This document shows, in pieces, positions 1 to 64,000 of a stretch of 64,000 nucleotides of DNA. The position numbers were made by a program, and so were the translations under genes. The notes beneath the pieces are model-generated. The model did not search any database. It worked only from the letters and a program-made list of their open reading frames with translations, and was not told the origin of the DNA. Source of the stretch: Rhodospirillaceae bacterium (GTDB lineage Bacteria > Pseudomonadota > Alphaproteobacteria > UBA6615); contig JABIVD010000060.1 of the NCBI GenBank assembly GCA_018667335.1, forward strand, positions 62,001 to 126,000, in the 5' to 3' direction. Every line of letters starts with the position of its first letter. The stretch's first letter is position 1.

Positions 1-1
1 T

Positions 2-343
2 GGCGGCCATGAGGTCGCAGCCATCGTCGGCGCCATCATCGCGGCGCGCCTCGCCGGGGTCCCGGTGCTGCTCGACGGCTACACCTGCACGGCGGCGGCA
101 GCGGTGCTGCATGCCATCGACCCGCACGCGCTGGACCACTGCATGATCGGGCATCTGTCGGCCGAACCGGCCCACCGCGCGCTCTGTGAAAAACTCGACA
201 AGGTGCCCCTGCTGGCACTGGCGATGCGCCTGGGCGAGGGGTCAGGCGCTGCGCTGGCGATCCAGATCGTGCGCGCGGCGCTCGCCTGTCACACCGGCAT
301 GGCGACGTTCGCGGATGCCGAAGTCAGCGGGAAAGCGAACTAG
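2..343 (+). CDS. cobT: Nicotinate-nucleotide--dimethylbenzimidazole phosphoribosyltransferase, C-terminal part
   Basis: This is the last 113 residues of CobT, cut by the window edge. CobT transfers phosphoribose from nicotinate mononucleotide to dimethylbenzimidazole to make alpha-ribazole phosphate, which builds the lower ligand of cobalamin in the cytoplasm. The fragment shows the family's C-terminal landmarks: a Gly-rich helix ([12 protein letters not shown]), the VLLDGY strand, and [13 protein letters not shown], which holds the Glu that acts as general base in characterised CobT. It ends with the usual ATFADAEVS tail. The stop at 341-343 is followed ten bases later by the stop of the convergent acetyltransferase gene. 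No other cobalamin gene is in the window. Confidence 0.9.
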
Positions 344-352
344 CGGCTTTCG

Positions 353-883
353 CTAGTCACCCTCACAGCTGTGGGTCGGCAGGCCCGGCCCACCTGTGAC
401 GGCGCTGCGTCGCTCGTACAGGATCACGTCGTGCCAGGCACCGTTGACATGGCCGAGCCGTTCACGTCGCCCGATCGCGCGGAACCCGCTGTCCGATAAC
501 AAGCGCTGCGAGGCCTCGTTCGCGTCCAGCACCTGGGCCTGCAGCGTCCAGTAGCCTTCGGCCTCGGATACCGCGATCAGTTGCGCGACAAGCGAGGTGG
601 CGATGCCGCCGCGACGGGCGCTCTCCGTAACATAGACGCTGACCTCAGCGACCCCGGCCGCGCCTCAGGTGTCGGGGACATGCGACAGGGCGGCCCAGCC
701 ACACACATCGCCCGCGGCGTCGCGCGTGACGAGCCGGCCGAAGGCCAGATGATCGCGGTTCCATTCGGGCCATTTCGGCGGCGTCAGCGTGAATGCTGCG
801 AGGCCGCCGGCCAGCCCCTCGCCATAGATGGCGCGGACCATGGGCCAGTCGTCGCGCTGCATGGTTTCGATCATGGCTTTCAT
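353..883 (-). pseudogene. Phosphinothricin/methionine-sulfoximine-type GNAT N-acetyltransferase interrupted by in-frame TGA
   Basis: Read through one TGA codon at 665-667, this frame gives a full-length 176-residue GNAT acetyltransferase of the PAT-like family, which acetylates small amines from acetyl-CoA. Before the TGA it reads RAIYGEGLAGG and GWAALSHVPDT. After it comes GAAGVAEVSVYVTESARRGG, then the acetyl-CoA loop region, YWTLQAQV, the NEASQRLLSDSGF helix and RRERLGHVNGAWHDVILYER. These are collinear with the family and in the same frame, so nothing but the TGA interrupts the protein. From memory, many relatives have Cys at this position (pattern RCxYxGVAEVSVY), so the TGA may be a nonsense mutation or a selenocysteine codon. 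An imperfect hairpin follows the TGA on the coding strand. I chose the ATG at 883; the ATGs at 874 and 862 are alternatives. The gene is divergent from the cupin. Confidence 0.7.
635..652 (-). other. SECIS-like hairpin just downstream of the in-frame TGA
   Basis: On the coding strand the bases 16 to 33 counted from the T of TGA can fold as G, a U-U mismatch, then a five-base-pair stem CGCUG/CAGCG closed by the loop AGGU. Bacterial SECIS elements lie in the same window behind the UGA and carry a GU in a small apical loop with an unpaired U in the stem. In E. coli fdhF, as I recall it, the loop is AGGUCU with G23 and U24; here the GU is at 25-26. The stem also lies in a conserved coding stretch (VAEVSV), so chance pairing is possible. 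Confidence 0.35.
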
Positions 884-891
884 CTTCGCAG

Positions 892-917
892 GCTCATCTT
901 GGAAGTGCTCATCTTGG
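892..917. repeat. Short direct repeat between divergent GNAT and cupin genes
   Basis: The 11-base word gctcatcttgg occurs at 892-902 and again at 907-917, a 15-base offset. It lies just upstream of the GNAT start at 883 and about 80 bases ahead of the cupin start at 998. Such phasing could be a regulator site for the divergent pair, but two copies of 11 bases is weak evidence. Confidence 0.4.
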
Positions 918-997
918 CAATGGGCAGAGATCACATCTGCTCGTAAGGTGGTTGCCGAAAACCAACACTCGGAATCTAACACAGGGGAGGATCGAAC

Positions 998-1579
998 ATG
1001 GCAACACCCATCCGGCGCGTGGTGATGGGCCACGACGATAACGGCAGGGCGGTCGTCATCGAGGATGGCCCGGCGCCGTTCGTACACATCAATCCGAAGA
1101 ACGATGACGATTGGTCGACCGATCTGTGGCGCACCAGCGAGACACCGGCGAAGATCGTCCAGGTGCACGAGGAATCGACGCTGGGCCCGCGGCGGCAGAT
1201 GCCGCGCCCCAACGGATCGGTGTTCCGCATCAACCATTTCGCACCGGAGACCGAGGACGTACGCAATCGCACCGTCGAGGAGGCCCGGGCGGCCTTCGCG
1301 GCGCTGGGCAACGAGCGGGCCTCGACCTATGGCCGCGGCGGCAGCCATCCGGCGAGCCACCGCACCGAGACCATCGACTACGCGCTGATCCTGTCGGGCG
1401 AGATCACCATGATCATCGACGATGGTGAGGTGGAGTTGAAGGCGGGGGACGTGGTCATCCAGTGCGGCACCAATCATGCCTGGGTCAACCGCAGCGACGC
1501 GGCCTGCGACGTGATGTTCGTGCTGATCGACGGGGCGTTCGACCCGGACCTGGTCGCGAAGTTCCCGCAGGGCGACTAG
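998..1579 (+). CDS. Cupin-domain protein
   Basis: A 193-residue protein with a C-terminal single cupin barrel (about residues 110-185). Metal-binding motif 1 is visible as H117, H121 and E124 followed by the YALILSGE turn. Motif 2 is GDVVIQCGTNHAWVN with H160. Cupins of this layout bind a divalent metal and act as dioxygenases, isomerases or small-molecule sensors; the substrate cannot be read from the sequence. The N-terminal 100 residues resemble the extended arm seen in stand-alone cupins with a PRPNGSVFRINHFAPE-type stretch. The ATG follows a strong ribosome site (GGGGAGG). The next gene is regB, 18 bases downstream, so the cupin could be cotranscribed with the redox regulators. Confidence 0.75.
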   Translation: MATPIRRVVMGHDDNGRAVVIEDGPAPFVHINPKNDDDWSTDLWRTSETPAKIVQVHEESTLGPRRQMPRPNGSVFRINHFAPETEDVRNRTVEEARAAFAALGNERASTYGRGGSHPASHRTETIDYALILSGEITMIIDDGEVELKAGDVVIQCGTNHAWVNRSDAACDVMFVLIDGAFDPDLVAKFPQGD

Positions 1580-1597
1580 GCGAGCCACACAATTCCG

Positions 1598-2944
1598 ATG
1601 GTTCATACGGACAATCACCCACGCGGTCAGTTGCCTGACGACGAACGACTGGCTGATGTGCGCCCCAACCGGTCGGCGGCGCAGGTTCGCCTGCGCACGC
1701 TGGTGCTGATTCGCTGGATCGCCATCGCCGGCCAGCTCAGTGCCTTGCTGATCGTGCAGTTCGGCCTGAACTGGCCGTTGCCCATCGACGCGGCACTGGC
1801 GGCGATCGCGGCGTCGGTGTTTCTGAACCTGGCGATGACATTCCGCCGGCCGGTGCGCGGCCGCTTGAGCGAATGGGAGGCGGCGGCGTATCTGGCCTTC
1901 GATATCCTGCAGTTGGCCGTGCTTCTGTACCTCACCGGCGGGATCGGCAATCCGTTCTCATTGCTGTTCCTCGGCCCCGTGACGGTGTCGGCGACGGTTC
2001 TGAGCCGCGCCGCGACGGCGGGGCTGAGCATCCTGGTGATTGGCTGTGCCAGCGTTCTGGCGTTTCAGCATCTGCCGCTTCCCTGGTCGGGGGACGGGCT
2101 GCAATTGCCGGTTTTCTATATAGGTGGGCTTTGGGCAGCCGTGGTCGTGGGCACGCTTTTTCTCGGCGGTTATATCGGCAGCGTGGCGGGCGAGGGCCGG
2201 CGCATGTCCGACGCGCTGACGGCGATCCAGCTGGCACTGGCACGCGAACAACAGCTCTCGGCATTGGGCGGACTGGCGGCGGCCGCCGCACATGAACTGG
2301 GCAGTCCGTTGGCGACCATCGCGGTGACGGTCAAGGAACTGACCCACCAAATTCCGGCCGACAGCGAGTTTGCCGACGATGTGCGGATATTGCAGGAGGA
2401 GGCGGATCGGTGCCGTGACATCCTGGCCGAGCTGGGCCGCGCGCCCGAGGTCGCGGATCCCAATGACCCGTTTGCCATGGCCATGCTCTCGGATGTCGTG
2501 GCAGCGGCCGCCGCGCGTCACCGCAACGAGGATATTGTGCTCGATCTTGTCGCCGCGGGCCTCGATGAGAGCGCCGAGCCGCTCGTCATGCGAAGTCCCG
2601 AGTTGCTCCACGGGCTCGGGAATGTGATCCAGAACGCGGTGCAGTTCGCCGAGGCCCATGTTTCTGTCGATATCTCCTGGGACGAGACCGAGGCCAGGGT
2701 CGAGGTGCGCGATGATGGGCCCGGGTTTTCGCCGGCGGTTCTCGATCGCATCGGCGAGCCCTATATATCGAACCGGGGCCACGGGCATCTGGGGCTGGGA
2801 ATTTTCATCGCCCAGTCCCTGCTCGAACGCACCGGGGCCCGGATACGATTTTCGAACGCGCGCGCGGCTGCGCGCACCGATGGGGCAGAAGTCTCGATCA
2901 CTTGGCCGCGCGATGATCTTGAAGTTGATGCGGGGACGGGTTAA
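1598..2944 (+). CDS. regB: RegB/PrrB/ActS-type redox sensor histidine kinase
   Basis: A 448-residue membrane histidine kinase of the RegB family, which responds to redox state through the quinone pool and phosphorylates RegA. About six membrane segments span residues 35-195. They contain the motif GGIGNPF (114-120), which in RegB family members is linked to ubiquinone binding. The dimerisation box reads GGLAAAAAHELGSPLATI with the phospho-accepting His232. The redox-active cysteine of characterised RegB corresponds to Cys272 in the DRCRDIL stretch and is present. The ATPase domain shows N, G1 (RDDGPGF) and G2 (GHGLGLGIFIA-like) boxes. The gene is followed ten bases later by regA, so the pair is a standard operon. 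Confidence in the family is high because both cysteine and quinone motifs are intact. Confidence 0.93.
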   Translation: MVHTDNHPRGQLPDDERLADVRPNRSAAQVRLRTLVLIRWIAIAGQLSALLIVQFGLNWPLPIDAALAAIAASVFLNLAMTFRRPVRGRLSEWEAAAYLAFDILQLAVLLYLTGGIGNPFSLLFLGPVTVSATVLSRAATAGLSILVIGCASVLAFQHLPLPWSGDGLQLPVFYIGGLWAAVVVGTLFLGGYIGSVAGEGRRMSDALTAIQLALAREQQLSALGGLAAAAAHELGSPLATIAVTVKELTHQIPADSEFADDVRILQEEADRCRDILAELGRAPEVADPNDPFAMAMLSDVVAAAAARHRNEDIVLDLVAAGLDESAEPLVMRSPELLHGLGNVIQNAVQFAEAHVSVDISWDETEARVEVRDDGPGFSPAVLDRIGEPYISNRGHGHLGLGIFIAQSLLERTGARIRFSNARAAARTDGAEVSITWPRDDLEVDAGTG

Positions 2945-2953
2945 TCGACGATC

Positions 2954-3517
2954 ATGGCTGATGCAGAAGAGAACGGGCTGACGATTGCCGACGATGCGTC
3001 GCTGCTGATCGTCGACGATGAGATTAACCTGCGCCTGCAACTGGCGAAGGCGATGGACCGGCGCGGCTTTCAGACGGACGTGGCGGAATCCGTGGCCGAG
3101 GGCATTCGTGCCGTCGAAGCTCGACCGCCAAAATATGCAGTCATTGACCTGCGCCTCGATGATGGCAGCGGGCTCGATGTTGTCGAGACCCTCCGGCGCG
3201 TGCGTCCCGATGCGCGCATTGTGGTGCTGACCGGATATGGCAACATCGCGACCGCCGTGGCCGCGGTGAAGGCGGGGGCGGTGGACTACCTGCCCAAGCC
3301 TGCGGATGCGGATCAGGTCGCGGCAGCGCTGTTGGCCGACGGATCGACACTACCGCCGCCGCCGGATCGACCGATGTCGGCGGACCGGGTGCGCTGGGAG
3401 CATATCCAACGCGTGTATGAGCAATGCGATCGCAACGTCTCGGAGACGGCGCGTCGCCTGAAGATGCATCGGCGGACGCTGCAGCGCATCCTGGCGAAAC
3501 ACGCGCCGCGCGAGTGA
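2954..3517 (+). CDS. regA: RegA/PrrA/ActR-type response regulator
   Basis: A 187-residue two-domain regulator. The receiver domain (about 15-125) has the acidic pair at DDE, the phospho-accepting Asp65 in YAVIDLRL, the conserved Thr in VVLTGYG and the Lys in YLPKPAD. A proline linker (TLPPPPDRP) leads to the Fis-type helix-turn-helix, RNVSETARRLKMHRRTLQR, which is almost invariant in RegA proteins. RegA controls genes for respiration, carbon and nitrogen fixation and electron-transfer components in alphaproteobacteria. Its stop codon overlaps the GTG start of the HprK-like gene (GTGA), so regB, regA and the HPr-rel-A cassette are probably one transcript, which is not the usual RegA neighbourhood (typically senC/prrC). 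Confidence 0.94.
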   Translation: MADAEENGLTIADDASLLIVDDEINLRLQLAKAMDRRGFQTDVAESVAEGIRAVEARPPKYAVIDLRLDDGSGLDVVETLRRVRPDARIVVLTGYGNIATAVAAVKAGAVDYLPKPADADQVAAALLADGSTLPPPPDRPMSADRVRWEHIQRVYEQCDRNVSETARRLKMHRRTLQRILAKHAPRE

Positions 3518-4422
3518 CGCCGGGAGATACGTCCATCGTTGCGCAAGAATCCTACCTGGCCTTTGCGGGGCACGGGCGTGATCTGTTGGTGCGCGTCGGA
3601 CCCGAAATCGATGCCGTTGAGTTTCGGGAGGCGGCGCTGATTTTTCTGCCGCGCTGGCGCTTTGTCGAAATTCCGGGTTCGGACGCGACCGATATCGTCG
3701 ATATAGAGGTGACGTTCGCCGATCACAGGTTCCGTATCGCGGCGGTCAGCTGGGATGGCGGCGAGTCCATCGCAGCGGATTTCAACAATGCGGCGAACGC
3801 GCTGGCCGGGATGTTGATCGATGGCATCCTCGCCCACGAGATGGCGTTCTGCAGCCTGCACGCTGCGGCCGTCGAGATCGACGGGGCCGCGGTCTTGTTT
3901 ACCGGACCGTCCGAAGTGGGAAAATCGACCCTCGCGTTGCGCCTCGCCGCGCGTGGCTGCCGCCACCTGGCCGACGACCGTATTCTCCTGCTGAGTGATG
4001 ACGCACCCTACCGGGTGGCCGGTCTGGGGCTTGCGGCCAAGGCGCGCCAACCGCTCCCGCCGGGGGCGGAGCTGGCGGCACTTTTAGAGGCGCGCTGGTA
4101 TCTGACCGACGATTCGATTGCCTATCTGCACCTGGATGACGATGAGGCGCTCGGGTTCGGCGACATCCGGCCGCTCGGGAGCGTGATCCTGCCCCGGCGC
4201 AATCCTGACCTCGATATCGCCGCCCGGCTTGAGCCGGCACAGGCTGGTGATATCGCCCGTTCTCTGATCGAGCAGGCGACCTCGCCGGCCGGGCCGGCCG
4301 CGATCGTCGTGTCGATGACCCGGCTTGCGGAAGCGTGTCAGGGTTATATCCTGCACTATCGCGACGGGGCCGCCGCAGCCGATCTGTTGCTGTCGGACCT
4401 GTCGAACAAAAGTGACGGATGA
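3514..4422 (+). CDS. HprK-related kinase (HPr-rel-A type)
   Basis: A 302-residue protein starting at a GTG that overlaps the regA stop. It has the P-loop GPSEVGKST at 131-139, preceded by HAAAVEIDGAAVLFT, and then RLAARGCRHLADDRILL, the arrangement of HPr kinase/phosphorylase catalytic domains. The N-terminal 100 residues are not the HprK regulatory domain but resemble those of kinases that travel with PqqD-like proteins. Such HprK-related kinases are known from polysaccharide, exosortase and lasso-peptide neighbourhoods; the substrate is usually unknown. The next gene, a PqqD-like protein, begins directly after the stop. The nucleotidyltransferase at 11004 probably belongs to the same set. 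Function beyond ATP-dependent kinase activity is inference. Confidence 0.75.
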   Translation: MTPGDTSIVAQESYLAFAGHGRDLLVRVGPEIDAVEFREAALIFLPRWRFVEIPGSDATDIVDIEVTFADHRFRIAAVSWDGGESIAADFNNAANALAGMLIDGILAHEMAFCSLHAAAVEIDGAAVLFTGPSEVGKSTLALRLAARGCRHLADDRILLLSDDAPYRVAGLGLAAKARQPLPPGAELAALLEARWYLTDDSIAYLHLDDDEALGFGDIRPLGSVILPRRNPDLDIAARLEPAQAGDIARSLIEQATSPAGPAAIVVSMTRLAEACQGYILHYRDGAAAADLLLSDLSNKSDG

Positions 4423-4713
4423 ATGGCGATGACCGGTGACGGCGAGAGTTTGTATGTGCGCAACCCGGCGGTGACTGAAACCACCCTGGATGATGATGTC
4501 TTTCTGGTCGAGCCAGGGACAGGCGAAGTGTTCTACCTCAACGCGGTCACCAGTGGTTTGTGGACCCTGTTTGGGGAGCCCGCGAGCGTTGCAAATGCCG
4601 CCGCGGCCTACCGCGAAGCGTTCCCCGATGAGCCGGCAGAGAAAATTGTTGCGGACATCCGGAGTGCTGCCGAGGACATGTTGACGCGGGAACTTATCGT
4701 CGCATTCTCATGA
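4423..4713 (+). CDS. PqqD-like protein (HPr-rel-A system)
   Basis: A 96-residue PqqD-fold protein. The core reads YVRNPAVTETTLDDDVFLVEP, then GEVFYLNAVTSGLWTLF and a helical end VADIRSAAEDMLTRELI, matching PqqD's strand, turn and helix pattern. PqqD relatives bind leader peptides and present them to modifying enzymes. Here no radical SAM enzyme or obvious precursor is adjacent. The gene starts immediately after the kinase stop, so the two are translationally coupled. Members of this family beside HprK-like kinases have no proven role, so a peptide-chaperone function is only inferred. Confidence 0.75.
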   Translation: MAMTGDGESLYVRNPAVTETTLDDDVFLVEPGTGEVFYLNAVTSGLWTLFGEPASVANAAAAYREAFPDEPAEKIVADIRSAAEDMLTRELIVAFS

Positions 4714-4732
4714 TGTTTGGGAGCGCAGGGGC

Positions 4733-5095
4733 CTAGCGTTCGCGCAGCGCCGTATTGGTCGTCTGCGAGACCCGGTCGGTCAGGAAACTGAGGATGGTCC
4801 GTTCGCCGATCTTGAAGTCGGCCGTGACCTGCATGCCGGGTACGACGGGCTGGTCCGTCGGGCCTGGGCCCAGATGGGTGCGGTCGGTTTTGACCATCAC
4901 GATGTAGTTGAACACCGCGCCTTCACCGCCGGGGTCTTCCGTGGCGTCGGCGGCGATCTGCGACACGGTGCCTTTGAGTGTGCCGAACTTCACGAAATCA
5001 TATGTGTTGACCCGGATCTCGGCCTCCTGGCCGAGCTTGATGAAGCCGATATCGTCATTCGGCACCCGCGCCTCGCGGCGGGAATCATCACTGCT
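4733..5095 (-). pseudogene. HlyD-type secretion adaptor, C-terminal remnant
   Basis: The minus strand from about 5095 to the stop at 4733 encodes the last 120 residues of an HlyD/PrsE-type periplasmic adaptor of a type I secretion system. Landmarks are EARVPNDDIGFIKLGQEA, the YDFVKFGTLKGTVSQIAADA strand pair, VKTDRTHLG, VVPGMQVTADFKIGERTILS and the final LRER. These correspond to the beta-barrel and membrane-proximal end of the family. The coding match stops near 5095: further upstream the frame stays open but has no HlyD-like coiled coil, lipoyl domain or N-terminal membrane helix. The gene has therefore lost roughly two thirds of its length, and its partner ABC transporter is absent. Confidence 0.8.
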
Positions 5096-5110
5096 CCCTT
5101 TGATGAAACT

Positions 5111-5686
5111 GTGCGCGAGATTGGGCGCGGTGAAAAGGTATCCCGGATCGACCTTAGATTCGCACGGGCGAGCAGGTTGTCGGCGCTGGACTGGTACGGT
5201 CTTGCGCAGTTCGAATCCGACCTGGGCATCCTGAACTACACGTTGGCGCGCACGACTGAGCGCGGGACGGACACGCACCGAAAGCTCATTGCAGGCGCGA
5301 TTGAAGCCGATTTGACGGCGATCTCTCTTGCTCCGACAGCCGCTTATTCCTGGCTGCGTTTGGCCCAGGCGCACATCGAACGCGATGGGCGCGCGGCCAA
5401 TATTTCGCCTTATCTGCGGATGTCCTATTCGATGGCGCGCTACGATCCGCGCGTCGTACTGACGCGCCTCGATATTGCGCTGCTTTTCTGGAACGATTTG
5501 CCCGAAGACGTACAGCGGGACACCGATGAACAGATACGTCTGGTCATGAAATGGTTCCCGCGCGAACTGGTGCGCTACACGCGGGCACGAAATCGGCTGG
5601 CACAGGTGCGGGCCGCGTTGTCTGTCGAGCCCCAGGCCCGTGCCCGTTTCAATCTCATGTATTTCCTGCGCCGCGATCAAACCTGA
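5111..5686 (+). pseudogene. Polysaccharide-locus helical-repeat protein, 5'-truncated
   Basis: The plus strand encodes about 190 residues of an alpha-helical, TPR-like protein. It reads LSALDWYGLAQFESDLG, then ISLAPTAAYSWLRLAQAHIER and LRMSYSMARYDPRVVLTRLD. Similar proteins occur in alphaproteobacterial exopolysaccharide clusters, usually with an N-terminal membrane anchor, which is missing here. An in-frame GTG at 5111 could start a 191-residue product, but the homologous part runs right up to the point where the HlyD remnant begins on the other strand. Both genes appear cut at the same junction. Function is unknown; whether the shortened protein is made is unclear. Confidence 0.5.
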
Positions 5687-5695
5687 GCTGATTTG

Positions 5696-5722
5696 CCGGG
5701 GTGACCGGGGTGACCGGGGTTC
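5696..5722. repeat. Three 9-bp tandem units between convergent genes
   Basis: The unit ccggggtga is repeated (last copy degenerate) between the stop of the helical-repeat gene and the stop of the polymerase/ligase gene on the other strand. It is non-coding and could simply be slippage. Confidence 0.6.
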
Positions 5723-5737
5723 CCATGGTGCCCGGTG

Positions 5738-7153
5738 CTACCGGCTACGCCGCGATTCCGAACGGTGGCGGTTGGCTTGCGCACAGGCGACCGCGAGCAA
5801 TGCGGCAAACGTCACAGCGACGGCGGGAATCTGCAGGCTGAAATCAACCCAGGCATGGGTCCCAACGATACCGATCGCCCCCAGGCCAATGCATGAATAG
5901 ATCGCTTCCTGATGGCGCGAGACGATGCCGTAGAAGGCCCACAGGCCAAGCCAGGCAATCGAACCCAGGATCAACAGAAAGCCCCCGTACCCGCCCTCGA
6001 GGATCATTTCCAGATAGCCATTATGGGCCCGGAAGAACGGCGCGGTGCGCGGCGAGAGCTCCGAACCACGCGAACGTACAGAGACATCGCGAAACGTACT
6101 AAGGCCTGTGCCGAGCCACGGGCGTTCGCTGATTGCCTCGCGCGTGAATTCCCAAATTTCGCCACGGCCGGATACGGCGGTATCGCTTTGATTGAGCCGG
6201 CTTGCAAGCTCTCGGCCGCTAAAGCTCAGCAGCACGGCGGCGCCAAGGAGAATGAGCCCCGCAAACACGATTGCGCGGCGTACGCGTTCGCGTTTGTAGA
6301 GAACCAGGCCGATCAAAAACACAAGTACACCTATCGCGGTGCTGACGGTCCCGCCGCGTGATGCGCTGAAGAGCAGTGCCGAGCCGGTGATAAACAGCGC
6401 CACCAGGAGCCCGAAGACCCGCGCGCCCATGCTGTCGATCATGTGGACGATGCCGACCCGGTTTGCGATCCCGAGGGACGCGGCCTCGTCGGCCTCCCAG
6501 GTCAGCAGCCCGAACGCGGCGATGATCACCAGCCCGGCATAGGTACCGAAACTGTTCCGGTTCACGAATGTCGACGTCACGACGTCCCCGTAGGCCCATT
6601 TATCGAACCAAAGGATCGTGTTGCTGCCCGAGAACTGAACCGCCAGTCCATAGAGCGAATAAACGCTGCCGGAGATGACGATCGCCCACAGAATGCGGCG
6701 CGCGAGGCGCCGCGAACGGCCGAAATGCAACGCCAGCCAGAAAACGGCGCCATAGGCGAGCAGACGCATTGCGCCATCGAAAGAGGCATTCGGATCAAGG
6801 CTTATGGCGCCGAATGTTTTCTCGCGTCCCAGGGCAGCTGCTGCCTCTGCCCAGATCGGATGATCCCAAGCCGCCGGCGTGAGGCCGCTGGCCTGGATCA
6901 GGAACCAGATGATGGCCAGGCCGAACATGATTGTCGCGGGCAGGTGGCGGCGCACGGGAATGCGAATGGATCCGGGCATGCGAACGACGCCGTAGGTCCA
7001 CAAAAGGGTCAGCAGCCCGATGACGATTGACAGGAAACTCCAGGCCCAAAGCCGGTTGCTGCCGAACGGCAGCGGCGCCAATACAAGAATTGCGAGCAGC
7101 CCGAAGAAGGCGATGCGAAGTGAGCGTGGTGTTTTGGTGGTGTCGCGTGCCAT
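5738..7153 (-). CDS. O-antigen ligase/polymerase family membrane protein
   Basis: A 471-residue protein with about twelve hydrophobic segments, the layout of WaaL/Wzy enzymes that join undecaprenyl-linked polysaccharide units or attach them to an acceptor in the periplasm. The large periplasmic loop carries the family pattern: ISERPWLGTGLSTF, then a His in FRAHNGYLEMILEGG near the C-terminal third. Basic residues of the SASRGG segment precede it. I placed the start at the ATG 7153 (MARDTTKTPRSLR), because the upstream open frame overlaps the phosphotransferase gene and is not membrane-like. It lies 34 bases after the WcaJ-type gene and is likely in the same minus-strand operon. Polymerase versus ligase cannot be decided by reading. 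Confidence 0.82.
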   Translation of the reverse strand: MARDTTKTPRSLRIAFFGLLAILVLAPLPFGSNRLWAWSFLSIVIGLLTLLWTYGVVRMPGSIRIPVRRHLPATIMFGLAIIWFLIQASGLTPAAWDHPIWAEAAAALGREKTFGAISLDPNASFDGAMRLLAYGAVFWLALHFGRSRRLARRILWAIVISGSVYSLYGLAVQFSGSNTILWFDKWAYGDVVTSTFVNRNSFGTYAGLVIIAAFGLLTWEADEAASLGIANRVGIVHMIDSMGARVFGLLVALFITGSALLFSASRGGTVSTAIGVLVFLIGLVLYKRERVRRAIVFAGLILLGAAVLLSFSGRELASRLNQSDTAVSGRGEIWEFTREAISERPWLGTGLSTFRDVSVRSRGSELSPRTAPFFRAHNGYLEMILEGGYGGFLLILGSIAWLGLWAFYGIVSRHQEAIYSCIGLGAIGIVGTHAWVDFSLQIPAVAVTFAALLAVACAQANRHRSESRRSR

Positions 7154-7187
7154 CTGATATCCGGATGCAATCGGCTTGAAGCCGGGC

Positions 7188-8615
7188 CTAGTAAGCGTTC
7201 TTGTGTACGAATCCCACAAACAAGGTGAGGAACAGGATTCGGATATCGAACAGGATCGACCAATTGTCGATGTAGTGCAGATCAAATTCCACGCGCCGGC
7301 GCATTTTTTCCGGCGTATCGGTCTCGCCGCGAAGGCCGTTGACCTGCGTCCAGCCCGTAATCCCGGGCTTGACCCGGTGGCGCGCAAAATATTCGTCGAT
7401 CACCGCGCCGAACTGCTCATTGTGTGCGACTGCATGAGGTCGGGGACCGACCAGCGACATATTGCCCTGCAGGACGTTGATGAGCTGGGGGAGTTCGTCG
7501 AGGCTCGATTTGCGCAGAATCCGGCCGACCCATGTGACACGGGGATCGCCCCGGGTTGCCTGGTCCACGGCGCTGTCAGGCGTGTTCGAGGGCTGCGCGG
7601 CTTCGGTCCGCATGGAGCGGAACTTGAACACGGTGAATTCTTCGTTGTTGAACCCGTAGCGCTTTTGCTGGAAGAGCGCCGGGCCCGCGCTGGTCAGGCG
7701 AACCAAAAGAGCGATCGCCAGCAAGAGTGGCGACAGCGCGATCAGCAGGACACACGCGCCGACCCGGTCCTCGATCATTTTCAGGATAAGGTTTCGACCG
7801 GTGATCGGCCGCTCGAAGATATTGATCATCGGGACGCCGGCAATGCTCGACAGGCTGCGCACCGGAAGCTGGAAGGCGATCGTCTCGGGGCACCATTTGA
7901 CGTTTGCCGGCGCGCTTTTCAGCGACTGGACCAAATCCAGCAGCGTGCCGCCTGATCGCCAGGGCAGGGCGACAATGATTTCATCGACCCGGTTCTGGCG
8001 GATGTAGGCGAGCAAATCGTCGATCCCGCCTCGGACGGGTACCCCCTCGACCTCGTCGGGGATGCGTGACGAGCGGCGGTCGAACAGCCCGACGATATTC
8101 ACGCTTTTGCTGTCGGAGGCGAGCATTTCCCGGATCAGGCGTTGGCCATATTCGCCGGCGCCGATCACGACGATGTTCTGCCGGAGATCACCGCGCTCAC
8201 GCCACCGCGCGATCTGCAGCACGAGCAGGATGCGCAACACCAGCAACCCACCGAGCACCATGGGGAACCAGATCAGGGCCCATGCGCGTGAGAAGCTGTC
8301 GGTTGTCTTGGTGATGAAGGCCAGCGCGAGCAGCGTGAACATCACCGCCGTCCAACTGACCGACATGCGCCCGAACTGATACAGGAACCGGTCGATATTG
8401 GGCGCTTCATAGAGATGGGCGACATGGAAGAAGTTCGCCGTCAGCAACATCGCCGCGATGATGCCCTGGCCGTAGATCGCGGGGAGCGCCAGATTGCCGT
8501 GCCATATCCAGTACGCGCCCACGGCAAACAGCCCGACCAGCAGGATGTCGCCCATGCGAAGGATGAGCGACGCACCGGTCTGGAGGTCACCTGCAAATCT
8601 TTTAGCGTCGGCCAT
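7188..8615 (-). CDS. Undecaprenyl-phosphate sugar phosphotransferase (WcaJ-type initiating enzyme)
   Basis: A 475-residue polyisoprenyl-phosphate hexose-1-phosphate transferase. About four membrane helices occupy the first 130 residues. A Rossmann-like CoA-binding-3 domain follows (NIVVIGAGEYGQRLI near 145). The C-terminal catalytic domain begins around 285 with one re-entrant hydrophobic helix. It then reads FQQKRYGFNNEEFTVFKFRSM, the DELPQLINVLQGNMSLVGPRP block and TGWTQVNGLRG, all diagnostic of the bacterial sugar transferase family. It starts the repeat unit by moving glucose-1-P or galactose-1-P from UDP-sugar to undecaprenyl phosphate at the inner membrane. This gene sets the locus as a lipid-linked, probably Wzy-type polysaccharide cluster. 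Confidence 0.93.
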   Translation of the reverse strand: MADAKRFAGDLQTGASLILRMGDILLVGLFAVGAYWIWHGNLALPAIYGQGIIAAMLLTANFFHVAHLYEAPNIDRFLYQFGRMSVSWTAVMFTLLALAFITKTTDSFSRAWALIWFPMVLGGLLVLRILLVLQIARWRERGDLRQNIVVIGAGEYGQRLIREMLASDSKSVNIVGLFDRRSSRIPDEVEGVPVRGGIDDLLAYIRQNRVDEIIVALPWRSGGTLLDLVQSLKSAPANVKWCPETIAFQLPVRSLSSIAGVPMINIFERPITGRNLILKMIEDRVGACVLLIALSPLLLAIALLVRLTSAGPALFQQKRYGFNNEEFTVFKFRSMRTEAAQPSNTPDSAVDQATRGDPRVTWVGRILRKSSLDELPQLINVLQGNMSLVGPRPHAVAHNEQFGAVIDEYFARHRVKPGITGWTQVNGLRGETDTPEKMRRRVEFDLHYIDNWSILFDIRILFLTLFVGFVHKNAY

Positions 8616-8935
8616 GCACTACCTTTCGCGCACTGTAGGGGGCGGAAAATAGACGAAAGCGCGGGGTCACGGCAAACAGCATAAATATCGGAAACCGTTT
8701 GAGTTTCCCCGTCTTTGAAGGGATTCGAACCAACGATACACATGCCGACCCGCTTCGTGGATCGAAAAGGCCAGGCGGTCGTGACGTCTTGCCTGGCGGC
8801 CGACGGCCTGGCTGATCTGTTTGACGCGCGGCTGTTCGGCCCGTCCAGCATTAAGAATTTGAAAACAGCGCGTCGGTTAGGGTCAACCCCGGTTGGGGTG
8901 ACGATGCCCCGTCACGGATCGCGCAAGGGTTGTGC
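8616..8935. other. Intergenic region between divergent polysaccharide genes
   Basis: About 320 bases with no convincing gene. It must hold the promoters for the minus-strand phosphotransferase and the plus-strand sensor-like gene. The stretch around 8680-8720 is somewhat AT-richer than its surroundings (cagcataaatatcgg), but I cannot assign clear -35 and -10 boxes. Confidence 0.4.
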
Positions 8936-9026
8936 ATGGTCGACGTCGCAGATAGCCGTTCGCCGATTTTTCGGCAACAACAGCACGCCGGCGGGGTGGT
9001 CCCCGCGGCGCGGCGGCCCGTCGCAT
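8936..9026 (+). CDS. Possible 30-residue leader peptide, ATGA-coupled to the PAS protein
   Basis: An ATG at 8936 lies six bases after AAGGG, a good ribosome site. The frame runs 30 codons (MVDVADSRSPIFRQQQHAGG...) and its TGA overlaps the ATG of the next gene. The downstream gene has no visible ribosome site of its own, so translation of this short frame may be needed to start it. The product has no recognisable domain; it may be only a coupling leader. Confidence 0.35.
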
Positions 9027-10179
9027 GACCGGGCTGTCGTGGATATTGCTGCTTGCGATCAGCCTGTCCGCGTTCGGTATTTTGGCCGCGTGGCGCCATA
9101 GCGCGTCGCGGCGGGCCGAGGTTGCCGCCAGCCGCTATCGGGAGATGGCCGATCGTTTCGAACAGCAGGCAAATTTCATTCGCAAGCTGACGGACGCCCA
9201 GCCCAATGCCATCTTCATCGTCGACCGCAATGATCGCCTGACATTTGCAAACGCCCGGCTCGCCCAGACCGTCGGTGCGCGCGAATCCGAAGAGCTGGTG
9301 GGCAAAACCCTGGCAGGCGTCTTCGGTCCTGCCGCCGCGCGCCGCTATGCGCGAAATGTGCGCGCTGCCTTCGACGAGGAATCCAACCTCCGCTCGGTCG
9401 ATCGGGTCGGGGGTCCGGACCGGCCCGGCCCGGCTGAAGATGAATGTGTGCTGCAATCCCAGTTCGTCCATCTGCCTGCAACCGAGCAAGTCGCCGCCGG
9501 TGTTCTGATTGTCGAGCAGGATATCAGCGCCGCAATCGCGGAACGTGAACGCAACGAACGTTTGCTGCAGCAACTGGCCGATACGCTGCTGGCGATCGTC
9601 GACCGACGCGATACATATGCGGCACACCAGTCTGCCAGGGTCGCACTGGTGGCCACGGCAATCGCGGAGGAAATGCGCCTTGATCCGGTTTTGGTGGACA
9701 CGGTGAACAAGGCTGCCAGCCTGATGAATATCGGTAAGATTCTGGTGCCGCGCGCCCTCCTTATGAAGACCGGCAGATTGTCGGATGACGAGATGGACCG
9801 CATTCGCCATGCGCTGGGCGCCGGGGTGGATCTACTCCAGGATGTGGAGTTCGAGGGTCCGGTCGTTGAGACGTTGCGTCAGACACACGCGCATGTGGAT
9901 GGAAACGGAGAGACCGTGGGTCTTGTTGGTGACGGCATTCTTGTGACCGCAAAAATCGTGGCCGTCGCCAATGCGTTCGTCGGCATGGTGAGTCCGCGCG
10001 CACACCGACCCGGTATGACCTTCGATGCGGCGGTTCAGATCTTGCTGAACGATTCGGGCACACGGTTTGATCTGGGTGTCGTTGGCGCGCTGATCAATCG
10101 CCTCGACAATCGCGGCGGCCGCAGCATGTGGTCGAATTTCTCGGTGCCCCCGCCGGGCATCCACGGGATTGTTGGCTAG
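9025..10179 (+). CDS. PAS domain protein with degenerate HD-GYP domain
   Basis: A 384-residue protein. One N-terminal membrane helix (3-21) is followed by a short coiled coil, a PAS domain (about 52-170; PNAIFIVDRNDRLTFANARLA) and a domain with the full HD-GYP outline (185-360). In active HD-GYP phosphodiesterases the second motif is LHDIGK; here it is LMNIGK (233-238), so both metal-binding HD residues are lost. The GYP motif region reads DGNGET (292-297). KIVAVANAF matches the end of the fold. It is therefore unlikely to hydrolyse cyclic-di-GMP and more likely binds it or a partner protein. The place beside the polysaccharide initiating enzyme suggests allosteric control of polymer synthesis, which is inference. 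Confidence 0.75.
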   Translation: MTGLSWILLLAISLSAFGILAAWRHSASRRAEVAASRYREMADRFEQQANFIRKLTDAQPNAIFIVDRNDRLTFANARLAQTVGARESEELVGKTLAGVFGPAAARRYARNVRAAFDEESNLRSVDRVGGPDRPGPAEDECVLQSQFVHLPATEQVAAGVLIVEQDISAAIAERERNERLLQQLADTLLAIVDRRDTYAAHQSARVALVATAIAEEMRLDPVLVDTVNKAASLMNIGKILVPRALLMKTGRLSDDEMDRIRHALGAGVDLLQDVEFEGPVVETLRQTHAHVDGNGETVGLVGDGILVTAKIVAVANAFVGMVSPRAHRPGMTFDAAVQILLNDSGTRFDLGVVGALINRLDNRGGRSMWSNFSVPPPGIHGIVG

Positions 10180-10237
10180 GCACAATTCGTCACGTTTGCA
10201 CCCGCGCCAATCGGTTCGTGCGTGTTAGTATCGGCGT

Positions 10238-10999
10238 ATGTTCAAGAAGCTCTTTGGCCGCGACAATCGCGCCCCGATTCCGGACTATAAAGTCCCCGAC
10301 GGCACCATCGTCTATGCGGTCGGCGATGTGCATGGACGCCTCGATCTTCTGCAGGCGCTGGAGCAACGCATCGTCGATGATGCGCGCATGCGCGACGCCA
10401 CGCGGCAAGTCATCGTGTATCTCGGTGATTTCGTCGATCGGGGTTACGAATCCCGGGCGGTCATTGAGCATCTCCTGGAGACCGAGATCGAAGGCTTCGA
10501 ACGCGTGTTCCTGATGGGAAATCACGAGGAATACATGATCCGGTTCCTTGAGGATTCCAGCAAGGCACGCGGATGGTTCGCCAATGGCGGCATCGAGACT
10601 CTCATGAGCTACGGCGTGATAGCTGGCGGGTCGGGCGCGACCGACAACGAACTCGCGCGCGTGCAATCGGAATTTCGTGCCGCGCTGCCGGACACCCACA
10701 AGAGCTTCCTGGCGGGTCTGCCGGTGATGCATCGCGAGGGCGACTACGTGTTCGTGCATGCGGGCATCCGGCCCGGCGTGGCCATCGACGACCAGGATCC
10801 CGAAGACCTGCGCTGGATTCGCAGCGACTTTCTCGAAGACAAGCGCGACTACGGCGTCGTTGTCGTGCACGGACACACGATCACCGAACACCCCGTAGAC
10901 CGGCCCAACCGCATCGGCGTGGACACGGGCGCCTATGCGTCGAGCCGCTTGACCTGTGCCGTCCTGATGGCGGACCGGCGCGAATTCATGTCGACCTAG
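10238..10999 (+). CDS. Metallophosphoesterase, serine/threonine phosphatase 1-like
   Basis: A 253-residue calcineurin-like phosphatase. The metal-binding motifs are all present: GDVHGR (29-34), GDFVDRG, GNHEEY, and later VVHGHTITEH with the final metal-binding histidines. Proteins of this size and motif spacing include phage lambda phosphatase and PrpA/PrpB, which dephosphorylate Ser, Thr, Tyr or His, and diadenosine tetraphosphatase relatives. The gene sits in the polysaccharide locus near an HprK-like kinase, so it could reverse a protein phosphorylation there; that link is only positional. The nucleotidyltransferase gene begins four bases after its stop. Confidence 0.85.
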   Translation: MFKKLFGRDNRAPIPDYKVPDGTIVYAVGDVHGRLDLLQALEQRIVDDARMRDATRQVIVYLGDFVDRGYESRAVIEHLLETEIEGFERVFLMGNHEEYMIRFLEDSSKARGWFANGGIETLMSYGVIAGGSGATDNELARVQSEFRAALPDTHKSFLAGLPVMHREGDYVFVHAGIRPGVAIDDQDPEDLRWIRSDFLEDKRDYGVVVVHGHTITEHPVDRPNRIGVDTGAYASSRLTCAVLMADRREFMST

Positions 11000-11003
11000 C
11001 GCG

Positions 11004-12068
11004 ATGGCGGCCGCTGCGCGCACAGCTGCGATTACAGCCGAGCAGGGGCGGGCGGCCTGGGCCCGTATCGCAGAGATCGCGGCCCCCAAAGGCGATGCGG
11101 CGCGGGATGTGCATATCGCGCCACCCGTTGTCGAGCGACTTTCCGAACTCGCATCGCCGATCCTGACCGACACGCTGTTCGGTGGCGGGCTGTTCGACGA
11201 AGCGACCCTGACCCAGAGCCGCCTGAACAATCGCTTCCGCCTGTCGGCCCAGCGCGACTGTCTGCGCCTGATCGCCGACGCCGATGTCCCGGTGGTTGTG
11301 ATCAAGGGGTTCGCGCTGGCCCACATGATCTATGATGACCCCGAAATCCGGGCCGTTGGCGACATCGACGTGCTCGTGCGCCCGGCGGACCGCGACCGGC
11401 TGGTGCGCCATCTGAGCACCAACGGTTACACGTTTGAGCCCCTGCCCCGGCCCCCCTGGGGGTTCATTTCCGCAGCGAGCTATGCGCCGTTCATCTCGGC
11501 CGACGGCGCATGCAATCTCGACGTCCACATCCATCCCGATTGCTACCCCGCCTATCGGTCGCTGACGACGGACATGGTTTTCGCACGTGCGGTCACGATT
11601 GACGCGGATGGGCTGTCATTCCAGGCCGCCTGCGCGGATCACGCATTTCTCCTGTGCGCGACCAATGTGGCCAAAGACAAGTTCGGCCTGTTCGCCGCGC
11701 GCAAGATCGCCGATGCGATGCGCTTGGCTTTGCGTCACGATCTTGACTGGGCGGCGATCGACCGCCTGGCGTCCGACGGCGGCTATGCCGGCCCCTACCG
11801 GGTATTTCTGCGGCTTCTTCATGATTTGGGGCCGGGGGGCTTCGATGTGCCCGGCGACGACTTGCCGCCACGCATGGCGCGCGAATATGCGCGCATGCGT
11901 GCGGACACGCAGCGCTTCTACCCCGACGATCCGGGCCTGCTTCGGACCCTGCGGCGGGAATTGTTGTTGAGCACGGAACTGCCGGTCGGGCTCTACAACG
12001 CGTGGGCGCGTTTTCGCGGGTTGTTCCGCCGCGACGACGGGGTGCCGCATGTGGCGGACCTGAACTGA
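11004..12068 (+). CDS. Nucleotidyltransferase family protein (NTP_transf_5-like)
   Basis: A 354-residue protein with the minimal nucleotidyltransferase signature: VVVIKGFALAHMIY, followed by AVGDIDVLVRPAD, where the two Asp residues of GDIDVLV are the metal ligands. A second acidic/His strand, NLDVHIHPDCYP, follows. Members of this family co-occur with HprK-related kinases and PqqD-like proteins in many proteobacterial polysaccharide clusters, matching the cassette at 3514-4713. The reaction is not established; transfer of a nucleotide to a protein or sugar is possible. The C-terminal half is helical and without recognised motifs. Confidence 0.72.
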   Translation: MAAAARTAAITAEQGRAAWARIAEIAAPKGDAARDVHIAPPVVERLSELASPILTDTLFGGGLFDEATLTQSRLNNRFRLSAQRDCLRLIADADVPVVVIKGFALAHMIYDDPEIRAVGDIDVLVRPADRDRLVRHLSTNGYTFEPLPRPPWGFISAASYAPFISADGACNLDVHIHPDCYPAYRSLTTDMVFARAVTIDADGLSFQAACADHAFLLCATNVAKDKFGLFAARKIADAMRLALRHDLDWAAIDRLASDGGYAGPYRVFLRLLHDLGPGGFDVPGDDLPPRMAREYARMRADTQRFYPDDPGLLRTLRRELLLSTELPVGLYNAWARFRGLFRRDDGVPHVADLN

Positions 12069-12138
12069 AGGTTCTGCCGGGTGTGCCGAATCCCTTCATT
12101 CCGAGGGCCGAACGTTCTACCCTCCCGCCGAAGCATTG

Positions 12139-13524
12139 ATGGTTGGGCGTTCGCAGGACATGAACGAGACGATTCGCGGGCGCTTGCGTCGCGGCCTGGG
12201 CGGCCAGGCCTTTTCCCAGGTCGTGAACCTGGCGTTTCAATTTGGCACCGTGCCCCTGTTCCTGCATTTCTGGGACAAGAGCCTGTATGGCGAGTGGCTG
12301 ATCCTTGCGGCGTTCCCCGCCTATCTCGTGATCAGCAATCTCGGCTTTACCAACGCCACCTCATATGAGGTGACGATGCGCGTCTCGCGCGACGACACCG
12401 AAGGTGCGTTGCGGGCCTTTCAGACGAGCTGGGTGTTCGTGACCCTGATTTCGCTCGCTGTCGCCGGCCTCCTGTTGCTCGGGCTGTTTCTCGCGCCGCT
12501 GGCCAGCTGGTTCAACCTTACGGAATTGACCGATGGCGATGCTGCCGTTGTGCTCGCGTTGTTGTTGATCCAGATCCTGTTCAACATCCAGACAGGGATT
12601 GCCGCGGTCGGGCTGATGAGCGCCGGGCAATATGGACTGCAGAGTTACCTGACAGCGCTGACGCGGCTTGTGTCCCTGGTGTTGATCGCCGGTGCCCTGA
12701 TCGCCGGTGCGCGCCCGCTGGGTGTGGCCATCGTCTTCGCATCGGTCGAGGCGGTCGGATTTCTGGTCGTTGCGGTGTTTGCCCATCGACATAGTCCCTG
12801 GCTGGCCTATGGAATCGCACATGCCTCGCGGGAGACCTGGCGCCAGCTTGCGCCGCCGTCCCTCGGCTTTGTCGGGCTGACGGTCGCGAACGCGATTTCG
12901 ATCCAGGGTCCGATCATCGTACTCGGTGCGATTTTGGGGCCGTCCGCCGTCGCGGTGTTCGCCACGCTGCGCATGCTGGCCCGCGCTGTCGTCCTCTTTG
13001 CCAATCTGGCCTTCTCGACCCTGCGGCCGGAGATCGCGATTGCCTATGGCAAGGACGATATCGATCTCGTGCGCCGCCTCAACAACCGGGCCATTCAATT
13101 TGCCGCCTGGCTGTCGATGGCTGCGTTCGTCGGATTGATGATATTCGGCCCGGCGATTGTCGATTTCTGGACGGTCGGCCGCATTCCCGCGCCGCGCACC
13201 CTGCTCGGCCTGCTCGTGATTGGCGGCCTGTCGACCATGATGTGGCACGCCGTTGCGACCGCGCTCTATGCGACAAACAACAATCGCGCAATCGCAGCGA
13301 TATACGGGATTTCTGCGGCGTCCGGTCTGGCGGTCCTGGCGTTGGTGACACCCATGTTTGGTATCAACGGTGCCGCTGCCGCGCTGGCCATTGCGGAGAT
13401 GGCGGTCGTACTCCTGGTGGTGGGGCGGACCATGGCCTTTCTCGACCAGCGGTTTTTGTCCCTGGTGCTGGCCGCCCTCAAGCCGCCGACGGATGTATTG
13501 CGCGTGCTGCGCCGCGGTTCCTAG
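12139..13524 (+). CDS. Polysaccharide flippase (Wzx/MATE-like)
   Basis: A 461-residue membrane protein with twelve to fourteen predicted helices over the whole length, the pattern of Wzx-type transporters that flip undecaprenyl-linked repeat units across the inner membrane. The start GLGGQAFSQVVNLAFQFGTVPLF is typical for the family. No nucleotide-binding motif is present. ATG 12139 and ATG 12160 are both possible starts; the TTG just before 12139 is less likely. Together with the WcaJ-type enzyme and the two Wzy/WaaL-like proteins it forms the core of a Wzx/Wzy pathway. Confidence 0.82.
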   Translation: MVGRSQDMNETIRGRLRRGLGGQAFSQVVNLAFQFGTVPLFLHFWDKSLYGEWLILAAFPAYLVISNLGFTNATSYEVTMRVSRDDTEGALRAFQTSWVFVTLISLAVAGLLLLGLFLAPLASWFNLTELTDGDAAVVLALLLIQILFNIQTGIAAVGLMSAGQYGLQSYLTALTRLVSLVLIAGALIAGARPLGVAIVFASVEAVGFLVVAVFAHRHSPWLAYGIAHASRETWRQLAPPSLGFVGLTVANAISIQGPIIVLGAILGPSAVAVFATLRMLARAVVLFANLAFSTLRPEIAIAYGKDDIDLVRRLNNRAIQFAAWLSMAAFVGLMIFGPAIVDFWTVGRIPAPRTLLGLLVIGGLSTMMWHAVATALYATNNNRAIAAIYGISAASGLAVLALVTPMFGINGAAAALAIAEMAVVLLVVGRTMAFLDQRFLSLVLAALKPPTDVLRVLRRGS

Positions 13525-13629
13525 GCGGTCCGGTTGCTTGACCGGGTAAAATGCTTTGCCACGCCGCGTGCCGGGGCGGTAGAGGAAGCCCAGCGCGGTT
13601 TTTCAATCATCTGGTGATGCTGCCCATCC

Positions 13630-14910
13630 ATGGCCCCGAATGCGATCATATCCAACGGATTTGGGCGGTTCAGCCTGCGACTCGCGGCGGCCGAAGCGGC
13701 CAGGCGTGACGCGTTGACGGCGTTTATCACCGGGGCCTATCCGACCCCGGGCCTGGCCCGCGCGCTCTCTGCGCTCGGCCTGTCGCGCCTGAAACCCGTC
13801 AGACGGTTTCTCGGACGGGAAGATTCAATTCCGGGGACCCGCGTCCGCGCCATGTGGGCCGGTGAGCCGTTTTCACAGGTGGCCAGCCGCATGCGGCACC
13901 TGCCGGCGGTGGGCGATCTGCTCGCCGACCGGCTGCATATGTTTGCGCGTGTGCTGTATGCGCGGGGCGCGAGCCGCGTCATCCGCCGTGAGGCCGACCC
14001 GTCCGGTCCGGGCGTCTATCACTACCGTGCGGGATTCGGCGGCGCATCCGTGGCGCTGGCCCGGGAACGCGGCTGGGTATGTTTGTGTGAATACTCGATC
14101 GCCCATCTGTCGGTGCTCGAACATCTGGTGCGCAACGGCGGGCAAATGCCGGCGCCCGGCGAGGCCGGCCCCATCGATGTGAACTGGCGGGCGATCCGCG
14201 ATGACCTCAACCGCGCCGATCAGGTGCTCGCCAATTCCGATTTCGTCAAGGAGACCTTCGTCCATCAGGGGTGGGCGCCGGACCGGGTCAATGTCATTTA
14301 CCGGGGGATCGATGATGGGTTCCTGTCGACGCTGCCCGATCACGCGCCGGAAAACCTGGATGTGGATGCACCTGACGCAGGCCCGCTGCAGCTCCTGTTC
14401 GCAGGCAGCGTGCGCCGTCGCAAGGGAACCGATGATCTGGCCGACGCGATGGCGGCGCTGGAGGGCGTGGATCTGCAACTGGGGGTGTGCGGCTCCGTGG
14501 ACCGAGAGGGGGGCGCTGCCTTCGAACAGTTCCGCGCCGATCCCCGGGTGACCTATCACGGCAATCTGTTGCCAGCGGAGCTGGCGGCACGGATGGTGGC
14601 AGCGGATGTATTCGTGTTCCCGACTTTGGCCGAGGGCTCGGCACGTGTCGTCTTCGAGGCCATGGCGGCGGGCTGCTATGTCGTCACCACGGCCAATGCC
14701 GGATCGATCGTCGAGGATGGCGTGCATGGCCGTTTGGTGGCGCCGGGCAATCCGGATGCGCTGGCGGCGGCATTGCGTGAGGCCGCGGCGGATCGCGCGC
14801 GTGTCGCGCAGGTCGGGCGGGACAACGCCGCCCTGATACGCCGCGACCATCGGCAGGCGGAATACGGGACACGCTTGTTTGAACTGTATGAACGTCTGTC
14901 CCGGCGTTAG
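13630..14910 (+). CDS. Glycosyltransferase family 4-like
   Basis: A 426-residue GT-B enzyme. The N-terminal acceptor domain contains YHYRAGFGGASVALARERG. The C-terminal donor domain has VIYRGIDDGFL, LLFAGSVRRRKGTDDL and the EX7E region FPTLAEGSARVVFEAMAAGC, which binds the nucleotide sugar. This supports a retaining transfer onto a lipid-linked chain at the cytoplasmic face. The sugar is not predictable. A gap of about 100 bases separates it from the flippase. Confidence 0.85.
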   Translation: MAPNAIISNGFGRFSLRLAAAEAARRDALTAFITGAYPTPGLARALSALGLSRLKPVRRFLGREDSIPGTRVRAMWAGEPFSQVASRMRHLPAVGDLLADRLHMFARVLYARGASRVIRREADPSGPGVYHYRAGFGGASVALARERGWVCLCEYSIAHLSVLEHLVRNGGQMPAPGEAGPIDVNWRAIRDDLNRADQVLANSDFVKETFVHQGWAPDRVNVIYRGIDDGFLSTLPDHAPENLDVDAPDAGPLQLLFAGSVRRRKGTDDLADAMAALEGVDLQLGVCGSVDREGGAAFEQFRADPRVTYHGNLLPAELAARMVAADVFVFPTLAEGSARVVFEAMAAGCYVVTTANAGSIVEDGVHGRLVAPGNPDALAAALREAAADRARVAQVGRDNAALIRRDHRQAEYGTRLFELYERLSRR

Positions 14911-14996
14911 GGTGTGCGGGTGATGCTGCTGCGATCAAAAAATGACGCGCGGGCGCCGTTCACGCGGCCCATGCCGGGACATCGGGGTATGCGCCC

Positions 14997-16550
14997 ATGA
15001 CCTTTGTGAGCTATGCCCCGCAGGGTCAGTTCAAGCCTTCCGCGCATTACGATCCGGACCTCCCCGAGACCGACGACAAGCCGGTGCTTGCTGTGGCCGC
15101 ATTCCTGATCCCGACCGTCATCTGGCTCGAGGTCAATGCCGTTGGCCGTATTTTTGCGCCCGAGTTGCTGCTGATCGGATTGTTTCCATTCCTTCTTCTG
15201 ACGCGCGGCGCCTTGCTCGCCAATCCGTTGCCCAGGACCTTCCTGATTCTGGCCTTCATGTGGCTAATGTCACAGATCCTGACGGACCTGATCCGGGACA
15301 CGCCGTTCCGGGATTTTTCCCGCGGGTGGTCGAAGATCATCTTCACGTCGATAAATTTCTCGGCGATCTACATGCTGGTCTATGGCAGCCGCAAGCGGAT
15401 CACCATGTTCGCGCTGGGCATTATTGTCGGCGGCTATCTGTCCTTCCTGATCAACCCGTCTGACTTTGCCTCGCGGCAACCCTGGAAGTTCGGGCTCGGT
15501 ATCCCCACGATCATGCTCGTGCTGCTGCTGACGCAGTGGCGGCCGATTTTCAAGGTGTTCAGCCTGCCCACCCTGCTGATCCTGGCCGTCGGCGTCTACA
15601 GCATGGTGGCCGGCTCGCGCAGTATGGCGGGCATCGCGATCCTGACGGCGCTGTATGTGTTTGTGCAGCAGGTGCTCGGGCGCAAACGGACATCGCCGGC
15701 GGGGTTCTCGCCGGTGCGCACGTTCATGTTCTTTGCCGGCGGAATCATGATCGCCACAACGATGCTGAACACCTATCAGTTCGCCGCATCGAACGGGATG
15801 CTGGGCGAACTGGCCCAGGAGACCTATGCCCGTCAGAGCGCGGGCTCCTTCGGTATTTTGCTCGGCGGCCGATCGGAAATCTTCGTGTCCAGCCAGGCGG
15901 TGATGGACAGCCCGATCATCGGCCACGGGTCCTGGGCCAAAAACCGTGAGTATGTCTCGCGGATTTATGAGCTGGAACGCTATGGCTACGACATTACCTA
16001 CTTCGCCTCCGAAGAGGGGCTGATCCCGACCCATAGCCATCTGATGAGCGGCTGGGTGGAATCGGGACTCATGGGCGCGATCTTCTGGTTTTGGCTGCTG
16101 GTTCTCATTTTCCGGGTGATGTCGAACCTCTATATGGTGCGTGAGCCGCTGAGCCCGCTCGTGACGTTCGTTGGTTTTCTGATGCTCTGGGATATCCTGT
16201 TCTCTCCCTTCGGGGCCGCACGCCGTGTGACGTTGCCGTTTAACGTGGTCATGATGATGTTTGTTTGGGAAGTGCTGCGCTCGTCGGTGCCGAAGGAAAT
16301 GCTCGGCGGCGTGCGTCACCGGGTCCGAAGGCCGCAGAACGGACACCCGCAAGGCGCCCCCAACCGTGCGCCTGACGGGATGCCGCCAAACGGATTTCAG
16401 CAGAACGGGTTTCCGCAGAACGGGCATCCCTCGCAACAGAATTCACAGCAGCAACCCCCCGCCGTGCAGGGCAACCGTCAGCTGCCGCCGGGAGTTCGCC
16501 CGGGGCCGCGCGGAACTGCGCCGCGGCCCGGCCGGAGGCCGCAACGATGA
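14997..16550 (+). CDS. O-antigen polymerase-like membrane protein with Q/N/P-rich tail
   Basis: A 517-residue protein. Residues 30-430 form about ten to twelve membrane helices with a long periplasmic loop, the layout of Wzy or WaaL proteins. The loop holds SPIIGHGSWAKN and THSHLMSGWVESG, a His-bearing segment seen in O-antigen polymerases. The last 85 residues are a low-complexity hydrophilic tail with repeated QNGF/PQNGH units ending in Arg/Pro. Such a tail is unusual in the family and should lie in the cytoplasm or periplasm, depending on helix number. The stop overlaps the ATG of the next glycosyltransferase (ATGA), so the two are coupled. This is the second polymerase/ligase candidate in the locus. 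Confidence 0.78.
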   Translation: MTFVSYAPQGQFKPSAHYDPDLPETDDKPVLAVAAFLIPTVIWLEVNAVGRIFAPELLLIGLFPFLLLTRGALLANPLPRTFLILAFMWLMSQILTDLIRDTPFRDFSRGWSKIIFTSINFSAIYMLVYGSRKRITMFALGIIVGGYLSFLINPSDFASRQPWKFGLGIPTIMLVLLLTQWRPIFKVFSLPTLLILAVGVYSMVAGSRSMAGIAILTALYVFVQQVLGRKRTSPAGFSPVRTFMFFAGGIMIATTMLNTYQFAASNGMLGELAQETYARQSAGSFGILLGGRSEIFVSSQAVMDSPIIGHGSWAKNREYVSRIYELERYGYDITYFASEEGLIPTHSHLMSGWVESGLMGAIFWFWLLVLIFRVMSNLYMVREPLSPLVTFVGFLMLWDILFSPFGAARRVTLPFNVVMMMFVWEVLRSSVPKEMLGGVRHRVRRPQNGHPQGAPNRAPDGMPPNGFQQNGFPQNGHPSQQNSQQQPPAVQGNRQLPPGVRPGPRGTAPRPGRRPQR

Positions 16551-17359
16551 AAGTGTCGATCGTCACCCTGTCGTTCAATCAGGCGGAATTCCTGGAACGC
16601 GCCATCCAGTCGGTCCTCGAGCAGGATTACGACGACATCGAGTATATCGTCGTCGACCCGGGCTCGACCGACGGTAGCCGCGATATCATCGAAAAGTACC
16701 GTGACGGGATCGCCACGGTTCTCGATCAGCCCGACAAGGGACCGCCCGATGGTCTGAACAACGGTTTTGCCGCCGCGACGGGCGACATCTATTGCTACAT
16801 GAATGCGGATGATGCCTTTCTGCCCGGCGCCATCAAGGAGGCCGTGGCCGCATTCGAGCGTCACCGGGACGCTGATATCGTCGTCGGCCATGGATTCATC
16901 GTTGATAAGGCCGGTGATGTGATCCGGCGGTTCCGCTCGGCACCCTTCACGCCGTGGCGGTTCGCCCATGGGGCCGCCGTCGTCATGCAGCAATCGACCT
17001 TTTTTCGCGCGGCGGCCTACAAGGCGACGAACGCGTTCAATATCGACAACCGCACCAGCTGGGATGCGGAGCTGCTGCTGGATATGGGGCTGGCAGGCGC
17101 GCGGGTGAAAATCGTCGACCGCAACTGGTCCCTGTTCACAATCCACGAGGATTCGATCTCGGGCAGCCAGCGCATGGCCGATGAAAGCCTCGTCAACCAT
17201 CGGCGCTACTTCGCGATGGTGATGGGGCGCGAACAGCGGCCCTCGGACAGCTATTGTTTCACCTATGCGCGGGTGCTGCGTTGGCTGATGGACCCGGTCG
17301 GGGTCATCCAGAAGATCACCGACAAATTGTTCGGCGTGCCCAAGCCCAAAACGTTCTAG
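16547..17359 (+). CDS. Glycosyltransferase family 2
   Basis: A 270-residue GT-A enzyme. It shows the nucleotide-binding start VSIVTLSFNQAEFLERAIQS, YIVVDPGSTDGS, and the metal-binding acidic motif YMNADDAF. Residues after that (HGAAVVMQQSTFFRA) match the acceptor loop of small inverting GT2 enzymes. It adds one sugar to a lipid-linked oligosaccharide in the cytoplasm. The start codon overlaps the stop of the polymerase gene. Confidence 0.9.
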   Translation: MKVSIVTLSFNQAEFLERAIQSVLEQDYDDIEYIVVDPGSTDGSRDIIEKYRDGIATVLDQPDKGPPDGLNNGFAAATGDIYCYMNADDAFLPGAIKEAVAAFERHRDADIVVGHGFIVDKAGDVIRRFRSAPFTPWRFAHGAAVVMQQSTFFRAAAYKATNAFNIDNRTSWDAELLLDMGLAGARVKIVDRNWSLFTIHEDSISGSQRMADESLVNHRRYFAMVMGREQRPSDSYCFTYARVLRWLMDPVGVIQKITDKLFGVPKPKTF

Positions 17360-17375
17360 CGTTCATCCGGGCTGT

Positions 17376-18005
17376 TTATGCGGGGCGGCGGGCCTCGACG
17401 CAGACGGCATCCTCAAAACGACCGGCATTCTCGACGGCCTTGAACATCTCATCGTCGCTGTCGTTGAATTGGCCGCGGCGGATATCCGTGAAGCCGTGAT
17501 CGCGAAACGCGCCGGCCAGGCCCGGATAATCCCACATCCAGAAATGCCGGGCGTTGCTCAGCGTCTCATGGATGATGCCTTTGAGGCCCTTGGCCCGGGT
17601 CTCGATCCCCAGATGCGTGCCGCGCATGAAATTGTCGGCGGCGGTGGCATCCTCGGCGCCGGTGGCATCGAGATAGCTGCGCGCCGCAGCCGCGAGATCG
17701 GGGACAACCACACGGGCGATGCCGCCGGGTTTGAGGATCCGGAAGGTTTCCTGCACTGCGGTGTCGAAATCTTTCCGGCTCAGATGCTCCAGCACATGGC
17801 TCGCATACACGCCGTCGCACGACTGATCCGCCACGGGCAGTCCGCGCACGGCGTCACCGACGCGCACGGCTTCCGGGAACCGCTCGTTGTTGCGCGTGTA
17901 CAGCTTTCCGAGCAGCGGGATTCGCTCGAATTTCAGGGTGGGCGAGGTGTCGAAATTTACCCAGCCATCCGGCGCCGACCAGCCGCATCCATATTGAACG
18001 TAAAT
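17376..18005 (-). CDS. Class I SAM-dependent methyltransferase-like protein, apparent ATT start
   Basis: The protein starts YVQYGCGWSAPDGWVNFD, followed by LKFERIPLLGKLYTRN, then GDAVRGLPVADQSCDGVYASHVLEHL and ILKPGGIARVVVPDL. This is the N-terminus and core of methyltransferases common in polysaccharide clusters. In this frame there is no ATG, GTG or TTG between an upstream stop at 18042-18044 and a GTG at 17867, which would delete the conserved N-terminus. An ATT at 18005-18003 lies exactly before YVQYGCG and seven bases after AAGGA, a good ribosome site. I therefore annotate ATT as the start, giving 209 residues; a mutated ATG is the alternative. It is convergent with the preceding glycosyltransferase gene. 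Confidence 0.75.
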   Translation of the reverse strand: MYVQYGCGWSAPDGWVNFDTSPTLKFERIPLLGKLYTRNNERFPEAVRVGDAVRGLPVADQSCDGVYASHVLEHLSRKDFDTAVQETFRILKPGGIARVVVPDLAAAARSYLDATGAEDATAADNFMRGTHLGIETRAKGLKGIIHETLSNARHFWMWDYPGLAGAFRDHGFTDIRRGQFNDSDDEMFKAVENAGRFEDAVCVEARRPA

Positions 18006-18137
18006 TGGGTTATCCTTGATCGTGTCTTGGCGTGTTGCTAGCTAGAGCAGCATAGCCAATCCGGCCTTCGCGCCGCAAACTTGGTGTTTCCCCGAAGGGG
18101 GACATGCCGCACATCCTGGATCCGGGGACTGCCGTTC

Positions 18138-19433
18138 GTGTCGTCACGCATTTCGATCGACTGTCCCGTTATTGCCGAGACGCCGCGCGACCGCGCGCAT
18201 TTCTTCGGTTTCCACGATGTCACACCCTGGAACCCGGCCAACGACATGCTGGCTGTATTGCGTGTCGATCCCGAGATACGCCATCAGCCGAACGGCGAGG
18301 TGGCTGAAATCTGCCTGTGGAAGCCGGGTGTCGGCGTGCCGGAGCCGATCGGCACCACGACCGCATGGAACTTCCAGATGGGCGCGCGCGCGCAGTGGCT
18401 GCCCGATGGGCGGCTGATCTACAACAAGCTGTCAGAGGGTCGGCTCGGTTCCTGCATCTTCAACCCCGAAGACGGCGCGGAGCAGATGATCGGCTATTCG
18501 GTCTGCTCGGTGCATCCGTCCGGCCGGATGGCGATCGCACCCAACTATGGCCGCCTGCGCAAGCATTGGCCCGCTTATGGGTTGCCGTCTGACTTCCCCG
18601 CTTCGATCGACACACCGGCACCCGAAGACGATGGCATCTGGCGGGTCGATCTCGATGCCGGCACCGCCGCGCTCCTGATACCGATCGCCGAGATCGCGAA
18701 CGTGGGGGCGGGAACGCCGGCGGATGTGGCGCAGGTCGTGACCCACACCCAGTTCAATCCGAGCGGGACGCAGTTCGCGTTCATGCACCGCTATTTCCTG
18801 AATGACGGGGCGATCTATTCACGGCTCCTGGTGGCCAATGGCGACGGGTCGAACCTGCGGCTGCTGGCCGAGGAAAAGGTGACCCATTACGACTGGCGCG
18901 ACGACGACACGATCCTCGCCTGGTCGCGGTTCATGTCCAGCGGGCTGGCGGCGGCGCGGCGCAGCGGTTTGCTCGGCTCACCGATCCTGCGTCCGGCGAT
19001 CAACATCGCCCGCAAGCTCCGCCACCGCCTGCCCAGCGGGGTGGGCAGCGTGGGCAACGAGCATTATTTCCTGATCCCGGTCGATGCGCCGACCCAACGC
19101 CAGGTCGTCGGCGCGGACGTCCTGCCGGTCGACGGGCATCCGATGTTTCACGTCGATGATCCGGGCCTGATGGTGACCGACACTTATCCGGACGCCGACG
19201 GCATGCAGAACCTGATGCTGTTCGATCTCGATGGCGATCGGCGGATCGATATGGGGCGCTACCTGTCCGATCTGTCCGTGGGGGACGGCGACATGAAGTG
19301 CGACCTGCATCCCCGCTGGGACCGGACGGGCCGTCAGGTCAGCGTCGATTCCTCGCGCGCGGGCATCCGGCAAAATCTGATTGTCGATGCGGGCCCGGCG
19401 CTCGAAGCCCGCGCAGGCGATCATGTCGGCTGA
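18138..19433 (+). CDS. Beta-propeller-like protein of polysaccharide loci
   Basis: A protein of about 431 residues with no signal peptide. It contains recurring strands with TolB/WD-like turns, for example AQWLPDGRLIYNKL, FNPSGTQFAFMHRYF, VTHYDWRDDDTILAW and LHPRWDRTGRQVSVDSSRAG, consistent with a six- or seven-blade propeller. The opening PRDRAHFFGFHDVTPWNP is distinctive. I do not recognise an enzymatic motif. I placed the start at GTG 18138 (VSSRISIDCPVIAETPRDR), which follows GGGGA; upstream TTG or GTG codons at 18081-18084 are possible. The gene overlaps the next glycosyltransferase by eleven bases. A role in assembling or recognising a glycan is possible but unproved. Confidence 0.6.
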   Translation: MSSRISIDCPVIAETPRDRAHFFGFHDVTPWNPANDMLAVLRVDPEIRHQPNGEVAEICLWKPGVGVPEPIGTTTAWNFQMGARAQWLPDGRLIYNKLSEGRLGSCIFNPEDGAEQMIGYSVCSVHPSGRMAIAPNYGRLRKHWPAYGLPSDFPASIDTPAPEDDGIWRVDLDAGTAALLIPIAEIANVGAGTPADVAQVVTHTQFNPSGTQFAFMHRYFLNDGAIYSRLLVANGDGSNLRLLAEEKVTHYDWRDDDTILAWSRFMSSGLAAARRSGLLGSPILRPAINIARKLRHRLPSGVGSVGNEHYFLIPVDAPTQRQVVGADVLPVDGHPMFHVDDPGLMVTDTYPDADGMQNLMLFDLDGDRRIDMGRYLSDLSVGDGDMKCDLHPRWDRTGRQVSVDSSRAGIRQNLIVDAGPALEARAGDHVG

Positions 19434-20664
19434 CTCTGTGTCTGACACTGTGGCTGACCCTGTGGCTGATGCGGCGGCGGCGGGCAGAACGCCGCTTCGC
19501 CTGGCGGTCGTTGCACAGTTCCCCGTGCATTATCATTTGCCCCTGTACCGGGCGATGGCGGCCGATCCGGACATCGATGTGAATGTTCTGTTCATGCAAC
19601 GGGGCTGGTCGGCGTCGGGCTTTGATCCCGAGGTGGGAACGGTCGTCGAATGGGGGGTCGAGAAATTCACCGGCTATCCGCACCGTATATTCCCGAACAT
19701 CAGCCCCACGCGCAGCGGGTCGGGGTTCTGGAAGTTCATCAACCCGGGGCTGATCTGGCACGTGCTGACAGGGCCCCATGACGCGGTCTACATCCACGGC
19801 CACAATCACTTCAGCCATGTCGCCTGCGCCATCGCGGCGAAGCTCGGCGGCAAGCGGCTGATCATCCGGACCATCTCGAACAATCTGGGCGCGCGGCCGC
19901 GCTGGGTCCGGGCCTTGCGGCAGATGCTGTATCGGCCGCTCTACATGCTGGCAAATGTGCTGCTGTATATCGGCCAGGACAATCGCGACTATTTCCGGAA
20001 CTTCGGCGTGCCCGACCGAAAACTCGTGCATGCGCCACATGTCGTCGACGACGCCTTTTTTGCCGCCGAGGCCGCGCGGATGGCCGGGCGCGAGGCGGAA
20101 TTGAAGGCCGCGTTCGGAATCGCCGGCGACCAGAAGATCGTCCTCTACAGCGCCAAGTTCATGCCCAAGAAGCAGCCGTTGATGCTGGTCGCGGCGTTCG
20201 CGGAGGCGGGGCTGGGAGATGACTGGACTCTGCTGATGGTGGGCGAGGGTGAACAGCGCGCCGCCGCCGAAGTTCTGGCCGGCAGACATCCCGATGCGCA
20301 GATCATTTTCGCGGGCTGGCTTGATCAGTCGCGTATCGCCGAGGGCTATGCCATCGCCGATATGCTGGTGTTGCCGTCCGCGTACCAGGAGACCTGGGGG
20401 CTCATCATCAACGAGGCGATGAACTTCGGCTGTCCGGTGATCGTCAGTGACCGGGTGTCGTGCGGGTGCGACCTGGTGGCCGACACCTGCGGTCTGATCT
20501 TCCCCTACGACGATCGCCCGGCGTTGGTCGCGGCCCTGCGGAAACTCGCCGGCGACGACGCCATGCGCGCGGGATTCCGTGCGGGTGCGAAGGCGCGCAT
20601 CGCGGGCTGGAACGTGTCGGGCTATATCGCGGGGCTGCGGCGCGCGTTGCGGCTAAGCGACTAG
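19423..20664 (+). CDS. Glycosyltransferase family 4
   Basis: A 413-residue GT-B enzyme starting at ATG 19423 inside the end of the previous gene. The N-terminal domain holds VVAQFPVHYHLPLYRAM and YIHGHNHFSHVACAIA. The donor domain has VLYSAKFMPKKQPLMLV, LLMVGEGEQR and the EX7E-like block LPSAYQETWGLIINEAMNFG. The first 20 residues are low complexity, encoded by three 12-base repeats. It transfers a sugar from a nucleotide donor to the growing lipid-linked unit. Confidence 0.85.
   Translation: MSADSVSDTVADPVADAAAAGRTPLRLAVVAQFPVHYHLPLYRAMAADPDIDVNVLFMQRGWSASGFDPEVGTVVEWGVEKFTGYPHRIFPNISPTRSGSGFWKFINPGLIWHVLTGPHDAVYIHGHNHFSHVACAIAAKLGGKRLIIRTISNNLGARPRWVRALRQMLYRPLYMLANVLLYIGQDNRDYFRNFGVPDRKLVHAPHVVDDAFFAAEAARMAGREAELKAAFGIAGDQKIVLYSAKFMPKKQPLMLVAAFAEAGLGDDWTLLMVGEGEQRAAAEVLAGRHPDAQIIFAGWLDQSRIAEGYAIADMLVLPSAYQETWGLIINEAMNFGCPVIVSDRVSCGCDLVADTCGLIFPYDDRPALVAALRKLAGDDAMRAGFRAGAKARIAGWNVSGYIAGLRRALRLSD
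19430..19465 (+). repeat. Three 12-bp tandem repeats in a glycosyltransferase N-terminus
   Basis: Units ctgactctgtgt, ctgacactgtgg and ctgaccctgtgg follow one another, encoding the low-complexity start SDSVSDTVADPVAD. The unit is a multiple of three, so copy-number change would keep the frame. Confidence 0.8.
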
Positions 20665-22511
20665 TCAGACAATTCCCGGTGGGCGATCCGGGCCCAGCCG
20701 CGCAGGCCGCGCTCCGGCGCATTCGAGATCCGGCCCTTGTCCTGCACCCATTCACGCACGGGAATGGCGAAGCCCGTCTTGGGGCGCACGCGGACGTCGC
20801 GTGGCAGGCGGGTGCGCGGCGTGTTGACCAGATCTGACTTGGTCGGCGGATGGTCCCCGGCGATCAGCGGCGCGAGTGCGCCGAACAGCTCGACATCGAC
20901 GAGTGGCGTTCGGATTTCCAGCGAATGGGCCATGCCCGCCCAGTCCGCGTCGCGCAGCAATTGCCCGCGCATATACCAGGACAGCTCCAGCGCCGAGATC
21001 GCGGCCCGGTCCTTCTTATGACCGTCGGCCGTGTTGGCAAGATTGATCCGCGGTGCCAGTTCCGCCCAGCCGGCCGCGGCCATGTCCGGGTCCATCACGG
21101 TGGGCAGTTCCCAGGGCGCGAACAACGCCCGGCGCAGGAGATAGGCGTCGGCGAGGCTGGTCCCGTATTCGAGCAGCCCGGCATATTTGGGCGAGGTCAT
21201 GCGCCGGGCGAGCGGGCCCGAGACCATGCGGAAACCCTTGCCGAGCCCGGGAATGCGCCGCGACCAGCGTGCGCGCCGCACCAGAGATGGCGCCCCCGTA
21301 AAACTTGGGTAACCGCCGAACAGCTCGTCCCCGCCGACCCCCGACAGGGCCACCTTGAGTCCGGCTGCGGCCGCGGCCTTGGCGACGAAATACGTGTTCA
21401 CCCCGTCGATCGTGGGCTGGTCCATGGCCGCGAACAGCTTGGTCCGGTCGGCGGCGAATTCCTCGCGTGCCACCCAGCTTGTCTCGTGGGTGGTTCCCAG
21501 CTCGCGGGCCACGGTTTCAGCGAGGATCGTCTCGTCTTCTTCGCGTCCCCGGAACTCCGAAAAGCCGAGCGTAATCGTGCGCAGGTCATCGCCGCCGACC
21601 TCGCGGGCCAGTGCGGCCAGGGTGGTGCTGTCGCGCCCGGCCGACAGAAACACCCCGACGGGCACATCGGCGATCAGATGGGCACGCACGCTGTCGGCCA
21701 GCACATCGTGGAGATATTCGCGCCGTTCGGCCCGGTCCGCGATCGTCTGGGTCGGCGCATTGCGAAACGCGTCACCCACGTCGAAATAGTTGCGCGGGGC
21801 GGCGCAGCCGTTGCCGTCGCACCACAGGGTCGTGCCGGCGGGCAGCGCGCGGATGCCGCGATAAAGCGTGTGCGGGTCGGGCACATAGCCGAGCAGGAAG
21901 AACCCGGCATGCCCGGCAGGGTCGGGTGTGCGGTCCACATTGCCGCCCGCGCACAGGGCGCGCACCTGGCTCGCGGCACGCAGGCTTTGCCCATCGTCGG
22001 CGTAGTAGAGCGGCTTGATGCCCATCGGGTCGCGGGCCAGCAGCATGCCCCGCTTGACCGGGTCCCAGATGGCAAACGCGAACATGCCGCGCAGCCGCTC
22101 GACCATGGCCGGGCCGTCGCGCATGTACAGGTGCAACAGGATTTCCGTGTCGGAGTTTGAAAACAGGGTGGTGCCGGCCTGCTCAAGCTCCGTGCGCAGC
22201 TCGCGGTAATTGTAGATCTCGCCGTTGAAGACGACGACGGGCGCGTCGGGTCGGGCGGGTCGGTCGGGTCCACCGGGCCTTTCGGGGGCGCCGTGTCCCC
22301 CCGGCAACGTCATCGGCTGATGTCCGGTCGGCGACAGGTCGATGATCGAAAGCCGGCGATGGCCCAGCCCGACCTTGCCGTCGGGCCCACGCCAGATACC
22401 CGCCTCGTCGGGGCCACGGGGGATCATCGCCTCGCGGACCGTATAGAGCTCGGTCTCGTCGATCGGTGGCGCATTGGCGCCGTATCCGAAAATGAGGTTG
22501 ATCCCGCACAT
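20661..22511 (-). CDS. asnB: Asparagine synthase (glutamine-hydrolysing) family protein
   Basis: A 616-residue AsnB-type amidotransferase. The start MCGINLIFGYG places the nucleophile Cys at position 2 after Met removal, so I chose ATG 22511 over the longer open frame. The glutaminase domain shows RGPDEAG, GHRRLSIIDLSPTGHQPM and VVFNGEIYNYRELR. The synthetase domain has the PP-loop SAGRDSTTLAALA where the family usually has SGGxDS, then SGVGGDELFGGYPSF. In polysaccharide clusters such enzymes often amidate uronic acid or amino-acid groups rather than make free asparagine. The gene runs opposite to its neighbours and ends four bases inside the end of the plus-strand glycosyltransferase gene. 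The SAGRDS variant suggests checking activity. Confidence 0.88.
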   Translation of the reverse strand: MCGINLIFGYGANAPPIDETELYTVREAMIPRGPDEAGIWRGPDGKVGLGHRRLSIIDLSPTGHQPMTLPGGHGAPERPGGPDRPARPDAPVVVFNGEIYNYRELRTELEQAGTTLFSNSDTEILLHLYMRDGPAMVERLRGMFAFAIWDPVKRGMLLARDPMGIKPLYYADDGQSLRAASQVRALCAGGNVDRTPDPAGHAGFFLLGYVPDPHTLYRGIRALPAGTTLWCDGNGCAAPRNYFDVGDAFRNAPTQTIADRAERREYLHDVLADSVRAHLIADVPVGVFLSAGRDSTTLAALAREVGGDDLRTITLGFSEFRGREEDETILAETVARELGTTHETSWVAREEFAADRTKLFAAMDQPTIDGVNTYFVAKAAAAAGLKVALSGVGGDELFGGYPSFTGAPSLVRRARWSRRIPGLGKGFRMVSGPLARRMTSPKYAGLLEYGTSLADAYLLRRALFAPWELPTVMDPDMAAAGWAELAPRINLANTADGHKKDRAAISALELSWYMRGQLLRDADWAGMAHSLEIRTPLVDVELFGALAPLIAGDHPPTKSDLVNTPRTRLPRDVRVRPKTGFAIPVREWVQDKGRISNAPERGLRGWARIAHRELSD

Positions 22512-22595
22512 GCTGTGCCCCGGTATGCGCTGACGCGATGCGTGTCGCGCGCGACCACCTCGTGGCCGCGCCGACACGCTGGTTTACGACGGCGC

Positions 22596-22628
22596 TCGAC
22601 CTTGATGCAACGCGGACGCGTCTTTAAA
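22596..22628 (+). promoter_or_regulatory. Copy 1 of a 33-bp promoter-like element
   Basis: This stretch is 30/33 identical to 23500-23532. It starts tcgacCTTGAT, followed by gcaacgcgg and ends in TTTAAA. CTTGAT and TTTAAA are 16 bases apart, like a sigma-70-type -35 and -10. It ends 48 bases before the deacetylase ATG. The near-perfect duplication ahead of two separate genes suggests a shared promoter or operator. Confidence 0.6.
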
Positions 22629-22676
22629 CATGCATGCAGTTGCACCGTGAACTGATCACCCGAGGAACGGGCAGAG

Positions 22677-23465
22677 ATGCGCATTATCCTTGCGGCTGAC
22701 GATTTCGGCCTTTCCGAACATACCGTCGAGCGGACAATCGCGTGTTTTGACGCCGGCGCGCTGACCAGTGCGTCGATCATGGCGAACGTGCCGGCGACCG
22801 AAATGGCGACCACCTGGGCGGCGGCCCATCGCGAGCACAGCTTCGGCGTGCATCTGTGTTTCTCGACCGATGATGTCGAGCGCCCGGTCCTGCCGGCGGG
22901 CGAGATTCCCGACCTGGTGGACGACGAGGGGCGGTTCCTCGAATCCAACACGATGCGCAAACGTGGCCTCCTCAACCGGCTGCCGGTGGACCAGATTGCC
23001 CGCGAAATGGAGGCCCAGATCGCCCGGGTGCGCGATCTGGGTGTCGATCTCTGTTACGTTGATTCCCACGGTCATCTGCACAAATTCGCGCCGTTTCGCC
23101 GGGCCCTGGCACAGGTGCTGCCGCGCTTCGGCATCCGCTGTGTGCGCACGGCGCAGAATGTCTATCTGCGCAAACCGCGCAAGAGCCCGACCTACTGGCT
23201 CGGCCGCGGCTGGGCCCGCACGATCGCCCGCCGGTTCATCACGACCGAGCATTTCTACATGCCGGCGTCGGCGGGCGATGTGGACTGGGCAGAGCCCGCG
23301 CTGGCGCTGTTGTGCGGCCTCGACGGCGTGGCCGAGGTGGGGGTTCACCCGGGCCTCGATATCGCCTGGCGGGTGAATGACGACCGTGGGGCGTTCGCGT
23401 TTGCCGATGCCGCGCGCGCGGCCGGGGTCGACTTGATCGGATGGCGCGATCTGGCGGCGGGTTAG
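22677..23465 (+). CDS. ChbG/HpnK (YdjC) family carbohydrate deacetylase
   Basis: A 262-residue member of the YdjC/ChbG fold, a metal-dependent TIM-barrel deacetylase. The metal-binding residues appear as AADDFGLS (Asp pair near residues 8-9) and SHGHLHKFAPF (His pair), with EVGVHPGLD near the end. Family members remove acetyl groups from N-acetylated sugars in chitobiose, hopanoid or polysaccharide pathways. Here the context implies removal of an acetyl group from an aminosugar of the exported glycan. The upstream 33-bp element probably contains its promoter. Confidence 0.85.
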   Translation: MRIILAADDFGLSEHTVERTIACFDAGALTSASIMANVPATEMATTWAAAHREHSFGVHLCFSTDDVERPVLPAGEIPDLVDDEGRFLESNTMRKRGLLNRLPVDQIAREMEAQIARVRDLGVDLCYVDSHGHLHKFAPFRRALAQVLPRFGIRCVRTAQNVYLRKPRKSPTYWLGRGWARTIARRFITTEHFYMPASAGDVDWAEPALALLCGLDGVAEVGVHPGLDIAWRVNDDRGAFAFADAARAAGVDLIGWRDLAAG

Positions 23466-23499
23466 CATGCGCGTGCGTGTTGTCTTGCAGGCGGAGGGG

Positions 23500-23532
23500 T
23501 CGACCTTGATGCAACGCGGTCGCATCTATAAA
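23500..23532 (+). promoter_or_regulatory. Copy 2 of the 33-bp promoter-like element
   Basis: Same element as at 22596-22628, with three mismatches. It reads tcgacCTTGAT, gcaacgcgg and ends in TATAAA, a good -10 hexamer 16 bases after CTTGAT. It ends 26 bases before the glycosyltransferase ATG at 23559. Sequence outside the 33 bases is not conserved between the two copies, which fits a functional unit rather than a recent large duplication. Confidence 0.62.
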
Positions 23533-23558
23533 GCGGACCCCTATACAGCGGATTCCGC

Positions 23559-24719
23559 ATGAAGATTTTACATGTAATAGCGACATTGGCGCCGCGCGAT
23601 GGCGGGCCGTCCAAGGCGTGTTTCGAGATGGCGCGCGCCGTGGCACGGCGCGGCCATGAGGTGACGATCTTCGCCACCAACATGAACGGCCTCGACGATG
23701 TGCTGGACGTGCCGGTCGATCGCCCGGTCGAACGCGACGGCGTGACCATTCGGTATTTCCCGATCGAGTTTCCCAGATTTCTGGGAAATTCGCGGCCCAT
23801 GGCGCGGGCTCTCGAAGGGACAGTTCCGCAGATGGACGCGGTGCACCTCCACTCGCTCTACATGCTGCATTGCAAGTTCACCGAGCGGGCCTGCCGACGT
23901 TCGGGGGTGCCCTATCTCATGCGGCCCCACGGGACGCTCGACCCGTTCCTGTATCGCCGCCACCGGTATCGCAAGCTGGCGCTGGAGACCTGGTTCCAGA
24001 ACCGGGTGACCCGGGGTGCCGCCAAGATGCACTTCACGACGGAAGAAGAGGGCATTCTCGCCGCGCCCTATGTGTTTGGTGTTCCCGGGGTCGTGGTGCC
24101 CCACGGCCTCGACACGGACGAGTATGACAATCTGCCGGCGCGCGGCCGGTTCCGCGCCCGCCATCCCGAGATCGGCGACCGGCCCATCGTGCTGTTCTTC
24201 GGCCGGCTCAACTTCAAGAAGGGCCTCGATGTCCTGACCCGGGCGTTTGCCGACGTGTTGCGCGCCGTGCCCGACGCCCATCTGGTGATCGCCGGCCCGG
24301 ACCGGGGCATGCAGGAAAAGACGCAAGGCTGGATCGATGAATTCGGCTTTACCGACCGCGCCACCTTCACCGGCATGGTCACCGGCGACGACAAGCTGGA
24401 GGTGCTCGCAGATTCAGACCTGTTCGTCCTGCCGTCCTACAGCGAGAATTTCGGCATTGCCGTGGTTGAGGCGATGGCCTGCGGCCTGCCCGTCGCGATC
24501 TCCGACAAGGTCAATCTCTGGCACGAGGTGGCGAATGCCGATGCGGGCTGGGTGACCCCGGCCGAGGCCGGGCCCTTCGCCGATGCGGTCATCGCTGCAC
24601 TCAGCGACGTCGACGGCGCGCGGGCCAAGGGTGCGCGGGGCCGCGCGCTGGTCGGCGAACGCTTCCAATGGCCACAGATCGGCCACGCTCTGGAGGACGC
24701 CTATGCCTCCATCGTCTGA
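23559..24719 (+). CDS. Glycosyltransferase family 4
   Basis: A 386-residue GT-B enzyme. The N-terminus (MKILHVIATLAPRDGGPSK) has the Gly-rich acceptor-domain loop. The donor domain shows VVPHGLDTDEYDN, VLFFGRLNFKKGLDVL, VIAGPDRG and the EX7E block LPSYSENFGIAVVEAMACG. It fits retaining GT4 mannosyl- or glucosyl-type transferases. It is the first gene of a tightly packed run of four genes up to 27717 and lies 26 bases after copy 2 of the promoter element. Confidence 0.9.
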   Translation: MKILHVIATLAPRDGGPSKACFEMARAVARRGHEVTIFATNMNGLDDVLDVPVDRPVERDGVTIRYFPIEFPRFLGNSRPMARALEGTVPQMDAVHLHSLYMLHCKFTERACRRSGVPYLMRPHGTLDPFLYRRHRYRKLALETWFQNRVTRGAAKMHFTTEEEGILAAPYVFGVPGVVVPHGLDTDEYDNLPARGRFRARHPEIGDRPIVLFFGRLNFKKGLDVLTRAFADVLRAVPDAHLVIAGPDRGMQEKTQGWIDEFGFTDRATFTGMVTGDDKLEVLADSDLFVLPSYSENFGIAVVEAMACGLPVAISDKVNLWHEVANADAGWVTPAEAGPFADAVIAALSDVDGARAKGARGRALVGERFQWPQIGHALEDAYASIV

Positions 24720-25587
24720 TCCCGCCAAAGTGTCGGTCTCCGTCATCGTCCCGACCAAGGACGAGGAACGGAACATCGCGATCTGCCTGGAAAGCCTCGC
24801 CTGGGCCGACCAGGTCTTCGTGTTCGATTCTCACTCCACCGACCGCACCGTGGAGATCGCCAGTTCCATGGGCGCGACCGTCGTCGAGCGCGTGTTCGAC
24901 AATTTCGCGACCCACAAGAACTGGGCGCTCGACAATCTCGACCTGCGCCACGACTGGGTGTTCTTCGTCGATGCGGACGAGCGCGGCACGCCGTTGCTGG
25001 CCGATGAGGTCCGCGCGACGATCGCCGATCCGGATGCGCGCCACGGTTACTATGTGGCCGGTGAGAACTGGCTCTGGGGAAAGCCCATGCGGGCGATCTA
25101 TCCGAATTACAATCTGCGCCTCATCCGGCGCGGCAAGGGCCGCTACGAGGAACGCATCGTCCACGAACACATGGTGATCGAGGGCCCACCGGGCTATCTC
25201 AAGAACCATCTCGTGCACATGGACGACAAGGGCATCGAGCGCTGGTTCGATCGTCACAATAACTATTCGAGCATGGAGGCGGTCGAGGCCTGGCGGCTGT
25301 TGAACGCGTCCGAGAAGGAAAGCTCGATCACGGCCCGGCTGACCCGGCGCGGTCCCGAACGCCGCCGCGCCCTCAAGCAGTTCGCCTACCGTTACCTTCC
25401 CGCCCGGCCGATCTGGCAATTCCTGTATCTGTATATCGTCAAGCGCGGGATCCTCGATGGGCGGCGCGGGCTGCGCTACTGCCTGCTGAAGATGTTCTAC
25501 GAGTATCAGGTCACCCTGAAGCTCAAGGAACTGAACGACCCGGACTCGCCCATGTCCGAGGACTACAAAGACCAGCTGAACCGATGA
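24703..25587 (+). CDS. Glycosyltransferase family 2, WaaE/KdtX-like
   Basis: A 294-residue GT-A enzyme. It shows VSVIVPTKDEERNIAICLES, the VFDSHSTDRTVEIA nucleotide-binding strand and FFVDADERG as acidic metal motif. The fold continues with the NYNLRLIRRGKGRYEE segment typical of lipopolysaccharide-core beta-glucosyltransferases such as WaaE. The start ATG 24703 follows GGAGG with good spacing and overlaps the upstream gene by 17 bases, so translation is coupled. Confidence 0.88.
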   Translation: MPPSSDPAKVSVSVIVPTKDEERNIAICLESLAWADQVFVFDSHSTDRTVEIASSMGATVVERVFDNFATHKNWALDNLDLRHDWVFFVDADERGTPLLADEVRATIADPDARHGYYVAGENWLWGKPMRAIYPNYNLRLIRRGKGRYEERIVHEHMVIEGPPGYLKNHLVHMDDKGIERWFDRHNNYSSMEAVEAWRLLNASEKESSITARLTRRGPERRRALKQFAYRYLPARPIWQFLYLYIVKRGILDGRRGLRYCLLKMFYEYQVTLKLKELNDPDSPMSEDYKDQLNR

Positions 25588-25609
25588 TGGCCCCGAAGAA
25601 GATCGCCTC

Positions 25610-26974
25610 GTGAAAATTCTTATCTACGGTCTGAATTTCGCCCCCGAGATGACCGGCATCGGCCGGTTCACGGGCGACATGGCGGCCTGGCTCGCCGCAC
25701 GCGGACATAGCGTGCGCGCGGTCTCCGCACCCCCCTATTACCCGGCCTGGAAGGTCTCGCCCGGCTATTCGAAATGGTGGTGGCGGCGGGAAGTCGTGAA
25801 CGGCGTGCGGGTGGTGCGCAGCCCGCTCTATGTCCCGAGCCGGGCGACCGGCCTGCGGCGGGTTCTGCATCTCGCGAGTTTCGCCCTGTCCAGTGCGGCG
25901 CCGGCGAAATGGTCGGGCATGTTCTGGCGCCCGGATGTGGTCTTCGTGGTGGAGCCGACGGCGTTTGTCGCGCCGGCGGGACTGGCCGCGGCGTGGTTCG
26001 GGGGCGCGCTGTCCTGGTTGCATATCCAGGATTTCGAATTCGATGCCGCGTTCGATCTGCATTTTCTGCCGAAGGCCATCGCCGGCCCGGTGCAGGCGGG
26101 TGAACGCTGGCTGTTGCGCCGGTTCGACACGGTCTCGACGATCTCGCCGCGCATGGCCGACCGGCTGGCGGGCAAGGGGGTCGCGGCGGAGCGGATCGTC
26201 GAATTTCCCAATTGGGTCGACACCCAGCGCATCCGGCCGGATGCGGACGGGGCGTCGTTCCGCGCCGAGATCGGTATCGCGCCGGACGCCATCGTCGCCC
26301 TGTACAGCGGCAACATCGGCGAGAAGCAGGGCATCGACCAGATCGCCAGTGCCGTGCAGGCGGTCGTGGCCGCGCGGCGTGACGGTGACCCGCCGGTGCG
26401 GTTCGTGATCGCGGGCGCAGGCGCGGGCCGCGATGTGATCGAGAATGCGATGCGCACCCACGGCCTGAACGATCAGCTCCTCAAGCTGATGCCGTTGCAG
26501 CCGGAAGCAAAGCTGCCGGCCCTGCTGGCGATGGCGGATATCCACCTGCTGCCCCAGAAGGCGGAGGCGGCGGACCTGGTCATGCCGTCGAAGCTCGGCG
26601 GCATGCTTTCAAGCGGGCGCCCGGTCGTGGCGTCCGCTGATCCAGGCACCCAGATCGCCCAGATGGTTGCCTCCTGCGGCACGGTGGTCGCCCCGGCCGA
26701 CGGGCCTGCGATGGGTGCCGCGGTGCTGGCGCTGGCCCGCGATCGCGACCTGCGCCTCCGGCTGGGGATCGCTGCCCGTGCGGCGGCGGAATCCGAATGG
26801 GAACGCCATGCCGTCCTCGAGCGTTTCGAGGCGGCACTCGAACTGCGCGTGGCCGCACACAAGGGCGTGCCCAAGGACACCGCGCACAAGGGTGCGCCCA
26901 AGGACACCGCGCACAAGGGTGCGCCCAAGGACACCGCGCACAAGGGTGCGCCCAGGGACAAGGAGGCATCATGA
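25610..26974 (+). CDS. WcaI-like glycosyltransferase with C-terminal tandem repeats
   Basis: A 454-residue GT-B enzyme starting at GTG (MKILIYGLNFAPEMTGIGRF), the opening of colanic-acid WcaI-like enzymes. YYPAWKVSPGYSKWWWRREV and LSWLHIQDFEFDAAF are also typical. The donor domain has LYSGNIGEKQGIDQIA and LPQKAEAADLVMPSKLGGML. The C-terminus is unusual: four units of the nine-residue repeat AHKGAPKDT (the last one altered), encoded by perfect or near-perfect 27-base repeats. The basic, Lys-rich tail is probably disordered and cytoplasmic. The stop overlaps the ATG of the next gene. Confidence 0.85.
   Translation: MKILIYGLNFAPEMTGIGRFTGDMAAWLAARGHSVRAVSAPPYYPAWKVSPGYSKWWWRREVVNGVRVVRSPLYVPSRATGLRRVLHLASFALSSAAPAKWSGMFWRPDVVFVVEPTAFVAPAGLAAAWFGGALSWLHIQDFEFDAAFDLHFLPKAIAGPVQAGERWLLRRFDTVSTISPRMADRLAGKGVAAERIVEFPNWVDTQRIRPDADGASFRAEIGIAPDAIVALYSGNIGEKQGIDQIASAVQAVVAARRDGDPPVRFVIAGAGAGRDVIENAMRTHGLNDQLLKLMPLQPEAKLPALLAMADIHLLPQKAEAADLVMPSKLGGMLSSGRPVVASADPGTQIAQMVASCGTVVAPADGPAMGAAVLALARDRDLRLRLGIAARAAAESEWERHAVLERFEAALELRVAAHKGVPKDTAHKGAPKDTAHKGAPKDTAHKGAPRDKEAS
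26855..26962 (+). repeat. Four 27-bp tandem repeats (coding minisatellite)
   Basis: Units at 26855-26881, 26882-26908, 26909-26935 and 26936-26962. Units 2 and 3 are identical; unit 1 differs at two positions and unit 4 near its end. Each encodes nine residues, AHKG(A/V)PKDT. The length is in phase, so gain or loss of units would only lengthen or shorten the protein tail. Confidence 0.92.
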
Positions 26975-27717
26975 ACATGCTGTCTCGCCGTGTCCGCCAG
27001 TTCGTGAAGCTTTTGCGCCTCTTGCCCAATCCGCTGTTCCGTCATGGGCTGCGATCGGGAGTCGGGGCCGCGATCGAGCATCGCGATGTGATCGCGCCCA
27101 TGCGGCTCGCCACGATCGTCGATGTGGGGGCCAATGTCGGCCAGTTCTCGCTGCTGGCCCGCGCGCTTCATCCGGCCGCGCGTATTTTTGCGTTCGAGCC
27201 GTTGCCCGATGCGGCGGCGCGTTACCGGCAGGTCTTTGCGGGGGACCGGAATGTGACGTTGTTTCAGACCGCGATTTCGCCCGACGCCGGCACGGCGACC
27301 ATGCATGTCAGCGCGTCGGCCGACAGTTCCTCGCTGCTGCCGATTTCCGCCCGCCAGTCGGAATTGTTTCCCGGCACCGAAGAAGTGGGCGTGACCGAAG
27401 TCGAGGCGGGTCCGCTGTCGGGTTTTGTGTCGCGCGCCGACCTGACAGCGCCGGCGCTCCTGAAGATCGACGTGCAGGGCTTCGAGCTCGAGGTGCTGCG
27501 CGGCGCGGATGATGTGCTGGCCGCGTTCGAACATGTCTATGTGGAGGCGTCGTTCGAGGCGTTGTATGAGGGCCAGGCCCTGGCCGATGACGTTATTGCG
27601 TTGATGGTCGACGCCGGGTTTACCGAGGTCGGCCGCTACAATGTGAGCGTCGGGCCGGACGGCGCGCCGATCCAGGCGGATTTCCTGTTTCACCGGAACC
27701 CATCGCCGGGCCCGTAA
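26971..27717 (+). CDS. FkbM family methyltransferase
   Basis: A 248-residue SAM-dependent O-methyltransferase. It shows the SAM loop IVDVGANVGQFSLLA, then IFAFEPLPDA and LLKIDVQGFELEVLRGA, the FkbM signature. FkbM-type enzymes in polysaccharide loci methylate hydroxyls of sugars such as rhamnose or fucose. The start ATG 26971 follows AGGAGG with five-base spacing and overlaps the previous stop (ATGA). Confidence 0.9.
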   Translation: MNMLSRRVRQFVKLLRLLPNPLFRHGLRSGVGAAIEHRDVIAPMRLATIVDVGANVGQFSLLARALHPAARIFAFEPLPDAAARYRQVFAGDRNVTLFQTAISPDAGTATMHVSASADSSSLLPISARQSELFPGTEEVGVTEVEAGPLSGFVSRADLTAPALLKIDVQGFELEVLRGADDVLAAFEHVYVEASFEALYEGQALADDVIALMVDAGFTEVGRYNVSVGPDGAPIQADFLFHRNPSPGP

Positions 27718-27775
27718 CCGATGCGTATTCTCGGGCGGATGACGGCACATACCCGCACCTGCTAAGAGGGATGCG

Positions 27776-29236
27776 ATGAACAACAAGCCGCGATTGATTG
27801 ATTGGTTGGCCCGTCTCGGGTCGGCGCATGTGGTTTGCGTCGGGGACGTGATGCTCGATCGCTTCGTCTATGGCGAGGTCGAGCGGATTTCACCCGAGGC
27901 GCCGATCCCGGTCCTGCGGATTGACCGCGAGGCCGTGACGGTTGGCGGCGCGGGAAACGTGGCGCGGAACCTGTCGGCCCTGGGCACTGAAACCCGGTTG
28001 TTCGGGGTTGTCGGGGATGACCCGTCGGGCCGCGAGGCGGCCGAGGTCCTGTCCTGCGAGCGCGCGGTAGGCTTGTCGCTGATCGCGGACAGCGATCGCC
28101 CGACGACCGTGAAGACGCGGTTTATCGCCGGCGGCCAGCAATTGTTGCGCACCGACGAGGAGCAGCTCACGTCACTGTCGGACGAATTGCTGGCGCAGCT
28201 GGCGACCGATGTGACCGCGTCCGTCGCCGATGAAAACTGCGGTGCGCTCATCCTGTCGGACTATGGCAAGGGCGTGCTGACCGACGCGATGATCGCCGCG
28301 GCGATGGATGCCGCGCGCGCTGCGGGCGTCCCGGTTGTGGTCGATCCCAAGGGGATCGATTTCACCCGCTATCGTGGCGCCGGCGTGATCACGCCGAACC
28401 GGCGCGAACTGGGCGCGGCGTCACGGATGCCGGTTGATAGTGATGCGGAGGTCGCGGCGGCGGCGCGGCATCTGATCGAGACCTGCGGGCTGGATGCGGT
28501 GATTGCGACGCGTGGTGCCAACGGCATGACCGTGGTGAGCGGCACGGACGAAGTGCATCTGCCGGCACTGGCCCGCGAGGTCTTCGATGTCTCGGGTGCC
28601 GGGGACACGGTCGTGGCGACGGTTGCGGCCGGGCTCGCCGCGGGCATGGGTGTCGTCGACGCTGCACAGCTCGCCAATGTGGCCGCGGGGCTGGTGGTCG
28701 CAAAAGTCGGCACCGCCGTCGTGCGGATCGATGAACTGGCCGATGGGCTGGGCGGCGCGCCCGGCTTGGCAGCGAAAATCCTGGACACGGCCGGGCTGCA
28801 GGAACGCATTGCCCAATGGCGCGCGCGGGGCCTTTCTGTGGGTTTCACCAACGGCTGCTTCGACATCGTGCATCCGGGACACATATCGCTGATCGAACAG
28901 GCGAGTGCGGCCTGCGACCGGTTGATTGTGGCCTTGAATGACGATGCGTCGGTCAAACGCCTCAAGGGCGAGGGCCGGCCGGTCCAACCCGAAGGCGCGC
29001 GCGCCCGGGTCATCGCGTCTCTCGCGGGTGTCGATGGGGTGGTCCTGTTCGCCGACGACACGCCGCTGGCGATGATCGAGGCGGTCCGGCCCGATGTCTT
29101 GGTCAAGGGGGCGGACTACAGTGTGGACGAAGTGGTCGGCGGCGAACTGGTGGCGTCGTATGGCGGCCGGGTCGTGTTGGCCGATCTCGTCGATGGGTTT
29201 TCCACGACCGACACAATCTCGCGCATCGCCGGCTGA
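27776..29236 (+). CDS. hldE: Bifunctional heptose-7-phosphate kinase / heptose-1-phosphate adenylyltransferase
   Basis: A 486-residue two-domain enzyme for ADP-heptose synthesis. The N-terminal ribokinase-like domain (about 1-330) phosphorylates D-glycero-D-manno-heptose-7-phosphate. It has VTVGGAGNVARNL, LSDYGKGVLTD and the catalytic DVSGAGDTVVA. The C-terminal nucleotidyltransferase domain (about 350-486) has GFTNGCFDIVHPGHISL, with the HxGH-type site, and VLVKGADYSVDEVVGG. It works in the cytoplasm and supplies heptose for the LPS core or another glycan. The length matches fused HldE proteins. GmhA, GmhB and HldD are not in the window. Confidence 0.95.
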   Translation: MNNKPRLIDWLARLGSAHVVCVGDVMLDRFVYGEVERISPEAPIPVLRIDREAVTVGGAGNVARNLSALGTETRLFGVVGDDPSGREAAEVLSCERAVGLSLIADSDRPTTVKTRFIAGGQQLLRTDEEQLTSLSDELLAQLATDVTASVADENCGALILSDYGKGVLTDAMIAAAMDAARAAGVPVVVDPKGIDFTRYRGAGVITPNRRELGAASRMPVDSDAEVAAAARHLIETCGLDAVIATRGANGMTVVSGTDEVHLPALAREVFDVSGAGDTVVATVAAGLAAGMGVVDAAQLANVAAGLVVAKVGTAVVRIDELADGLGGAPGLAAKILDTAGLQERIAQWRARGLSVGFTNGCFDIVHPGHISLIEQASAACDRLIVALNDDASVKRLKGEGRPVQPEGARARVIASLAGVDGVVLFADDTPLAMIEAVRPDVLVKGADYSVDEVVGGELVASYGGRVVLADLVDGFSTTDTISRIAG

Positions 29237-29255
29237 ACGCCGACCAGGACTCGCA

Positions 29256-29717
29256 TTAGACCCGGGGGTCGACCAGGCGCTGGTGGCGTTTCGCGGCGGC
29301 GCGCGCAAACCGCACCGTCAACGTCTTCCTGCGGCTCGCATGCAGGCCCGTGTCGGGGGCCTCGCGGATCGCTTCCGCGCCCCAGGAATCGGCGATAATC
29401 AGGCCCGTTCTCTCAGGCACGAGCTCGTTCTGGAATCCCGGCGGCACCGCGAAATAGAGTTGGTCGCAGAAATCCTCATATTCGGGCCATTTGGTGTCGC
29501 CGCGCAGGTCGGCCACGCTGACCTTCACCTCGACGATCACGAAATGCCCGTTGTCTGCGAGTCCGATCACATCGGCGCGGCGGTTGTTGGCCAGTGTGAA
29601 CTCGGTGAGGACGGCGTATCCGAGACTTACCAAATAACGCCCGACACCGCGTGTCGTCTCGATCGTGAGCGCGGCGGCGGCGATATCTTCGCTAGGGGTA
29701 TCAGGTGGCTCGGACAT
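29256..29717 (-). CDS. mmcB: MmcB family DNA repair protein
   Basis: A 153-residue protein with a PD-(D/E)XK-like nuclease core: RRADVIGLADNGHFVIVEVKVSVADLRGDTKWPEY. The Asp in RADVIG, Glu-x-Lys in VEVKVS and the following acidic residue fit an endonuclease fold. MmcB is named for mitomycin sensitivity in Caulobacter, where it belongs to the SOS-independent damage response. The gene is convergent with hldE. It is a widely conserved alphaproteobacterial protein, which supports the taxonomic assignment. Confidence 0.85.
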   Translation of the reverse strand: MSEPPDTPSEDIAAAALTIETTRGVGRYLVSLGYAVLTEFTLANNRRADVIGLADNGHFVIVEVKVSVADLRGDTKWPEYEDFCDQLYFAVPPGFQNELVPERTGLIIADSWGAEAIREAPDTGLHASRRKTLTVRFARAAAKRHQRLVDPRV

Positions 29718-29763
29718 GTCGATAAGACGTTGTTAACACTGAAAAACTAATTTCGCATCTTGT

Positions 29764-29791
29764 TGCGCAGGCGGATCGACCCGATATATGA
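29764..29791 (+). promoter_or_regulatory. Candidate promoter for the Tat-exported small protein
   Basis: TTGCGC at 29764 and TATATG at 29786 are 16 bases apart, in the gap between the divergent mmcB and the small secreted-protein gene. This fits a weak sigma-70-type promoter about 70 bases upstream of the start. The assignment is by eye. Confidence 0.35.
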
Positions 29792-29860
29792 TGCGACATC
29801 GGTCGGGGGAGGACCGGGACTATTTGTGTGGGCGGTCCGAGCCGGCACCGGAGCTTGAAT

Positions 29861-30070
29861 TTGGCAGACCAACAGACCACCGAAAACAACACTTCCCGCG
29901 CCATGAGCCGCCGCAAGGCGCTCACGCGCCTCGGCCTCGCCGCTGGCGTCATCTATGCCGCGCCGACCATCGTCCAGCTTGATCGCAGCGCGAACGCAAA
30001 GACTCTGCCCTCGCCATGTCCGCCGCCGAGCGGCGGCAAGAAGGGTGGCAAGACCAAGGGCTGCAATTGA
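29861..30070 (+). CDS. Small Tat-signal protein with two cysteines
   Basis: A 69-residue protein starting at TTG 29861 seven bases after GGAG. Residues 15-23 give the Tat pattern MSRRKALTR with paired Arg17-Arg18. A hydrophobic segment (21-40) leads to an Ala-x-Ala type site (SANA, 43-46). The mature part would be only about 23 residues, basic and Pro/Gly-rich, with Cys53 in LPSPCPPPSGG and Cys68 near the C-terminus. It may be a secreted disulfide-bonded peptide or a leftover cap protein. ATG 29903 is an alternative start that keeps the twin arginines. The TPR-methyltransferase gene follows 24 bases later. Function unknown. Confidence 0.65.
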   Translation: MADQQTTENNTSRAMSRRKALTRLGLAAGVIYAAPTIVQLDRSANAKTLPSPCPPPSGGKKGGKTKGCN

Positions 30071-30094
30071 GCGGCACTCTCGCCTGACCGTTGA

Positions 30095-31174
30095 ATGACA
30101 CCGGACGAATTCTTTAAAGCCCAGCGTTTGCACCGGGACGGTGACTTCGCTGCCGCGGTGTCCTTGCTTCAAGACATTCTCGAACATACGCCCAATCATG
30201 TTGCGGCGTGGCGGCTCTATGCCGGTGCTCTGCGCGAAGTCGGCCGGCCCGACGATGCGGTTGACGCCGACACGAAGGGGAATGCCGTCGAAGCGGATCA
30301 CACGGCTGATGTGGGTGCGTCCCTGTTGTTTCATGGCGATCTGAAGCGGGGTCGGGCATTTTTCGAACGCGCGATCGTGCTCGACCCCGATTGCATTACC
30401 GCGCACTGGCTTCTCGGTGATATCGAGGGCCGTGAGGGCAGGGATGCGCTTGCACTCGCCCACTACCGGCGTTGTCTCGAGATCGATCCTACACGGACCG
30501 GGCCGGCCTATATGATTGCCGCGCTGGGCGAGGGGCCCGTGCCCGAGCATGCGCCGAGTACCTATGTGATCGATTTCTTCGACTGGTACGCCGAAGATTT
30601 CGATGAGCATCTGACCGAAAACCTCCGTTACACCGGTCCGCTACAGGTGGCGGGGACCTTGCGTGTGACGCGTCCCGACGGGGTCGGCCCGACGATCGAT
30701 CTGGGCTGCGGTACCGGGATGGCCGGGATGGCCGTGCAGGGCCAGGTCGGTCCAATCATCGGGGTCGACCTCTCGACCGAGATGTTGAGCAAGGCCGAGG
30801 CCCGTGGCATCTATGCGCAGCTGATCGAGGATGATCTTCTCTCGGCCATGCAGGCGCAGCCCGGTGCGAGCGCCGATGCGATCCTCGCGGCGGATGTTTT
30901 TGTTTATATCGGTGAACTGGCGCCGCTGTTTGGCGAATGCCGGCGTGTGCTTGCGCCGGGCGGGATCTTCATCGCGACGTTCGAGGATGCGCTGGCGACG
31001 ACCGAGACCTGGAAGCTCGAACATTCCGGGCGCTATACCCACGCGTTGGCGTATCTCGAGAAGATCGCGGCCGATGCCGGGTTTTCGAGCACCGAATCCA
31101 GCCCGATCGTGTTGCGCCAGGAGTATGACCAGCCGGTCCAAAGCCTGCTCGTCAGCTTCGAGCGCGCCGCCTAG
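30095..31174 (+). CDS. TPR-repeat and SAM-dependent methyltransferase protein
   Basis: A 359-residue protein with three or four tetratricopeptide repeats (residues 1-140: AQRLHRDGDFAAAVSLLQ, RAFFERAIVLDPDCITAHWL, ALAHYRRCLEIDPTRTGPAY). A class I methyltransferase domain follows, with TIDLGCGTGMAGMAVQ as the SAM-binding loop, IGVDLSTEMLSKA and RRVLAPGGIFIATFED. Related bacterial proteins are described as nodulation- or contractile-protein-like TPR methyltransferases; substrates are unknown. Its position after the small Tat protein raises the possibility that it modifies that protein, although a cytoplasmic enzyme would have to act before export. Confidence 0.85.
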   Translation: MTPDEFFKAQRLHRDGDFAAAVSLLQDILEHTPNHVAAWRLYAGALREVGRPDDAVDADTKGNAVEADHTADVGASLLFHGDLKRGRAFFERAIVLDPDCITAHWLLGDIEGREGRDALALAHYRRCLEIDPTRTGPAYMIAALGEGPVPEHAPSTYVIDFFDWYAEDFDEHLTENLRYTGPLQVAGTLRVTRPDGVGPTIDLGCGTGMAGMAVQGQVGPIIGVDLSTEMLSKAEARGIYAQLIEDDLLSAMQAQPGASADAILAADVFVYIGELAPLFGECRRVLAPGGIFIATFEDALATTETWKLEHSGRYTHALAYLEKIAADAGFSSTESSPIVLRQEYDQPVQSLLVSFERAA

Positions 31175-31204
31175 TACTAGATATCAAGGTGCCAAATAGC
31201 AAAA

Positions 31205-31224
31205 CGCCCGGCCGGAGCCGGGCG
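31205..31224 (-). terminator. Intrinsic terminator with perfect 8-bp stem
   Basis: CGCCCGGC and GCCGGGCG pair perfectly around a CGGA loop. On the minus strand the stem is followed directly by TTTT, so it fits the DJ-1-like gene whose stop is at 31261. It may also stop transcription from the plus-strand methyltransferase gene. Confidence 0.85.
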
Positions 31225-31260
31225 TCTGCCAAAATTTCTACTTACTGCGCCGTAGGTCGG

Positions 31261-31818
31261 TTACGCGGCCTGGGGCACCGAACTTTCGGTAAGCGCTTCC
31301 AGGAACGTGCCGATCAGCCCGGCGCCGGTGGCGGCCGACGTGGCAGTGATCAGCGAGCCTTCGATCACGACATCCTCGTCGGGCACCCAATGGGCCCCCG
31401 CGCGGCTCAGCTCTTCGCCGAGTTCGGCGCCGCCCGCGAGGCGACGGCCCGCCGCGAGATCGGAGGACACCAGCAGGCTGATGGCCTCGCCGATGACCAG
31501 GACCGGCTGTTCGGCATCGAGGAATGCCGCGATCAGGCGCTTGGTGTGAGGGTTCTCAGCCAACGTATGGGCGCTGTTGCGGCCGTCGGGCAGGATCAGG
31601 CCGCAATAATCGGCAGCCAGGGAATCGCCGATGGACTCATCGGCCATGAAATGATGGCCCCAGGCGTCGGCATGCCAGCCCTGGACGAGCCCGCCGTCGG
31701 GCGAGATCACTTTCATCGCGTGCCCTTTGGCGATCAGTGTCTTTTGCGTGTCGGTGAAGGTGACTTCAGCGAAGCCGGCGGCGGCGAGAATTGCGATCGG
31801 TAGTTTTTCGTCTGTCAT
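31261..31818 (-). CDS. DJ-1/PfpI family protein lacking the nucleophile cysteine
   Basis: A 185-residue protein with the flavodoxin-like DJ-1/PfpI fold. It shows the N-terminal IAILAAAGFAEVTFTDTQKTL, VISPDGGLVQGW, YCGLILPDGRNSAHTL and the nucleophile-elbow strand VLVIGEAISLLV. In active members the elbow reads IC(H/G)GP; here Gly110-Glu111 replace the Cys-His, so protease, deglycase or hydrolase activity through Cys is not expected. The C-terminal half keeps GSLITATSAATGAGLIG, as in PfpI proteins. It may be a stress or binding protein. It is an isolated transcription unit ended by the hairpin at 31205. Confidence 0.82.
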   Translation of the reverse strand: MTDEKLPIAILAAAGFAEVTFTDTQKTLIAKGHAMKVISPDGGLVQGWHADAWGHHFMADESIGDSLAADYCGLILPDGRNSAHTLAENPHTKRLIAAFLDAEQPVLVIGEAISLLVSSDLAAGRRLAGGAELGEELSRAGAHWVPDEDVVIEGSLITATSAATGAGLIGTFLEALTESSVPQAA

Positions 31819-32042
31819 TTACACACTCCATATATGCGTGGCGTGCGCTGGGTCGGGGTGCCCGCCAGCGACGCGGTGTAACAATGACCATCAGCTTGCG
31901 GCGAGGAAGGGCGCGCGCAATCCTGTGGGATATGCTCGTTCCGAATCGGCCTGGCGCTTTTCGCACCTGCCGGAACCGGTTTTTCGAAGATGGCGGGAAT
32001 GTAGGAATCGGACCCGCGAGAGTCAATCGATCGGGCGAATAA
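31819..32042. other. Intergenic region upstream of the DJ-1-like gene
   Basis: About 220 bases without a convincing gene. It should hold the minus-strand promoter of the DJ-1-like gene. No repeat or motif could be assigned. Confidence 0.4.
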
Positions 32043-32061
32043 TGTGCGGTTTCGCCGCACA
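32043..32061 (-). terminator. Hairpin terminator after bactofilin
   Basis: TGTGCGG and CCGCACA pair over seven bases with a five-base loop, 18 bases after the bactofilin stop on the minus strand. It is followed by TTATTC, a short U-rich tract. Confidence 0.6.
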
Positions 32062-32078
32062 ATTTCTGTGACGGCCCT

Positions 32079-32648
32079 TTAGTTGGCGCTCGGCTGGCTG
32101 TCGCGGCGCGGCGCGGAGATCGGTGATGTGGCCGGGCGCGGGTTGTTGTCCTCGCGGGTGACCGAGCCGGAGATTTCACCCCCGGAATCGACTTCGATGC
32201 GGCCATATCTGATGGTGCCGGTCACATGTCCGCCGCTGCGAATCTGCAATACGCCGGTGACCGTCAGTTCGCCTTCGAAACGGCCGTTGATTTCCGCCTC
32301 GGCGACATTCGCGGTACCCGTGAACGTGCCGCCCTCGGAGACTTCCAGTATCTCTCCGACCAGCGTGGCATCGATTGTCCCCTCGACGACCAGCGTATCG
32401 CAGTCGGAAATCTCACCCTTCAGGTTGATGCCGGGGCCGACGGTCATGCGTGCGCCGACGCTGCGGGGCGTCGGGCGGGGCTCGCTGCTGCGTCCCGGCG
32501 CACTTCCGGGCGCAGGGACCGGCGGAATCTCGTCGAGGCTGCGTGCGGGCTTGTCGCTGGTGCTGACGGCTTCGTTCATGGTCGTGGTCTCATGCGGCCG
32601 GGGCCGCGGGGTCGAAGGGGTGTCTTCTGGTTGTGATTTCCGGAACAC
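32079..32648 (-). CDS. Bactofilin (polymer-forming cytoskeletal protein)
   Basis: A 189-residue bactofilin. A Pro/Ser-rich N-terminal tail (1-65) precedes a right-handed beta-helix of repeating Gly turns: GPGINLKGEISDCDTLVVEG, GTFTGTANVAEAEINGRFEG, SGGHVTGTIRYGRIEVDSGGE. Bactofilins polymerise at the inner membrane without nucleotides and organise local cell-wall or stalk synthesis. A GTG at 32648 gives MFRKSQPED, like the usual bactofilin start; the ATG at residue 24 is an alternative. No M23 peptidase partner is adjacent. Confidence 0.9.
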   Translation of the reverse strand: MFRKSQPEDTPSTPRPRPHETTTMNEAVSTSDKPARSLDEIPPVPAPGSAPGRSSEPRPTPRSVGARMTVGPGINLKGEISDCDTLVVEGTIDATLVGEILEVSEGGTFTGTANVAEAEINGRFEGELTVTGVLQIRSGGHVTGTIRYGRIEVDSGGEISGSVTREDNNPRPATSPISAPRRDSQPSAN

Positions 32649-32781
32649 TTTAACGCATCTTGCTCGTGTGGCGGCAGAACAATTCTCGGATTGCGAGGAT
32701 TGACATCCGATCGACCAGGAATATGCCCGGTAATATTCGCAACCTCATGGTCGTGAAGTGGCAACAACAAGGCAACGCGAA

Positions 32782-32806
32782 ACGAGCCGCTCTTGGAGCG
32801 GCTCGT
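32782..32806 (-). terminator. Strong inverted repeat after the small secreted protein gene
   Basis: ACGAGCCGCTC and GAGCGGCTCGT form a perfect 11-bp stem with a three-base TTG loop. On the minus strand it lies 75 bases after the stop at 32881 and is followed by TTTCGCG, so it is probably a terminator, though the U-tract is short. It also separates this gene from bactofilin. Confidence 0.65.
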
Positions 32807-32880
32807 GCGCAAGAATTCTTGAAGCGAGGCGTATCGGCCGTTTTGGTCGCCGGAAGTTGGCGGACCCGCGGCGTGCCTGC

Positions 32881-33273
32881 CTACTTGGGTGCGTTGAACT
32901 CGATCGCCCGGATGTGCCAGGGGCCGGAGGCCTCGACCTGGAACTTCAGTTTGCCCGGACGCGAGAACGGCAGCTTGCCGACCATCGGCGGCGAATCGTC
33001 GCCGTCGCGCGATTGCGGAGCACTTGCAACCAGCTTGCTGTTATTCGTCGGATCGAGGACCGTCACCTGGAAGGCCCCGCCGGTTGCGCGCCAGGAAATT
33101 TCGATCCGCCCGTTGGTCTCGAATTCGATTGTGGACTTGCTGTCGGCGGCGCGCTCTTCGAAGACAAGCTTCGTGGCCTGTGCAACGGCGCCGGACGCCG
33201 AGAATCCGGCGATTGCGACGGCGAATGCCAGGGTGAGTACAATGGCGTGGATGTTTTTAGAAAGACTGTGCAT
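32881..33273 (-). CDS. Small secreted protein of unknown function
   Basis: A 130-residue protein with a clear Sec signal peptide (MHSLSKNIHAIVLTLAFAVA, cleavage near GAVA-QA at about residue 32). The mature part is a beta-rich domain of about 98 residues: LVFEERAADSKSTIEFETNG, RIEISWRATGGAFQVTVLD and GKLKFQVEASGPWHIRAIEF. The strand pattern could be a small beta sandwich. I do not recognise the family. The ATG at 33273 lies about 200 bases downstream of the tRNA-Arg gene on the same strand. Confidence 0.7.
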   Translation of the reverse strand: MHSLSKNIHAIVLTLAFAVAIAGFSASGAVAQATKLVFEERAADSKSTIEFETNGRIEISWRATGGAFQVTVLDPTNNSKLVASAPQSRDGDDSPPMVGKLPFSRPGKLKFQVEASGPWHIRAIEFNAPK

Positions 33274-33469
33274 TGGCTTCGCTCTCAGGTTGTTTCGTTC
33301 CCTACGTGTCGCGGATTGTCGCGACCTGACGTGCTCCGAAGAGCTAATAACCAGCGCGTATGATAGTACCGGAATGGTTGTGCGCAAAATGGTTAACGTG
33401 TGGTCGTAAAACTTCCGAGACAAAAATACGGGTTCTGTCACAATAAAGAAGCAAGTAGCGTGCCAAGAA

Positions 33470-33546
33470 TGGCGCGCCCGGCAGGATTCGAACCTGCGAC
33501 CCTCGGCTTCGGAAGCCGATACTCTATCCAGCTGAGCTACGGGCGC
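33470..33546 (-). tRNA. tRNA-Arg (anticodon CCG)
   Basis: On the minus strand the cloverleaf reads GCGCCCG acceptor, D-loop AGCTCAGCTGGATAGAG, anticodon stem TCGGC with loop TTCCGAA, and GCAGG/TTCGAATCC T-arm. The matching acceptor CGGGCGC is followed by a discriminator G and encoded CCA at 33470-33472. The anticodon is CCG, reading the Arg codon CGG. The length is 77 bases. Confidence 0.97.
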
Positions 33547-33686
33547 GTCACGGGCGGGAGAATTGCGCCAAAGGGCGCGAAGGTCAAGCAAAGCTGCATT
33601 GCCCAACACATTGCCGGGGCGCCTTTTGCGCCCCATATTGTCGCAAATAGTTAATATCGGTGTCTTTAGAGACGGGAGAATCGAGA

Positions 33687-34109
33687 ATGAGCGGCGACGG
33701 CGAGTCCAAAATTGAGAAAACCGACGAGGAATGGCGGCGTGAGTTGACGCCCGAACAGTACCAAATTACCCGTCAGGCCGGCACGGAGCCGGCGTTTTCC
33801 GGAAAATACAATGATTCAAAGGATCCCGGCACGTTTCATTGCGTGTGCTGCGACACGCCGTTGTTCAAATCCGGTGAAAAATTCGATTCCGGCACCGGTT
33901 GGCCGAGTTTCTGGCAACCCGTGACCGAAGAAGCGGTCGAGACCCGGACAGATCGTGCCTATGGGATGGTGCGAAATGAGGTGGTCTGCAGCAAATGCGA
34001 CGCGCATCTCGGTCATGTGTTCCCCGATGGCCCGCCACCCACCGGACTGCGCTATTGCATGAACTCGGCCTCGCTGGATCTGAAATCCGAGGACGACAGC
34101 GCGGACTAG
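33687..34109 (+). CDS. msrB: Peptide-methionine (R)-S-oxide reductase
   Basis: A 140-residue MsrB, which reduces R-methionine sulfoxide in proteins using thioredoxin. The catalytic Cys124 is in RYCMNSASL. Structural zinc ligands are at Cys52/Cys55 (HCVCC) and Cys101/Cys104 ([12 protein letters not shown]). The [11 protein letters not shown] block is also diagnostic. I chose ATG 33687, after a GGGAG ribosome site, rather than the TTG-type start 27 bases upstream. The stop overlaps the stop of the convergent hydrolase gene by four bases. Catalytic Cys, not Sec, is encoded. Confidence 0.96.
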
Positions 34110-35098
34110 CGTTTCGAAAACCGCAAATGCGGGTTGCCCGCATCCGCGCCCGACGGCAATTTTTGCGCCGGGTCTTCGATCCAGCTCAGGATATCACGTA
34201 ACACTATGTCGCTCTGTAGATCGCGGAGCAGCATGTGATAGCCGTCTGCATACACGGCGATCCGACGCTGGCTGTCCGGGGCATGGGGCAAGTCGGCGAG
34301 CATCTGCTGTGATGCCTCGGGCGGCACGATGTCGTCATTGGCGCCATACAAAATCAGCGCGGGTGCGTCGAAGGTCGCCGCCGCGTCGAGCGCCTCGTCC
34401 ATCAGGTTGACGATTCCCCAGATCGAATCGACCCGCGTGTTCTTGATCACCAGCGGATCCCGGCCGAGCGCACGCAGCATCTCGACATTGTCCGACGGGC
34501 TACGCTCGATGCCCTGGCCGGTGAGCGGCATCCACGGCATGGTGTGCGCGAACAGCCACAGGCTCATGCTTTGATAGAAGGGCATCGTTGCCCGGCCCCA
34601 CACCGCCGGTGCCACGAGGATCAGCCCGTCCGTCTCGAGCGCCGCGTCCGACCAGGCCGACATCAGGACGGCCCCGCCCATGCTCTCGCCCATCGCATAT
34701 ACCCGTGCGCCGGGATGGGCCGCGCGGGCCGCCGTGATCGCGGCGCGTGCGTCGGCGCGCAGCTGTTCGCCGCCGGGCCAGTCTCCGGCCTGATCCGATG
34801 CCCCAAAACCGCGCTGGTCATAGGCGATCGTCGCGATTCCGTTCTCGGCCAGGCGCGGACCGATTTCGCCGAACGCGTTCGAGTAATCGTTGAACCCGTG
34901 CAGGGTCACGATCACGGCGTGCGGTGTGGTGTCGGGCAGCCAGCGCCGCAGCGGCAGCCGGGTGCCGTCGGGTGTGACAAAATGGGTTTTCGTGAGGGTC
35001 GGCGGCATCGGCGTCTCGGCGAAGGGCCCCGGATCCTGGATGCGCGGGGCGCAGGCCGCCAGGAACGCGGCCAAGAACAGAGTGTAGCGGAACCTCAT
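34106..35098 (-). CDS. Alpha/beta hydrolase lipoprotein (monoacylglycerol lipase-like)
   Basis: A 330-residue alpha/beta hydrolase. The start [19 protein letters not shown] is a lipoprotein signal with lipobox LAAC, so it is lipid-anchored in the envelope. The fold shows [15 protein letters not shown], the nucleophile elbow [11 protein letters not shown] with catalytic Ser, Asp in [13 protein letters not shown] and His in [11 protein letters not shown]. This is the arrangement of bacterial monoacylglycerol lipases/lysophospholipases. The ABC ATPase gene ends just upstream, so both may be cotranscribed. Confidence 0.88.
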
Positions 35099-35105
35099 AC
35101 AGAAC

Positions 35106-36107
35106 TCATGCAGCGTTCGTGTCGCCCCGGGTCAGGGCCAGGAACACGTCTTCCAGGTCGGGCTCCTCGGTCGACAGGTCGGCCACCGCCAGGCCGGCTG
35201 TCGACACGGCATCGAGAATTTCGTGCACCTCCGTCTCGCGGGTGCGGTAGCGGAAGATCAGGGTGCGGGGGTCGGTAAGCTCCACGTTGAACGGCTGCAG
35301 ATTGTCCGGCAGTGCTGCGAGCTCCGAGGTGAGCACGATACGCAGCTCCTTGTTATCGAGCCGCTCGACCAGCGCGCGGGTCTCGTCACAGGCGATCACC
35401 TGGCCTTCGTTGATGATCGCGATGCGGTCGCAGAGCTCTTCGGCCTCTTCCAGATAATGGGTGGTCAGGACGACGGTGGTGCCGTTGTCGTTGAGTTCGC
35501 GCACGAAGGCCCACAGGGACTGGCGCAGTTCGATGTCCACGCCGGCGGTCGGCTCGTCGAGCACCAGCACGGGCGGGTTGTGCACCAGCGCCTTGGCCAC
35601 CAGCAGGCGGCGTCGCATGCCGCCCGACAGGGAGCGGGAATAGGCTTCCGCCTTGTCGGCCAGCCCGACCCGTTCGAGGATCTCGGCGGTGCGTCGCTCG
35701 GCCGGCGGCACGCCGTAGAAACCGGCCTGCACCTCGAGCATCTCGCGCGGGCTGAAGAAGGCGTCGAGGTTGAGTTCCTGGGGCACCACGCCGATCGCCG
35801 CGCGCGCCTGGCGCGGTTCGCGGTCGATGTCGATACCCCAGACCTTGGCGGTTCCGCCGGTCTTGATCACCAGGCCGGCGAGGATATTGATGAAGGTCGA
35901 CTTGCCGGCGCCGTTCGGCCCCAGCAGGCCGAAAATGCGGCCGCGCGGCACCTCCAGGTCGACCGATTTGAGGGCGTGCACCCGGCCCCCGCCGTCGGCC
36001 CGATAGGTCTTGTCCACGCCCACGGCCGAGATCGCGAGATCCGGCAACGCATCCTGGGTTGTGTCCGCATCCGGGCCGGGTTGTGGCGGTGTGTCGTAGG
36101 GCGTCAT
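35106..36107 (-). CDS. ABC-2 type transporter ATP-binding protein
   Basis: A 333-residue ATPase. Walker A is GPNGAGKST, the signature SLSGGMRRRL, Walker B VLVLDEPTAGVD and the H-loop VVLTTHYLEEAEEL. An extended C-terminal domain (about 250-333) contains TSELAALPDNLQPFNVEL and FRYRTRETEVHEI, as in drug or polysaccharide exporters with DUF4162-like tails. The Pro-rich first 25 residues are not conserved. No permease gene lies beside it: the downstream neighbour is the lipase. The partner must be encoded elsewhere or upstream of another locus. Confidence 0.88.
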   Translation of the reverse strand: MTPYDTPPQPGPDADTTQDALPDLAISAVGVDKTYRADGGGRVHALKSVDLEVPRGRIFGLLGPNGAGKSTFINILAGLVIKTGGTAKVWGIDIDREPRQARAAIGVVPQELNLDAFFSPREMLEVQAGFYGVPPAERRTAEILERVGLADKAEAYSRSLSGGMRRRLLVAKALVHNPPVLVLDEPTAGVDIELRQSLWAFVRELNDNGTTVVLTTHYLEEAEELCDRIAIINEGQVIACDETRALVERLDNKELRIVLTSELAALPDNLQPFNVELTDPRTLIFRYRTRETEVHEILDAVSTAGLAVADLSTEEPDLEDVFLALTRGDTNAA

Positions 36108-36177
36108 GGCGGGCGTTTCGCTCGGGGCGTAATCGGGTTTCGGAAGATGTTGTCGCGATCAGGCGCTTCGCCTATGT

Positions 36178-36438
36178 ATGGCGTCCACGCGCGTGGCACA
36201 ACCGCCCGCGCAGGATGATGAAGCCGATCCAGGGAGTTCGCCGACCATGCAGCCGCCCGAAATCATCGAGGTCGACAGCCGCGAGATCGCCTGTGACGGC
36301 GGCGGCGGAGCACTCGGCCACCCGCGTGTGTTCCTGAACATGGGCGAGAAGAAAGAGATCGACTGCCCCTATTGCGGGCGCCAGTTCGCATTGTCTGCCC
36401 CCGGGTCTGCCGACGCGCCCGCGTCCGCCGGGCATTGA
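36178..36438 (+). CDS. CHCC-type zinc-finger protein (NDUFS6-like)
   Basis: An 86-residue protein with the zf-CHCC domain. It reads [21 protein letters not shown], then DCPYCGRQF; the ligands are Cys, His, Cys and Cys in that order. The homologous mitochondrial subunit NDUFS6 is part of complex I, and alphaproteobacteria carry this small protein. The ATG at 36178 gives a short disordered N-terminus. The TGA overlaps the TTG of the next gene. Confidence 0.85.
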
Positions 36439-36998
36439 TCACACCCGACCCGTCGCTTCCCGCACCGCTCGTGACCGGGCGCCTGTCGCTTGTGCCCGTC
36501 GGCCGCGACCTGGCGCGCGCGCTTCTGTCTGACCGCAGGGCGGCGGCCGAGCTGGCCGGCGGTGCCATCCACCGCGATTTCCCCGACCCGGACCTGGCGG
36601 CCAAGCTGCCCGCCTTTGCCCAGCGTCTCGATGATGCGGCCAATCCCGCATTGGGCCACACCGCACCGCTCGACCCGGCCGGCTGGGGGCTGTGGCTGTT
36701 CCGTTACAACACCGAACGCATGATCGTCGGCGCCGCGACCTTCACCGGCCCGCCCAACGCGTCGGGTGAGGTCGAACTCGGCTATCAGATCGTTCCGGCC
36801 CATCGCCGCCGCGGCCTCACGGCCGAGGGCTGCGCGGCGCTCGTCACCTGGGCGTTCCGTGACAGCGCCACCACGGCCGTGATCGCCGATTGCGCGGACG
36901 ACAACGTGGCCTCGGTCCGCACCCTGCAGAAGCTGGGCTTCACCCAGGAGCGCGCCGTGCGCGAGCGTTTCTTCTGGCGCCTGCCCCGTCCTACATGA
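36435..36998 (+). CDS. GNAT acetyltransferase, RimJ-like
   Basis: A GNAT of about 187 residues. It shows [41 protein letters not shown] (acetyl-CoA loop RRRGLT) and [20 protein letters not shown]. The RimJ/RimL subgroup acetylates protein N-termini, but single proteins of this type have many substrates. The TTG at 36435 overlaps the stop of the zinc-finger gene; a GTG near 36471 would give a start directly before TGRLSL and is also possible. Confidence 0.8.
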
Positions 36999-37050
36999 GG
37001 ACCCGCATGGAGGTCCCGCCTGAAAACCCCGTAAGGGTCGGCAATTTCGA

Positions 37051-37488
37051 CTAGGGGTCGGGCGGCAGGCTGACATGCCCGGCGGCGTCGATCTCCATCC
37101 CCGGGTTCCACGCCACCTCCCACAGATGCCCGTCCGGGTCGGCGAAATAGCCCGAATAACCGCCCCAGAAGGCTTCCTCGGCAGGCTTGGTGATGCGCGC
37201 GCCGGCCCGTTCGGCCAGCGCCAGAACCGCGTCGACTTCGTCGCGGGTCCGGGTGTTGTAGGCGAGTGCGACGCCCCGGAAACCGGCACCGTCGGAATCA
37301 GGAAGCCCGGCATCCGCGGCCAGCGCCGCGCGGCCATACAGCCCGAACACCACGCCCGCGGCCTGGAAGAACACGACCTCGCCGCTGCCCAGGGTCGAGG
37401 GGGTCCAGCCCAGCCCGTCTGCATAGAAGGCCCGGCTGCGGTCGAGGTCGGCGACCCCGAGGGTGATGAGGCTGAGGCGTTGTTCCAT
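37051..37488 (-). CDS. VOC (glyoxalase/dioxygenase) superfamily protein
   Basis: A 145-residue protein of two beta-alpha-beta-beta-beta modules. The first reads LITLGVADLDRSRAFYADGLG and FFQAAGVVFGLYG. The second reads ALAYNTRTRDEVDAVLAL and GGYSGYFADPDGHLWEVAWNP, where Glu of WEVAWNP is a usual metal ligand. Related proteins act as glyoxalases, fosfomycin-resistance enzymes or dioxygenases; the reaction is unknown here. The gene is divergent from the GST gene and its start is 46 bases from the palindromic site, so both may share a regulator. Confidence 0.85.
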   Translation of the reverse strand: MEQRLSLITLGVADLDRSRAFYADGLGWTPSTLGSGEVVFFQAAGVVFGLYGRAALAADAGLPDSDGAGFRGVALAYNTRTRDEVDAVLALAERAGARITKPAEEAFWGGYSGYFADPDGHLWEVAWNPGMEIDAAGHVSLPPDP

Positions 37489-37534
37489 GGGTTGGTCTCT
37501 CGGCTTGGTTGCGTTTCCAAGCGTAACATCGCGG

Positions 37535-37556
37535 ACAGACCGGTCTGTTCTATAAT
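37535..37556 (+). promoter_or_regulatory. GST promoter with palindromic TetR-type operator
   Basis: ACAGACCGGTCTGT (37535-37548) is a perfect 14-bp palindrome, two bases before TATAAT (37551-37556), a consensus -10 box. The GST ATG is 40 bases further. The AGACC-GGTCT core is typical of TetR-family operators such as those of NemR. A regulator bound here would block polymerase. No TetR gene is in the window. Confidence 0.72.
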
Positions 37557-37596
37557 GCAGGCGAGACATCCAGTGACGCTGCAGGAGATCGAACCA

Positions 37597-38229
37597 ATGG
37601 CCGACTACACGCTCTATGGGCACCCGCGTTCGGGCAACGCCTACAAGACCGCGCTGATGCTGGCGCTGACCGGCACCGCCTATGACTTCGAACTGGTCGA
37701 CATCGCGGGCGGCGGCAACCTCGAGGCCGCGTATCTCGAGGTCAATCCGCTCGGCAAGGTGCCCGCACTGCGCCATGGCGATATTCTCCTGCGCCAGAGC
37801 CATGACACGCTGCGCTACCTGATCGAACAGACCGGCCAGTTCGGGCCCGCGGGCTGGGACGAGGAGGCGCGGATGGGTGACTGGGTCGGCTTCGCGGTGG
37901 ATTTCTTCGGCTACGGCCTCGCCCGGCTGCGTTTCGAGCTCCTGTTCGGCGCCGGCCCGGGGCCGGTCTTCGACTACTTCAAGAAGGTCGCGGACCGCGG
38001 CCTCGGCATCATCGAGCCCCACCTGGCGGCCCATGACTGGCTGGTCGGCGACCGGCCGACGATCGCCGACATCGCCTGCTACCCGGTCTCGTCCTTCCTG
38101 GTGGATGCCGGCTACGACGCGGCGGACTTCCCGGGCATGGTCGCCTGGCAGGAACGGTTCAAGGCGCTGCCGGGCTTCGGCACCCAGCTCGACCTGATGC
38201 CGTCGGACAACTGGCCGCCACAGAAATAA
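37597..38229 (+). CDS. Glutathione S-transferase family protein
   Basis: A 210-residue GST. The thioredoxin-like N-terminal domain (1-80) has MADYTLYGHPRSGNAYKTALM and NPLGKVPALRHGDILLRQSHDTLRYL, with Ser in SGNAYK and Gln-Ser near residue 72 as the usual glutathione contacts. The helical C-terminal domain has HDWLVGDRPTIADIACYPVSS with the conserved Asp of the folding motif. Such enzymes detoxify electrophiles or act as reductases. The promoter carries the palindrome at 37535, so expression is probably induced by a ligand of a TetR-type repressor. Confidence 0.92.
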   Translation: MADYTLYGHPRSGNAYKTALMLALTGTAYDFELVDIAGGGNLEAAYLEVNPLGKVPALRHGDILLRQSHDTLRYLIEQTGQFGPAGWDEEARMGDWVGFAVDFFGYGLARLRFELLFGAGPGPVFDYFKKVADRGLGIIEPHLAAHDWLVGDRPTIADIACYPVSSFLVDAGYDAADFPGMVAWQERFKALPGFGTQLDLMPSDNWPPQK

Positions 38230-38305
38230 AAGCCGCGAATAGATAGCTCCAAATGTCGGGAGTTTTTGCGGTTCCTTAACCACAAGCTGCCAGTCTGTGC
38301 CGATC

Positions 38306-38755
38306 ATGGGCGCAGTCCACATATTTCGCGGCGATCCGGCCAACAAGGACCCGTTCCTGGAGGATTTCTTCCGGGACATGTCGCCCGCGCTCGCCCGCAG
38401 CTTCACCGACGAGCAGCTGCGCGAGATCAAGATGCAGTTCGGTGCCCGCGAACGCGGCGCCCACAGCGTCGATCTGCGCTTCTCGATTCCACTGCTGCGC
38501 CGCTATGTGGTGCTGCTGATCGGCCGCGAGCGGCGCACGCGCCGCCGGCGCATGAAGGACCGGGCGAGCTTTCCCCTGGCGACGGTCGGTAACCTCGCCG
38601 TCGCGGTCGTGCTCCTGGTGCTGATCTCGATTCCCGTCGCGATGGGCGTGCTCGGTGTGTCCCTCACCGCCGGTGTCGACCCGGTGGAGGCGGTGAGCCC
38701 CGGCCTGATCGAGAGCCTGCGCGAGCAGATCGTCCTGCTGATCAAGGCGATCTAG
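38306..38755 (+). CDS. Membrane protein of unknown function
   Basis: A 149-residue protein. The N-terminal half is soluble and acidic (FRGDPANKDPFLEDFFRDMS), then comes a stretch LRFSIPLLRRYVVLLIGRERR and one strong membrane helix (LATVGNLAVAVVLLVLISIP). The last 40 residues are amphipathic. I do not recognise the family. GTG 38297 is an alternative start. It is convergent with the methyltransferase gene. Confidence 0.6.
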   Translation: MGAVHIFRGDPANKDPFLEDFFRDMSPALARSFTDEQLREIKMQFGARERGAHSVDLRFSIPLLRRYVVLLIGRERRTRRRRMKDRASFPLATVGNLAVAVVLLVLISIPVAMGVLGVSLTAGVDPVEAVSPGLIESLREQIVLLIKAI

Positions 38756-38777
38756 ACAAGGCGGCTACCGCCCGAAG

Positions 38778-39659
38778 TTAACCGTCCGCGTGTTGGGCGA
38801 TGACGACCAGCTCCTTGCCGGGCAGGTCTTCGGGCGCGGCGCTGATCTGCGCATAGTCCCGGGGTGTGCCGGAATAGGGCTCGGTCATGTAGCGCAGGGT
38901 GAAGCCGTAGTCGGCCACGTTGCGGTCGAAGAACTCCGCCGTCAGCGACGTCACATGCTCCTGGCTGATCATTGCAGCACCCAGCTGCATGGCCGTCGGG
39001 CCGCTGCCGTTCGGGATCACCATCACCAGGGTGCCGCCTGGGGTCAGCAGCCGCGCGAACAGGCGGAAGGCGACCTTCAGGTCGGGCAGATGTTCGAGCA
39101 CATGGTTGGTAAAGATCACGTCGTAGGAATTGTCCGGCACCGCGTCGATCTGGGCGTATTCCTCGAGGATATCGAGGTCCAGATGCTCGCGTCCGAACGA
39201 CGCGCGGGGCCGCGAATATTCGAACCCGGTCACGTCGTAGCCGGCCTCGCGGAACTGGGCCAGCGTGTAGCCCCACGAGCAGCCGAATTCCAGCAGGGTC
39301 TTGCCGCCGAAGCCTTTGACGAACTCCACCTTCTCGCTGAAGTCCCAGCGCGAACCCTTGAATTTCGACGCCTTGGCCGCAGCCAGCACCTCCATCGTCG
39401 GCAGGTCGGTGGCCGGGGTGGCGGCGGTGTTGTAGCGGGTCTCGTAATATTTGCGCGCGGCCTCGGGCTCGTCCTTGGGGGTGCGGAACAGCAGCTTGCA
39501 GTTGGTGCAGCGGCGCAGCGCGAGGATCAGCTTCTCCCGGCCGACCAGCTCCGACGTGGCGTTGTCGCAATAGGGGCAGGTCCGGGGCTGGCCGGCGAGC
39601 ATGCGGCCGACGCACCACAGCGCGAAGCGAATATTGTCGGGTTTCAGTTGAGCGAGCAT
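38778..39659 (-). CDS. SAM-dependent methyltransferase with N-terminal zinc-ribbon-like motif
   Basis: A 293-residue protein. Residues 25-60 contain CPYC and CTNC, spaced like a small zinc ribbon. The methyltransferase domain follows: LLEFGCSWGYTLAQFREAGY as SAM loop, VTGFEYSRPRASFG, DVIFTNHVLEHLPDL and LTPGGTLVMVIPNG. Proteins of this two-part layout, with a CxxC pair before a Methyltransf_23-like domain, are usually linked to cell-surface or secondary metabolism. The substrate is unknown. The start ATG 39659 is preceded by an in-frame TTG which I consider less likely. Confidence 0.82.
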   Translation of the reverse strand: MLAQLKPDNIRFALWCVGRMLAGQPRTCPYCDNATSELVGREKLILALRRCTNCKLLFRTPKDEPEAARKYYETRYNTAATPATDLPTMEVLAAAKASKFKGSRWDFSEKVEFVKGFGGKTLLEFGCSWGYTLAQFREAGYDVTGFEYSRPRASFGREHLDLDILEEYAQIDAVPDNSYDVIFTNHVLEHLPDLKVAFRLFARLLTPGGTLVMVIPNGSGPTAMQLGAAMISQEHVTSLTAEFFDRNVADYGFTLRYMTEPYSGTPRDYAQISAAPEDLPGKELVVIAQHADG

Positions 39660-39755
39660 GGGCAATTGATCACATATGAGGCGGGATTTGACAATGCGGT
39701 AGGGCCGTATGCGGCCTGGGGTTTGACCGGGGTTGTGGTGCCTGGAATTTCCCCC

Positions 39756-40508
39756 TTAGAAATTCTCCGTCCAGGGCCGCAGATCCAGCTCGTGGGTCCA
39801 CGCACTGCGCGGCTGGGCGTGCACCTGCCAGAAGGCCTCGGCGATGGCATCGGGGTCGAGCATGTTGTCGTCTTGCCCCAAGGCGTCGAGTTCCGCGGCG
39901 CGCTCGGCGAACCCCTGGCGGATCTTCTCCCCGTCGATCGCTCCGTCCACAATGATGTGGGCCACATGCACGCCCTGGGGCCCGTACTCCCTGGCTGCCG
40001 ACTGGGCGACCATGCGCAGCCCCGCCTTGGCCGCGGCGAACGCCGCGTGACCGTTGGCCCCGCGTAGCGATCCGGTTGCACCTGTAAAGAGAAGCGACCC
40101 GCCGCCGGCAGCTGCCATGCGTTGGGTCGCCTCGCGGCTGACCAGGAACCCGCCGAAGCATGACACCCGCCAGAGATGCTCGAACATCCAGGCCTCGGTC
40201 TCGGCCAGCGGGTGGCGGACGTTGGCGCCGGGGTTGAACGTCACACTTCTGATCGGGGCGTGCGCGGCTTCCGCCGCATCGAACAGCGCGGTGACCTCGT
40301 CTTCCTTGCGCACATCCAGCACATGCACCGAGGCGGAACCGCCCGCGGCGATGATCTCGTCCCGGCGTTCGGCCAGACGTTCTTCCGTGCGACCGGCGAG
40401 CACCGTGTGCAGCCCGCCGGCGGCAAACCTGCGCGCGACGGCGGCCCCGGTGCCCCGTTCGGCGCCGACGCCGATGATGATGGCTGATCCGCCTGATCCG
40501 TCTGCCAT
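39756..40508 (-). CDS. Short-chain dehydrogenase/reductase family protein lacking the catalytic tyrosine
   Basis: A 250-residue Rossmann protein. It has the variant nucleotide-binding motif GVGAERGTGAAVARRF and the Lys of the active site in AAFAAAKAGLRMVAQ. The catalytic Tyr of YxxxK is replaced by Phe in AFAAAK. The Ser in SLLFTGATGSLRG is present. A family of SDR-like proteins with this same substitution (HVAHIIVDGAIDG-type end) is common in proteobacteria and may not be a classical oxidoreductase. It is divergent from polA. Confidence 0.82.
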   Translation of the reverse strand: MADGSGGSAIIIGVGAERGTGAAVARRFAAGGLHTVLAGRTEERLAERRDEIIAAGGSASVHVLDVRKEDEVTALFDAAEAAHAPIRSVTFNPGANVRHPLAETEAWMFEHLWRVSCFGGFLVSREATQRMAAAGGGSLLFTGATGSLRGANGHAAFAAAKAGLRMVAQSAAREYGPQGVHVAHIIVDGAIDGEKIRQGFAERAAELDALGQDDNMLDPDAIAEAFWQVHAQPRSAWTHELDLRPWTENF

Positions 40509-40584
40509 GGAATATCCCCCGTTTTCTGCCGAACACCGGCATCCCGGCCTGTCTGGGCGTGTTGAATTACGTTAAAACTAGTGC

Positions 40585-43506
40585 ATGGCTGACAAAAAAA
40601 CAGCGGGCGGCGCCCCGACAGATGAAAGCCCCGCGCGTCTGTATCTGATCGATGGCTCGGGCTTCATCTTCCGCGCCTATCATTCGAGCCCGCTCGATGC
40701 CTTCAAGCGCTCCGACGGCGTCCACACCAACGCGGTGAACGGCTACGTCAACTTGCTGCTGAAGATGATCGACCGGGCCCATGACGACGGCGCACTCGAT
40801 TACATGGCCGTCATCTTCGACGCGTCGCGCAAGACCTTCCGCAACGACATCTACCCCGAATACAAGGCCAACCGCGACACCCCGCCCGAGGAGCTGCGGC
40901 CGCAGTTCCAGCTGGTCCGCGATGCGACGGTGGCCTTCGGCCTGCCGGCGATCCAGCTCGAGGGCTATGAGGCCGACGATCTGATTGCCACCTATGCCCG
41001 CGAAGCCGAGGCCCAGGGGATCGAGACCGTCGTGGTGTCGTCCGACAAGGACCTCATGCAGCTCGTGCGCGAGCGCGTGAAGATGTTCGACCCCATGAAG
41101 GACCTCGTCATCGGCGAGGACGAGGTGATGGACAAGTTCGGCGTCGCCCCGGACAAGGTCGTCGATGTCCAGTCGCTGGCCGGCGATTCCACCGACAACG
41201 TCCCCGGTGTTCCGGGCATCGGCGTGAAGACGGCCGCGCTTTTGATCAACGAGTATGGCGACCTCGACACGCTGCTCGACCGGGCCGGCGAGATAAAACA
41301 GAACAAGCGCCGCGAGAATCTGATCGAGTTCGCCGACCTGGCGCGGGTCAGCCGCGACCTGGTCCGCCTGAAGGACGATGTCGAGACCGACCACGAGATC
41401 GCCGACTTCGCGCTGAAGGATCCCGACCCGGCCACGGTCGTCGAATTCCTCCAGGCGATGGAGTTCCGCACGCTCACCCAGCGGGTCGAGAGCCGCTTCG
41501 TCGCCCACGGGCTGATCGATGCCGCCCAGACCCAGGCCGCGCAGGCGGCCGAGGCGCCCACCGACGACGAGTACGAACTGGTGCAGGACGAAGAGACGCT
41601 GGCGGCATGGATCGCCGGCGCGCGCGATGCGGGCGTGGTGGCCTTCGACACGGAGACCACCTCGCTCAACGCCATGCGCGCGCAGCTGGTCGGTTATTCG
41701 CTCTCTTATGCGCCGGGGCGCGCCTGCTACGTGCCCGTCGGCCATGTGGAACCGGAGGCCGAAGTCGAAGAGCTCGACCTGCTCGGCGAGCCTGTGGCGG
41801 ACAGCGAGAAGGCGAACGGCAAGTCCGGCGGAAAATCGAACGGCAAATCAAACGGCGCGCTCAAACAGATCGATCTCGCCAGGGCGCTCAAGCCCCTGAA
41901 GGATCTGCTCGAGGACCCGTCGGTGCTCAAGGTCGCCCACAACGCCAAGTATGATCTGCTGGTGCTCACCCGCGCGGTCGAGAAACATCTCCCCGGCGAA
42001 GCGCCGCTCGCGGCGGTTGCGATAGACGACACGATGCTGTTGTCCTATGTGCTCGACGGCGGGCGCAACAAGCACGGGCTCGACGATCTGACCTTCCGCC
42101 ACCTGGAGCGCGAGAACATCAAGTTCGAGGCCGTCGTCGGCAAGGGCAAGAACAAGATCACCTTCGCCGAGGTCCCGCTCGACAAGGCGCTCGACTATGC
42201 CGCCGAAGACGCCGACGTCACCGGGCGGCTGCATTCCCGCTTCAAGCCGCGCCTGCCGGGCGAACGCATGACCGCGGTCTACGAGACCATCGAGCGGCCG
42301 CTGGTGCCGGTGATCGTCGCCATGGAACGCGCCGGCATCAAGGCCGACGCCGAGACCCTGGTGGATCTGTCGAAGGACTTCGCCAAGCGCATGGCGACCC
42401 TGGAGAAGAAGGCCCACAAGGTCGCGGGCGAGGAGTTCAACGTCGGCTCGCCCAAGCAGCTCGGCGAAATTCTGTATGACAAGCTCGGCATCGAGGGCGG
42501 CAAGAAGGGCAAGACCGGGGCCTGGACCACCTCGGCCGACGTGCTCGACGAGCTGGCGGCCCAGGGCCATGAGCTGCCCCAGGTGATCCTCGACTGGCGC
42601 CAGGTGCAGAAGCTCAAATCCACCTATGCCGATGCGCTGGTGGAGCAGATCCACCCCGAGACGGGCCGGGTCCACACGTCTTACGGCATGGCCATCGCCC
42701 AGACCGGGCGGCTGTCGTCGAACGACCCCAACTTGCAGAACATCCCGGTGCGCACGGAAGAAGGCCGCAAGATCCGCGCGGCGTTCATCGCCGACAAGGG
42801 CAACAAGCTGGTCAGCCTCGACTATTCCCAGATCGAGCTGCGCGTCGTCGCCCATGTGGCGGGCGAGGAGGCGCTGATTGCCGCCTTCCAGGACGGGCAG
42901 GACATCCACGCGATGACCGCCAGCCAGGTCTTCGACGTGCCGGTCGAGGGCATGGATCCGATGGTTCGGCGCAACGCCAAGGCCATCAACTTCGGCATCA
43001 TCTACGGCATCTCCGCCTTCGGGCTGGCCCGCAATCTGGGCATCGAGCGCAGCGAGGCCGGCGCCTACATCAAGGCCTATTTCGAGCGCTACCCGGCGAT
43101 CAAGGAATACATGGACGCCACCAAGGCGTTTGCCCACGAGGCCGGCTTCGTCGAGACCATCTTCGGGCGGCGCATCTACCTGACCGGCATCCAGGACAAG
43201 AACCAGGCCGTGCGGGGCTTCGCCGAGCGCCAGGCCATCAACGCGCCGATCCAGGGCGCCGCCGCCGACATCATCAAGCGCGCGATGATCCGGGTGCCCG
43301 ATGCGCTGGCGAAGCACAAGCTGTCATCAACCATGCTCCTGCAGGTGCATGATGAATTGCTGTTCGAGGCCCCCGACGGCGAGGTCGACGAGCTCATCGA
43401 GGTCATCTGCGACGTGATGGAGGGCGCGGCCGCCCCCGTCGTCAACATGGCCGTGCCGCTGGTCGCGGACGCGGGCATCGGCGACACCTGGGACGAGGCG
43501 CACTAA
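40585..43506 (+). CDS. polA: DNA polymerase I
   Basis: A 973-residue three-domain polymerase for Okazaki-fragment maturation and repair. The 5'-3' nuclease (1-290) has LYLIDGSGFIFRAYHSS, VSSDKDLMQL and SLAGDSTDNVPGVPGIG. The 3'-5' proofreading domain (330-540) has FDTETTSL, with its Asp and Glu, and later LDYAAEDADVTG. The polymerase domain has LVSLDYSQIELRVVAHVAG (motif A), RRNAKAINFGIIYGISAFGL (motif B) and LQVHDELLFEA (motif C). A low-complexity insert KANGKSGGKSNGKSNG sits inside the proofreading domain near residue 410. The start ATG is 40585. Length is slightly above the E. coli protein because of the insert. Confidence 0.98.
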   Translation: MADKKTAGGAPTDESPARLYLIDGSGFIFRAYHSSPLDAFKRSDGVHTNAVNGYVNLLLKMIDRAHDDGALDYMAVIFDASRKTFRNDIYPEYKANRDTPPEELRPQFQLVRDATVAFGLPAIQLEGYEADDLIATYAREAEAQGIETVVVSSDKDLMQLVRERVKMFDPMKDLVIGEDEVMDKFGVAPDKVVDVQSLAGDSTDNVPGVPGIGVKTAALLINEYGDLDTLLDRAGEIKQNKRRENLIEFADLARVSRDLVRLKDDVETDHEIADFALKDPDPATVVEFLQAMEFRTLTQRVESRFVAHGLIDAAQTQAAQAAEAPTDDEYELVQDEETLAAWIAGARDAGVVAFDTETTSLNAMRAQLVGYSLSYAPGRACYVPVGHVEPEAEVEELDLLGEPVADSEKANGKSGGKSNGKSNGALKQIDLARALKPLKDLLEDPSVLKVAHNAKYDLLVLTRAVEKHLPGEAPLAAVAIDDTMLLSYVLDGGRNKHGLDDLTFRHLERENIKFEAVVGKGKNKITFAEVPLDKALDYAAEDADVTGRLHSRFKPRLPGERMTAVYETIERPLVPVIVAMERAGIKADAETLVDLSKDFAKRMATLEKKAHKVAGEEFNVGSPKQLGEILYDKLGIEGGKKGKTGAWTTSADVLDELAAQGHELPQVILDWRQVQKLKSTYADALVEQIHPETGRVHTSYGMAIAQTGRLSSNDPNLQNIPVRTEEGRKIRAAFIADKGNKLVSLDYSQIELRVVAHVAGEEALIAAFQDGQDIHAMTASQVFDVPVEGMDPMVRRNAKAINFGIIYGISAFGLARNLGIERSEAGAYIKAYFERYPAIKEYMDATKAFAHEAGFVETIFGRRIYLTGIQDKNQAVRGFAERQAINAPIQGAAADIIKRAMIRVPDALAKHKLSSTMLLQVHDELLFEAPDGEVDELIEVICDVMEGAAAPVVNMAVPLVADAGIGDTWDEAH
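41811..41857 (+). repeat. Short repeat encoding a Gly/Lys/Ser/Asn insert in PolA
   Basis: The words gcgaacggcaagtc and gaacggcaaatc recur in phase, giving NGKS-GGKS-NGKS-NG. It is an in-frame low-complexity insertion between strands of the proofreading domain, likely a surface loop. Confidence 0.6.
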
Positions 43507-43550
43507 TCCTGGTTTGATCGCGCCACAGAACTTTCGCCAAAGAGCATCCC

Positions 43551-44549
43551 ATGATTCAGAAAATTCAGTTCTCCAGCTTCGGCCCCGCAGCCGAAGTCCT
43601 CGAATGCGTCGAGGCCCCGCCGCCGTCCCCGCCGGGGCTGGGCGAGGTCGAGATCGACATGATCCACATGCCGCTCAACCCGTCGGACATCATGATGACG
43701 GCGGGCATCTATGGCGGCGCGCCGCCGCCGCTGCCGTGTGCCATGGGGCGCGAGGGGGTCGGGCGCATCGTCGCCACCGGCCCGGATGTCGGCGGGTTCA
43801 GTGTTGGCGACCTGGTGGTGCCGATCACCGCCCCGACATGGCAGAGCAAGATCGTCCGACCCGTCGACGCGTTGCTCCCGCTGCCGCCGGAAATCGATCT
43901 GGAGCAGGCCGCCATGCTGCGCTCGGGCCCTGCCACGGCGGGGCTGATGCTGCGCGACTATGTGGCCCTGGAGGCCGGGGACTGGGCCATCCAGAATGTC
44001 GCCAACTCGGCGGTGGGCACCTGCTTCGCCCAGCTGGCCGCAAACCGGGGCATCCGCACCCTCAATATTGTCCGGCGCCAGGCGGCGGGCGCGCATCTGG
44101 AAGACATCCCCGGCGCGGTCGTGATCGAGCATGTCGGCGGCCCGTCAGACGAGTTGAAGGCGAAGGTCGAGGACGCGACGTCCGGCGAGCCGGTGAAGCT
44201 CGGCCTCGACGCCATCGCCGGCCCGTCCACCGATGCGATCGCGCAGGTCCTGGCGAACGGCGCGACCCTCGTGAATTACGGCGTGCTCAGCAAGGAGCCC
44301 TGCCAGATCTACGGCGGGCACCTGCATTTCCGCGGCATCACCATGCGCGGCTTCTGGATGTCCCAATGGCTGCAGCTGTCAGCCCCGGCGGAGGTCCAGG
44401 CGCTCTATGCAGAGTTGGGGCAGCTGATGGCCGATGGTGTTCTGCACATGGCCGTTGCGGGTCGTTACACGTTCGAAGAGATCAAGGATGCCGCGGCACA
44501 TGCGGCCGGTGAAGCACGCGGCGGCAAGGTGCTGATTAGCCCGGTTTGA
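43551..44549 (+). CDS. MDR-family enoyl reductase/quinone oxidoreductase (MECR-like)
   Basis: A 332-residue medium-chain reductase. The N-terminal GroES-like domain (1-120) has LGEVEIDMIHMPLNPSDIMM, GREGVGRIVATGPDVGGFSVGDLVV. The Rossmann domain has DWAIQNVANSAVGTCFAQLA, which is close to the mitochondrial trans-2-enoyl-CoA reductase sequence, then LVNYGVLSKEPCQI and RGFWMSQWL. No zinc-binding cysteines are visible. MECR reduces 2-enoyl thioesters with NADPH. The gene stands alone after polA; the acyl-metabolite operon begins 1.3 kb away on the opposite strand, so a link is possible but unproved. Confidence 0.85.
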   Translation: MIQKIQFSSFGPAAEVLECVEAPPPSPPGLGEVEIDMIHMPLNPSDIMMTAGIYGGAPPPLPCAMGREGVGRIVATGPDVGGFSVGDLVVPITAPTWQSKIVRPVDALLPLPPEIDLEQAAMLRSGPATAGLMLRDYVALEAGDWAIQNVANSAVGTCFAQLAANRGIRTLNIVRRQAAGAHLEDIPGAVVIEHVGGPSDELKAKVEDATSGEPVKLGLDAIAGPSTDAIAQVLANGATLVNYGVLSKEPCQIYGGHLHFRGITMRGFWMSQWLQLSAPAEVQALYAELGQLMADGVLHMAVAGRYTFEEIKDAAAHAAGEARGGKVLISPV

Positions 44550-44699
44550 GATTTTGCGTGCCCTGACGCTGAATTTCGCCGGAGGCCTGATTGACGGCTG
44601 CGACCGCCGACACTGGGAGTCAGCTGCCCTGACGGCATAGTCGCAGCTGGGATACAGGCGTCTGTTATTCTCGGGGCTAAGCGTAATAGAAACTTACCT

Positions 44700-44718
44700 G
44701 ACCCCTCATCTGAGGGTC
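44700..44718. terminator. Imperfect hairpin between MDR and DUF2806-like genes
   Basis: GACCC and GGGTC pair, with a bulged C and a second TCA/TGA stem around a two-base loop. It lies between convergent genes, so it may end either transcript. No U-tract is present. Confidence 0.3.
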
Positions 44719-44783
44719 GGAGGCATAAACCCTGCCTTAGAAATTGATACTACCAAAGCCTATGGGGTGAGGAATATTGGGAA

Positions 44784-45740
44784 TTAGTCTTCCGGTGAGT
44801 CCATGAAACGAAACCCTTTTCTTACGAAATAACTTTCTGTCGCTTCTTTGAATCCATCTGGCGGTTCGATTGCAATCAAACTTCGAAGCTCGCACCCGAC
44901 GCTGGAGAACATAATTATTCCAAAGTCTGTCTTCTGACGATCCATCGAGAACTTTCTCGTTATTCCCGAGAACCCCCACGAGAACTCCTCATTTTCTGTG
45001 TCTTTTGTGACACTGTATCTACCCGAATCAGAAAGAAGCCCGAGTGATCTGAGTGAAGCGAAATCAGAGAACGAGATGTCGAATTTATCGAATGTTTGCC
45101 CGGAGAGTGCGGAAAATACCGAATTCTGTTCATTGACGATGAAGCAATCATCGTCCGCGATTTTCACGCTGCAGTTGCACACTTTCTCGAATAGCTGTGC
45201 AGAAACTGGGCTCATTGTGGCTAGTACGAGCAGAGTTCGGGCAGAGAATTTACCGGGCTCAAGTATTTCTCCCGCCAAGATTCTGGCAAATATACTCTGG
45301 ATATCTTTGTCTGACCTTTTTTCAGCGAGATCCCAAAAAATGTTCAGCCAGTCAGTTTCGATTTCTGAATCCGCGTCGCTCTGTGGTTCTAAGGACTCCA
45401 ATTGAGCCCGGGTCAATTCTGCCACTGATTCGCGGTTTAGCTGTTGTTCCAGTGCCTCTTGAGTGATTCGCCCGATGGTTCGAATTGCGAGCGAAGCATC
45501 ACCGGTGGTGGTCTGTACTGTGGATGTCTCAGCTTCGGAGAGAGCTTCGATCACGCGCGCCATACTTTCTGACGAGCTTTGGATGAGTTTTGCTCGAGCT
45601 TGAGAATTTGCGCGTTCTTCGATCGCCGATGGCGACAACACAGCGGCACCAATTCCCCTACGAATGGATTTGTAGAGATTGCTAGCAGAACGATCGAATT
45701 CGCGGACCGAAGCCGGAAGAATATTTTCCAATTTGCTCAA
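44784..45740 (-). CDS. DUF2806-like protein in a low-GC islet
   Basis: A 318-residue soluble protein. The first 100 residues are helical with Gln/Ser-rich coiled-coil character. Then comes a block typical of DUF2806-type proteins: ETDWLNIFWDLAEKRSDKDI, IFARILAGEILEPGKFSARTL, LVLATMSPVSAQLFEKV. The C-terminal third is a beta-rich domain without recognised motifs. No enzymatic residue is known for the family; related genes are patchily spread and sometimes lie near defence or mobile genes. Base composition is clearly lower in G+C than everything around it and the codon use includes many AT-ending codons, so the gene was probably acquired by transfer. No integrase or repeats flank it. Confidence 0.65.
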   Translation of the reverse strand: MSKLENILPASVREFDRSASNLYKSIRRGIGAAVLSPSAIEERANSQARAKLIQSSSESMARVIEALSEAETSTVQTTTGDASLAIRTIGRITQEALEQQLNRESVAELTRAQLESLEPQSDADSEIETDWLNIFWDLAEKRSDKDIQSIFARILAGEILEPGKFSARTLLVLATMSPVSAQLFEKVCNCSVKIADDDCFIVNEQNSVFSALSGQTFDKFDISFSDFASLRSLGLLSDSGRYSVTKDTENEEFSWGFSGITRKFSMDRQKTDFGIIMFSSVGCELRSLIAIEPPDGFKEATESYFVRKGFRFMDSPED

Positions 45741-45833
45741 ATTTGGGCTCAGCTTATTCTTCGGATCAACAAGATCCCTATCATACGCTTGTTTGTAGCA
45801 TCGGGATTCTCAAAATTTTCCCTCTTGCCCTTG

Positions 45834-46979
45834 TTACGTCCAGAAGTTGTCGCCCTCGGCGGGTCTTAACCGCCAGTTCGCGGGGTCGCGCCACTTGTCG
45901 TCGGCGAGGTCCGCACCCCGCGCGGGCTTGCACAGGAAATTCAGCTGCCCCATGCCCACCAGCCCCCAGCGGCGCAGCGCGCGCTGCTCGGCCGGGTCGG
46001 CGGTGCAGATCTCGACAGCGTCCGCCGTCGAGCCACGTATCACTTCCGGGGCCGGCGTCAGCGCCGCGTTGATCGCCAGCGCCAGCAGGTGATGCTCGGG
46101 CAGGGCGTCGTCGAAGCTCATCCAGTCCTGCACCGCGGCGATGGTCACGTCCTTCACATGGCGCTGGGTCACGTCGTCGAAGTGGCGCTGCTTGGTCAGG
46201 ATGTAGCCGGAGATTTCCACCGTTCCCTTGCGGCGCACCAGGTGCAGGTTCGTCCGGCGGGTCGGCACGTCGTTGAACTCGGTCGTCAGCAGCCAGTTGA
46301 TCCAGGCCGGCGAGCGATGCGGCGCCGCGCCGCCCTGTTCTTTGGCGTGCGCCACGAATCTATCCGCCAGTTCTTCCGGCATCTCGGGGGCCGGCACCAG
46401 CTCGTAGCGCCGATGCACCGGGCTTAAGGCGGTGCGTCCGGCCCGTTGCACGGCGAACGCGGCATCGGCGATCGGCGCGAGGATCGCGGCCAGCGCCTCC
46501 GAGCCAGTGAGTGCCGCGAGGAAACGCCGGCTCCGGCGCACCAGCACATAGCGCGGCAGGGACAGATTCACCCAGCGCAGGTTGGTGTAGAGCGGCAGCG
46601 CGATCTGGGAGACGCCGAACGCGCCCATCCACGCGCCCACGGTCTGCATCTTCATGGCCAGCATCAGGCCGATGCCCGTCGCTCGATATTTCTCGGGCAC
46701 GCCCAGCGCCGAGCCCCAGATGACGGGTGTCGGTTTGCCGTCCAGGGTGATCTCGCCGGGGAACATGTCGACCTTGCCGACGACCTTGCCGTCAGCAAGT
46801 CCGATCAGCTGCGCGGGGTCGTCGTCGCTGCCCAGGGGGTTGGCGAGGAGGGCCTCGCGTTTATAGACGGGAAGTGCGGCGAGCCCGTCGGGGTCGACCT
46901 CGGGGGATGTCAGGCGCGCGTCGTTGCCGGCGCGCAGGTCGCCCCGGGTGACGATCTCGATCGAGAGTTTCGCGCTCAG
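45834..46979 (-). CDS. GNAT-like acyltransferase of the acyl-metabolite operon
   Basis: A protein of about 381 residues. The N-terminal half is a GNAT domain: VVGKVDMFPGEITLDG, VIWGSALGVPEKYRATGIGLM (the R-x-x-G-I-G acyl-CoA/ACP loop) and MGAFGVSQIALPLYTNLRW. The C-terminal half resembles a second, degenerate GNAT-like lobe, RRTNLHLVRRKGTVEISGYIL. The start is uncertain: no ATG, GTG or TTG lies near the ligase end, and a CTG at 46979 overlapping the ligase TGA is the likeliest start. Position as last gene of the operon suggests transfer of the acyl product from ACP to an amine; this is inference. Confidence 0.68.
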   Translation of the reverse strand: MSAKLSIEIVTRGDLRAGNDARLTSPEVDPDGLAALPVYKREALLANPLGSDDDPAQLIGLADGKVVGKVDMFPGEITLDGKPTPVIWGSALGVPEKYRATGIGLMLAMKMQTVGAWMGAFGVSQIALPLYTNLRWVNLSLPRYVLVRRSRRFLAALTGSEALAAILAPIADAAFAVQRAGRTALSPVHRRYELVPAPEMPEELADRFVAHAKEQGGAAPHRSPAWINWLLTTEFNDVPTRRTNLHLVRRKGTVEISGYILTKQRHFDDVTQRHVKDVTIAAVQDWMSFDDALPEHHLLALAINAALTPAPEVIRGSTADAVEICTADPAEQRALRRWGLVGMGQLNFLCKPARGADLADDKWRDPANWRLRPAEGDNFWT

Positions 46980-48385
46980 CTTTCTGCGCCCGAGTTGGAG
47001 GTTGTGTTGGGGGCCGCATCGGGTGAGGGCGGCTGGATGTGCAGCCGCTTCATGCGATCCGAGTGCAGGGGCTCGGTCGTGAAGCTGATCTTCACCGGCA
47101 CCTTGAAGTCGTCGAGCCGCTCCGTGCAGAACGCCTTGATCCGCGCGCGCACCTCGGCGGGGGTTCCCTCTGTGCCAGTACGGTGGATGTTGGTGCAGAC
47201 GATCTGGCCCATGATCGGGTTCTTCTCCTTGAACACCACCGCGTCTTCCACGTCGGGGGATTCGAGCAATACCGTCTCGACCTCGGCCGGGTAGACCTTC
47301 TGGCCGCCCACATTGATGAGCTCGGAATCCCGGCCCAGGATGCGGAAGTATTCGCCGTCCACCTCCACCCGGTCGCCGGTCATGAAATAGCCGTCCTCGG
47401 TGAACGGGCTCGGCGCGTTGAGATAGCCGAGCATGGCGGAATCCGCCTTGATCTCCAGCATCTCGTCGACCACGCGCACATCGTAGCCGTCGCCGCCGAT
47501 CTTCACCCACAGGCTGTCGCTGGATTTGGACTTGGCGCGCAGCACGCCCAGCTCGATCAGGCCATAGGTCTGGCGCGCTTCGACATTGGGGAAGATCTTG
47601 CGCAGATCCTTCAGGGTCGAGTCCGGCATCGGCTCGGCGCCATAGCTGATCAGGCGCAGGCTCGTCAGGTCGCGGCCCTCATAAGCGCGGCTGATCAGCA
47701 GCATGTTCAGAAACGACGGCGTGCCCGGCAGCAGCTCGATTCGGTGGCGCTCGATCAGCTCGCAGACATATTCGGGCGACTGGCGCTCGGTCAGCACCAC
47801 CAGGCAATCGTTGGCCAGCGCATGCAGCAGCGTGTTGAGCCCGCCCCAGTGATCGAACATGAGAAGGTTGAGCGTGATCGACGCGCCGCGTTTCGTCTTG
47901 AACTTCTCCAGCAGCTTGGCGAAGTCGTGCACCACGCCCTTGGGCAGGCCGGTCGAGCCGGACGTGAACAGCACCAGCCCCGGCGCGTCGGCGTCGGTGA
48001 GTTTTTTGTAGAGCGCGTGGGGTTCGCCGGAGCCGCGTTTGGTGAAGGCGACGTCGGTGCCCTCGGTCACGTCGATGATCATCGACGGGTCGACCATGTC
48101 GATCAGGGCCGGGTTGCGTGACCGGGTCAGCGGCAGCAGCGGCACGACGATGGCCTTCAGGTCGATCAGCGCCAGCAGCAGGGATGCCGCGGCGGGCGCA
48201 TATTCGCTGCACAGCACCACCACGTCGCCGGGCCGGACGCCTTCGGCCATGAGCGTTTCGCGCCGCGCCCCAATGTCATCTGCCAGCCAACCATACGTAT
48301 AAACGTCGTCTCGCCAGGCGATCGCGGGCCCGTCCGGGTTGTCCCTGAACCGCTCGATGAAGAAGCCGATATCGCTTTCGCTCAC
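46976..48385 (-). CDS. AMP-dependent acyl/aryl ligase
   Basis: A 469-residue ANL-superfamily ligase. The ATP loop is TSGSTGLPKG at 141-150. The A5 motif reads QTYGLIELG, and A7-A8 are MTGDRVEVDGEYFRILGRDSELINVGGQKVYPAEVE. The C-terminal catalytic Lys is in DFKVPVKIS. Such enzymes activate a carboxylic acid as AMP ester and load it onto CoA or an acyl carrier protein. It is short compared with fatty-acyl-CoA synthetases, like aryl- or short-chain acid ligases. The GTG start follows GGAGG that overlaps the end of the KAS III gene. It may load the starter acid of the operon's product. Confidence 0.85.
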   Translation of the reverse strand: MSESDIGFFIERFRDNPDGPAIAWRDDVYTYGWLADDIGARRETLMAEGVRPGDVVVLCSEYAPAAASLLLALIDLKAIVVPLLPLTRSRNPALIDMVDPSMIIDVTEGTDVAFTKRGSGEPHALYKKLTDADAPGLVLFTSGSTGLPKGVVHDFAKLLEKFKTKRGASITLNLLMFDHWGGLNTLLHALANDCLVVLTERQSPEYVCELIERHRIELLPGTPSFLNMLLISRAYEGRDLTSLRLISYGAEPMPDSTLKDLRKIFPNVEARQTYGLIELGVLRAKSKSSDSLWVKIGGDGYDVRVVDEMLEIKADSAMLGYLNAPSPFTEDGYFMTGDRVEVDGEYFRILGRDSELINVGGQKVYPAEVETVLLESPDVEDAVVFKEKNPIMGQIVCTNIHRTGTEGTPAEVRARIKAFCTERLDDFKVPVKISFTTEPLHSDRMKRLHIQPPSPDAAPNTTSNSGAES

Positions 48386-48395
48386 CGGACGCCTC

Positions 48396-49403
48396 CTACA
48401 GCCGGACCAGGGCGGTGCCCCAGGACAGGCCGACGCCGAAGCCGCACAGGATGGCCAGTTGGCCGGGCCTGGCCGTGCCGTCGTCCCGCGCCATCGCCAG
48501 CGCCACGGGGACCGAGGCCGAGACCAGGTTGCCTGTCGTCGCCAGCTTGTTGACGAGTTTTTCAGCTGGGATTTTCAGCGCCTTGGCGATCGAGTCCAGC
48601 GCCACCTGGCTCGCCTGGTGGAACACGAACAGGTCCACGTCGTCCAGCGTGAGGTCGTTTGCCTCCAGGACCCCACGCACATGTTTGGGGATGACGCCGT
48701 TGAAAAACGACAGCACCTGGAACCCCTCCATGGTGATGTCGGCCGGCGTGCGGATGTTGCCGGATCTGTCCTCGGTCTCGATGGCCGTGGCATCGCTCAG
48801 CGGGGTGCGGGTGCCGCCCGCGGGCACGATGAAGCGGTCGTAGAACTTGCCCTCGGAGCCGAGGCTGAGATCGATGATGCCGCTGGCGTCGTCGTCCGCA
48901 GCGGTGATGATCGAGGCCGCCGCCCCGTCGCCGAACAGCACCCGGGTCGAGCGGTCGCCGGGGTTGATCAGCCTGGAATAGGTGTCGGCGGTGGCCAGCA
49001 GGATACGGCTTGCCGCCCCGCTGGTGATCAGGCTCCGCGCCACCTCCAGGGAATAGAGATAGCCCGAGCAGCCCATGTTGATGTCCAGCGCCAGCACATT
49101 CCGGGGCAGCTCCAGCTTGCCATGGAGCAGGCAGGCGTTGGACGGGATCGGATAGTCCGGCGTCTCGGTGCAGAACAGCAGACCGTCGATGCCGTCCAGA
49201 GCGCCGTTCGCTTTCAGGGATTCACAAGCCGCGAAGGCCAGGTCCAGCGCCGTCTCGCCGTCCGTCGCGATGTGCCGGGACATCACGCCCGTGCGCGCCT
49301 CCAGCCGGTCGAAATCCCAGTCGGGATACTGCGCGCGGAGGTCTTCGTTGCTGACCACGTTATTCGGGAGGGCGACGCCGATGTCGGCGATGGTGACGCT
49401 CAT
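48396..49403 (-). CDS. Beta-ketoacyl-ACP synthase III-like condensing enzyme
   Basis: A 335-residue thiolase-fold enzyme. The catalytic triad of KAS III is present: Cys112 in DINMGCSGYLYSLE, His262 in FVFHQASQ and Asn292 in ATTGNLVSASVPVAL. The nucleotide-CoA binding region shows RHIATDGETALDL and the GDGAAASIITA dimer loop. KAS III enzymes condense an acyl-CoA or acyl-ACP starter with malonyl-ACP. Variants such as PqsD or CerJ instead make signal molecules or esters. The gene is the fourth of the operon and overlaps the MBL gene by four bases. The housekeeping fabH usually lies beside plsX, which is absent here, so this is a dedicated copy. Confidence 0.87.
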   Translation of the reverse strand: MSVTIADIGVALPNNVVSNEDLRAQYPDWDFDRLEARTGVMSRHIATDGETALDLAFAACESLKANGALDGIDGLLFCTETPDYPIPSNACLLHGKLELPRNVLALDINMGCSGYLYSLEVARSLITSGAASRILLATADTYSRLINPGDRSTRVLFGDGAAASIITAADDDASGIIDLSLGSEGKFYDRFIVPAGGTRTPLSDATAIETEDRSGNIRTPADITMEGFQVLSFFNGVIPKHVRGVLEANDLTLDDVDLFVFHQASQVALDSIAKALKIPAEKLVNKLATTGNLVSASVPVALAMARDDGTARPGQLAILCGFGVGLSWGTALVRL

Positions 49404-50059
49404 GACTGGCCCGCCTTGGGATCCTGCAGGTTGTCCAGCAGGTCGCCCAGTGCCATCGATGCGCCGTGTCCCGGATGGGCCGTCAGGTCGCGGGGCAAAT
49501 CGTTGAGCATCGCGACGGATGCTTCCAGCGCGTCGCCGTCGCCGCCGGGCAGGTCGATCCGGCCCACACCAGCAGGCAGCACCGTGTCGCCGGTGAACAG
49601 CTCGCCGCCGATCCGCAAGCAGACCCCGCCCGGCGTGTGGCCCGGCGAGGGCAGGACCTCGATGGTGAAGCCGGCAATGGTGATGTCGGCAACATCGGTC
49701 AGGTCGTGAGTGATCTCGGGCACCTTCAGCGCCTCGCCCGGGTCGATCACCATCTTGTAGAGGTTCATCCGCTTGAGCAGCGCCTCGTCGGCCCGGTGCA
49801 GATAGAAGGGGATGTCGTAGCGCGCCATCAGCGGGGCGACCGCGCCCACATGGTCGAAATGGGCATGGGTGCAGATGATCGCCGCGGGGCGCCAGTTGTG
49901 TGTGTCGAGGATGCCCGTGATCGCGTCGGTGTCGCTGCCCGGGTCGATCAGCAGCGCGGGGCCGCCACCGGGGCCATCGGGGCCGCCGACGATGTAGGCG
50001 TTCTCGCGATAGATGCCGTTGGTGAATTGCTCGACCGCGACCTGTTCGGAACCGCTCAC
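49400..50059 (-). CDS. MBL-fold hydrolase (thioesterase-like)
   Basis: A 219-residue metallo-beta-lactamase-fold hydrolase. Metal ligands HxHxDH are His65, His67, Asp69 and His70 in CTHAHFDH. Further ligands lie in PSPGHTPGG and FTGDTVLPAGVG and the final HPGHGASM. The fold is of the glyoxalase II type. In the PQS pathway PqsE, an MBL-fold protein, can act as thioesterase on a KAS III product; a similar hydrolysis or release step is plausible here. The GTG start overlaps the ketoreductase end by four bases. Confidence 0.85.
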   Translation of the reverse strand: MSGSEQVAVEQFTNGIYRENAYIVGGPDGPGGGPALLIDPGSDTDAITGILDTHNWRPAAIICTHAHFDHVGAVAPLMARYDIPFYLHRADEALLKRMNLYKMVIDPGEALKVPEITHDLTDVADITIAGFTIEVLPSPGHTPGGVCLRIGGELFTGDTVLPAGVGRIDLPGGDGDALEASVAMLNDLPRDLTAHPGHGASMALGDLLDNLQDPKAGQS

Positions 50060-50763
50060 CGGACCCCGCCGAAATACACGACCTGGTTGGTGATGTTCCC
50101 CGCCGCGCCCGCCGCGAAAAAGTCGACCGCATGCGCGATCTCCTCGGTCGTGATCAGGTCGGGCTTGATCAGCTCGGCCTGCTTGTCGGCCAGGCCCTTG
50201 TCCGACAGGCCCTCGGCCATGCCCGAGCCTTCGACCAGCGACAGGCCCACCGTGTTGATGGTGATGTCGGCGCTGCCGATCTCGCGGGCCAGCGTGTGGC
50301 CGAGATTCTCCAGGCCCGCTTTCGAGGCGTTGTAGAGCGCCCCGCCGACGCTGCCGAGCGGCACGTTGATCGACGAGATATTGACGATCCGACCGTGCTT
50401 GGCGCGCATCATGTGCTTGATGGTCTCGCGCAGGACAGTGAACGCGCCGACGAGATTTGTCTCAAGGATATCAGAGGCTTCGGCGCTGCCCGTCAGCAGG
50501 GCGGGCCTGGATTGGGTGATTCCGGCGTTATTTATCAAATGATCAATAACGCACCCCGCGTCCAGCACGGCCTTGAAGACGTCGCGAACGGCCGCCTCGT
50601 CGGTGATATCGGCTTTGATATGGGTGTAGTTGTCGTGGGCGAGATCGCTGTCGCCGCGCGCGCAGCCGAACACCCGATGGCCCGCACCCGCGTAATGGGC
50701 GGCCAGCGCCCGGCCGATACTGCGGCTGGCTCCGGTGATCAGGATGGTGCGCGGATCGCTCAT
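50056..50763 (-). CDS. SDR ketoreductase (FabG-like)
   Basis: A 235-residue short-chain reductase. It has the cofactor loop ITGASRSIGRALA, NNAGI, the catalytic Ser in VNISSINVP and the YNASK pair with catalytic Tyr and Lys. This is the FabG arrangement, reducing 3-oxoacyl-ACP with NADPH. Its place after the ACP gene and before the KAS III-like gene fits reduction of the condensation product. Overlap with the MBL gene is four bases. Confidence 0.87.
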   Translation of the reverse strand: MSDPRTILITGASRSIGRALAAHYAGAGHRVFGCARGDSDLAHDNYTHIKADITDEAAVRDVFKAVLDAGCVIDHLINNAGITQSRPALLTGSAEASDILETNLVGAFTVLRETIKHMMRAKHGRIVNISSINVPLGSVGGALYNASKAGLENLGHTLAREIGSADITINTVGLSLVEGSGMAEGLSDKGLADKQAELIKPDLITTEEIAHAVDFFAAGAAGNITNQVVYFGGVR

Positions 50764-50776
50764 AAGTAATTGTTTT

Positions 50777-51073
50777 CTAGGATAGAACGCCGTCGAGATG
50801 GGCCGCCAGGCTGCCGACGGTTTCGAACGGGTTGTTGTCGAGGCCCATAGTGGATTCGTCGACCAGCACGACCGATTGCCCGGTCGCGTCCTGGATGTGA
50901 TTCTCGATCGCGACGATCAGGTTCACCAGCTGCAGGGAATCCATCCCGTCGTCGCTGCCGAACAGGCGCGTCGCCTCGGCCTTCTCGATCAGCTGGGCGC
51001 CGGGGCCCTCGTCGGCGATCTGTGCGTTCAGCTCTTCGATGGCGGCGTAGATGATGTCCAGGCTCTGGCTCAT
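50777..51073 (-). CDS. Acyl carrier protein
   Basis: A 98-residue acidic carrier protein. The phosphopantetheine site is Ser46 in GMDSLQLVNLI, matching the DSL motif. Helices before and after match ACP helix I to IV, including FETVGSLAAHL near the end. It is longer than the fatty-acid ACP and sits as first gene of the operon, so it is a dedicated carrier. It starts at ATG 51073; 238 bases separate it from the divergent MBL gene at 51312, leaving room for the operon promoter. Confidence 0.9.
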   Translation of the reverse strand: MSQSLDIIYAAIEELNAQIADEGPGAQLIEKAEATRLFGSDDGMDSLQLVNLIVAIENHIQDATGQSVVLVDESTMGLDNNPFETVGSLAAHLDGVLS

Positions 51074-51311
51074 GGATGCTCCTTAATGCGCGGGTATCCG
51101 CGTCTGTATGGTCGCATTGCTGATATCACCGAAGGCCCTGCGTTCGCAACGAACAGCTTGCCACACAGCTTGCCGGGGCTGGGCCGGATTACTCGCCAAA
51201 TCGTGAAACAGTTGCTTCGGGTTGGCACTGGTTTGCCGGGTGGATTGCGGCCTAAAGTCCGGCTGCCTGCTTGCCGCTTTTAGTTCACTAGATACGTGGA
51301 GAAATCAGAAG

Positions 51312-52178
51312 ATGATCAGACTACGCAGCCTCGCGGCGATCGCCGCTGCGACCATGATGTTTACCGGGGTGCTCGCACCCCAGGCGGGCGCCCAGCAGGA
51401 GGTGAAGCGTTCGATCACCGAGATCGGGCCCAATCTTTACCGCTTCAAGAATAACTTCCACAGCTCGGTGTTCCTGGTCACCGACGCGGGGGTGGTCGCG
51501 ACCGACCCGATCAATGCCGCCGCCGCGACCTGGCTCGAGAACGAGATCCGCACGCGGTTTGGCCAGGAAATCCGTTACGTCGTCTATTCCCACGACCATG
51601 CCGACCATATTTCCGGCGGCGAAGTCTGGGACGACACGGCGGTCGTGGTCTCCCACGTGAATGCGCGTGACACCATCATCGCGGCCAAGCGCCCGACGGC
51701 GGTGCCCGAGCTGACCTTCTCCGACGAGTTGATCCTCAATCTTGGCGGCCAGACGGTCGAGCTGAAGCATGTCGGGCGCAACCATTCCGACAACATGATC
51801 GTGATGAACTTCCCGGCCCAGCGCGTGCTGTTCGCCGTCGACTTCATTCCGATCCAGGCCGTCGCCTTCCGCGACCTGCCGGATGCGTGGTTGCCGGACT
51901 GGATCGATTCCGTGCGCGCGGTCGAAGGGATGGACTTCGATACGCTGGCCCCGGGCCACGGCAAGATGGGCACGCCCGCCGACGTCACGGCCTTCCGCGA
52001 GTATATGGAAGACCTGTGGGCGGCGGTGAGCCAGGCTGTCGCCGACGGCAAGACGCTGGAACAGGCTCAGGCCGAGATCAAGCTGCCGAAGTATGCCGGT
52101 TGGGGCCGCTATGAGCAGTTCCTGCCGCTCAACATCGCCGGCGCCTATCGCGTCCGGTCGGCGAACTGGCGCCGCTAG
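51312..52178 (+). CDS. Secreted MBL-fold metallohydrolase
   Basis: A 288-residue protein with a Sec signal peptide (MIRLRSLAAIAAATMMFTGV, cleavage near AGAQQ at about residue 25). The MBL metal site is HDHADH in YVVYSHDHADHISGG; further ligands appear in HVGRNHSDN, FAVDFIP and LAPGHGKMG. It resembles periplasmic hydrolases annotated as quinoprotein-relay or SoxH-like. The substrate is unknown. The next gene lies 124 bases downstream and could be cotranscribed. Confidence 0.87.
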   Translation: MIRLRSLAAIAAATMMFTGVLAPQAGAQQEVKRSITEIGPNLYRFKNNFHSSVFLVTDAGVVATDPINAAAATWLENEIRTRFGQEIRYVVYSHDHADHISGGEVWDDTAVVVSHVNARDTIIAAKRPTAVPELTFSDELILNLGGQTVELKHVGRNHSDNMIVMNFPAQRVLFAVDFIPIQAVAFRDLPDAWLPDWIDSVRAVEGMDFDTLAPGHGKMGTPADVTAFREYMEDLWAAVSQAVADGKTLEQAQAEIKLPKYAGWGRYEQFLPLNIAGAYRVRSANWRR

Positions 52179-52302
52179 GCGTTCGGGTTCCGACAGAGTT
52201 TGGTATTGGGGGCGGGTCGCATGATCCGCCCCTTTTGCTAACCGGCCCGGACAGGATAAAAACAAGTCAACGAACAACATGATGATCGAGGAGACGCGTG
52301 CC

Positions 52303-52992
52303 ATGTCACGAACCCAAGGACGTATTCAGAAGATTGAGCCCGAGGCCGTCGATGGCGAGCTCGAGGAATTCTACGGCGCCGTCACAGGGCTGCTCGGCCG
52401 GGTCCCGCATTTCTACCGGACGATCTCCAACGCGCCGTTCCTGGCGATGTTGCTGCTGCCGATCAACGCGGCCGCCCAGCGCGAATGGCCGGGGACCCGG
52501 ATCACAGGCAAGCTCAAGGAAATGGTGGTGATCAAGACCAGTCATGTGAACGGCTGCGACTATTGCTACGCCCACAACACGTCACTGGGGCAGGCGGCCG
52601 GGATCACCCATGACCAGATCATCGCCATGTCGAGCGATGATTACCTGACGTCGGACCTGTTCAATGAGCGCGAGAAGGCGGCGATCCTGTGGGCCGAAAA
52701 CATGACCCGCAACACCGCGCAGAAGAACGGGGAAGTCTATGACCGGTTGCGTGCGAACTTCACCGAGGGCGAGATCGTCGAGATCACGATGCTCTGCGCG
52801 ATGTTCAACATGATCAACCGAATCAATGATTCCCTCGACGTGTTGATCGAGGAGCAGCCCGAGATCGACAAGATCCAGTCATCCCTGCATCTCGACCCGG
52901 CGAAGATGGGTGACTACCTGCGCTGGCTGGCCGATCACTGGCCTAGCGAGTTCGATACGATGAACAAGCAGGCCGAAGACGCCGCGGCCTGA
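52303..52992 (+). CDS. Carboxymuconolactone decarboxylase/AhpD-like protein
   Basis: A 229-residue helical protein. The active-site motif is CDYCYAHN, the CxxCxxxH of AhpD-like peroxidase-related proteins; it reads VVIKTSHVNGCDYCYAHNTS. The rest (GVMSSDDY-type helix, ILWAENMTRNT, TMLCAMFNMINRIND) fits the alpha-helical CMD fold, which forms trimers. AhpD-type proteins reduce peroxides with thiol partners. I chose ATG 52303, after GAGGAG, over the ATG at 52279. Both cysteines are encoded as Cys, not Sec. Confidence 0.86.
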   Translation: MSRTQGRIQKIEPEAVDGELEEFYGAVTGLLGRVPHFYRTISNAPFLAMLLLPINAAAQREWPGTRITGKLKEMVVIKTSHVNGCDYCYAHNTSLGQAAGITHDQIIAMSSDDYLTSDLFNEREKAAILWAENMTRNTAQKNGEVYDRLRANFTEGEIVEITMLCAMFNMINRINDSLDVLIEEQPEIDKIQSSLHLDPAKMGDYLRWLADHWPSEFDTMNKQAEDAAA

Positions 52993-53468
52993 CAGCGCGG
53001 ATTTTGGTGCGTGTAGACCCGCCGTTTATCGCCGGTCGATCCATGTCGAACGGTTTCGGGCATAGAAATTACGTCTCCCCCGGGCCTTCCGTGAGTTTTC
53101 GGTCCATCGGCCGTCAACCATGTTCAACGTGAGAGTTTCAGAAATCCCGGACGCAAGGGGCGGGTCTATAAGTTTATATAAATCAGATGCTTACAGATAT
53201 TCCGAGCGTCAAACGTCAACTGTTGCCGACCGTCTGCAACAAATCACCACGTCTGTGCATCGACCGAATCATGCTGCATAGCAGCATGGATTGCGGTTGA
53301 TCGGGCTGGCGCCGGGCCGTGATTCCCGTGTTATGATTTTCCTGTGAATGCGTGATTGTTTATTTTTTTTCGCTGTTAACGCGCACCGTGGCGTGATCGA
53401 CGTGGATTAGAGGGCGTTCCAGAGTTGTTCATCTCGCCCCGGCGCCGAGTGCGTCAGGACCGTCGGCG
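52993..53468 (+). promoter_or_regulatory. Long leader/regulatory region upstream of the cold-shock gene
   Basis: A 476-base gap without a gene. It contains an AT-rich stretch (tctataagtttatataaatc near 53165-53185), which can supply a -10 box, and the perfect inverted repeat at 53270-53288. A run of eight T lies in tttattttttttcgc near 53360. A long 5' leader is typical of cold-shock genes, whose mRNA leaders refold at low temperature. Start of transcription is not determined. Confidence 0.5.
53270..53288 (+). repeat. Perfect inverted repeat in the cold-shock leader
   Basis: CATGCTGC and GCAGCATG are perfect complements around the loop ATA, giving an 8-bp hairpin. It may be an operator or an RNA hairpin, about 180 bases before the start codon. 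Confidence 0.65.
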
Positions 53469-54005
53469 ATGACCGATACAGGAGCAACGGGCGACAACGG
53501 GGGCGGGCGTATTTCCGCAGTCGTTAAGTGGTTTAACCCCATCAAGGGGTTCGGTTTCGTTCAGCCTGCGAACGGAGCCGGTGATGCCTTTGTCCATGTT
53601 TCAGTCCTGGAAGCTGCCGGTCAGAAAGACCTGCAGGACGGCGCGGAGCTCGAGTGCGAAATCGAGCAAGGTCCCCGCGGACCCATGGTTTCGATCATCC
53701 ACAGCGTGACGGCAGGCACTGGCGAAGTCGCCGAGACAGTCGATGAAAACGCACCTGTTACGGACGGCGTTGTGAAGTTCTTCGACGCCAACAAAGGCTA
53801 TGGCTTTGTCGTGCCGGATGGGGAGGGGCTGGATGTGTTCGTCTCGGGGCGCGTTGTGGCCCAGTCGGGCCTGCGGATGCTCGAAGCAGATTCGCGTGTG
53901 CGGGTCACGACCAAGATGGGTGACAAGGGACCGCTCGCCGTGACCGTCGAATTGCTCGAAGGCACCGCGGCACCTGCCGAACCCGCCGAATCCGCCGACG
54001 ATTAG
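53469..54005 (+). CDS. Cold-shock protein with two CSD domains
   Basis: A 178-residue protein with tandem cold-shock domains. The first (15-80) has VVKWFNPIKGFGFVQP and the RNP2 DAFVHVS. The second (95-165) has VVKFFDANKGYGFVVP and DVFVSG, where the usual VFVH histidine is Ser. A Glu/Asp/Pro-rich linker joins them and an acidic tail ends the protein. Double CSD proteins are known in alphaproteobacteria and bind single-stranded RNA or DNA. The long leader suggests control by temperature. It is convergent with the following gene. Confidence 0.9.
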   Translation: MTDTGATGDNGGGRISAVVKWFNPIKGFGFVQPANGAGDAFVHVSVLEAAGQKDLQDGAELECEIEQGPRGPMVSIIHSVTAGTGEVAETVDENAPVTDGVVKFFDANKGYGFVVPDGEGLDVFVSGRVVAQSGLRMLEADSRVRVTTKMGDKGPLAVTVELLEGTAAPAEPAESADD

Positions 54006-54064
54006 GCCACGCGAATGCAGAACGCGCAGTCGACCGGGCGCCGGCCCTGAATTCAACAGAGGGT

Positions 54065-54787
54065 CTATGCGCGGGCGAGTTTGGCCAGCCGGACCAGTTC
54101 GGCGCGTGCGTTTTCCGGGCCGTCTACATGTGCTTCAAAATCGACACGAGATTCTGCATCGTTGCGCGTCAGGTCGATCCCTTCGGGATCGATGCCCGTC
54201 ATGGTCCAGCCCAGGCCATGGCGATCACCCAGTACGCTGGCATACGCGTGCACAGCCTCAGCATGATCATTATTCATGTGGTCGATTATGTCGGATTCTG
54301 CTTCAGCAAGAGCGGTCCCATCGGGCTCAGACAGGAGCACATCGTCGGCCGGGAGGGTTTCGATGCGGCCAAACCCGGCAATGAAGTGCACGCTTTCCAA
54401 ATGCAGCCGATAGAGCCTGAAATCGCCGAATGTCATCTGACTACGTGCGCCGGCATGGTGTCGTAGAAAGCGGGCCTTCTGATCCGCATCGTCGCTGGCC
54501 TCGATGCGTCCGATCAGTGTTGCGCGTGTTTGGCTGAGTGCATCCAGGCCGAGCTTCCCGATGAGCAGTGACACCCTCGGATCGGCCGCAAAGTTCCGGC
54601 TGTGGCGCGCGAGGTCCGACAGTAGCAACAACGGACTGGCGTCCATCGTGCAGGATGTCAGCACGAAGCTGCCATAAGGCGTGCCGTCCGTCTCTGTGTC
54701 GACGGTGGCCAGCACACCCGATCGGCTGGTGCGGATCAGTCGCCGGACCAGGGGGCCGCTTGGATTGTCTCGATCATCTATGCTCAT
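54065..54787 (-). CDS. HugZ-like pyridoxamine 5'-phosphate oxidase-family protein with DUF2470
   Basis: A 240-residue protein. The N-terminal split-barrel domain (1-150) has RTSRSGVLATVDTETDGTPY and LLLLSDLARHSRNFAADPRVSLL. The C-terminal DUF2470 domain (165-240) contains DIIDHMNNDHAEAVHAYAS. Similar proteins bind haem and can degrade it (HugZ) or act as flavin-dependent reductases. No haem-uptake genes are adjacent, so the role is inferred from the family. The His of MNNDHAEA could be a haem or metal contact. Confidence 0.83.
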   Translation of the reverse strand: MSIDDRDNPSGPLVRRLIRTSRSGVLATVDTETDGTPYGSFVLTSCTMDASPLLLLSDLARHSRNFAADPRVSLLIGKLGLDALSQTRATLIGRIEASDDADQKARFLRHHAGARSQMTFGDFRLYRLHLESVHFIAGFGRIETLPADDVLLSEPDGTALAEAESDIIDHMNNDHAEAVHAYASVLGDRHGLGWTMTGIDPEGIDLTRNDAESRVDFEAHVDGPENARAELVRLAKLARA

Positions 54788-54855
54788 GGCGCGCGGAGAT
54801 TAAAGAAACGCCGCCCCGTATCAAGAGCGAATACCGGCGCAAGGTAGAAAACCAG

Positions 54856-55401
54856 CTAGCGTTTGCCGCCCGCGCCATGCCCGCCATGCCCTGAAGCTGC
54901 TGCCGGTTTGGCCATGGTGTTATCTGCCGACGCCTGGCGGGCGCCCGCGGCCTCGATGACGGCCTCGATCTCGACCTTGCCGGCTTTCTCGAACACCAAT
55001 GTCAGCGGGATCACCGTTTCTTCGTACAGAGGTGCTTTCAACCCGATCAGCATGATGTGAAAGCCGCCGGGTGCCAGGACAGCTTCACCCTTCGCGGGTA
55101 TGTCCACGCCATCGACCGGGCGCATCCGCATGACATCATTGACCATGGTGTGGCCGTGAATCTGAACGGTCTCCGCGCCCGGTGACTCGGCACCAACAAG
55201 GCGGTCCTCGGTTTCGGTGTTTGTGGAAATCTTCATGAACACCGCTCCGACCTTCTGGCTGGGTGCCGTCGCGCGGGACCAAGGGTGAGAAACCGTCAGA
55301 TGCTCGGACTTCTCCTCATGCGCCCATGCAGGCGATGAGACGAACAGGAGCGACAGTGCGACGGAGACGAAACGTAGGGCCATCAGTCGAGGGATGTTCA
55401 T
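54856..55401 (-). CDS. Copper chaperone PCu(A)C
   Basis: A 181-residue periplasmic copper chaperone. The N-terminal signal peptide (MNIPRLMALRFVSVALSLLF) ends at PAWA-HE. The domain shows HPWSRATAPSQKVGAVFMKI, and HTMVNDVMRMRPVDGVDIPAKGE before LAPGGFHIMLIGLKAP, with the Met/His copper ligands. A His/Gly-rich tail (SGHGGHGAGG) can also bind metal. PCu(A)C delivers Cu to the CuA site of cytochrome oxidase, matching the next gene, a SCO protein. Confidence 0.9.
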   Translation of the reverse strand: MNIPRLMALRFVSVALSLLFVSSPAWAHEEKSEHLTVSHPWSRATAPSQKVGAVFMKISTNTETEDRLVGAESPGAETVQIHGHTMVNDVMRMRPVDGVDIPAKGEAVLAPGGFHIMLIGLKAPLYEETVIPLTLVFEKAGKVEIEAVIEAAGARQASADNTMAKPAAASGHGGHGAGGKR

Positions 55402-55424
55402 GCGAGTTTCCGGTTTGTTTGCGG

Positions 55425-56048
55425 TTAGCTGTCGGCGCGAACACGCATATGCTGGCGGATGGCGTCAGCCATGTCCTCGGGGGGCGTGCCATAGCGGAAC
55501 ATCGAGGCGACGGCACCCTGAGGATCGATCAAGTACACGAAGGAAGTGTGGTCCATCAGATAGAAGGTGAAACTCGGGTCTTCGAAGCGCCGGTAGAAGA
55601 CGCGATAGTTCTCGGCGACCTCCTTGATTTCGGCTTCCGTGCCGGTCAGGCCGACCAACCGGTCGTGAAACAGCGGCACATACTCCGCCAGCACGTCGGG
55701 GGTGTCGCGCGCCGGGTCGATCGTGATCATCACCGGGGTCACCTGTTTGCCCAGCTCGCCAAGCTCATCCAGCGCAACCGCGATCTCGCCGAGTTCGGTC
55801 GGGCAAACGTCGGGACAAAATGTGTAGCCGAAATAGATCAGGGCGTAGTTTCCACGCAGCGCTTCGTCGCTCATGCGTGCGCCGGTGTGGTCGGTCAGCT
55901 CGAACGGTCCGCCGATACTGACGTTGACGACCATCCCGCCGACCGCGGCGTTCTCAGGCGTTTCGGGGACCCGCAAATTGAGCCAGGCACCGAACGCGAA
56001 GACGGCGACCACGAAGGTGACGACGATGATGGGGAGCTTGCGATTCAT
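55425..56048 (-). CDS. SCO1/SenC family copper chaperone
   Basis: A 207-residue membrane-anchored thioredoxin-fold protein. One helix ([19 protein letters not shown]) anchors it. The copper motif is Cys78 and Cys82 in [13 protein letters not shown]; the distant His is in [16 protein letters not shown] proteins metallate CuA of cytochrome c oxidase with PCu(A)C. The gene lies 23 bases before the PCu(A)C gene in the same direction. Confidence 0.93.
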
Positions 56049-56275
56049 GCGCGCGATTAAGGACGAGCCCCGGTGCGCGCGCAATGCGTCGCCGGGTCGC
56101 ATCCAGCTCACATTTCGTTGTTTGTAGGGTGATCGGGCCGAATTCTGGATCTGAACATGTGCGAATGCCGCCCCAATCGAGCCGCAAATGCGCCATAATG
56201 CCCCCCGATCGTGTCCCAACGACGGCGATACTCGTCGCTCGGCGTGTTTCGATCACACGAAAGGGGATTCCGGAC

Positions 56276-56971
56276 ATGACTCAGACAATCGCGTTGGTGG
56301 ATGACGACCGCAACATCCTGACATCGGTTTCGATGGCCCTCGAAGCCGAGGGGTATAGCGTCAACACTTACGCCGACGGAGACGAGGCGCTCAACGGCTT
56401 GGCCCAGACGCCGGTCGACCTGGCGGTCCTGGACATCAAGATGCCGCGCATGGACGGCATGGAGCTGCTCGGCAAGTTGCGCAAGTCTTCGCAGATGCCG
56501 GTGATCTTTCTGACTTCGAAGGATGATGAGATCGACGAAGTCCTGGGGTTGCGGATGGGCGCGGACGACTACATCACCAAGCCCTTTTCCCAGCGTCTGC
56601 TGATCGAGCGGATCCGTGCGATCCTGCGCCGTTCGGAATTTGGCGACAGCCCGGCCGAAGGCGACGATGCGGTGATTGAGCGGGGCGACCTGGTGATGGA
56701 CCCCAACCGGCATCTGTGTTCCTGGCGCGAACAGGAAGTGACCCTGACCGTCACCGAATTCCTGATCCTCGAGGCGCTCGCGCAGCGGCCCGGCCATGTA
56801 AAAAGCCGCGATCAGTTGATGGACGCCGCCTATGGCGAGAACATCTATGTCGATGACCGGACGATCGACAGCCACATCAAGCGGCTGCGCAAGAAGTTCC
56901 GGCAAGTTGACAATGTGTTCGGCCAGATCGAGACATTGTACGGGATCGGGTACCGCTACAAGGACGCCTGA
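56276..56971 (+). CDS. chvI: ChvI-type response regulator
   Basis: A 231-residue OmpR-family regulator. The receiver (1-120) has [11 protein letters not shown], Asp53 in [43 protein letters not shown]. The winged helix (130-231) has [25 protein letters not shown] and [17 protein letters not shown]. This reading is nearly diagnostic for ChvI, which controls exopolysaccharide, motility and envelope genes on acid or wall stress in alphaproteobacteria. It is transcribed with chvG. The stop is 51 bases before the chvG start. Confidence 0.93.
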
Positions 56972-57022
56972 TCGAAGATCAGACGACCGAGAATGGGACC
57001 TATCAAGGACCCGGGGAAAAGT

Positions 57023-58783
57023 ATGACGCTCGATGCCCGCATCGGTAACCGGTTGTTCCGCGGCAAACGTGCGCCCGCCGAAACGGGTGCGCCGCGTGAC
57101 GCGCCGGAAGAGGGCGCGCGGCGGATCGCACGGACGCGGGTGCTGTGGGCGTGGCTACGCCGCCGCCGGCCCTCGACATCTCTGACCCGACGAATTCTGG
57201 CCATCAATCTTCTGGTGCTCGCGGTGCCGGTCGGGGGATTCTTCTTCCTCGACCAGTATCAGGAGAGTCTGATCGATGCGGAGATCGAGGCCCTGCGCGT
57301 TCAGGGTGAAGTATTTGCCGGCGCGATCGGCGCCGGGGCCGTAATCGTGGCGCCGGGCGTGGGGCAGCAGATCGACCCGGCCCGGGCGAGCCTGATGCTG
57401 CGGCGCCTGACCGAACCGACTCAGAACCGGGCCCGGCTGTTTGTCGGCAACGGCGTGATGATCACCGACACCCAGTCGGTGCGCAGCGCGCGTAGTCCGG
57501 TGCGGGTGCAAACCCTGCCGCCACCCAAGGGGTTCGCACCATGGGTGTGGGGGCAGGAGCGGTTCGAGGCGTTGCTCGACTGGCTGCCCGGACAGAGCGA
57601 ATTGCCGATCTACCAGGAACGGGTGCCGCAACGGGCCAATGACTATCGCGAGGTGACCGTTGCGCTGGCCGGCATCCCGGGAGCAGCGGTGCGCCGCCAC
57701 CAGTCGGGCGGAATGGTGATCTCCGTGTCGGTCCCGATCCAGCGCTATCGCCAGGTCGTCGGCGCGTTGATGCTGTCGCGCGGCAGCGAAGAGGTTGAAC
57801 GCGCGATGCGCGCGATCCGGATCGATATCCTGCAGGTCTTCGGGGTGGCGTTCGCTGTCACCATCCTGCTGTCGGTGTATCTGGCGGCGACCATCGCGCG
57901 GCCTCTGCGGCGCCTGGCGCTGGCGGCGCAACGGGTGCGCAGCGGGTCGGGCCGCGACGTGGCCATGCCGGATTTTGCCAACCGGCGTGATGAAATCGGC
58001 GACCTGGGTCGCGATCTGCGTGCCATGACCGAGGCGCTCTGGCAGCGCATGGACGCGATCGAACGCTTTGCCGCCGATGTCTCCCATGAAATCAAAAACC
58101 CCCTGACGTCGCTGCGCAGCGCGGTCGAAACCGTGGCGCGAGTCGAGGACCCCGAACAGCAGAAGAAGCTGATGTCGATCATTCTGGATGATGTCGCGCG
58201 CCTCGACCGGTTGATCAGCGATATTTCGGACGCCTCGCGGCTCGATGCGGAGCTGAGCCGCGATCCGCCGACGGTGGTCGATTTGCGTGTGGCACTGGAG
58301 GCGCTGGTGGACATCCAGACCACAACGACGAGCGCTGATATCGTGCTTGATCTTGAGCCGGGCGTGGATTTGTCGATTGACGCATTCGAGGACCGGCTCG
58401 GCCAGGTGTTCCGCAATATCATCGCCAACGCCCAGTCCTTCAGCCCACGCGAGGGCAAGATCATTGTCGCGGCGAACCGGCACCCGCGCCGTGGCGGTGA
58501 CCTGATCACTGTGACGGTGGACGATCAGGGACCGGGAATTCCCGAAGCCAATCTGGAATCTATCTTCAAACGGTTCTACTCCGACCGACCGACCGAAAAC
58601 GCCGACGGTGAGCGCCAGAAATTTGGCACCCATTCGGGCCTGGGACTTTCGATCTCACGTCAGATCGTCGAGGCGGCCGGCGGGCGGGTCTGGGCGGAGA
58701 ATCGCCACAGCACAGGGGGTGGCACGGTGGACGGTGCAGTCGCCGGGGCCCGGTTTGTGGTCGAGTTTCCCGCGGCCGCCTAG
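57023..58783 (+). CDS. chvG: ChvG-type sensor histidine kinase
   Basis: A 586-residue membrane kinase. A cytoplasmic N-terminus (1-50) leads to the first helix (LAINLLVLAVPVGGFFFL), a periplasmic domain of about 190 residues and a second helix (IDILQVFGVAFAVTILLSVYL). The HAMP region follows. The H-box is RFAADVSHEIKNPLTSLRSAVE with the phospho-His, and the ATPase domain has NIIANAQSFSP, VDDQGPGIPEANLESIFKRFY and SGLGLSISRQIVEAAGG. It senses acid or envelope stress in relatives. I chose ATG 57023, which follows GGGGA; ATG 56993 is possible. Confidence 0.92.
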   Translation: MTLDARIGNRLFRGKRAPAETGAPRDAPEEGARRIARTRVLWAWLRRRRPSTSLTRRILAINLLVLAVPVGGFFFLDQYQESLIDAEIEALRVQGEVFAGAIGAGAVIVAPGVGQQIDPARASLMLRRLTEPTQNRARLFVGNGVMITDTQSVRSARSPVRVQTLPPPKGFAPWVWGQERFEALLDWLPGQSELPIYQERVPQRANDYREVTVALAGIPGAAVRRHQSGGMVISVSVPIQRYRQVVGALMLSRGSEEVERAMRAIRIDILQVFGVAFAVTILLSVYLAATIARPLRRLALAAQRVRSGSGRDVAMPDFANRRDEIGDLGRDLRAMTEALWQRMDAIERFAADVSHEIKNPLTSLRSAVETVARVEDPEQQKKLMSIILDDVARLDRLISDISDASRLDAELSRDPPTVVDLRVALEALVDIQTTTTSADIVLDLEPGVDLSIDAFEDRLGQVFRNIIANAQSFSPREGKIIVAANRHPRRGGDLITVTVDDQGPGIPEANLESIFKRFYSDRPTENADGERQKFGTHSGLGLSISRQIVEAAGGRVWAENRHSTGGGTVDGAVAGARFVVEFPAAA

Positions 58784-58935
58784 GCCCGCGCCGAACACGC
58801 GTAATTTCGCCCTTTCATCTATCCCTTCGTCTTGTGTAATTTCGGCGGCACGGCTACTGTGCCGGTGTCTTATATAAGACCGGGCCCTGCGGGTATCTGC
58901 GCGGCGCCCCGGTCACTGCGTTTTGGGGATGGAAC

Positions 58936-59994
58936 ATGAAACAGATCAATGTTGGAATTATCGGACCGGGCTGGTGCGGTGGTATTCGCGCGAACGCATG
59001 CGCAATCAACCCGCTGGTCAACGAATTGCACCTGGCCGAGATCGATGCCCAACGGCTGGCGGTCGTGGCCGGTGAGACCAACCCGACCTCCACGACCGAC
59101 GATTATCATCAGATTCTCGCCAACGACGCGATCGATGCGATCTTCATCTCGGCGACCCCGGAATCGACCCATTATCCGATGATCCGGGATTCGCTCCTGG
59201 CCGGGAAGCATGTCTTCGTCGAGAAGCCGATCTCCTCGACCATGGAAGAGGCCGACGAGGTCATCAGCATCGCCGAGAAGAAGAACCTGAAGCTCTCGGT
59301 CGGCTATTCCCAGCGCTTCAAGCCGAAATTCGCCTTCGTCCACAAGGCCCTGAAGGAAGGCACGATCGGCGAGCCGGTCACCTGCCTGGTCAGCCGCAAC
59401 GTCACCCGCGAGCTGGGCGACAAGATCACCGGCCGCACGAAGATGTCGCCGGCCGCCATGGAGGCGACCCACGATCTCGATTTCCTGCTCTGGTGCCTGC
59501 GCCCGCGCAAGCCCATCCGGGTCTACTCCCAGCAGGCCGGCAAGCTGTTCAGCAAGGACAGCGACACGCCCGACCATCAGTGGATCATGGTGACCATGGA
59601 CGACGGCACGACGATCACGGTCGGCGCCGGCTGGATCCTGCCGCTGGGCTACAAGAACTACTCCCAGTGCTGGATCGAGGTTATTGGCACGGAAGGCGCG
59701 CTGACGATCGACGACACCCATAAAGAAGTGCAGTTCAACACGGTCAAGAGCGGCATCCAGTACCCGATGTCGACCATGCCGGGCGAGCCCGTCGATCACG
59801 TCTTCGCCGGCCCGATGAAGGCCGAGACCGACTACTTCATCGAGGCGATCGTCTATGACCGCCCGGTGATGGTGAAGCCGTCCGAGGCCCGCGAAGTGAT
59901 GGATGTGTACACGGCGGCAGATCTGTCGGCAGAGCGGGGCGAGCCGGTCTCACTGCCGCGCAACGACACATCGAATCCTCTGGCCGCCGAATAA
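58936..59994 (+). CDS. Gfo/Idh/MocA family dehydrogenase
   Basis: A 352-residue NAD(P)-dependent oxidoreductase. The Rossmann part has INVGIIGPGWCGGIRANA and ISATPESTHYPMIRDSLLAGKHVFVEKPIS, with the catalytic EKP. The C-terminal beta domain includes LSVGYSQRFKPKFAFVHKAL and THDLDFLLWCL. Members oxidise sugars, inositols or sugar acids. It is the first gene of the last operon of the window, ahead of two MBL-fold proteins and a TTT transporter. Confidence 0.9.
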   Translation: MKQINVGIIGPGWCGGIRANACAINPLVNELHLAEIDAQRLAVVAGETNPTSTTDDYHQILANDAIDAIFISATPESTHYPMIRDSLLAGKHVFVEKPISSTMEEADEVISIAEKKNLKLSVGYSQRFKPKFAFVHKALKEGTIGEPVTCLVSRNVTRELGDKITGRTKMSPAAMEATHDLDFLLWCLRPRKPIRVYSQQAGKLFSKDSDTPDHQWIMVTMDDGTTITVGAGWILPLGYKNYSQCWIEVIGTEGALTIDDTHKEVQFNTVKSGIQYPMSTMPGEPVDHVFAGPMKAETDYFIEAIVYDRPVMVKPSEAREVMDVYTAADLSAERGEPVSLPRNDTSNPLAAE

Positions 59995-60031
59995 GCGGCC
60001 TGGAGTATGGCTCGGAGCCCGGGGGGACATC

Positions 60032-60913
60032 ATGGCGTATAGCGGCATATTGGAACTCAGCGCCGGCAGGGTCTATGCCCTGCAGAGTTCGTTCGAACTG
60101 AACGGGCGTATCAGCGCCTATCCGGAAAGCGCACGCGGTTACTCGGTCGGCAACTGTTATCTTCTGAAAGAGGATGACCGTGCCTTGCTGCTCGACACCG
60201 GCTATGCGGCGTATGAGCAGGACATCCTCGACCAGCTCGGCAGCCTGATCGGGCCCGACACGCCGCTCTCGGTGTTCCCGTTGCGGATCAACGAGTTCAT
60301 GTCGGTGTCCAATGCCGTGGCGATCGCCAAGCGCTTCAATGTCGTCCAATGCTATTCCCCCGTGCCCGACATCGAGGACTGGATCGAGTTCGAGACCCTG
60401 CGTGGCGAGGAACGAAACCCCATCCTCAAAACCACGATCCTCGGAAGCCTCAGCGGCACGGGTGCCCCGCGCGTGGAACTCGGCCCGGGTCGATTTGTCG
60501 ACGTGATGAATGCACCGATCCGGCTCATCAACACCACCTGGATTTACGACGAGACGACCAAAACCCTGTTCTCGTCGGACATGTTCAGCCACCTCTGGGG
60601 TGACAGGGAAGACGGGCCGTGGCTGCTCGGTGGCAACGAGGACGACGATGCGACCGATTTTGCCTTCGTGCGCTCGTTCCTGCTGAACACCCGTTACTGG
60701 TGGATCGAGGGCGCGAACCTGTCACCGATCCGCAAGGCCGTTGCAGACGTGTATGACCGGTTCGACATCGAAACCATTGCGCCGGGTTATGGGACGATCG
60801 TGAGCGGGCGCCGGCATGTCGACAAACAGTTCGAGGTGCTCGATGACGTCCTCGAGCAGCTCGACCGGACGAATGTCGCGCCGGCTTATGTGCCGCGCGG
60901 GCTCGAACGGTAG
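60032..60913 (+). CDS. MBL-fold protein without the HxHxDH motif
   Basis: A 293-residue protein that follows the outline of metallo-beta-lactamase-fold hydrolases (ARGYSVGNCYLLKEDDRALLLDTGYAAYEQDI). At the place of HxHxDH it reads LRINEFMSVSNAVA: only Asn and Glu remain. SSDMFSHLWGD holds the later Asp and His. The fold most resembles flavodiiron-type domains but with missing ligands. It may bind a different metal set or be non-catalytic. The next gene, 11 bases downstream, is a second such protein, so the two may form a pair. Confidence 0.75.
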   Translation: MAYSGILELSAGRVYALQSSFELNGRISAYPESARGYSVGNCYLLKEDDRALLLDTGYAAYEQDILDQLGSLIGPDTPLSVFPLRINEFMSVSNAVAIAKRFNVVQCYSPVPDIEDWIEFETLRGEERNPILKTTILGSLSGTGAPRVELGPGRFVDVMNAPIRLINTTWIYDETTKTLFSSDMFSHLWGDREDGPWLLGGNEDDDATDFAFVRSFLLNTRYWWIEGANLSPIRKAVADVYDRFDIETIAPGYGTIVSGRRHVDKQFEVLDDVLEQLDRTNVAPAYVPRGLER

Positions 60914-60924
60914 GAGATGTCATC

Positions 60925-61746
60925 ATGCTGAAACCAAACCCGCTTCCCCGTGAAATTGCACCGGGCGTGTTCTGGCTGGGTGACTGCCTGGAGCAGGAAT
61001 ATCAGGGCCGGCCCTATCATTCCTACAACGCTGCCTTCCTGCTGTGCGGCAGCGAGGCCTCGATGCTGGTCGAGACCGGGCACCCGAAGGACTTTCCTGA
61101 GATCGAACGTCAGATGCTCGAGCTGCTGGACAGGAATCTGCCGCCGATCAAGTATCTGTTCATCACCCATCAGGAGACACCCCATTCCGGCGGCCTTGGC
61201 CGCGTGTTTCAGAACTGGCCCGACATCACGGTGCATGGCGATATCGCCGACTATCATCTGGCGTTCCCGCAACATGCCGACCGGCTGGTGCCCATGGAGG
61301 TCGGCGACGAGATCGACCTTGGCGGCCGGAAATTTGTCGCGATCGAGCCGGTGATCCGCGATCTGCGGACCTCGCTGTGGGGCTTCGACACGGGTGCGAA
61401 TTGCCTGTTCCCCGGCGACGGGTTTGCCTACAGCCATTATCACCTGGACGGGCATTGCGGATTGCTCGCCGAGGAGGCGACGTCGCTCGACCTCAAGGAC
61501 GTGCTGGCGGTGTTTGCCGAACGGGCGCTGTTCTGGACGACGACGACCGACATGAACATCTATGTCGATAAGCTTGAAGCCTTGATGGAAGACCTCGGTG
61601 TCGAAGTTGTCGCACCGACCCACGGACTGCCAATCACCAACCTTGCGGTGACAATGCCCAAGGTCCGAGACGGTCTGATCGCCGACGGCGACCCTGAGAT
61701 GACCCTCGGCGAACCCCCCGTACCGGCCGAAGGGAATGCAGGATGA
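60925..61746 (+). CDS. MBL-fold protein, flavodiiron-like
   Basis: A 273-residue protein of the MBL fold. The first metal motif is THQETPHSGGL, near HxExxH, close to the HxExD of flavodiiron diiron domains. CLFPGDGFAYSHYH holds the later Asp and His residues, and VVAPTHGLPI the last His. There is no flavodoxin domain. It is coupled to tctB (ATGA overlap), so it is clearly part of the transporter operon. The reaction is unknown; a hydrolase acting on an imported ester or lactone is an alternative. Confidence 0.78.
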   Translation: MLKPNPLPREIAPGVFWLGDCLEQEYQGRPYHSYNAAFLLCGSEASMLVETGHPKDFPEIERQMLELLDRNLPPIKYLFITHQETPHSGGLGRVFQNWPDITVHGDIADYHLAFPQHADRLVPMEVGDEIDLGGRKFVAIEPVIRDLRTSLWGFDTGANCLFPGDGFAYSHYHLDGHCGLLAEEATSLDLKDVLAVFAERALFWTTTTDMNIYVDKLEALMEDLGVEVVAPTHGLPITNLAVTMPKVRDGLIADGDPEMTLGEPPVPAEGNAG

Positions 61747-62267
61747 CGGATGCACATGACGACCCGGCGCCGCGTGGCTGGGTGAATTTCAACACCGTCT
61801 TCGGGGTCCTCGGCATCGTCGCCGGGATCACGCTGTTCATCATCACGCCCGATCAGGTCGAGCGCCCGAGACTGTTGTTCGGGCAGAAGCCCTCCGGTCT
61901 CGATCCGGATTTCTTTCCCCGGATGGTCGCCGTTCTTTTCATGATCACCGGCGTGTGGCTTGTCCTGCGCTCGCGCAAGCTGATCGAGGAGAACCTCATG
62001 CTCGGCCTCGATCGCGAGGCGATCACCAGCGTGCTGGTGACCGCCGCCTGTTTCGGTGTCATGGCGCTGGTCATGCCGGTGCTGGGATTCGTGCTGTCGT
62101 CGATCCTGTTGCTCGCGGCGCTGTCCACATATTACGGCAACCGGAACATCCTGGTTGGAGCCATCATCAGCATCGGCGTGCCCCTGCTGTTTTACAATCT
62201 CCTCCGGATCTGGCTGCAGGTCGTGCTGCCGCAGAATCCATTCTTCTCGAATGTTTTGTGGTTCTAG
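61743..62267 (+). CDS. tctB: Tripartite tricarboxylate transporter TctB-like small membrane subunit
   Basis: A 174-residue membrane protein with four helices: VFGVLGIVAGITLFII, RMVAVLFMITGVWLVL, VLVTAACFGVMALVMPVLGF and the double segment near ILVGAIISIGVPLLFYNLL. This is the TctB outline of the TTT family, a secondary transporter using an ion gradient and a periplasmic binding protein. The ATG overlaps the TGA of the previous gene and tctA follows 37 bases later. Confidence 0.87.
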   Translation: MTDAHDDPAPRGWVNFNTVFGVLGIVAGITLFIITPDQVERPRLLFGQKPSGLDPDFFPRMVAVLFMITGVWLVLRSRKLIEENLMLGLDREAITSVLVTAACFGVMALVMPVLGFVLSSILLLAALSTYYGNRNILVGAIISIGVPLLFYNLLRIWLQVVLPQNPFFSNVLWF

Positions 62268-62304
62268 GCGTGCGCGCACGCGCCGGATAAGGAACGGGTA
62301 AGCG

Positions 62305-63843
62305 ATGGAAGATCTATTCGTCTCGATGGGCCAGGGCGCCGCGATTCTGTTCAATCCCGACACCTTCCTGTTGACGGTTCTGTACATGATCGGTGGGCTC
62401 CTGCTGGGCATGTTCGTTGGTTCGCTGCCGGGCCTGACCACGCTGACGGCGATGGCGATCCTGTTGCCGATCGTGTTCTTCCTGCCACCGATTTTCGGTA
62501 TTCCGTTCCTCCTGGGCATCTACAAGGGGGGCATCTATGGCGGCAGTATTCCGGCGATCCTTGTGTCCATGCCGGGCACAGGTGCGGCGGTCGCGACCAC
62601 CTTTGACGGCCCGGCGCTGACGCGCCAGGGCAAAGGGCGTAAGGCGCTGGAGATGGCGCTCTTCTCGTCGGTCATCGGCGACTTTTCCAGCGATGTGTTC
62701 ACCATTTTCATGATTGTTCCGATCGCCCTGATCGCGCTCAAGATCGGCCCGCCGGAACTGGGTGCGGTGCTGTTCCTGAGCCTGATCGTCATCTCGGCGA
62801 CCGGCTCCGGCGCCTTCGTGAAGGGCCTGCTGGTGATGGTGGTGGGCCTGTTCGTTGCCATGGTGGGCCAGGATCCGATCGGGGCGTTGTCGCGCTTTAC
62901 CTTCGGCGTCTTCGAGTTGCGGTCCGGGATCAGCCTGCTGCCGATGCTGATCGGCCTGTTCGCCCTGTCGGAGCTTCTGCTCAACATCGAGAAACGCGCG
63001 TCGGCCTACATAGATCCCAACCTGAAGTCGCGCGAGGGTGAGCGCCTGACATGGCCCGAGCTGCGCTCGTGCGGGCGCACGATCATGCGCTCGACCATCA
63101 TCGGCACAACGATCGGAATCATTCCCGGTGTCGGCCAGGTGGTGGCGGCGTTTGTCGGCTATGCGGCCGCCAAGAATGCGTCGAAGCATCCCGAGCGGTT
63201 CGGCAAGGGTGAGCTCGAGGGTGTCGCCGCGGCGGAGGCGGCCAACAATGCCGTCAACGGCCCGACGCTGGTGCCCATGCTCACCTTCGGTATCCCGGGC
63301 GACAACATCACGGCCATCCTGCTCGGCGCGTTCGTCGCGGTGGGCATGCGTCCGGGCCCGGAGCTGATGGTCGAGCAGGGCCCACAGGTCTTTGCCATTC
63401 TGTTGGCGATGGTGCTGGCCAACGTGCTGTTCCTGATCGTCGGTTACCTGTCGATACCGCTGTTTGCGCGGGTCGTGCGCATCCCCAAATCGTTGCTGAT
63501 GCCGATGACGATTATGTTCGCATTCGCCGGCGTCTTCGCCGTGCGGAACAACCCCACCGACCTGTATGTCCTCGGCGCCTTCGGCGTGATCGGATATGTC
63601 CTGCGGAAGTACCGCTTCGATGTCGCACCGCTGGCGATGGCGTTTATTCTGGGGCCGGAGATCGAACGCTCGGTCAGCCAGACCCTCAGCCTGTCGCAGG
63701 GGGACCTCTTCGGCTACGTGTTGTTCGAACGCCCCATCACGGTCGTCATCCTGGTGCTGACACCGGTCATTGCCTACTCGCTGTGGCGTCGCTCGATGAA
63801 ACTGCGCCGCGAAAGCCAGGTCATGCTGAGCCAGAAAGAATAG
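62305..63843 (+). CDS. tctA: Tripartite tricarboxylate transporter TctA-like large membrane subunit
   Basis: A 512-residue protein with about twelve helices. The family signature segments are GSLPGLTTLTAMAILLPIVF, YKGGIYGGSIPAILVSMPGTG (conserved TctA block) and GIIPGVGQVVAAFVGYAAAKN. The second half reads NGPTLVPMLTFGIPGDNITA, the repeated half-site. The substrate is set by the missing TctC binding protein, which is not between 58 kb and the window end. The context, with a sugar-type dehydrogenase, suggests a carboxylate or sugar acid. Confidence 0.93.
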   Translation: MEDLFVSMGQGAAILFNPDTFLLTVLYMIGGLLLGMFVGSLPGLTTLTAMAILLPIVFFLPPIFGIPFLLGIYKGGIYGGSIPAILVSMPGTGAAVATTFDGPALTRQGKGRKALEMALFSSVIGDFSSDVFTIFMIVPIALIALKIGPPELGAVLFLSLIVISATGSGAFVKGLLVMVVGLFVAMVGQDPIGALSRFTFGVFELRSGISLLPMLIGLFALSELLLNIEKRASAYIDPNLKSREGERLTWPELRSCGRTIMRSTIIGTTIGIIPGVGQVVAAFVGYAAAKNASKHPERFGKGELEGVAAAEAANNAVNGPTLVPMLTFGIPGDNITAILLGAFVAVGMRPGPELMVEQGPQVFAILLAMVLANVLFLIVGYLSIPLFARVVRIPKSLLMPMTIMFAFAGVFAVRNNPTDLYVLGAFGVIGYVLRKYRFDVAPLAMAFILGPEIERSVSQTLSLSQGDLFGYVLFERPITVVILVLTPVIAYSLWRRSMKLRRESQVMLSQKE

Positions 63844-63871
63844 CTGGATTTCGTTTGAGTGCCTTGACGGG

Positions 63872-63884
63872 ACCGCGAGGCGGT
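63872..63884 (+). terminator. Weak hairpin after tctA
   Basis: ACCGC and GCGGT pair around GAG and are followed by gttgttgtta, a loosely U-rich tail, 29 bases after the tctA stop. It could terminate the operon. Nothing else is recognisable from 63885 to 64000. Confidence 0.35.
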
Positions 63885-64000
63885 GTTGTTGTTACATCGG
63901 TCTTATAGAAGAGTGATAAAGCGAACTCGTAATCAGCCTCGCATCGAGATGTTGTGCGGTTCGCATCTGAATAGACATGCAAGGCGAACTCGCTTTGCTG

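Follow-up and report, generated by a model that had tools for sequence, protein, structure and literature searches.

What would a bacterium make with a dedicated acyl carrier protein (ACP), an SDR reductase, a metallo-beta-lactamase-fold (MBL) hydrolase, a KAS III, an adenylate-forming ligase and a probable acyltransferase, all encoded in one compact operon? This question is raised by positions 45834-51073 (minus strand) of a 64,000-nucleotide stretch, here called the window, from a 3.5-Mb draft genome of a Rhodospirillaceae bacterium. Our answer, which we hold to be on balance probable, is that the operon is an acyl-supply cassette for N-acylation of an amino sugar of a cell-surface glycan, and that it delivers a short 3-hydroxyacyl-ACP. 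Phages, hosts and antibodies recognise bacteria differently when short hydroxyacyl amides sit on the surface sugars, and little has been mapped of the routes that supply these groups; with a cassette that can be recognised, such decorations could be predicted from genomes.

Table 1. Genes of the operon and the associated divergent gene, in window coordinates
Feature	Position	Strand	Remarks
ACP, dedicated, 98 aa	50777..51073	-	Ser46 in DGMDSLQL; divergent
SDR reductase, 235 aa	50056..50763	-	YNASK (Y144); own clade of ligase-linked reductases
MBL hydrolase, 219 aa	49400..50059	-	GloB-like, HAHFDH; probable thioesterase
KAS III, 335 aa	48396..49403	-	Cys112-His262-Asn292; of the large family that includes vio-type KAS III
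Adenylate-forming ligase, 469 aa	46976..48385	-	TSGSTGLPKG, DHxGG; probable acyl-ACP ligase
Probable (tandem) GNAT acyltransferase, ~380 aa	45834..46979	-	start uncertain; rare outside genus
Associated divergent MBL-fold hydrolase gene	51312..52178	+	N-terminus signal-peptide-like

The operon proved to be real, and the six same-strand genes that an earlier sequence-only reading had placed here were confirmed together with their ends (Table 1). The catalytic residues which that reading had named as intact are likewise all present in the ACP, KAS III, MBL, SDR and ligase. The HAHFDH motif of the MBL lies at residues 65-70 and is accompanied by GHT and HPGHG, while the ligase has TSGSTGLPKG at 141 and a C-terminal lysine (Lys446), the residue used for adenylation in the ligase superfamily. 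The match of the ACP to the Pfam PP-binding family (PF00550), with an E value of 0.019, falls short of the cut-off. With regard to the junctions, four of the five had been described as overlapping by four bases or being separated by about ten. This agrees with the 13-base gap between the ACP and SDR genes, the 4-base overlaps at SDR/MBL and MBL/KAS III, and the 10-base gap between the KAS III and ligase genes. The ligase/acyltransferase junction, however, is uncertain, as the acyltransferase frame has no ATG, GTG or TTG nearby; if translation starts at a CTG (46979-46977) that shares the bases CTGA with the ligase stop, the overlap is 4 bases, and the ortholog in genome G022 has an ATG near the place of this candidate start. 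The base composition of the operon is in line with that of its surroundings, with the exception of a low-G+C DUF2806 gene downstream.

The sixth protein had been called a GNAT, an assignment that may be kept, if weakly. Its Pfam matches are sub-threshold (E 0.07 and 0.13), its RxxGxG motif is kept in a distant homolog, and its predicted structure (pLDDT 39) is of low confidence, with N-terminal strands and helices that look GNAT-like. A plasmid search with this protein gave no match.

Within the genus, the operon occupies one site in three genomes (G000, G022 and G023) with 76-97% identity, the ACP orthologs in G022 and G023 being 97% identical. In all three it adjoins CMD and the divergent MBL gene; polA lies on its other side in G000 and G023, and the G022 contig stops within the acyltransferase gene. 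The ligase is absent from G018-G021. Two of these genomes carry scars between polA and CMD: G019 retains just the final 46 codons of the acyltransferase gene, and G020 just the initial 45 of the ACP gene. Since these remnants lie at the same site, the operon is old in the genus, and some members have lost it through deletion.

To look further afield, a KAS III scan of 84,980 species genomes was used, which yielded 80 loci. Four loci outside the genus share the gene order ACP-SDR-MBL-KAS III-ligase, namely those of Polynucleobacter (L032), Variovorax gossypii (L035), an acidobacterium (L034) and a nitrospinote (L053), and the five genes are found rearranged in an actinobacterial MAG (L030) and in another member of the window's class, an alphaproteobacterium (L138) whose five-gene KAS III is FabH-like. 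The preservation of the gene order in four further lineages, together with the conservation at one site in three genomes, indicates that the operon is more than a chance arrangement. Relatives thus keep the set as a block instead of as scattered, unlinked copies, and the earlier reading of the genes as a unit stands. Five of the six five-gene loci outside the genus sit among glycan genes, as confirmed by Pfam. The neighbours include GlcNAc 2-epimerase, PIG-L and a sugar-phosphate transferase in L032; RmlC (rhamnose synthesis), GT2, PIG-L and MBOAT in L035; DegT, a PglC-type transferase and PglD in L030; and a sugar nucleotidyltransferase and a GNAT in L138. In L034, amino-sugar genes of the FdtA type and DegT directly follow the cassette, and a Wzx-type flippase is also present. 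In the sixth locus, L053, the asparagine synthase (AsnB) and NodU-type neighbours are no more than suggestive of glycans. No significant kinship emerged when the window acyltransferase was compared by profile with the candidate acyltransferases that accompany the cassettes of Polynucleobacter and Variovorax; the model of the latter type (pLDDT 43) has its elements in a GNAT-like order, and its confidence is fair in the C-terminal half only.

In the open-licence literature we found no description of the full gene set, and the six genes as a whole appear to be undescribed. The earlier statement that no named pathway matches is therefore upheld for the whole set, but not for its parts, which follow two known schemes. 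One of these is the viosamine island of P. syringae, which comprises vioA, the KAS III gene vioS, the reductase gene vioR, acp and vioB and is linked to N-(3-hydroxy-1-oxobutyl) viosamine on flagellin; mutants in vioA, vioB, vioT and vioR lost the modified viosamine (PMC3927599). This island and its counterparts in P. aeruginosa PAK and on B. glumae pBGF3 share with the operon a KAS III of the same broad family, a small ACP of their own, an SDR and an acyltransferase. The window KAS III is approximately 41-46% identical to those of vio-type loci in B. glumae, Paraburkholderia, Pseudomonas and Janthinobacterium. Its paralog in the same genome, presumably FabH, is 36% identical. In the tree the window and vio-type proteins fall on one side of FabH, in different subclades. 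A relative locus in B. glumae reads flagellin-vioA-KAS III-ACP-SDR-acyltransferase. The viosamine-type loci differ in having neither ligase nor MBL, in having a hexapeptide acyltransferase whereas the one here is GNAT-like, and in having amino-sugar and flagellin genes adjacent. Their SDRs also form a separate clade (100/99), so that the window reductase is not of the VioR type; it groups with the reductases of the five-gene loci and of the ligase-SDR-ACP trios in one clade (100/99) apart from FabG, pTML1-type and vio-type enzymes. Neither a VioB hexapeptide acyltransferase nor a sugar aminotransferase was present among the operon and the neighbours examined, and the strong DegT aminotransferase matches of the genome are on other contigs.

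The other scheme concerns the ligase. Over its full length it is 37-38% identical to the ligase of the thiomarinol plasmid pTML1, which we take to be TmlQ, with TmlS and TacpD as the linked SDR and ACP; DHxGG and the P-loop are common to both. In mupirocin synthesis, MupQ, MupS and MacpD make a 3-hydroxypropionyl-ACP starter from malonyl-CoA (PMC10098928). Both cassettes resemble the operon in linking a ligase to an SDR and an ACP, a homology shown through the pTML1 ligase, but their SDRs and ACPs belong to other clades; moreover, no PKS is nearby here, and KAS III and MBL are present. A likeness in gene descriptions only is offered by flagellin glycosylation islands of Enterobacteriaceae, in which Acp, a CaiC ligase and FabG lie within a glycan locus and an acyl (liposugar) component has been proposed; these islands have LuxC/LuxE, and KAS III and MBL are not among the listed genes (PMC4875605).

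Loci with a ligase and an SDR, mostly with a recognisable ACP, also occur without KAS III (L110, L129-L133 and L139-L141), and several of these adjoin GNAT or PglD-type acyltransferases (L110, L131, L132 and L140). In profile searches of 103 sources, all nine loci that have both KAS III and ligase also had the MBL, whereas it was missing from each of the twelve with the ligase only and from all of the about 80 with KAS III only, absence being weaker evidence for some of the latter because their contigs are short. The lineages in this count are non-independent; with the genus itself set aside, the contrast still holds (six loci against 0 of 12, Fisher exact computed). The restriction of the MBL to loci with KAS III and ligase is a new observation, and it suggests, as the simplest reading, a role for the MBL in linking what KAS III makes to the ligase. 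It also poses a biochemical question that is directly testable.

From this, a scheme can be proposed in which an acid-supply module (KAS III and MBL) has been added to a loading-and-reducing module (ligase, SDR and ACP). KAS III would condense a short acyl-CoA with malonyl-ACP to one 3-oxoacyl unit, the MBL would release this unit by hydrolysis as a free acid, and this acid would be reloaded by the ligase onto the dedicated ACP. There the SDR would reduce it to a 3-hydroxyacyl group, most likely 3-hydroxybutanoyl, which the GNAT-like protein may couple through an amide bond to an amino sugar made by genes at another place in the genome. The vio-type kin of the KAS III, the nonulosonate-type locus L029 (see below) and the kinship of the ligase to the pTML1/mupirocin systems favour a short hydroxyacyl-ACP being passed to an amino sugar. 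It should be underlined that we infer every reaction of the cassette, as well as its acyl group, acceptor and order of steps. The hydrolyse-and-reload wiring is the one we favour, although judged alone it is less likely than not, and it is equally tentatively that we propose a portable five-gene cassette, spread over Pseudomonadota and three other phyla, for hydrolysing and reloading a 3-oxoacyl group, reducing it and transferring it to an envelope amino sugar. Much of the pathway first suggested survives as the best reading, namely a dedicated ACP, a ligase, a single KAS III condensation, a reductase and a small hydroxyacyl group transferred to an amine. Its order of steps, with the ligase loading a starter acid on the ACP before extension by KAS III, is doubtful because a KAS III usually draws its starter from acyl-CoA, with malonyl carried by the ACP.

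That usual sense of the KAS III reaction is retained in a different wiring towards the same product and acceptor, in which the ligase charges the ACP with malonyl in the manner of MupQ, KAS III uses acetyl-CoA, the SDR reduces the product and the MBL is a proof-reading thioesterase clearing mis-acylated ACP. We regard this as possible, though not probable. The mupirocin enzymes do start from malonyl-CoA (PMC10098928), the identity of the window ligase to the pTML1 enzyme and two Burkholderia/Bradyrhizobium relatives is 37-45%, and an ACP as divergent as this one may not be served by FabD. On the other hand, the link to the MupQ family rests on the pTML1 ligase, and a proof-reading thioesterase would be expected also in ligase-only or KAS-only systems, from which this MBL is absent. 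What counts against hydrolysing and reloading a thioester is that this would cost ATP and proceed through a hypothetical free 3-oxoacid.

Two further explanations place the product outside the envelope scheme. Relatives of the ligase adjoin SDR, ACP and PKS genes in pTML1, B. stagnalis and Bradyrhizobium, and some members of the KAS III clade come from Deinococcus PKS/NRPS clusters, as would fit a starter cassette of the mupirocin/thiomarinol kind, in which a hydroxyacyl starter formed by ligase, SDR and ACP is extended by another synthase. This seems unlikely, since the SDR is only 28% identical to the TmlS-type SDR and lies outside that separate clade (100/98), the ACP gave no BLAST match to the pTML1 carrier, no PKS/NRPS genes are near the operon and most five-gene relatives are in glycan loci. 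Still less can be said for the diffusible signal pathway that the sequence-only reading had drawn from the PQS system of Pseudomonas aeruginosa, where PqsA, PqsD and PqsE similarly combine a ligase, a KAS III fold and an MBL thioesterase in one pathway. The folds are alike and here share one operon, but for PqsD and PqsE no specific sequence kinship beyond the superfamilies was found: PqsD matches the window KAS III at 160 bits, like FabH proteins, whereas the best PDB match is a 3-oxoacyl-ACP synthase III (3gwa, 270 bits), and the matches of the MBL at E 1e-8 do not include PqsE. In a profile search of the PDB with the ligase at E 1e-30, the matches listed comprise several aryl-acid ligases, though not PqsA. 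As the operon also has no regulator and its relatives lie beside glycan genes, we consider a PQS-like signal highly improbable.

Against the amino-sugar reading, neither the window nor G023 showed a recognisable glycan gene next to its operon. Outside the genus, the KAS III closest to that of the window (62%) belongs to L029, whose adjacent ACP is 52% identical to the window ACP and which shares four genes (PseB, PseC, Gfo and a cytidylyltransferase-aminotransferase) with a locus of the genome that holds the window, L159, in which we recognised no GNAT of PseH type. A link to this PseB/PseC locus is suggestive, but no such locus follows the presence of the operon in the genus: G023 keeps the operon and has no close PseC in its DegT-linked loci (best 33%), so that no acceptor pathway tracks the operon. 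What does track it is the divergent MBL-fold gene, with orthologs of 92-100% identity in exactly the three operon-bearing genomes and in no other of the genus; among the relative loci compared around KAS III, it occurs in L028 only.

The operon appears to have been lost from G019 and G020, two relatives that do not carry it in full, since a short relic of the acyltransferase gene in the former and of the ACP gene in the latter remain at its site (see the table). The divergent MBL-fold hydrolase gene that lies beside the operon has orthologs at 92–93%, and within the genus these are confined to the operon-bearing genomes. On the other side, the DUF2806/TIGR03899 gene is probably a recent arrival: the stretch that holds it has a G+C content of 47–56%, as against 62–69% in the operon, and no such gene was found at the corresponding site in the operon-bearing genome G023.

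Coordinates of genes flanking the operon and of operon relics in relatives
Feature	Location	Strand	Remarks
DUF2806/TIGR03899 gene	window 44784-45740	-	
MBL-fold hydrolase gene	window 51312-52178	+	signal-peptide-like N-terminus; divergent from ACP gene
Acyltransferase relic, short	L010 (G019) 9971-10108		at the operon's site
ACP relic, short	L161 (G020) 9755-9877		at the operon's site

The window's own genome contains two nonulosonate-type loci, L159 and L160 (contigs C18 and C60). L159 includes PseB/PseC-like genes together with a FemAB-like transferase gene, and no PseH-type GNAT was recognised in it.

Several loci elsewhere hold relatives of the operon genes. On Deinococcus plasmids (L020 and L021), a KAS III of the same subclade as that of the window is accompanied by an ACP and a gene of about 360 aa annotated as GNAT, as well as by a radical-SAM or coproporphyrinogen-oxidase-like gene, all enclosed by PKS/NRPS clusters. 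NodU-type carbamoyltransferase genes occur at two loci: the one in L011 neighbours a gene distantly homologous to that of the window acyltransferase, and the one in L053 adjoins the five-gene cassette of a nitrospinote. In L110 and L131, which lack KAS III, ligase-SDR genes occur with a PglD-like or hexapeptide acyltransferase; these genes adjoin a halogenase annotated as CmlS in L110 and a flavoprotein resembling that halogenase in L131.
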